DNA from: a virus
Length of the DNA: 21,113 nucleotides
Virus record (IMG/VR): IMGVR_UViG_3300028735_000041
Coordinates: 1-21,113 of that record
Strand: one strand, 5' to 3'
Below the pieces are notes generated by a model. That model made no database searches, was not told the DNA's origin, and saw only the letters and a list, made by a program, of their open reading frames with translations. Positions within the stretch are counted from its first letter, which is position 1. Every line of letters begins with the position of its first letter. The position numbers were made by a program, and so were the translations under genes. Shown in pieces: positions 1 through 21,113 of the stretch.

Positions 1-30
1 GGCTACCCCGTAGTCCACTCCTACACCGTA

Positions 31-137
31 GGCTAAGGCTACCCCGTCCCGTAGGCTAAGGCTACCCCGTCCCGTAGGCTAAGGCTACCCCGTCCCGTAG
101 GCTAAGGCTACCCCGTCCCGTAGGCTACCCCGTCCCG
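31..137. repeat. 23-bp tandem repeat, four full copies plus a partial
   Basis: Four identical 23-bp units occupy 31-53, 54-76, 77-99 and 100-122. Each begins GGCTAAGGCTACC and ends CCCGTCCCGTA. A shortened unit lacking GGCTAA follows at 123-137, and a degenerate copy lies at 1-30. The array is GC-rich compared with its surroundings and has no open frame I can support. It resembles the short tandemly repeated sequences that are common in cyanobacterial intergenic DNA, and the array may extend left of the window. Confidence 0.92.
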
Positions 138-140
138 AAC

Positions 141-178
141 GCAAAGAACCGATCGCACTACTGCGATCGGTTCTTTGC
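141..178. terminator. Perfect 17-bp stem-loop, possible terminator of the small minus-strand gene
   Basis: The arms 141-157 and 162-178 are exact reverse complements (GCAAAGAACCGATCGCA and its partner) around a 4-nt loop. The hairpin lies 15 bp past the stop codon of the minus-strand gene ending at 193, as expected of a terminator for that gene. There is no clean T-tract after the stem on the minus strand, so it could instead be a structural repeat or an mRNA-stabilising hairpin. Confidence 0.5.
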
Positions 179-192
179 ATTCATAGATGGGA

Positions 193-423
193 TTATAATT
201 CCCACTCAAAGATAAGCTCCATCTGGTAAACCATATTTCTAACAAAAACATGGGCTTCTCCAAGCCCATAATCACACGCTAGATGATCAAAGTAATCATC
301 GAAGAATTCGTATCCATGTAAATTTAGTTCCTCGAGACATCTGTCATATTCATCTCGCCATAATAACATCGCAAAGCAGCCATATTCTAGGCGTTCTTCC
401 AGATTTTTAGCGATGATGTCCAT
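193..423 (-). CDS. Small acidic protein, paralogue of the 839-1081 product
   Basis: A 76-residue protein of unknown function. The frame stays open further upstream, but I choose the ATG at 421-423 because the minus strand reads GGAGGATTT directly before it, a strong ribosome binding site, and the upstream extension would only add an unlikely hydrophobic leader. The product is strongly acidic by eye, with about 18 Asp/Glu against roughly 5 Lys/Arg. It shares a pattern with the gene at 839-1081: FA-M/L-LLW-x-DEY-x2-CL, then GYE and DD-Y/W-F, a DY, and a closing EL-x-FEWE. The conserved tail suggests a folded domain rather than a spurious frame. I recognise no family. Small acidic phage proteins are sometimes DNA mimics or anti-defence factors, but that is only an idea here. 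A sigma70-like promoter and an inverted repeat lie upstream. Confidence 0.72.
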   Translation of the reverse strand: MDIIAKNLEERLEYGCFAMLLWRDEYDRCLEELNLHGYEFFDDYFDHLACDYGLGEAHVFVRNMVYQMELIFEWEL

Positions 424-838
424 AAATCCTCCAAAATAAATAAAATAAAAAATTATGCCTATCAAGGCACACATATTATTATTAACCAAAAAGATAGAGA
501 GGTCAACCTATGCCTATGTATGATAAGCATCCCTTATGAGTTATATAAGATTTACTTATATGACTTCTATAAAGCCTTCCTGCCGCCAGCTCCAGCCCCG
601 CGCGCGTGAGTATAGAGCGGTAGTCCTGCGTAATCTCTTGAAATTGATCCATGATCCACTTCGGTGTAAAAACCATGAAATCTGGATCACTGGATCAGAT
701 CGCACAAATGGATCGCTAGATCAAACAAGAAAAAAGATTTATCAATTTACACTCCTCAAGCGTTGTTTCCGAGTGCCACTCGGTACTTCTCAGAAGCTAA
801 TTTCAATCCCTTTGCAAGATTACTCAGGCGGCATTAAT
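424..838. other. 415-bp gap between the two small genes: GATC cluster and dyad
   Basis: I see no convincing gene here; a 109-codon plus-strand frame starting at 536 lacks a ribosome binding site and ends inside the next gene. The gap holds the promoter at 478-506. It also holds an inverted repeat at 539-565 (AGT-T-ATATAAG, 5-nt spacer, CTTATAT-G-ACT; one mismatch). Seven GATC sites, at 646, 653, 685, 693, 698, 711 and 719, crowd into 77 bp. The dyad sits just upstream of the promoter and could be an operator. Confidence 0.55.
478..506 (-). promoter_or_regulatory. Sigma70-type promoter for the 193-423 gene
   Basis: On the minus strand TTGACC (501-506) and AATAAT (478-483) are separated by 17 nt. 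Both hexamers are close to consensus at optimal spacing. The expected start leaves a leader of about 50 nt before the GGAGG site of the small acidic gene. Confidence 0.5.
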
Positions 839-1081
839 CTACTGGTATTCCCACTCAAAGTTTAATTCGACTTGAGACCCGCCCCACTGCACAATAATAT
901 GAGGATACAAAATTTCTGGGTAATCCAAACAGATTGTTTTGAACCAATCATCGAGGTCTTCATACCCCTGTAGTGATTTCAGACAATCAATATATTCATC
1001 ACCCCAAAGCAGGAGTGCAAAACCACTTTTATTTTCTGCAATACTGTTTTGCAGTTTCTCGGAAATAGTTTTAAGAATCAT
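839..1081 (-). CDS. Small acidic protein, paralogue of the 193-423 product
   Basis: An 80-residue protein of unknown function, acidic by eye (about 14 Asp/Glu, 5 Lys). It aligns along its length with the 193-423 product: both contain F-A-x-LLW-x-DEY, a CL, a GYE-x2-DD-aromatic-F segment, a DY, and the tail Q-x-EL-x-FEWE. The N-terminal parts are less alike. The start at 1081 follows a modest AAGG on the minus strand. An extended -10 element (TGTGCTATATT) lies 27-37 nt upstream, so the gene appears to be expressed from its own short leader. Two diverged copies in one locus point to an old duplication. The function is unknown; an early, host-interacting role is possible but not shown. Confidence 0.7.
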   Translation of the reverse strand: MILKTISEKLQNSIAENKSGFALLLWGDEYIDCLKSLQGYEDLDDWFKTICLDYPEILYPHIIVQWGGSQVELNFEWEYQ

Positions 1082-1107
1082 AAATATACCTTGAACCCTA
1101 CACTACT

Positions 1108-1118
1108 AATATAGCACA
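1108..1118 (-). promoter_or_regulatory. Extended -10 promoter TGTGCTATATT
   Basis: The minus strand reads TGTGCTATATT, a TGn extension joined to a TATATT hexamer. It lies 27 nt before the ATG at 1081. No -35 element is visible at the right distance, which fits an extended -10 promoter. It belongs to a set of six similar elements in the window. Confidence 0.55.
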
Positions 1119-1140
1119 TAAAAAATGCCAGCCTCCAATA

Positions 1141-1248
1141 ATGGATAAATTAACCATTGCTAGTATCTTTACTGGTGGAGCGATCGCCGACATTGTAATT
1201 ATGGTGCTAACTGTGCTATTGTATTTATTGGCAAAATCAAAAAAATAA
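1141..1248 (+). pseudogene. C5 methyltransferase N-terminal fragment running into a hydrophobic helix
   Basis: A 35-codon frame starts at 1141 and stops at 1246-1248. Residues 6-18 (IASIFTGGAIADI) match the start and motif I region of the C5 methyltransferase at 3397 almost exactly, and the DNA differences there fall mainly at third codon positions. After that point the similarity ends abruptly. The frame continues as a hydrophobic stretch (VIMVLTVLLYLL) and then a Lys-rich end, AKSKK. This looks like the remnant of a third methyltransferase gene truncated after motif I. The alternative is a small membrane protein that happens to have captured the fragment. The promoter-like element at 1212-1222 for the next gene lies inside it. 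Confidence 0.5.
1212..1222 (+). promoter_or_regulatory. Extended -10 promoter TGTGCTATTGT before ruvC
   Basis: TGTGCTATTGT matches the TGTGNTANNNT pattern seen upstream of other genes here. A TTGTAA at 1193-1198 lies 18 nt upstream of the TATTGT hexamer. It would give a leader of roughly 30-35 nt to the RuvC start at 1262. Confidence 0.4.
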
Positions 1249-1261
1249 AAGTGAATGCCAG

Positions 1262-1744
1262 ATGCGAATACTTGGGATTGATCCAGCGATCGCCAGTGTT
1301 GGTTATGGTCTGATAGAAATAGTAGGCAAAACCGCACATTTACATGAATTTGGGGTAATTAAGACAAGCAGCAAGGAATCAATTGGTAGCCGTCTAAGAA
1401 CAATATATATTGATTTACATAAAATCATCAAAGATTTGCGCCCAAATGCAATTGCGGTAGAAAAGTTGTTTTTTTATAGGATGAGTAACTTAATTGAGGT
1501 AGCCGAAGCGCGTGGGGTGATTTTATTAGTATTAAGCGAATGTGGGATAGAGCCGCAAGAGTATTCACCACCAGAGGTTAAGCAATGCTTAACAGGTCAT
1601 GGGAAAGCCGACAAGAAAGCGGTACAATTAGGAGTACAAAGAGAGTTAGGGCTAGACAAAATTCCGCAACCAGATGATGCGGCTGATGCACTAGCGATCG
1701 CTCTTACTTATTATTTTCGTCAGTTGGATAGGGTTGTAGCATGA
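1262..1744 (+). CDS. ruvC: RuvC-type Holliday junction resolvase
   Basis: A 160-residue protein of the RuvC family, which cuts four-way DNA junctions symmetrically in the cytoplasm; E. coli RuvC has 173 residues. The catalytic acids are in the expected places: D7 in GIDPA, E67 in AVEKLFF, D139 in PDDAADALA and D142. The segment GHGKADKKAVQ before the last acids matches the usual G-N/H-G-x-ADK block. A phage copy would resolve replication or recombination intermediates before packaging. The start overlaps no upstream gene; a TGTGCTATTGT promoter element lies about 40 nt upstream. Its stop overlaps the next start as ATGA, so the two are translationally coupled. The surrounding phage and methyltransferase genes argue for a phage-borne rather than housekeeping copy, though that is inference. 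Confidence 0.9.
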   Translation: MRILGIDPAIASVGYGLIEIVGKTAHLHEFGVIKTSSKESIGSRLRTIYIDLHKIIKDLRPNAIAVEKLFFYRMSNLIEVAEARGVILLVLSECGIEPQEYSPPEVKQCLTGHGKADKKAVQLGVQRELGLDKIPQPDDAADALAIALTYYFRQLDRVVA

Positions 1745-2091
1745 GTTCAAATACTGAGGGCATAGAAGTAGTAAATGTTCGGGGTTTAGACCCGCAAACT
1801 AATGGTGCAGGAATTGTGTATGTAGGTCGGCGTTGCGGAAAGTGGCAAAATTCTATTTTAGGGAATCCGTTTAAGATTGGCGTTCACGGCACTAGGGAAG
1901 AAGTGATAGACAAGTATCGAGACTGGTTAAAGAATAAGCTAGAGACAGACCAGTGTGTACAGTCCTTCATTATGGATTTAGTTAAGCGTTTTCATAATGG
2001 GGAGCGACTTCGGTTAGGATGCTGGTGTGCGCCCTTATCATGCCATGCTGAAGTGATTAAAGAGGTGGTAGAGGACACCTATAATTTTTGA
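1741..2091 (+). CDS. DUF4326 domain protein
   Basis: A 116-residue protein with the hallmarks of DUF4326: VVNVRG at residues 10-15, YVGR followed by SILGNPFKIG in the first half, a KYRDWL helix, and the closing L-x-CWCAPLSCHAEVI with paired cysteines and a histidine. The biochemical role of the family is not established to my knowledge; it is frequent in phages and mobile elements. The CWC...CH arrangement suggests metal binding, which is inference. It overlaps ruvC by 4 nt and is followed by 102 bp before the methyltransferase frames. Its length is typical of a single-domain member, and I see no truncation. Confidence 0.88.
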   Translation: MSSNTEGIEVVNVRGLDPQTNGAGIVYVGRRCGKWQNSILGNPFKIGVHGTREEVIDKYRDWLKNKLETDQCVQSFIMDLVKRFHNGERLRLGCWCAPLSCHAEVIKEVVEDTYNF

Positions 2092-2193
2092 GAAAGTATC
2101 CAGACAGCTTTCGTGGGAGATTACCACTTGGGCGATCGCATACCACGCCAAAGGGCTAGTGCCACCCATAACTATTGTTGAGAGATATACGCA

Positions 2194-2730
2194 ATGACTT
2201 ATGAGCCAACCAGTAAACTGCACAGAGCAAGAACTATGCACCTATTTAGCGGCATTGGAGGAGGGATACTTGGCGACCTCCTGTTTGGACACCATCCCGT
2301 GTGTGCAGTCGAGATTGATCCCTATTGCCAGCAAGTCTTATCAGCACGGCAAAAAGACGGTATCCTTCCATGGTTTCCCATCTTTGACGATGTGCAAGCC
2401 TTTGACGGCACAAGATGGAGAGGACTTGTTGACATCGTATGCGGTGGCTTTCCTTGTCAAGACATCAGTGCCGCAGGGCAAGGCAAAGGCATCACAGGAG
2501 AAAAGTCTAGTCTCTGGAAACACATGGCGAGAATTATCGGTGAAGTACGACCGCAGTACGCATGGGTGGAAAACTCACCAATGCTTGTGGGAAGAGGACT
2601 TGATACCGTCCTTGCTGACCTTGCCGAAGTGGGGTATGATGCAAAATGGGGTATTGTGGGAGCGCACCACGCCGCTGCCCTCCACAAACGAGACCGAATC
2701 TGGATTTTGGCGTACTCCACAAAGCTGTAA
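2194..2730 (+). CDS. Cytosine-C5 DNA methyltransferase, catalytic half (frame A)
   Basis: A 178-residue protein carrying the catalytic part of a Dcm-type cytosine-C5 methyltransferase. Motif I is HLFSGIGGG (16-24), motif IV is GGFPCQDIS with catalytic C88, motif VI is ENSP (126-129), and motif VIII is RDRIWILA (166-173). It stops directly after motif VIII, without the target recognition domain or motifs IX-X, so alone it would be an incomplete enzyme. The missing parts are present in the +1 frame, in the product of 2201-3421, which overlaps nearly all of this gene. M.AquI (from a cyanobacterium) and M.EcoHK31I are known C5 enzymes built from two polypeptides encoded by overlapping genes, so a two-subunit enzyme is plausible. 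Another option is a +1 frameshift near the CTG-TAA-C at 2725-2731. The start could also be the internal ATG at residue 15. Confidence 0.82.
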   Translation: MTYEPTSKLHRARTMHLFSGIGGGILGDLLFGHHPVCAVEIDPYCQQVLSARQKDGILPWFPIFDDVQAFDGTRWRGLVDIVCGGFPCQDISAAGQGKGITGEKSSLWKHMARIIGEVRPQYAWVENSPMLVGRGLDTVLADLAEVGYDAKWGIVGAHHAAALHKRDRIWILAYSTKL

Positions 2731-3421
2731 CGGCAAGCAAGGCGCAAAATCGGATGAATTTTATGATGAATGCTTAAAAACAGGGCGATCGCAGATTACG
2801 CTAACCGATCAAGTGAAGATGTTTCCGACACCAATGTCATCTGATTTTCAGCCGGGTAGCAAGAATAAACGATATAACCTTAAGGGATTGGGATGGATAG
2901 CACAGCATGATGCTACATTCGCTAGCAAATTTCCTACACCGCAAGCAAGAGATTGGAAGGGAGCTTCAGGACGCAGTCAAAAAGGAAAGGAATTAGACCT
3001 GCCAGCATTCTGCCAGCAATTCCCGACACCAAACGCCAGCGACTACATCCAGCGCAAAACATCTAAATCGTGGGCGGAGCAAGGACGAACCAACTATGTA
3101 CTATCTAATCCCGAAGTAACTGGCATTACGGGTGGACAGCTAAATCCTGACTGGGTAGAGCTACTGATGGGCTATCCACTTGGCTGGACAAAACTCGACC
3201 CATTACCGATCACCGAGTTTAATCTATGGTATGAAGGCAACACCGCCGAAGACAATGATCGCTATGGTGCAGAGGCATGGCAATCTGGAACATGGGAGCA
3301 GGGTGTAACTCGCACTGTAGGTAAAGGTTTTCCGCATCGCAGGGAGCGATTACAGGCGATCGGCAACGGACAAGTACCGCAAGCATTGAGGATAGCATGG
3401 TCAATCCTGATAATGGACTAA
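2201..3421 (+). CDS. Overprinted C5 methyltransferase partner: specificity region and motif X (frame B)
   Basis: A 406-residue frame, +1 relative to frame A. Residues 1-176 lie over frame A. The part after that has its own DNA and contains repeated F-PTP-x4-D blocks (at 208, 244 and 274), LNPDWVELLMGYPLGW (314-329), and the typical C-terminal C5 methyltransferase block FPHRRERLQAIGNGQVP (377-393), which is motif X. The overlapping half is not random: W-K-T-x-Q, WGMM-x-NG and the VKTS segment resemble a widespread phage protein family I recall as W-KTSQ...GMMRNGTAY. Those blocks are what the +1 frame of FPCQDIS and GYDAEW yields. I infer that B supplies the recognition domain to A in trans, or after frameshifting. 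The start ATG is only 7 nt after that of A. It overlaps the next gene by 25 nt. Confidence 0.8.
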   Translation: MSQPVNCTEQELCTYLAALEEGYLATSCLDTIPCVQSRLIPIASKSYQHGKKTVSFHGFPSLTMCKPLTAQDGEDLLTSYAVAFLVKTSVPQGKAKASQEKSLVSGNTWRELSVKYDRSTHGWKTHQCLWEEDLIPSLLTLPKWGMMQNGVLWERTTPLPSTNETESGFWRTPQSCNGKQGAKSDEFYDECLKTGRSQITLTDQVKMFPTPMSSDFQPGSKNKRYNLKGLGWIAQHDATFASKFPTPQARDWKGASGRSQKGKELDLPAFCQQFPTPNASDYIQRKTSKSWAEQGRTNYVLSNPEVTGITGGQLNPDWVELLMGYPLGWTKLDPLPITEFNLWYEGNTAEDNDRYGAEAWQSGTWEQGVTRTVGKGFPHRRERLQAIGNGQVPQALRIAWSILIMD

Positions 3422-4368
3422 CCTTAACTTGTGCCAGTATTTTTACAGGCGGAGCGATCGCTGATATAGGCTACGAAATGGCAGGATTCAAGCATATTTG
3501 GGGTATAGAGTACGATGCAGACATAGCCGCCGTAGCCAATGCCAACGGCTACTTCACCTACTGCCAAGATGCAATTACCGCAGACTGGACGGCGTTGCCC
3601 AGCCCTACCTTGCTCCATGCCTCGCCACCGTGTCAGGACTTTTCTATTGCAAAACGCAAAGATCAGGAGATCAGCCGTCCAAATCAAGCAATGAGCCAAG
3701 CGGTCGGTAGAGCGATCGCCGCACTGAAGCCTGAATTTGTAGTAATAGAGAATGTGCCAGCTTACCGCAAATCAAATGAGTGGTACAGTTTGGAACAAAC
3801 GCTATACCAGCAAGGATATTTTATAGTAAGTGCCCTGCTCAATGCCTACGACTATGGCGTACCACAATCTCGCATTAGATTTATAGTGATCGCCAGCAGG
3901 GTATCAATGCCACGCCTACCGCAGACTGTAAAAAAAGAGCAAAAGCGATCGTGGGATATGGTACTACTGGACAAGTTAGATAGCATGATAGATCGTCCAG
4001 TGCAAGACTGCATCTTAAAAAGGCTTGCATATCACGATATTTATCTAGGTAATGAACCGATCCTGATTGACAGCGATACTGGACTGTCATGGAATTTTAT
4101 ACAAAACGGTAGAGTGCAAACCCATCGCAGAATGGGTGAACCTGCATTTTGCATAAAAGCTTGTATTGGTCGTAATAATCGCAAGTACGCCATGCACATC
4201 GCCACCACTAGCTACGCAAAAACCATGACACCGCACCAACTTAAACTATTGCAAACAATTCCAGAAGACTATCAATTTCCATGCAAGTCAAACATTGCTT
4301 ATCGCATCATTGGTAATGCCGTACCCTGCCTGCTTACCAAAGCGATAGGAGAAGCAATTGCGCATTGA
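3397..4368 (+). CDS. Cytosine-C5 DNA methyltransferase, complete
   Basis: A 323-residue single-chain C5 methyltransferase. Motif I is SIFTGGAIADIGYEMAGF near residue 14; motif IV is ASPPCQDFS with the catalytic Cys; motif VI is IENVP; motif VIII is GVPQSRIRFIVIA; and motif X is YRIIGNAVPCLL near the C-terminus. It would methylate cytosine within a specific DNA site; the site cannot be read from sequence. The ATG at 3397 is preceded by GAGGA at 3388-3392 with 4-nt spacing, and the gene starts inside the last 25 nt of frame B, so the three methyltransferase frames are probably co-expressed. The related fragment at 1141 shares its first motif. PPCQ and IENVP differ from FPCQ and VENSP in the split enzyme, so the two systems are not recent duplicates. 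A protective role against host restriction is a reasonable inference. Confidence 0.93.
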   Translation: MVNPDNGLTLTCASIFTGGAIADIGYEMAGFKHIWGIEYDADIAAVANANGYFTYCQDAITADWTALPSPTLLHASPPCQDFSIAKRKDQEISRPNQAMSQAVGRAIAALKPEFVVIENVPAYRKSNEWYSLEQTLYQQGYFIVSALLNAYDYGVPQSRIRFIVIASRVSMPRLPQTVKKEQKRSWDMVLLDKLDSMIDRPVQDCILKRLAYHDIYLGNEPILIDSDTGLSWNFIQNGRVQTHRRMGEPAFCIKACIGRNNRKYAMHIATTSYAKTMTPHQLKLLQTIPEDYQFPCKSNIAYRIIGNAVPCLLTKAIGEAIAH

Positions 4369-4396
4369 CTACCTTTGCCTTTTGCTTTAGTATAAT
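4365..4396 (+). promoter_or_regulatory. Promoter with perfect TATAAT before the 4430 gene
   Basis: A consensus TATAAT lies at 4391-4396, with TTGACT at 4365-4370 overlapping the stop of the methyltransferase gene. The spacing is 20 nt, longer than ideal. It would give a leader of about 27 nt to the GAGGAG ribosome site of the next gene. Confidence 0.45.
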
Positions 4397-4429
4397 ACAG
4401 AGTTGTGCTTTAGGCAGAGGAGAAACAGA

Positions 4430-4642
4430 ATGTCAACAGTACCAGAAGTGCCAGAGGCGCTGCTACAAACATTTGAGCAATTCTACCTTAACATCACGCA
4501 AGACCTCGATCCCTACTTTTCTCTTGCTTTCACCAATCTTTCCAAACAAGTAATTAGTACTGCGTACCTCATGGGATTCCAAGATGCAAAAAGACAACAG
4601 CCAGAAAAAAGACAGCCCAAGTGCATGATGAAGAATGCCTAA
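4430..4642 (+). CDS. Hypothetical small protein upstream of the gpG-like gene
   Basis: A 70-residue protein of unknown function. I place the start at 4430 because GAGGAG at 4417-4422 sits 7 nt before this ATG; the longer frame starting at 4403 lies on top of that site. The N-terminal two thirds are predicted helical with alternating hydrophobics (ALLQTFEQFYLNIT, AFTNLSKQVIST). The last 20 residues are basic and rich in Gln and Lys. There is no signal peptide or clear membrane segment. The stop overlaps the next ATG by 8 nt, so it is coupled to the gpG-like virion gene and may belong to the same assembly function. No family is recognised. Confidence 0.65.
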   Translation: MSTVPEVPEALLQTFEQFYLNITQDLDPYFSLAFTNLSKQVISTAYLMGFQDAKRQQPEKRQPKCMMKNA

Positions 4643-5069
4643 ACAGCTAAGAACAACCTACAATTTTGGTGAAGTAAACGAGCTTTTTGAAGAAGTGCTA
4701 AATCATGTAGCAGACAAAGAGCAGCTTTTAAGAGAAGTAGGAGAAGCATTACTATTTAACATTGACAAGCGTTTTGAGACCGAAACTGATCCAGACGGGA
4801 AGAAATGGCGACCGCTTTCACCATTTACGATCGCAATGAAACAACAGCAAGGTCGCATACAAAAGATACTGCAAAGTACAGGCAGATTACGGGGTTCATT
4901 TGAGTACAGGATAAGTAACGAGAAACTTATAATTGGCACAAATGTTAGTTATGCTAGGAAACACCAATTTGGTGAAGGCGTACCTCAACGTAAAATAGTT
5001 GGAGTAAGCAAAGAAGATCGGTTGGCAGTACAGCAAATAACGGAAGACTATCTTGACTTTGGTAGTTGA
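4635..5069 (+). CDS. Phage virion morphogenesis protein, Mu gpG-like
   Basis: A 144-residue protein that fits the Mu gpG / P2 gpS-type virion morphogenesis family (Phage_tail_S). These are tail completion or head-tail joining proteins that act during particle assembly. Supporting features are ALLFNIDKRFETETDPDGKKW near residues 38-58, the L-STGRLRGSFEY segment near 78-91, the strand LIIGTNVSYARKHQFG near 97-112 (the usual YA-x-x-HQFG signature), and a following P-R with GVSKEDR. It begins inside the last 8 nt of the preceding small gene. It ends only 7 bp from the convergent terminase gene, so any terminators must overlap coding sequence. The position is unusual, because Mu-like phages normally carry this gene codirectional with head genes such as gpF. 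Confidence 0.85.
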   Translation: MPKQLRTTYNFGEVNELFEEVLNHVADKEQLLREVGEALLFNIDKRFETETDPDGKKWRPLSPFTIAMKQQQGRIQKILQSTGRLRGSFEYRISNEKLIIGTNVSYARKHQFGEGVPQRKIVGVSKEDRLAVQQITEDYLDFGS

Positions 5070-5076
5070 TTTGAGT

Positions 5077-6720
5077 TTACAACCATTGTAGCCCTTTAGT
5101 GTTAGCATGAGCGAGGACAAGGGCATCTAAATAGTCTGGAGATTTAAGACCTCGTTTTGCCAGCGACTCTTTAGACTCTATAGCAATCTTGCCATTTGGC
5201 ATAAAATAGTATTTAGGATATGCAAGTTGAGCAACTAGCTTAGGATGATTAGGTATTGAAATCAGTTCAGATATTGGGTACTTAGCAATATTATTAAGAT
5301 GCTCATAAGTTTTTTGAAAGCGGCGGCGCAAATTCCAGTGCAATTCAGCCTTTAGGTTAGCAAAAACCTGTCTGGCATTGCGCTTAAAATCAGGAAGATA
5401 GCGATCTGAAGGCGGATCACCATAATTAACACCACAAAATATATAAGGTATATCCTCAATCAGGTCAAAATTACCAGTCATACCAGCACCAATACCAACA
5501 CAGTCATAATTAAGCAATTGCGTCATTCTCTGCCTGCATTCAAAGTCAGCCTGATATACCTTTTGGGTAACCGTGCCAGAGAAGTCTGCAAATACATTTT
5601 GCACATAGGGGAATCTAGTAGTAATCAGTACAGTCTCATCAGCGCCATCATCTGATACATCAAGACCAGATATAATTGGCATTTCGTGTAACAGATAACT
5701 ATCGTCCTCAGAATGGTCAAACACAGCATTGATAGCGGCTTGTATATATTTGTGAGGAATCACTAGATCAGAATCAGACTGCTGGTAGTCAATATCAATC
5801 TCTAGTGCAACAATAAGAGGATCAAGGATACGACATTGCAGTTCATACCATTCTTGATTTTTGCGCGGGTCATCCTTCCAGTGGAAGGTAAAAACATCCC
5901 ATTCTCCTGAAAAGCGTTTTTTTGCATGAAGTGTATTCATGCCATTAATGGTTGAAGTATAAAAAATAATATTAGAGTTTTGCGAAATTGCACGGTCAAT
6001 AGAATGAGCGTGTTCATAAAAAGCGGCTTCATCTGCATCTCGAACAGTAGATCGCCCGCCTCTGCCCTGATTATCACCCGCCTCACCAATAATTGAAGAG
6101 CCATTTTTGCGGTTAAGTATTTTCAAAAAAGGAGCTTCATAATCTGTTGGGCGAATAATCCATGGTGGCAAGCATTGTAATATAAACCGAATTTTTTCAA
6201 AAATAGAATCAAGATCGCCAAGATTATCAACAGACTGCTCTTTGCGTGAACCAATAGCACCTTTGTAATCTGGTCTAAACAAAAAGTAGAATGTTTGCGA
6301 TGCACAGTTCAGCCATGTAATTCCCGCATCTCTAGACTTTTCAATGACACCACCGCGATTTTTAGCAATATGCTCATCGCGCCATTTTATGTATTCTACT
6401 TGACGCGGAAACATGACAAAGGGAAGGTTAGAAGGCGTTTCACGCGGATCATAAGTCCAGCACCAATCATTGATAAAAGCAACACAATCTTGAGAAATGC
6501 GATTTAACTCAGATTTCTGAGCAATAGGATCATTAGCAAAAAAATCCCACTGCTGTTTGCGACGAATAATGTTGCGACGATGTTCGTCCTTAATTTTAGG
6601 ATTCTCAATTGCTTCAAAAGCACGAAATATCGCATCTGGATACTCACTACTACTACTTTTTACCTTGTTAGGATCGTACTTGGTGATACGAGAAAGACGA
6701 ATACTTTTACCAAAAGACAT
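5077..6720 (-). CDS. terL: Phage terminase large subunit
   Basis: A 547-residue packaging motor that pumps DNA into the prohead and cuts it. The N-terminal ATPase has a Walker A-like EKSRDAGITWL (127-137), in which the first basic residue replaces the classical GK[ST], as in many phage terminases. An acidic pair, D230-E231 in DADEAAF, fills the Walker B position, and YTSTING (254-260) is the coupling motif. The C-terminal RNase H-like nuclease has D354 in SGLDVSDDGADE and the closing SPDYLDALVLA (D529, D532). Length and order are typical of Mu gp28-like enzymes. No good ribosome site precedes the ATG at 6720; the small subunit stops 17 nt upstream, so reinitiation is likely. It converges with the gpG-like gene. 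Confidence 0.92.
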   Translation of the reverse strand: MSFGKSIRLSRITKYDPNKVKSSSSEYPDAIFRAFEAIENPKIKDEHRRNIIRRKQQWDFFANDPIAQKSELNRISQDCVAFINDWCWTYDPRETPSNLPFVMFPRQVEYIKWRDEHIAKNRGGVIEKSRDAGITWLNCASQTFYFLFRPDYKGAIGSRKEQSVDNLGDLDSIFEKIRFILQCLPPWIIRPTDYEAPFLKILNRKNGSSIIGEAGDNQGRGGRSTVRDADEAAFYEHAHSIDRAISQNSNIIFYTSTINGMNTLHAKKRFSGEWDVFTFHWKDDPRKNQEWYELQCRILDPLIVALEIDIDYQQSDSDLVIPHKYIQAAINAVFDHSEDDSYLLHEMPIISGLDVSDDGADETVLITTRFPYVQNVFADFSGTVTQKVYQADFECRQRMTQLLNYDCVGIGAGMTGNFDLIEDIPYIFCGVNYGDPPSDRYLPDFKRNARQVFANLKAELHWNLRRRFQKTYEHLNNIAKYPISELISIPNHPKLVAQLAYPKYYFMPNGKIAIESKESLAKRGLKSPDYLDALVLAHANTKGLQWL

Positions 6721-6737
6721 GGTTGTTTGGCAGTATG

Positions 6738-7325
6738 CTACTTGTTGCCACTAGATAGTAAAGACCTTACTTGATTATAGGCATCATTGAGTATGTTATC
6801 AATTTGTTCTGCTGTCTCCGCTGGAATTATGCCAGCATCTTTAAGATCAGCGATCGCCTTTACTTCTGCAATTGCAGAAGGCAGTAGTTCTTCATCTAAT
6901 GCTGATATTTGCTCAATAATGTCGAGCATATCCCGTATCTTCCAATTAAGTTGATCAATAGGTGTATTAACCATGCGCTCCACCTTTTCGTATAGCGTTT
7001 CCCGCATTTGCCACTTGCGTTCTCTTGCCTCCTCGGCACGAGATTTCCAGCGCCTAGCGATCATATTTTTGCGAGCAACTGCTTGTTTCCGCTCCTCTTC
7101 TTCCCATTCAGCATCAAAAGAGGCACAGCGATCATCCCAGTTCCACGCCTTAAAAGCCCTTGTCCAGTCATAAGGCAAGGACTGATTTATTGCAATACCA
7201 TATTGCTTGCAGAAATCACAGTACGCAGCATATAAAGAACGCTTTTTGCCAAGCCGCAGATAACAAATAAAGCGATAGTAATCGTGTAATGGTTCGTATG
7301 GTAATTTTGGCGGCAGTTCTGGCAT
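6738..7325 (-). CDS. terS: Phage terminase small subunit (probable)
   Basis: A 195-residue protein immediately before TerL in the same strand. Small subunits bind the packaging site and recruit the large subunit. The segment YDWTRAFKAWNWDDRCASFDAEWEEEE (about residues 52-78) has the W-x-W-x2-R...F-D/E pattern found in N-terminal DNA-binding regions of several phage small terminases. It is followed by a long charged helical region (KQAVARKNMIARRWKSRAEEAR onward) suited to oligomerisation. The C-terminal part is acidic and helical. The call rests on that motif, the size and the position, not on a catalytic signature. The start is 6 nt after the stop of the upstream gene, again suggesting coupled translation. 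Confidence 0.78.
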   Translation of the reverse strand: MPELPPKLPYEPLHDYYRFICYLRLGKKRSLYAAYCDFCKQYGIAINQSLPYDWTRAFKAWNWDDRCASFDAEWEEEERKQAVARKNMIARRWKSRAEEARERKWQMRETLYEKVERMVNTPIDQLNWKIRDMLDIIEQISALDEELLPSAIAEVKAIADLKDAGIIPAETAEQIDNILNDAYNQVRSLLSSGNK

Positions 7326-7331
7326 CGGCTA

Positions 7332-8288
7332 CTAAAACTCTGGTATATCAAAAAACGATGGATTTGTGCGCTCATTCACAACATTCGCAATGAAATCCTC
7401 AACTAATTGTATCATCTGTTCATATTGACTAGGCATAAGGTCGTAAACAGTGTCAGCATGAAAATTATGTCTGCACAGGTCGATAATCACATTTTTAGGA
7501 TTAGCAATTTTCTCCTGTTTCATCTTTGCCGCCAGTGCATTCAACCGCTCCTTGTACTCCGTTAAGTCTAGTACACTGCTGGCTGGCTTGGGAGGTGTAA
7601 TGCTACGCACTTTGGTTTCAAAAATCGGAGGATCAGATGGTTTACTATTGCTGGCTGTATGGCTTTTTACAGCATTAACAATCTCGTCAGAAATAGCAGG
7701 CAGATTCAGTTTGTGCAGAATGGCATTTATAGCATCAGTACAACAACTTAACCACTTTTCCATATTAAAAGCATCAGTTATAGTAAGTACAAGACCTCCA
7801 TGTACATCCCATACATCAAAAAATACCAATGTTTTCTTGTCCTCACTCATTCTTGGCAAAATATAGATTGGTTCATTGATGTCAGTAATACGGCGCAAAC
7901 GGTCAACAAGCGACATAGCGGAAACTGTAAACAAACCCATCTCAATCCTATATGTAAAATCTGCTTCTACGGTGATCACTAGCTTGTAATCGCCTTCTTT
8001 GCCGTATCCATCATTGTAGTTTTTGTAATAAATAAGCAGATTCTTTAGATTCCCGTACAACGCCATGCCATTTTCGCCAAATGGCTTGCTTACATACTTG
8101 CCAGTGTCAGGATTGTAGCAACTTTCGTACCACACCTGACCAGACTCGCCTTTTACAAAAATGTTGCGCTGACGACTTTTAGGAGGAGGAACTAAACCCT
8201 TGACTTCATTGGTTGACCCGCTGCTAATGCTGACTAGCGCCGCCGCAAAATTTTTCAAAACTTGTATCTCGCTGTCCGTAAACTGCAT
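7332..8288 (-). CDS. Hypothetical phage protein with acidic FDIPEF tail
   Basis: A 318-residue protein that I do not recognise. The start is taken at the ATG at 8286-8288 because GGTGAT on the minus strand, complementary to the 16S rRNA end, lies 4 nt before it; GTG and ATG codons just upstream (8297, 8294) are alternatives. The first half has a strand-rich look (WYESCYNPDTGKYVSKPFG, YKLVITVEADFTYRIEMG). A linker near residue 215-235 is rich in Pro and Ser, and the last part is helical. The end, NPSFFDIPEF, is reminiscent of the acidic, Phe-ended tips of single-stranded DNA-binding proteins, but that is weak evidence. It has its own TGTGCTATAGT promoter element and precedes the terminase genes. 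Confidence 0.72.
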   Translation of the reverse strand: MQFTDSEIQVLKNFAAALVSISSGSTNEVKGLVPPPKSRQRNIFVKGESGQVWYESCYNPDTGKYVSKPFGENGMALYGNLKNLLIYYKNYNDGYGKEGDYKLVITVEADFTYRIEMGLFTVSAMSLVDRLRRITDINEPIYILPRMSEDKKTLVFFDVWDVHGGLVLTITDAFNMEKWLSCCTDAINAILHKLNLPAISDEIVNAVKSHTASNSKPSDPPIFETKVRSITPPKPASSVLDLTEYKERLNALAAKMKQEKIANPKNVIIDLCRHNFHADTVYDLMPSQYEQMIQLVEDFIANVVNERTNPSFFDIPEF

Positions 8289-8314
8289 AACCATCACCCA
8301 TATACAACAAAAAT

Positions 8315-8325
8315 ACTATAGCACA
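8315..8325 (-). promoter_or_regulatory. Extended -10 promoter TGTGCTATAGT
   Basis: The minus strand reads TGTGCTATAGT just after the stop of the 8335-8850 gene and 27 nt before the start chosen for the downstream gene. The leader contains TTTTTGTTGT, like the leaders at 15165 and 16251. It would give the terminase segment its own transcript. Confidence 0.55.
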
Positions 8326-8334
8326 TTTATTTTG

Positions 8335-8850
8335 TCAGGTAAGGGGGTCTGGTATTGGGCGGATTGTGCCATCAGGATAAAGCGGCAGGATGAACTTAGT
8401 GATTACTGAGGCGGTAATATCTGCAACCCAGACATTAGGTGCATCAATATTCTGTCTTAGCGATCGCCGAAAGCCGTTACGATGATCTGCAATAACATCA
8501 TATATAAAGCCATACGACCGTGATTGAGCGGTACGCTTAAAAGAAGCGATCGCCTGAGTGAGGTTAATCATCTCCATTGCCGAAGATTGATTAGCACTCG
8601 CTTCAGAATCGTAAACAGTAGCCAGCAGAAGATCAGAGCGCAGGATACAGAATAAGCAGTTTGGAGATGACCGTTTTTCAGGATCAAGCTGGATAGCATT
8701 GGGATCAACAATAGCAAAGCGATCACCGACAATTGAAGAGTAGTAATCTGGTCTATCAGACACTGCAAGTGCAGAAGCAAGATAATTAGATAATGCTTCA
8801 AGGTGCAGTTTAATTGCGGTAGCGTAATCGCTAGTTAAAGAAATCTCCAT
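8335..8850 (-). CDS. Hypothetical phage protein
   Basis: A 171-residue protein of unknown function. It starts 2 nt after the stop of the large 8853-12224 gene and has no ribosome site of its own, so it is probably translated by coupling. The N-terminus is helical (SDYATAIKLHLEALSNYLASALAV). A central strand region around GDRFAIVDPNAI leads to a segment with two cysteines (CLFC), and the C-terminal part ends PLYPDGTIRPIPDPLT. The size and place between a large internal protein and the terminases would suit a tail or neck component, but no family signature supports it. There is no signal peptide or membrane segment. Confidence 0.68.
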   Translation of the reverse strand: MEISLTSDYATAIKLHLEALSNYLASALAVSDRPDYYSSIVGDRFAIVDPNAIQLDPEKRSSPNCLFCILRSDLLLATVYDSEASANQSSAMEMINLTQAIASFKRTAQSRSYGFIYDVIADHRNGFRRSLRQNIDAPNVWVADITASVITKFILPLYPDGTIRPIPDPLT

Positions 8851-8852
8851 AG

Positions 8853-11800
8853 TTATAAATAATTTTTAATAAATGGATTCCATTTTGCATATTGTTTGCC
8901 AGAACGGGATGCTTGGTTTTTTGTACGATTAGTTGCCGCCTTTTGTTGTGGCGAGAGTTTATCCCAGACTCTTTTTGGCAGATAGCGTCCTCTTTGGTCT
9001 CGAGGTCGGTCAACAGCCTTTTTAGGATCAGCATAGTTCCAGTCCTCCTTTGACCACTTTGAAAGACTGCGCTGTTTATCAGTTTTACCGCCTTTGTAGC
9101 CTCCACCAGCGGCTTCGTAGCGTTGCACCAATAACTGCGACTTCCTAGCAGACCATTGACCAGCACTACCGCCCTTAGTACCCGCCATAAGCGCTTGCTT
9201 AATGCGTTCTCTTAATTTCGGCTTAGTATATACGGTACTATCTGAACGCTCTTCTGAACGGTTAGCTGATTGTCTTGCGGTGATTATAGAATCAGCACCA
9301 ATGGTCTCCAGCCATCTTTTAGCAGCATCTTTTGCGCGTTGCAATGTTGGCAGGCGAGATTCAAAAACAGTAGATTTTTTTTCACCATACTGTTTACCTC
9401 GCACTTTGTATGTATTGTCATTATTTCTAGTAATTTTTGTCTCAACAACGCCATCATCTACGCTATAGCGATAGATTCTACCATTGTCTGTGGTTACTAT
9501 TTCAGTATTTTTACGCATATCCTCAACAAGAGACCGATATTGTGCCTGCCGTTCTTCAATAGATAACATCTGTCCACCACTTGCAACAGCGCTTGAACGG
9601 CTTGATGCAGTCTTTTTATCGGTACTAGCAGGAGGTTTTTGTGTCCTACTACTTTTCGGTGTAGCGACAGGATTTGGTGTTACTGGTTTACTAATAGGTG
9701 TATCAACTGGAGCAGTCTTTTTATCGGTACTAGCAAGAGATTTTTGTGTCCTACTACTTTTTGGTGCGTCAGCAGGACTTGGTGCGTCAGCAGGAGGAGA
9801 TACTGTTTCTTGTGCTTGTGCAGGAGTTATTTCTGTTTGCTTTTTGGCAGTGGCATTAGGTCTGGATTTCTGAGTAGTTGGCGTTGTTGTTGTAACCTCT
9901 GCTGGCGCAACTGAACGAATTGTTGCATCACCGTCTCGACTTGTTCTATTGTTAGGTTGTCTAGTATTTCTTGCATTTGGTTTAGCACTTGTTGTAGGCT
10001 TGTCTGGCAACGGCGGACTGGCTACTAAATCTACCGCCGATTCGGTTGATGATTGAGCTAATGGCTGTTTAGATTTGGTATATTGCATCATCATTCTACC
10101 AAAAATATCGACCTCTTCTAAATATTTCTTTGCCTCTGCATCGTCCATTTTGGTCATGCTTTGTGCTGTGGGGATGATTATTTCTTTGATTAATGGACTA
10201 GAAGGGTCAGAAAGGTTGTAATTTACCCAATTCTTAATGTCTTTGATTTGCGCCGTTGCTTCTTCAACTTCTAGTCCTGATAGATTATTTAATGCCGATT
10301 CTAGCAATGGATTTACACGCGCCGCATCGCCAGAGGCACTACGCTGAACCGCTTTTGTAAGCATACTCGCATCCTGTAGCGGCTTAAGCATGGTCGAGTT
10401 AATCATAGCTAGTCTTTCAGCATTTCTCTTTAGCTCTTGACTACTAAAGCCGCTACCATCCTCAAACAGGCTTAACTGCTCTTTTGCTTGCTCTATCCGT
10501 CCCATTTCTTTCAATGTTGGCAGTCCCTTGACCAAATAATCAAACTCATCCTGCGCCATATTTGATAGCTTAGGCTTAATTATACTTAGCAAAAATTCCT
10601 GATCATCATTATTGATCTCACCATCTTTGGCATACTTACCCATCTTGATCGCTATACCTTCAGGCAGTGTACCCTCCCTGTACCAATTCCATGCACTATC
10701 ACCAAGCGACGCAAGAGCAACTGCATTCCTGCCAGTCTGCGATTGCATTAAGGTAGATGCGTACTGTTTATTGATGCTTAGATTTTCATTATCAGCGATC
10801 GTCCGCATTAATACTGCCGCATCATAGTTTGTACCGCGATCATCCGCAATATTAAGCATTGCACCAAGCAGTTTTGCCTCCTGTGCAGTCTCAACCTGCA
10901 AGTAGTTCACAGCAACATCAGGTACTTTTGTCCTTTTTGCTAAATCTAAGCGATTATGTCCGTTGACAACATAAGTATTACCATCATTAGGATCAACCCA
11001 GACATCAAGCGCACCTGCTACTAATTCTCTATATTCCGTCTGTTCCTTTAGCGATCTGGTTGAACCAGTCTCACTATCCTGCATTTGCTTATACTGAAAC
11101 CGAGTAGGATCAACCTTGATGGAATCTGGTGGAAGGCGGTCAATAGATAATGTTCCAGACTGAAATTGTTCTTTTGCATTACTTATTGGTGATTCTCCAA
11201 TTAATCTCAATGCCTGCTTACGCCTTCCTTCTAAAGCGGCTTGCAAGTTTGATGCTTGATTTTGCAGTTGCAGCAGTTCTCCAACCCGTTCGTCAGATAT
11301 ATCGTTTTTGTCCTTGTCTTTTATCTCACTACCTACATCTGATATTTCGTCTTTTAGGTTTTTAAGGGTATCCTCATACTTCCAAATGTCTTCTTTAAGT
11401 TGCTCAATCAGTTGTTTGTCCACTGTTTCTGGACTAGCTTCTTCTGGACTAGCTTCATGCTTTCTTACTTGTTCTTCTATTTCTTCTGCTTCCGAAAGCA
11501 ACTGTTCAGCCTGCCTTGATGGAGACTGCTCTAAAAAAAATGGTTTCGGACTAGGTGGTGAACTAGGTGGAGTAGATGGTGGAGTGGGCGGCGGACTAGG
11601 TGGTGGGCTAGATGGTGGACTAGGTGGTGGACTAGGTGGAGTAGATGGTGGAGTGGGCGGCGGACTAGATGGTGAACTGGAAGGAAATTTGGAGGATTTT
11701 GGTTTAGGTGGCAAAATATCTTGCGCTATTCTCTTTCCAAGATCAATAACTGTCGGATTTGTACCAGCCAACAATCCGCCTGCTATGCCAGCACCTACAA

Positions 11801-12224
11801 TAGTAGCTGGTGCTTTTAGTTTGTCTAAAATATCATTATCTATTGGTTCTGTTAAAACCCTTTCGGGATAAGGATTTTCTCCCTTTTCAACATTGGCATT
11901 ACGCATTCCAATCGCCGCAGACAGTCCTATACCAGCCGCACCAGCAAGAGCCAAATTCCCCATAAATTCTTTCAAATCTTTGCCGCTGACAACCGCTTGT
12001 GCGGAACTTTCGCTAAGACCACTTCTGCATTTGTGTTTTTTAGGAATGCAAATCACTTTGCCATCATCAGAAACGCAGGCTTTACCAATTTTGCAGACAG
12101 GATTTACACCATCAAACCTCATTAAAACATTTGCCATGCCCGCCGTATAATGCGGTGTTTTTGCTTGTTTATTTGTTGATTTTGTAATTTGCGCTAGATT
12201 AGCACTGATTAGTGATGATAACAT
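8853..12224 (-). CDS. Large multidomain phage 'polyvalent-type' protein with ParB-like and DUF5872-like domains
   Basis: A 1123-residue mosaic. In order: a four-cysteine cassette (C44, C50, C59, C66); two Gly/Ala-rich hydrophobic stretches (about 88-108 and 137-154); a Pro/Ser tract (181-228); and a coiled-coil-like charged region (235-345). Then comes a ParB-like domain (about 363-475) with VDP, DPNDGNTYVVNGHNRLDLA and V-V-x-Y, followed by a helical middle and a low-complexity linker with two copies of SSRTQK-x2-ASTDKKTA. The C-terminal domain (about 999-1118) has GGSAGQWSARK, SLSKWSKEDW, RYLPKRVWDKLSP and ATNR, which I recognise as the DUF5872-type pattern seen in phages and giant viruses. 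Proteins of this build have been called polyvalent proteins and may be injected with DNA; that role is inference here. The ATG at 12224 has GGGAGGA 6 nt upstream and overlaps the previous gene by 26 nt. Confidence 0.85.
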   Translation of the reverse strand: MLSSLISANLAQITKSTNKQAKTPHYTAGMANVLMRFDGVNPVCKIGKACVSDDGKVICIPKKHKCRSGLSESSAQAVVSGKDLKEFMGNLALAGAAGIGLSAAIGMRNANVEKGENPYPERVLTEPIDNDILDKLKAPATIVGAGIAGGLLAGTNPTVIDLGKRIAQDILPPKPKSSKFPSSSPSSPPPTPPSTPPSPPPSPPSSPPPSPPPTPPSTPPSSPPSPKPFFLEQSPSRQAEQLLSEAEEIEEQVRKHEASPEEASPETVDKQLIEQLKEDIWKYEDTLKNLKDEISDVGSEIKDKDKNDISDERVGELLQLQNQASNLQAALEGRRKQALRLIGESPISNAKEQFQSGTLSIDRLPPDSIKVDPTRFQYKQMQDSETGSTRSLKEQTEYRELVAGALDVWVDPNDGNTYVVNGHNRLDLAKRTKVPDVAVNYLQVETAQEAKLLGAMLNIADDRGTNYDAAVLMRTIADNENLSINKQYASTLMQSQTGRNAVALASLGDSAWNWYREGTLPEGIAIKMGKYAKDGEINNDDQEFLLSIIKPKLSNMAQDEFDYLVKGLPTLKEMGRIEQAKEQLSLFEDGSGFSSQELKRNAERLAMINSTMLKPLQDASMLTKAVQRSASGDAARVNPLLESALNNLSGLEVEEATAQIKDIKNWVNYNLSDPSSPLIKEIIIPTAQSMTKMDDAEAKKYLEEVDIFGRMMMQYTKSKQPLAQSSTESAVDLVASPPLPDKPTTSAKPNARNTRQPNNRTSRDGDATIRSVAPAEVTTTTPTTQKSRPNATAKKQTEITPAQAQETVSPPADAPSPADAPKSSRTQKSLASTDKKTAPVDTPISKPVTPNPVATPKSSRTQKPPASTDKKTASSRSSAVASGGQMLSIEERQAQYRSLVEDMRKNTEIVTTDNGRIYRYSVDDGVVETKITRNNDNTYKVRGKQYGEKKSTVFESRLPTLQRAKDAAKRWLETIGADSIITARQSANRSEERSDSTVYTKPKLRERIKQALMAGTKGGSAGQWSARKSQLLVQRYEAAGGGYKGGKTDKQRSLSKWSKEDWNYADPKKAVDRPRDQRGRYLPKRVWDKLSPQQKAATNRTKNQASRSGKQYAKWNPFIKNYL
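11541..11684 (-). repeat. Proline/serine-coding low-complexity repeat
   Basis: It encodes residues 181-228 of the large protein, built from PPSPP, PPTPP and PSTPP units. The DNA holds a roughly 40-bp segment that is repeated almost exactly, consistent with slippage expansion. It is probably a flexible extended linker between the membrane-like N-terminal region and the coiled coil. Confidence 0.8.
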
Positions 12225-13764
12225 CCGCTATCCTCCCTCTTTTCGCTTTTGCTCGTACTGCACCTTTTAACACTGGTTGAAAGCGAAATAATGAATTGAT
12301 TACACCATACGCTTTTTGGTAACCTAGATTATATGGAATGTCATCCACATCAATTATATAGTCCGCTATACTATCATTCCGCCGCCTCATTGCAGAAATT
12401 AAATTCTTAGTTCTTTGCAACAATGACATAAAGTTTGTGCCTGCGGGTGTTTTTCTTTTATACCTTTCTAGTTCTGATACTAATTCCTGCAATTTCTTTA
12501 CTCTATTCTGGTAATATGCAGTTTCAGTTCCAGCCTTTTCTGCATAAGCCGATAAGTCCTGCTGTGCTTTGTCAGCAATTTTTTGTATTTCTTCAAGATA
12601 TGCCTGTTTCTTCTCTTCGGCTGATTTTGCCTTAAACTCAGGAGTATTTCGTGTTTTTGAACGGACGAAAGATTCGTATTGTATTGGGTCTGGAATTGCT
12701 GTCCATTCACGCTGTAATGCACTGCGATTGCCCCTTGATGAGCGCATCAAAGATGGTGGTAATAGTCCTTTTGTCTGGATGCCACTAATTTGTGGCGTAA
12801 TATATTGTTCTGGCTCATTATTTTGTTCTACATTTTCTTTTGCTTCATCTTTTGTATCAGGCTTATTGCTAACGGCATCTATATCAACTTTTGAGGCAAT
12901 ATTCTCTCCAAAAACGGATGGTTCACGGACACCTTGTTGCTTAGTATTCTCTTGACTTTCCTGTTGGCTTTCCCGCAGACTAGGCACTTGATTAGTCGGT
13001 TGAGGAGGTTGTGTTCTGGTGTTTTGGACAGACTGTTGAGTTTGCCGATCTGCCTGCGTTTGATATGAAGTCGGCTGAGCAGACTGTTGAACAGTTGGCG
13101 ATGTGGTCGGCTGAGCAGGTTGTCTTGTAGGATTTTGGACAGATTGTTGAGTTTGCTGACTAGACTGCGCTTGATTAGTCGGTTGAGCAGGTTGTGTTCT
13201 GGTGTTTTGGACAGATTGTTGAGTTTGCTGACTAGACTGCGTTTGATATGAAGTCGGAGTACTATTAATGTATTGATTTATACGATCGCGCAAACCACCA
13301 CTAAGTCCGTATCCAGCACCTACTGCTCCTGCAAGCAATGCAGAACCTAGTATAGGAGCAACATAATTTTCAGTTGTATTATTTATGCCCTTAGACAATT
13401 GTTGAGCAATTGTTTGTCCAAGTCCTTTGTCCAGCGACGATGCCTGACGATTACGATAGCGTTCGGACACTGGTTCATTTTCATCAATATTAGGCTGGCT
13501 TCTTCTGCTTAGTGCGCCGAGCAATGCCATACCACCTGCGCCCGCCAAAGCGACAGCACCGCCCACCTTTGCTGCTTGCATCAGTCCAGTACCAATTGGC
13601 AGTTCAGGTAGAACACTGCTATTTGTATTGCACTTACTGGATTTAGGGATGCAAACTATCTGACCAGAGCGCTGTACGCATGGTTTCCCTATCTTGCAAA
13701 CAGGCGGCTTTGTAAAGCGAGATTCGCCTTTGTATAGTAATTTATTGTACTCTTGGCTTCTCAT
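12199..13764 (-). CDS. Cys-cassette, Gln/Thr-repeat phage protein
   Basis: A 521-residue protein of unknown function that shares its front-end design with the next gene. The N-terminal cassette has C23, C29, C38 and C45, with the same C-x5-C-x8-C-x6-C spacing and matching VCKIGK-x-C and VCIPK or ICIPK blocks. Two Gly/Ala-rich hydrophobic stretches follow (about 65-86 and 136-156). Residues 170-259 are a Gln/Thr/Ser-rich repeat (QTQQSVQN recurring three times). After an acidic linker the C-terminal 190 residues are helical and charged, with a coiled-coil-like KKLQELVSELERYKRK. It is the first gene of the long minus-strand run and overlaps the next by 26 nt. A structural or internal virion protein is a fair guess. 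No ribosome site is obvious at 13764. Confidence 0.8.
   Translation of the reverse strand: MRSQEYNKLLYKGESRFTKPPVCKIGKPCVQRSGQIVCIPKSSKCNTNSSVLPELPIGTGLMQAAKVGGAVALAGAGGMALLGALSRRSQPNIDENEPVSERYRNRQASSLDKGLGQTIAQQLSKGINNTTENYVAPILGSALLAGAVGAGYGLSGGLRDRINQYINSTPTSYQTQSSQQTQQSVQNTRTQPAQPTNQAQSSQQTQQSVQNPTRQPAQPTTSPTVQQSAQPTSYQTQADRQTQQSVQNTRTQPPQPTNQVPSLRESQQESQENTKQQGVREPSVFGENIASKVDIDAVSNKPDTKDEAKENVEQNNEPEQYITPQISGIQTKGLLPPSLMRSSRGNRSALQREWTAIPDPIQYESFVRSKTRNTPEFKAKSAEEKKQAYLEEIQKIADKAQQDLSAYAEKAGTETAYYQNRVKKLQELVSELERYKRKTPAGTNFMSLLQRTKNLISAMRRRNDSIADYIIDVDDIPYNLGYQKAYGVINSLFRFQPVLKGAVRAKAKRGRIADVIITNQC
12988..13257 (-). repeat. Tandem repeat coding for Gln-rich units
   Basis: Three imperfect copies of a unit containing S-x-QTQQSVQN-x-RTQP-x-QPT, at protein residues about 170-200, 200-230 and 231-259. 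The copies are near-identical at DNA level in places, suggesting recent duplication, and they predict a disordered linker. Confidence 0.8.
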
Positions 13765-13887
13765 TTAACAAAACAGGCTATGCTCTTGACAGGCATACAA
13801 TTTTTCTTGATTATGATAACATACTATTAATTAGCGCTCAGGCACTACAGCAATTAAAAATAAGAAGCAAATATGAGGACATCTAAA
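13765..13887. promoter_or_regulatory. Divergent control region between two opposed transcripts
   Basis: This 123-bp gap separates the long minus-strand run from a plus-strand pair. A consensus TTGACA at 13786-13791 (plus) is followed by GATTAT at 17 nt or TATGAT at 20 nt spacing. The stretch 13800-13835 is AT-rich. I see no strong minus-strand promoter, although both directions must be served from here or nearby. Confidence 0.4.
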
Positions 13888-14451
13888 ATGGCGACTGAAA
13901 CGACAAGTAATCCTTCCGTTGCGGAGAAGGAGGGATCGCAGAGTGTAAGCATTGTTTCATTAATTTACAAGCCGCAGGTAATTGAGCAGAATGCGCCAAG
14001 GATTTTAATGTTTCCTGCGAATGAAGATGCGGCGAGAGCATTAGCATCTGACAAACTGGCATTGAACAACAGCCAGTTACAGCTTGATTCTGTTGTCATG
14101 ATTGAGGGCGTGGTACACATTCCTTATTCACAATGGCAAGCCGCCGCATCGCATCCTCCAACTGCCGCTAAAATTCAGAAATTAGTAGAGCAGGGAGCAT
14201 TAGAAATTATAACGCCAGAGATTGGTGATGTATCTGGGTTAAGCACCGACACTGCGTTGACAATTCACTACACTGAGACAAAGGCGATGAAGCTGATCGC
14301 AAACAGTTTTGATGAAGAGTGGCTGAGGACTTGCATGGCGCATGAAAATGTAGGGATTTCTTCAAAGGGTCGTCCTAATGTTTACAATGCTCTACGCCAA
14401 AGGCTTGACACTGTTATCAAGATGAAATCTGAAAACCGTAAACCTTCTTGA
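13888..14451 (+). CDS. Phage structural-module protein, possibly Mu gp35-like
   Basis: A 187-residue protein. The start at 13888 is favoured over an ATG 15 nt upstream because GAGGA (13875-13879) sits 8 nt before it. The N-terminal 20 residues are Ser/Glu-rich and probably disordered. Residues around 70-110 read VVHIPYSQWQAAASHPPTAAKIQKLVEQGALEI, resembling the I-P-x3-W...HP...G-x-L block I associate with Mu gp35-type proteins. The end contains EEWLRTCMAHENV...VYNALRQRL, a W...E-R/N-x2-V-x2-A-x3-RL pattern also seen in such proteins. The next gene is a connector-like DUF4054 member, which fits the Mu order of gp35 then gp36. The assignment is tentative because the matches are by memory of patterns only. 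Confidence 0.68.
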   Translation: MATETTSNPSVAEKEGSQSVSIVSLIYKPQVIEQNAPRILMFPANEDAARALASDKLALNNSQLQLDSVVMIEGVVHIPYSQWQAAASHPPTAAKIQKLVEQGALEIITPEIGDVSGLSTDTALTIHYTETKAMKLIANSFDEEWLRTCMAHENVGISSKGRPNVYNALRQRLDTVIKMKSENRKPS

Positions 14452-14460
14452 TGAATTGTT

Positions 14461-14811
14461 ATGTCGGTATTGCTTGTACCTGATTTTTTAGCCATTGAAG
14501 GCTATTCAAAGTATAGTAGGGAAGACCCAGCAACAATACAATTCTGGCTGGACAGGTCAGAGCGGTATGTAGCGAAGGATTTATTTGACGATAGCAGGGA
14601 TTGGGAGGAGGCGGTGATGCTATTGACTGCGCATTGCCTAGAGGTAGAACGCCAACAGCAAATTGAAACAGCAGGTCAAGCAAGCGCGATCGCTAGTGGC
14701 AGTTCTACTCGTCCTTCTTTTGGCGATGCCAACTATTTTTCGCAGACGGTGTATGGACGGCGTTATCTGGCACTATTAAGGTCAAATGTAATTGGTTTTG
14801 TTGCTTTATAG
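14461..14811 (+). CDS. DUF4054-type phage connector-like protein
   Basis: A 116-residue protein matching the DUF4054 pattern: an F-x2-Y/S start, D-x-x-I-x2-WLDRSERY, then DWEEAVMLLTAHCLE, a GS-rich turn (IASGSSTRPSF) and a closing YFSQTVYGRRYLALLRSNVIGF. Members are found in phage head-tail connector regions and probably help close the head, playing the part of Mu gp36. It begins 9 nt after the stop of the preceding gene; the ribosome site is weak, so translation may be coupled. It runs convergently towards the gene at 14859-15161, with a weak hairpin in the 47-bp gap. Length is as expected for the family. Confidence 0.8.
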   Translation: MSVLLVPDFLAIEGYSKYSREDPATIQFWLDRSERYVAKDLFDDSRDWEEAVMLLTAHCLEVERQQQIETAGQASAIASGSSTRPSFGDANYFSQTVYGRRYLALLRSNVIGFVAL

Positions 14812-14819
14812 ATGAACTA

Positions 14820-14841
14820 CTCCACCGCATAGGCGATGGAG
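14820..14841. terminator. Weak stem-loop between convergent genes
   Basis: CTCCA (14820-14824) and CGC (14826-14828) pair with GCG (14833-14835) and TGGAG (14837-14841) around a 4-nt loop, with one C-A mismatch. There is no run of T after it, so a terminator role is uncertain. Confidence 0.25.
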
Positions 14842-14858
14842 ATTCTTGGTTCTATATG

Positions 14859-15161
14859 TCAATTTGCGGATTGAAGCAAATTGCCAAGTTTACCACTAGC
14901 GATTAAAAAATTGCGTTGCTCCAGTGTTAAATCATCAAACAACAGCAAGCGATTGTTTGTGTTCCATATCTCCTGCTTCAGTCTTGTTTGCACAATAAAG
15001 TTGTAATAACGCCTTTTTCCAAGAGGCGGCAGAATTTCTAGTACACGCCCTACATCTGCCCTGTATAATGCAATGTCTAACCTCATTTGCTCAACCGCTC
15101 TCGGAAGTTTAACAATTATGCGATCCTGAAAATGATCATAGGATTTAGAATGTTGCGCCAT
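14859..15161 (-). CDS. Hypothetical small phage protein
   Basis: A 100-residue protein of unknown function, basic and helical, with a compact C-terminal part FDDLTLEQRNFLIASGKLGNLL. The frame extends 9 codons further to 15188, but that upstream ATG lies within an extended -10 element (TGTGCTAGAAT). The leader from there to the ATG at 15161 matches the leader of adenine methyltransferase 1, so 15161 is the likely start. There is no Shine-Dalgarno sequence; the leader is U-rich, as for its neighbour. It is the last gene of the minus-strand block and converges with the connector-like gene. The sharing of its promoter and leader with the methyltransferase suggests a common expression class. Confidence 0.66.
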   Translation of the reverse strand: MAQHSKSYDHFQDRIIVKLPRAVEQMRLDIALYRADVGRVLEILPPLGKRRYYNFIVQTRLKQEIWNTNNRLLLFDDLTLEQRNFLIASGKLGNLLQSAN

Positions 15162-15186
15162 ATTAACAACAAAAAACTGCTCTACC

Positions 15187-15197
15187 ATTCTAGCACA
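15187..15197 (-). promoter_or_regulatory. Extended -10 promoter TGTGCTAGAAT overlapping a stop codon
   Basis: The minus strand reads TGTGCTAGAAT. Its TGC-TAG is also the last codon and stop of adenine methyltransferase 1 (stop at 15190-15192). The predicted transcript would begin near 15180 with a leader of about 20 nt, nearly all of it the U-rich segment GUUUUUUGUUGUU. Confidence 0.55.
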
Positions 15198-16245
15198 TAT
15201 TGGCAGTGGATAATAAATCTAACTGTTGCACAGCTATAGGTTGTAGGCAATGTGGGCTAAACCAGACTACCTCCCGTTCTTTGTTGACCCGCCCTCGCTT
15301 TTGTCCTTGATTACCAAACCCACCATTGGCAGACCAATAATAAGGTGTCCAACCCAAAGACTCCAATTCGTCGTAGTAGCCTGTATAACCGCATAAGGCG
15401 ATGCGGAAACGGTCATCCTTGCCTGTTTCCTTGCACCAATTTAAGACCTCAACATAAATGCTAGTGTTATCGTGAGCATAGACCGAATCCCGATCGCCAC
15501 CGTAAGGCGGATCAAGGAACACACCTACAGGAATGCCAGAGTGGATAGTACAGCAAGGAGTTAGGCATCGCTTCCAATCGCCGCAGACAATCTTGCAGAC
15601 ATTGCCTCTTAACCTACTGCTCAATTTGTCAAAATATATAGCTAAATCTGTGTTAACGCCTAAAATTCCCTTGGTCTGGCTTCCTATTTGTGGTCTTTGT
15701 TTATCAACACCTAAAACACCCTTAGTATGCCGTCCTATTATAGGCATCTGTCTGCTGACACCCACATCATTTTTGTTGCTTTTCTTTGTTAGCTTACCAT
15801 TCTGCATAATCCATCCTCCTTGACCTCTACACCATCCACTACCTATCCAGTTGTTAATCCCCCATACCCACCAGCCCGCAATTTTGGCAGAATAGTATTC
15901 AGGGTCAGACTCTAACCTCTGGACTAATCCCTCTTTCTGATTTACTAGCCAGATATGTCTAGCTGTTAAATCTACTTCGGTAATATGCCAATCTGCATAA
16001 TGCGCTACAGCAGAAGGATCATGGCAAACAGCTCTTAGAAAATTGACAATCATGCCATCAATATCGTTTAGCAATTCCCATCGCCTTTTCCCTTCTATAA
16101 AATGTTCTGACGGTCTAAGCCAAAACACTGCTCCACCGCCAAAAAACGGCTCTACATAAGCCTTAACATTGCCCAGTCGCTCCCAGACTACGGAAGCAAT
16201 GCTACGCTTGCCGCCAAAATAAATATAAGGAAGAGGATCAATCAT
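15190..16245 (-). CDS. DNA adenine N6-methyltransferase, D12 class, copy 1
   Basis: A 351-residue Dam-like enzyme that would transfer methyl groups to adenine N6 in a short DNA site. The SAM-binding block is PYIYFGGKRS (7-16), motif I is VEPFFGGGAVFW (31-42), and the catalytic motif is DPPY (245-248). The WWVWGINNW and WIMQNG segments lie in the recognition region. Residues 161-194 are two 17-residue repeats (xx-MPIIGRHTKGVLGVDK type), against four in copy 2. Outside the repeats the two proteins are nearly identical, so they are recent paralogues in direct orientation. The gene has its own TGTGCTAGTAT promoter and a U-rich leader without a Shine-Dalgarno site. It could protect phage DNA from restriction, and it may recognise GATC, but specificity is not deducible here. 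Confidence 0.93.
   Translation of the reverse strand: MIDPLPYIYFGGKRSIASVVWERLGNVKAYVEPFFGGGAVFWLRPSEHFIEGKRRWELLNDIDGMIVNFLRAVCHDPSAVAHYADWHITEVDLTARHIWLVNQKEGLVQRLESDPEYYSAKIAGWWVWGINNWIGSGWCRGQGGWIMQNGKLTKKSNKNDVGVSRQMPIIGRHTKGVLGVDKQRPQIGSQTKGILGVNTDLAIYFDKLSSRLRGNVCKIVCGDWKRCLTPCCTIHSGIPVGVFLDPPYGGDRDSVYAHDNTSIYVEVLNWCKETGKDDRFRIALCGYTGYYDELESLGWTPYYWSANGGFGNQGQKRGRVNKEREVVWFSPHCLQPIAVQQLDLLSTANMC
15664..15765 (-). repeat. Two 51-bp repeats (17 residues each) in methyltransferase copy 1
   Basis: It encodes residues 161-177 and 178-194, each with P at position 8 and ending HT/QT-x-G-V/I followed by LGV. The same position in copy 2 holds four units. Confidence 0.85.
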
Positions 16246-16272
16246 CTATCAACAACAAAAAACTTCCCTAAT

Positions 16273-16283
16273 ATACTAGCACA
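16273..16283 (-). promoter_or_regulatory. Extended -10 promoter TGTGCTAGTAT with U-rich leader
   Basis: The minus strand reads TGTGCTAGTAT, 8 bp past the stop of the phosphoesterase gene at 16291. It is followed by a leader whose 14-nt core (AGTTTTTTGTTGTT, 16251-16264) is identical to that of the 14859-15161 gene. The ATG of the methyltransferase follows at 16245. Confidence 0.58.
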
Positions 16284-16290
16284 CAATAAA

Positions 16291-17469
16291 CTAGCGAATA
16301 GATTCAAGATATTTTAGACCGGTAGGGACATCCCAGAAGACCAAAATGCGATCGCACACTGGAGTATATGGATTGATAACAGTAAGGCAAGCAGAGCCGT
16401 GTCGATGCTCATAGAATCCTTTTTCTTCAGCAAAATCATCCATTCTTTTATAGCCTCGTACACGGATCGCCCAGCGTGGCTTACCATCTTCTGTTTCAAT
16501 GTGCATCATGCCCCATTGATGCGTATGTCCTGATATATGCAAATCCGCCCAGCGATCGCCAAAAATATGCGCTTTTAATGCGCCATGAGTGCTATGGTAC
16601 ATAGAACGACCCTTATGGTCATGTCTAGCGCAAATGTTTACTATAGCACCATTATCAAATCTGAGGGACAGCCTGCATTCATGACCAACAGTTGCCCACA
16701 CTCTAGTTTGGCGCAGGAGCAGTTTAAGGATATAAGAGCCTTGATTCCATGAATCGTGATTACCGATTACAAAATACGCCCACTCCATACTTTTACACAG
16801 CCATTCCGCCAGAGCGATCGCATCATCAAGAGTGCTAGATTGTTTAGCATATAGTTTTTCCAGTCGTCCGACCCAATTATTAGTAGTATCGCCAATATTG
16901 CCAGCATAAACACCCTTTGCGCGGCTACACAAAGTAATATGCTTCCTAAGCAAGGGCAAATCGCATCCATCATCGTCGAGGTGCGGGTCGCCCAAATGCA
17001 AAATGGCGACAGGTTTTGCACCTGCCGCCACTGTCTTGACTTTATTATCTTGAAATTGCTTTAACTTCCTTTGGTAAACTAAGCATCGGTGGTCTAAAAG
17101 TTCATCAAGAGAATAGTATGTGCCACCTGTATTTTCCCTGCGCTCACCATTTGGATCATAGTTGCTATAATTGTTGCTATAATTTTCGGCGATCATGATA
17201 CCAGAGGAGGCATTTTCCACCTTCCTTAACTTGTCATCAATTTCAGGCTTAGTATTTTGCGCCATTTTTCGTACTGCACATGAATCGTTGCTATGCTCTA
17301 TACCTGATTGATCTGATCGTTTTTTGCGTGAAATGTCATCATATATTTTAATAAACTCCTTGTTGCGACGAATCACCTCTCCACTCATATTGCAAAATGA
17401 TGCAAGTCTTTTTGCCGTCCGCCTTCGGCTACTTTCCCAGCATTGTTCTATCTGCTCATAGGTAAACAT
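16291..17469 (-). CDS. Calcineurin-like metallophosphoesterase
   Basis: A 392-residue protein with a C-terminal metallophosphoesterase domain that hydrolyses phosphate esters at a two-metal centre. The ordered motifs are LHLGDPHLDDDG (D161, H163), GNIGDTTNNW (D194), VIGNHDSW (N237, H238, D239), ARHDHKG (H283), and SGHTHQWG (H315, H317). All expected metal ligands are present. The N-terminal 45 residues (YEQIEQCWESSRRRTAKRLASFCNMS) could form a helix-turn-helix DNA-binding unit. Residues 50-120 look like a variable, low-complexity linker. Relatives occur in phages, often near packaging or replication genes, with uncertain substrates. The gene sits between the two methyltransferase copies and would be lost if they recombined. 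An AT-rich, TATAGT-containing stretch upstream (about 17500) may be its promoter. Confidence 0.88.
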   Translation of the reverse strand: MFTYEQIEQCWESSRRRTAKRLASFCNMSGEVIRRNKEFIKIYDDISRKKRSDQSGIEHSNDSCAVRKMAQNTKPEIDDKLRKVENASSGIMIAENYSNNYSNYDPNGERRENTGGTYYSLDELLDHRCLVYQRKLKQFQDNKVKTVAAGAKPVAILHLGDPHLDDDGCDLPLLRKHITLCSRAKGVYAGNIGDTTNNWVGRLEKLYAKQSSTLDDAIALAEWLCKSMEWAYFVIGNHDSWNQGSYILKLLLRQTRVWATVGHECRLSLRFDNGAIVNICARHDHKGRSMYHSTHGALKAHIFGDRWADLHISGHTHQWGMMHIETEDGKPRWAIRVRGYKRMDDFAEEKGFYEHRHGSACLTVINPYTPVCDRILVFWDVPTGLKYLESIR

Positions 17470-17540
17470 TGAAAAGCATTAAGAAATACTTGACACAAGT
17501 TAATACTATATGCAATCTTGATCATTCGTCAATTCTTTTC

Positions 17541-18692
17541 CTAATCTACTGATAACAAATCTAACTGTTGCATGGAGACAGGTTGTAGGCAATGCGGGCT
17601 AAACCAGACTACCTCCCGTTCTTTGTTGACTCGTCCTCGCTTTTGTCCTTGATTACCATAACCACCGCTGGTAGACCAATAATAAGGTGTCCAACCCAAA
17701 GACTCCAATTCGTCGTAGTAGCCTGTATAACCGCATAAGGCGATGCGAAACTGGTCATCCTTGCCTTTTTCCTTGCACCAATTTAAGACCTCAAAACAGA
17801 CGCTTGTGTCGTCATGTGCGTACACATCCTTACGGCGATCGCCACCGTAAGGCGGATCAAGGAACACACCTACAGGAATGCCAGAGTGGATAGTACAGCA
17901 AGGAGTTAGGCATCGCTTCCAATCGCCGCAGACAATCTTGCAGACATTGCCTCTTAACCTACTGCTCAATTTGTCAAAATATACGGCTAAATCTGTACTA
18001 ACGCCTAACATTCCTTGGGTATGGCTTCCTGCGTGTGGTATTTGTTTATTTATGCCTAATATTCCACTGGTTTTTGCTGCTATTGTTGGAATTTTTTTAT
18101 CAACACCTAAAATACCCCTAGTATGGCTTCCTATTTGTGGTCTTTTTTTATCAACACCTAAAACACTATTAGTATGGCTTTCCATTACAGGCATCTGCAA
18201 AGCAATACCCAAATCATTTTTGTTGCTTTTCTTTGTTAGCTTACCATTCTGCATAATCCATCCTCCTTGACCACTACACCATCCATTACCAATCCAGTTG
18301 TTAATCCCCCATACCCACCAACCCGCAATTTTGGCAGAATAGTATTCAGGGTCAGACTCTAATTTTTGCACTAATCCCTCTTTCTGATTTACCAACCATA
18401 TATGCCTTGCTGTTAAATCTACTTCGGTAATATGCCAATCTGCATAATGCGCTACAGCAGAAGGATCATGATAAACAGCTCTTAGAAAATTAACAATCAT
18501 GCCGTCAATATCATTCAGCAATTCCCATCGCCTTTCCCCTTCTATAAAATGTTCTGACGGTCTAAGCCAAAACACTGCTCCACCGCCAAAAAACGGCTCT
18601 ACATAAGCCTTAACATTGCCCAGTCGCTCCCAGACTACGGAAGCAATGCTACGCTTGCCGCCAAAATAAATATAAGGAAGAGGATCAATCAT
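17541..18692 (-). CDS. DNA adenine N6-methyltransferase, D12 class, copy 2
   Basis: A 383-residue paralogue of the enzyme at 15190-16245, with the same PYIYFGGKRS, VEPFFGGGAVFW and DPPY (279-282) motifs. The frame begins 2 codons earlier, but AAGGA lies 6 nt before the ATG at 18692, which also aligns with the start of copy 1, so I use that. The key difference is the recognition region: residues 161-228 hold four 17-residue repeats, whereas copy 1 has two, accounting for the size difference. Copy 2 overlaps the end of the gpF-like gene by 8 nt and has a good ribosome site, whereas copy 1 has its own promoter and no such site, so the two copies are expressed differently. Different repeat numbers might alter target recognition, which is an inference. 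Confidence 0.93.
   Translation of the reverse strand: MIDPLPYIYFGGKRSIASVVWERLGNVKAYVEPFFGGGAVFWLRPSEHFIEGERRWELLNDIDGMIVNFLRAVYHDPSAVAHYADWHITEVDLTARHIWLVNQKEGLVQKLESDPEYYSAKIAGWWVWGINNWIGNGWCSGQGGWIMQNGKLTKKSNKNDLGIALQMPVMESHTNSVLGVDKKRPQIGSHTRGILGVDKKIPTIAAKTSGILGINKQIPHAGSHTQGMLGVSTDLAVYFDKLSSRLRGNVCKIVCGDWKRCLTPCCTIHSGIPVGVFLDPPYGGDRRKDVYAHDDTSVCFEVLNWCKEKGKDDQFRIALCGYTGYYDELESLGWTPYYWSTSGGYGNQGQKRGRVNKEREVVWFSPHCLQPVSMQQLDLLSVD
18009..18212 (-). repeat. Four 51-bp repeats (17 residues each) in methyltransferase copy 2
   Basis: Units encode residues 161-177, 178-194, 195-211 and 212-228. The consensus is LG-V/I-D/N-K-K/Q-x-P-x-x-G-SHT-x-G-I. They are diverged from one another, so the array is not a very recent slippage product. 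Confidence 0.88.
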
Positions 18693-19392
18693 CTGCATTC
18701 CTTTCCCTAATCCTTTGCTCTACCTGCTCTCTTAAACTAGGAGATAATTTTGGCAGTGCTTCACGCATTAGCTCTTTAGCATCTATAGGCGATCGCCGAA
18801 ACTGCCTGTCCCATATCGTATCGGGATTTGGCGGATTGGTAATTATTTCAATATTTTGTTTTTTAGCGCGTTCTTTTCTTAATGCAAATACAGTACAGCG
18901 ACAGCCAAAACCGCATGGTGGCAAGCCGTACTTCCAGAAGGTATGGTCTGCTGGTATAGCCTTATTGTGCAATTGCTTATGCAATATTCTAAAGTTTGGC
19001 GAATCTCTGTGCCGCCATACCAGTACCCAATCGCTTTTGTTGTCGCCGATTAGCCTGTCAATCTCCTTTTGTCTGCCGTAGCGGTACGCCTGAGAAATAT
19101 TAGTTTGGTAGATTATTCTTCTGCGATTGCCATTAGCAGACCAGCCCATTCGTTCTACTAAACGGTCAAATTGTTTGTTGAAAGTGCCCAAATTGCCGCC
19201 TCTTTGCAGGCTATCAGTCAACAAAAATTTGATGGCATCTAGTATTTCGGCACTATTTAGATTGGCGACTGTAAACGCCCAATCGTGAAAGTAATTCGTT
19301 AAGCTCCTTAGCTCTTCCGCTGGTATTGACACCTTGTTCGCTAAATACTTTAACGCCCGCTTTGGTGGCAGACGCAACCATGATTCAACCAT
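18685..19392 (-). CDS. Phage head morphogenesis protein, Mu gpF-like
   Basis: A 235-residue member of the Mu gpF / SPP1 gp7-type head morphogenesis family, a minor head protein that works with the portal in early capsid assembly. The N-terminal LPPKRALKYLANKVSIPAEELRS followed by HDWAFTVANLNSAEIL is the usual front of Mu-type members. The core has RIIYQTNISQAYRYGRQ (92-108), WRHRDSPNFRILHKQLH (126-142) and FWKYGLPPCGFGCRCTV (152-168), with Cys160, Cys164 and Cys166. The TTG at 19398 is possible, but the ATG at 19392 with GGAG 9 nt upstream is preferred. It lies after a zinc-ribbon gene and overlaps the adenine methyltransferase. The portal gene that normally precedes it is absent from the window. 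Confidence 0.87.
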   Translation of the reverse strand: MVESWLRLPPKRALKYLANKVSIPAEELRSLTNYFHDWAFTVANLNSAEILDAIKFLLTDSLQRGGNLGTFNKQFDRLVERMGWSANGNRRRIIYQTNISQAYRYGRQKEIDRLIGDNKSDWVLVWRHRDSPNFRILHKQLHNKAIPADHTFWKYGLPPCGFGCRCTVFALRKERAKKQNIEIITNPPNPDTIWDRQFRRSPIDAKELMREALPKLSPSLREQVEQRIRERNADD

Positions 19393-19413
19393 CAACAACT
19401 ACTCCGCTACTTG

Positions 19414-19662
19414 CTACACTGCTTCATGCACTGCTTCATGCACTGCTTCATGCAATTGCACATCATCTCTGCGCGGTCTGCCAGCCCTCCTGCCACTAGC
19501 ACACCATGTCTTGTTGCATATAATGCACCGAAACCGTTGCGTCTGTGCTAGTGTCTTCCCAGTTAAGCGAAATCTTACTGAATGACATCTTGGGCATTCC
19601 ATATACCTTCCATTTAATACCTCTGCTAACTTCTGACGACGCTTTTTAACTTGATCTTCCAT
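19414..19662 (-). CDS. Small zinc-ribbon protein
   Basis: An 82-residue protein with a single zinc ribbon: C23-P-x-C26 and C46-x2-C49, separated by 19 residues with RFRLTGKT and QRFRC. It is followed by ASGRRAGRPRR, an AT-hook-like GRP. This layout is shared by the small zinc-ribbon DNA-binding proteins of IS1-type transposons (InsA) and by many phage regulators, but no transposase catalytic domain follows, so a regulator is more likely. The start is the ATG at 19660-19662 with AAGGA 5 nt upstream; the frame extends further but the extension lacks support. The C-terminus is three copies of HEAV from a 12-bp repeat. Its stop is 21 bp before the gpF-like start. Confidence 0.72.
   Translation of the reverse strand: MEDQVKKRRQKLAEVLNGRYMECPRCHSVRFRLTGKTLAQTQRFRCIICNKTWCASGRRAGRPRRDDVQLHEAVHEAVHEAV
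19417..19452 (-). repeat. 12-bp repeat, three copies, at the end of the zinc-ribbon gene
   Basis: Three exact copies of CATGAAGCAGTG on the minus strand encode HEAV-HEAV-HEAV and run directly into the stop codon. In-frame units of 12 bp would let the tail vary in length without disturbing the stop. Confidence 0.85.
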
Positions 19663-19869
19663 GATCGTCCTTTTTTCACTACTGCACTCATAAGATAACA
19701 CACAAAAGGATAGTTTGGTAGTCCTCAAGCAACTTTAGTTCTTGCATTCAGCGCGTGCAAATTCCGATCTTAGATTAGTGAAGTTGCAGGATTTAATGGA
19801 AGAGCAAGCTATCGTAGCTCTGCGGCAAATGTGATACAATACCTAATATCCTAAAACAATAGCCTAATT
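19663..19869. other. 207-bp divergent gap upstream of two genes
   Basis: It separates the zinc-ribbon gene (minus) from the gene at 19870 (plus). The minus-strand frame stays open to 19728, but the start at 19662 is better supported. The plus strand carries TGTGATACAAT at 19830-19840. I see no convincing minus-strand promoter. Confidence 0.6.
19830..19840 (+). promoter_or_regulatory. Extended -10 promoter TGTGATACAAT
   Basis: TGTGATACAAT has the TGn extension and a TACAAT hexamer, 29 nt before the ATG at 19870. No convincing -35 is visible. It fits the TGTGNTANNNT class found at five other places in the window, here on the plus strand. Confidence 0.55.
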
Positions 19870-21018
19870 ATGCGATCCGACCTTACTCAAGACGCTTATC
19901 TAATACAGTTGGCACTCGCAGACGCAGAAACCCTTAAACAACAATATGAACAGCTTAACAATGACGAAGTTGCTCTTGCTATAAAATATAATGTGCCACT
20001 TAAAGAAATGATGGACAAACTAATTGGAACTAAGTGGTTTCTTCCAGAATTAACCTATCAAGACAAACAAAAATGGATTGCAGAACATCGCCTAAAATAT
20101 GTATCCAAATATTGTGAACAAATATTAGAACTATATAAACTAGCTATCGGCGATCGCGAGTATGTAATGCGCCGAAAAGTGCTTGCTAGCTTGCTTAGAG
20201 AGGGTCGCTCAACCATGATGGTCAATCGTATATACGACAAAAAACCATTCTGTGCTAAATATTCTTTACCAGACGATAGCTATAGAGTTAAACATAATTT
20301 CGCTCAACAAGCGATCGCAAAGATGTTAGATGAATATCCGAGTGAGTATCGTAGCATTTTAGAAAATCGCAAACAAATATTTGCGCCACTAACATTAAAG
20401 TTACAAGATTTACTAAATCATTTAGCGAGTTACATGAATATATTTGGTATTTCGAGATATTTAGGATGGGACAGGACAAAAACGCGACGGCAGTTACAAC
20501 AAATGGGCATAATACCAGTAGAAGGAAGGATATACTTAGAGCAGAATGACAATCCAGACCGCATTGGTGGCGGGAAATGGGACTACATGATTGGGCGGAC
20601 ATGGGCGAATGGGACGATGACAGTATTGCATCCGATGGGATTTCGGAAGTTAGGCGGTCAGGACTATGTACCAGTCATATTGGCGGACGCATCAATCTTC
20701 ACCGATGACCTACACAAAAGTCGTTACCATGTTCTCTATCATCGCGTTAAGTGCGATCGCTGTAAGTGGGAGATGAACTTATCGCATCAATTTATTATGC
20801 ACAACGGTCATTGTCCGATATGTCTAGAAAAGAAGAGAGCAAGGGATAACGGCAGGCAACCCAACTACAAGAAGTTTGGATTACGGTATGAAGGGCAGAG
20901 GACACTACTATCAAAACCACCATCACCATCAGCACTGCCATACCTAGAAGGCGACGAACCTATTGAACTTGTAGAATTCATGCAAGAAGCGATCGCACAG
21001 AAAGACCTTGTAGAATGA
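19870..21018 (+). CDS. Hypothetical protein with HTH-like segment and C-terminal zinc ribbon
   Basis: A 382-residue protein that I do not recognise. The first 120 residues are helical and charged. Residues 191-214 (ISRYLGWDRTKTRRQLQQMG at the centre) look like a helix-turn-helix or winged-helix unit. Near residues 295-318 a zinc ribbon is formed by C295-x2-C298 and C315-x2-C318, with an acidic-free, basic flank (EKKRARDNGRQ). The C-terminal tail is acidic (EGDEPIELVEFMQEAIAQ). These parts suggest a DNA-binding protein, perhaps a regulator or replication factor; the sequence does not say which. The start is the first ATG after the extended -10 at 19830; no strong ribosome site precedes it. The codons carry several GCGATCGC sites. 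Confidence 0.75.
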   Translation: MRSDLTQDAYLIQLALADAETLKQQYEQLNNDEVALAIKYNVPLKEMMDKLIGTKWFLPELTYQDKQKWIAEHRLKYVSKYCEQILELYKLAIGDREYVMRRKVLASLLREGRSTMMVNRIYDKKPFCAKYSLPDDSYRVKHNFAQQAIAKMLDEYPSEYRSILENRKQIFAPLTLKLQDLLNHLASYMNIFGISRYLGWDRTKTRRQLQQMGIIPVEGRIYLEQNDNPDRIGGGKWDYMIGRTWANGTMTVLHPMGFRKLGGQDYVPVILADASIFTDDLHKSRYHVLYHRVKCDRCKWEMNLSHQFIMHNGHCPICLEKKRARDNGRQPNYKKFGLRYEGQRTLLSKPPSPSALPYLEGDEPIELVEFMQEAIAQKDLVE

Positions 21019-21113
21019 CAGCTTTGAGCGATCGCCCGTAGCATTGTTAGCAAATCAGCTTGTATCAAGCGATCGCAAGTCGATGTAACACCCCCTATGA
21101 GAGGTATTGTATG
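21019..21113 (+). other. Intergenic tail with the possible start of a next gene
   Basis: The 95 bp after the last gene hold two GCGATCGC sites and a 5-bp inverted repeat (21058-21070). The final ATG at 21111-21113 follows GAGAGG with about 6-nt spacing, so a plus-strand gene probably begins at the window edge. Nothing can be said about its product. Confidence 0.35.

Follow-up and report, generated by a model that had tools for sequence, protein, structure and literature searches.

The 21.1-kb virus record IMGVR_UViG_3300028735_000041 of IMG/VR (positions 1 to 21,113; hereafter the window) contains two plus-strand reading frames, A (2194-2730, 178 aa) and B (2201-3421, 406 aa, in the +1 frame), that carry complementary halves of one C5 cytosine DNA methyltransferase, and the 530 nt they share (2201-2730) are coding in both frames. 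Across hundreds of phage genes both frames are open, conserved and under selection, each motif can be assigned to its frame, and motif X has moved between frames repeatedly. We consider it very probable, from the sequence evidence laid out below, that A and B are the two subunits of a single C5 methyltransferase in which A catalyses and B recognises. What we infer from these patterns is the production of both proteins, their assembly into a heterodimer, the control of specificity by B and the role of its overprinted N-terminus.

Motif content of the two frames and genomic context

Frame A matches PF00145 (E 6.8e-30) over profile positions 2-163 of 324 and aligns to M.HhaI residues 10-172, corresponding to motifs I-VIII without the recognition domain. 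Motif I (FSGIGG, 2245-2262), motif IV (GFPCQDI..., 2446-2466, with the catalytic PC dipeptide and the catalytic cysteine codon at 2455-2457), motif VI (ENSP, 2569-2580) and motif VIII (HKRDRIW, 2683-2703) are all read in this frame, which stops 5 codons past the motif VIII region. Everything that A lacks is found in frame B, namely the recognition region with its RTP/PTP blocks (2711-3130, where relatives show a B-frame coding pattern), motif IX (GQLNPDWVELLMGYPLGW, 3134-3187), which is nearly invariant across 69 B proteins, and motif X (IGNGQVP, 3359-3379), which a motif scan places in frame A in most relatives. A TGA overlapping the start codon of A (aTGA), just 5' of the ATG of B, opens frame B. 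An earlier sequence-only reading had described the two frames, at the coordinates given here, as complementary halves of one methyltransferase, with A ending before the recognition domain, and the profile and M.HhaI alignments bear this out.

Searches of Pfam (including PF00145) with B gave no match, as was also the case for 69 family members, and none was found in the PDB. B does match phrog_1008, annotated 'DNA methyltransferase', over the overlap as well as the C-terminal part (E 2e-27 for the whole protein and 5e-9 for the overlapped part alone), and the same family is matched by all 22 overlap segments tested and by single-chain enzymes such as gp64 of mycobacteriophage DotProduct; its name is silent on being the second frame of a catalytic gene. 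A profile search with the overlap segment returned forward-strand matches that are, in 250 of 250 cases, the +1 frame of a catalytic domain. The idea that the B N-terminus also exists in free-standing copies was therefore rejected, and phrog_1008, the phage protein family that the sequence-only reading had in mind, is not an independent source of this domain. AlphaFold modelled B alone with a mean pLDDT of 53.7 and with motif IX as the sole confident part, a poor model that fits, without proving, a protein that folds only together with A.

A second, ordinary single-chain C5 methyltransferase follows at 3397-4368 on the plus strand (PF00145 over the full profile, 1.2e-41); its first 25 nt are also the last 25 nt of B, and it is a neighbour outside the A/B pair, for which a pattern scan of IMG/VR found no relatives. 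Directly upstream of the pair lie a RuvC-like resolvase (1262-1744, plus strand) and a DUF4326 protein (1741-2091, plus strand) with overlapping start and stop. On the minus strand, two near-identical D12-class adenine methyltransferases (15190-16245 and 17541-18698) flank a single gene (16291-17469) and differ mainly in the count of central ~20-residue repeat units (GVLGVDKxxPxIGSHTxG), a pattern suggestive of a recognition part that varies through its repeats. With these, the virus has two C5 and two N6 methyltransferases in 21 kb. The window also holds Mu-type structural genes (Phage_Mu_F, virion morphogenesis) and 22 copies of GCGATCGC against 0.18 expected, an excess that we take to be a cyanobacterial signature.

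Selection on both frames of the overlap

A, B and the overlap segment each served as a query for homologues in IMG/VR, annotated phages, plasmids and GTDB genomes, and stops in the +1 frame of the catalytic region (159 codons) were counted in 96 non-redundant homologues against a null in which synonymous codons were shuffled within each gene. Only 10 stops were observed where 248 were expected, and the +1 frame was stop-free in 91 of the 96 homologues against 5.4 expected, whereas the +2 frame contained 742 stops and was open in none of them. Among 43 ungapped homologues found with A alone, and hence not selected for B, there were 0 stops in the +1 frame against ~118 expected, with every 20-codon bin stop-free. 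Unrelated ORFs of similar GC and PF00145 matches in cellular genomes served as controls: 2 of 331 such ORFs were open, with 5.9 stops observed and 6.1 expected, and the methyltransferase at 3397-4368 has 14 stops in that frame against 13.1 expected. The overlapped half of B is thus not arbitrary, as the sequence-only reading had held.

Some similarity in frame B does arise from A, as invariant A residues force some B residues and identity in the +2 frame also exceeds the null (z 12), owing to relatedness. Extended to the whole overlap, this effect would make the similarity of frame B a by-product of a conserved A protein and codon bias, a reading whose probability we regard as negligible. BLOSUM conservation beyond the synonymous-shuffle null is stronger in the +1 frame (z 24) than in the +2 frame (z 11), these z-scores not being probabilities, as the homologues share ancestry, with disjoint pairs, the +2 frame and unrelated ORFs as counter-controls. 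Furthermore, stops are avoided in the +1 frame only, the synonymous constraint is position-specific, and frame B is selected where A is absent or free. Within the overprinted block LPKWGMMQNG (2621-2650), the B proline and the B glycine are each fixed in 43 of 43 homologues through synonymous choice in A (null identities of 0.22 and 0.37, respectively), and the tryptophan at column 110, in the block YDRSTHGWKTHQC (W-K-T-x-Q, 2546-2584), shows an identity of 0.74 against a null of 0.25. In all, synonymous codon choice in A preserves a P, a W and two G residues of B.

Substitutions were compared in 64 disjoint pairs of relatives, 76-96% identical, as rates per site at positions 1/2/3 of the A codons. 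The rates were 0.124/0.058/0.225 in the catalytic region and 0.055/0.061/0.124 around motif X (mostly in A), compared with 0.302/0.105/0.065 in the recognition region and 0.142/0.031/0.026 at motif IX. The coding frame is therefore A in the catalytic region and at motif X, and B in the recognition region and at motif IX; beyond the overlap, the recognition region and motif IX are constrained in B only. Inside the overlap, the bin 360-420, which holds the LPKWGMMQNG block, has a B-dominant pattern.

The fourfold-synonymous rate of A in close pairs was 0.24, 0.21, 0.41, 0.12 and 0.22 in bins at profile positions 0-35, 35-65, 65-105, 105-145 and 145-178. The trough of 0.12 coincides with the YD..T..W-K-T-x-Q and LPxWGMMxxG blocks of B, and both blocks are therefore selected in B, in agreement with the earlier proposal. 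The third block named there, VKTS, lies in the least constrained stretch (0.41) and is mostly a by-product, or shadow, of the FPCQDIS of A. Over the first 65 codons, where fourfold rates are halved, B changed more conservatively than expected by chance under all transition biases tried, with stops excluded (z 3.5-5.0 at fourfold sites). Selection at the protein level acts on B residues ~1-75 and ~113-153. Purifying selection is present in both frames over the same DNA, and the synonymous-site comparison that the sequence-only reading had proposed for 2201-2730 yields the selection on B that it predicted: stop avoidance, residue conservation, codon-position pattern and reduced A-synonymous change all support a conserved overprinted frame fused to a specificity half.

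Architecture, starts and exceptions across the family

Scanning of 365 catalytic matches placed motif IX in B and motif X in A in 182, both in B in 30, and motif IX in A in 8, the remainder being incompletely resolved by the motif patterns; overall, motif IX is in frame B in more than 240. The layout of the window, with IX and X in B, is shared by 15 other non-redundant contigs and makes up 16 of 91 classified rows. Mapped on a 91-member tree of catalytic domains, the location of motif X requires 13 changes, of which well-supported branches force 11, so that motif X switched frame about 11-13 times; exchange of C-terminal halves by recombination may explain some of these switches. The same relation between the A and B frames occurs in Pseudomonas, spirochaete, Alicyclobacillus, Paenibacillus, Lihuaxuella and other genomes. 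A third arrangement, with motif IX in frame A, is seen in a few loci (L155, L211 and L319 on one contig, L213, and L321 and L323); at L155 the PTP blocks stay in B and neither frame has motif X. A single indel in the recognition region would leave this arrangement.

In loci with motif X in B, the distance from motif VIII to the end of frame A ranges from 4 to 180 codons, and the stop contexts are unrelated. In the window and a few relatives, A ends 4-7 codons past motif VIII, where the recognition region of B begins, and an A-to-B fusion peptide would place motifs I-X in order; programmed ribosomal frameshifting from A into B could thus yield the whole methyltransferase as a single chain, and the upstream stretch of frame B would not be a protein in its own right. 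This we consider very unlikely. The scatter of A ends and the unrelated sequence at the stops argue against it, and no conserved shift site was found at the end of frame A, stop positions and contexts differing among the 15 members with the window layout, the window included. Two shifts would be needed in the common layout, which has motif X in A, and frameshifting leaves unexplained the stop avoidance and protein-level conservation of B from the start of A as well as the conserved second start codon. The scattered ends are what the two-subunit reading would lead one to expect: A reads through the recognition region only as a way to motif X and is released from doing so once X lies in B.

Single-chain forms were found in three distant relatives, a Pelosinus bin (L254), an Actinomycetota bin (L262) and mycobacteriophage DotProduct gp64 (L008). 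Each unites the catalytic domain of the family with PTP blocks, IX and X in a polypeptide read from a single frame; in contrast to the window, the recognition half is not overprinted on the catalytic half. Such forms favour the view that the window holds a degenerate or mis-sequenced gene, an ordinary methyltransferase split by one indel, and a continuous close relative had been named in advance as what would overturn the two-frame interpretation. The search for one returned only these distant exceptions. As the layout of the window recurs in the 15 other non-redundant contigs and the single chains are distant, the window is not a sequencing slip; with the split present in hundreds of loci from independent assemblies and purifying selection in both frames, the indel explanation is extremely improbable for the window and refuted for the family.

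Each single-chain form has features of its own. At L254 (3640-4896), frame A reads motifs I-VIII and then PTP blocks, IX and a motif X, and the +1 frame retains a relic of the B N-terminus as far as SSITLTDQV; it looks as though a single change of frame had fused the two genes. DotProduct gp64 (1621-3612) carries a ~180-codon same-frame insertion between motifs VI and VIII of the catalytic domain, possibly a homing-endonuclease or intein-like element, and a short B-like frame begins past the insertion. At L262 (2156-4327), a segment past motif VIII (RFDEKTLSWRS...VPWPRSGFVRTG) faintly resembles the overprinted B blocks W-KT and PxxGxxxxG; if real, this resemblance would mean that the same segment exists outside an overlap, and at 9.4 bits it was set aside as too weak. 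Adjacent stops in both frames (V*IGL in A, FE*DLQ in B) identify the locus in the E. coli PCP07014 prophage (L396, 601-1362) as a true pseudogene of an A/B pair; both frames are intact in E. coli PT62 (L397).

The first ATG of frame B lies exactly at +4 from the A start in 45 of 96 genes (ATGAATGAG, ATG-AATG), often behind a Shine-Dalgarno-like sequence, and between -20 and +40 in 74 of 96. Compared with the 406 aa of the window, B is about 230-350 aa long in typical relatives. In Gram-positive relatives the split is present and the upstream B frame is not fully open, with 5 stops observed against 6.1 expected at L366 and 2 against 5.4 at L367. As the split does not depend there on a fully open upstream frame, the long B seems to have grown by extension from a shorter form with an internal start, and the N-terminal segment is not essential to the split principle. 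The same Gram-positive stops, together with the freely evolving VKTS stretch, are also compatible with B starting internally near the GMM block, as a short chain like the M.EcoHK31I beta subunit, with the upstream frame merely held free of stops, for example for translational coupling, and not a functional protein part. We judge this improbable, in view of the constraint on codons 0-65 described above and the clustering of first B-frame ATGs at the start of A.

Relation to known two-polypeptide enzymes and proposed mechanism

C5 methyltransferases made of two polypeptides have been known since the 1990s. M.EcoHK31I recognises YGGCCR and has a beta chain of 176 aa, a small subunit that the gene for the large one encodes in an alternative frame; M.AquI, of cyanobacterial source, recognises CYCGRG and has subunit genes with a short overlap. 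According to PMC3404938, M.EcoHK31I has catalytic motifs I-VIII and X in one polypeptide and motif IX in the second, and the first polypeptide of M.AquI has motifs I-VIII and the second the recognition region, IX and X, the large subunit also carrying part of the variable region. Compared by motif layout, most relatives of the window split as M.EcoHK31I does: motif IX is in a second polypeptide read in another frame of the same DNA in the window and in more than 240 scanned loci, and motif X is in A in most relatives (182). The window, with motif X in B rather than in its catalytic polypeptide, has the layout of M.AquI by motifs. Both enzymes had been cited as precedents by the sequence-only reading, and the arrangement in the window is indeed of their kind in the terms of PMC3404938, so that the class is not new.

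The differences concern extent. B is far longer than the beta subunit of M.EcoHK31I, begins at the start of A and overprints nearly the whole catalytic gene; the alpha subunit of M.AquI holds part of the recognition region and A holds none, and the short overlap of M.AquI compares with 530 nt here, together with a conserved overprinted B N-terminus. The pair in the window is an extreme variant, widespread and mostly unannotated, of an already known class of enzymes encoded in overlapping frames. As far as we have found, what goes beyond the precedents is that B reaches back to the start of A itself and that its N-terminus is overprinted on the catalytic domain. The open-access literature yielded no description of overlapping or overprinted phage methyltransferases, and none of a whole-domain overprint from the start of A, of the conserved N-terminal blocks, of the phage-wide extent or of the repeated change of frame of motif X, and the sequence-only reading likewise knew of no description of the overprinted domain. 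M.BatI (PMC8936443) is an unrelated short single-chain enzyme.

In the simplest mechanism, a single transcript with two starts 4-7 nt apart would give rise to a heterodimer. The neighbouring starts (2194 and 2201 in the window, 4 nt apart in about half of relatives) would be served by one ribosome-binding region, and both frames would be translated. A, with motifs I-VIII, would bind S-adenosylmethionine and bear the catalytic cysteine, and B would bring the recognition region with its PTP blocks, motif IX and, here, motif X, joining A to complete the fold. In terms of an M.HhaI-type fold, A would correspond to the large domain, and the small recognition domain, motif IX and, here, the motif X helix that packs on the large domain would come from B. 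The first ~150 residues of B are overprinted on the catalytic domain of A, and the selected residues ~1-75 and ~113-153 probably serve as the surface for assembly and as the beginning of the recognition domain. We tentatively go further, in a proposal that we hold to be plausible if somewhat short of probable: the N-terminal ~150 residues of B may be a domain born in the second frame with a job of its own, either clamping A or reading DNA by W-KT and PxWGMMxxG hairpins, and the phage family may be a natural frame-swapping system in which motif X moves by single indels, linking the M.EcoHK31I and M.AquI designs.

Genes that overlap at length on the same strand are a rarity in bacteria and phages; their existence is debated, and annotation regularly passes them over. 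In the records inspected, from phages, plasmids and E. coli, one frame is annotated, or a truncated partner (L009); the annotated frame is, for example, A in Acinetobacter ABMM1, and B, as a 'hypothetical protein', in Vibrio 1.236.O and Pseudomonas phPA-G. The present overlap is found in hundreds of phage and bacterial loci, spans up to a whole gene and bears signatures of selection in both frames, making it a natural test bed for two constrained proteins on one DNA sequence. Orphan phage methyltransferases usually serve to shield phage DNA from host restriction. Our results suggest that the methylomes of phages with such genes are mis-predicted because half of the enzyme is missing from protein databases, and they would tie two odd enzymes of the 1990s, M.EcoHK31I and M.AquI, into one evolutionary series.
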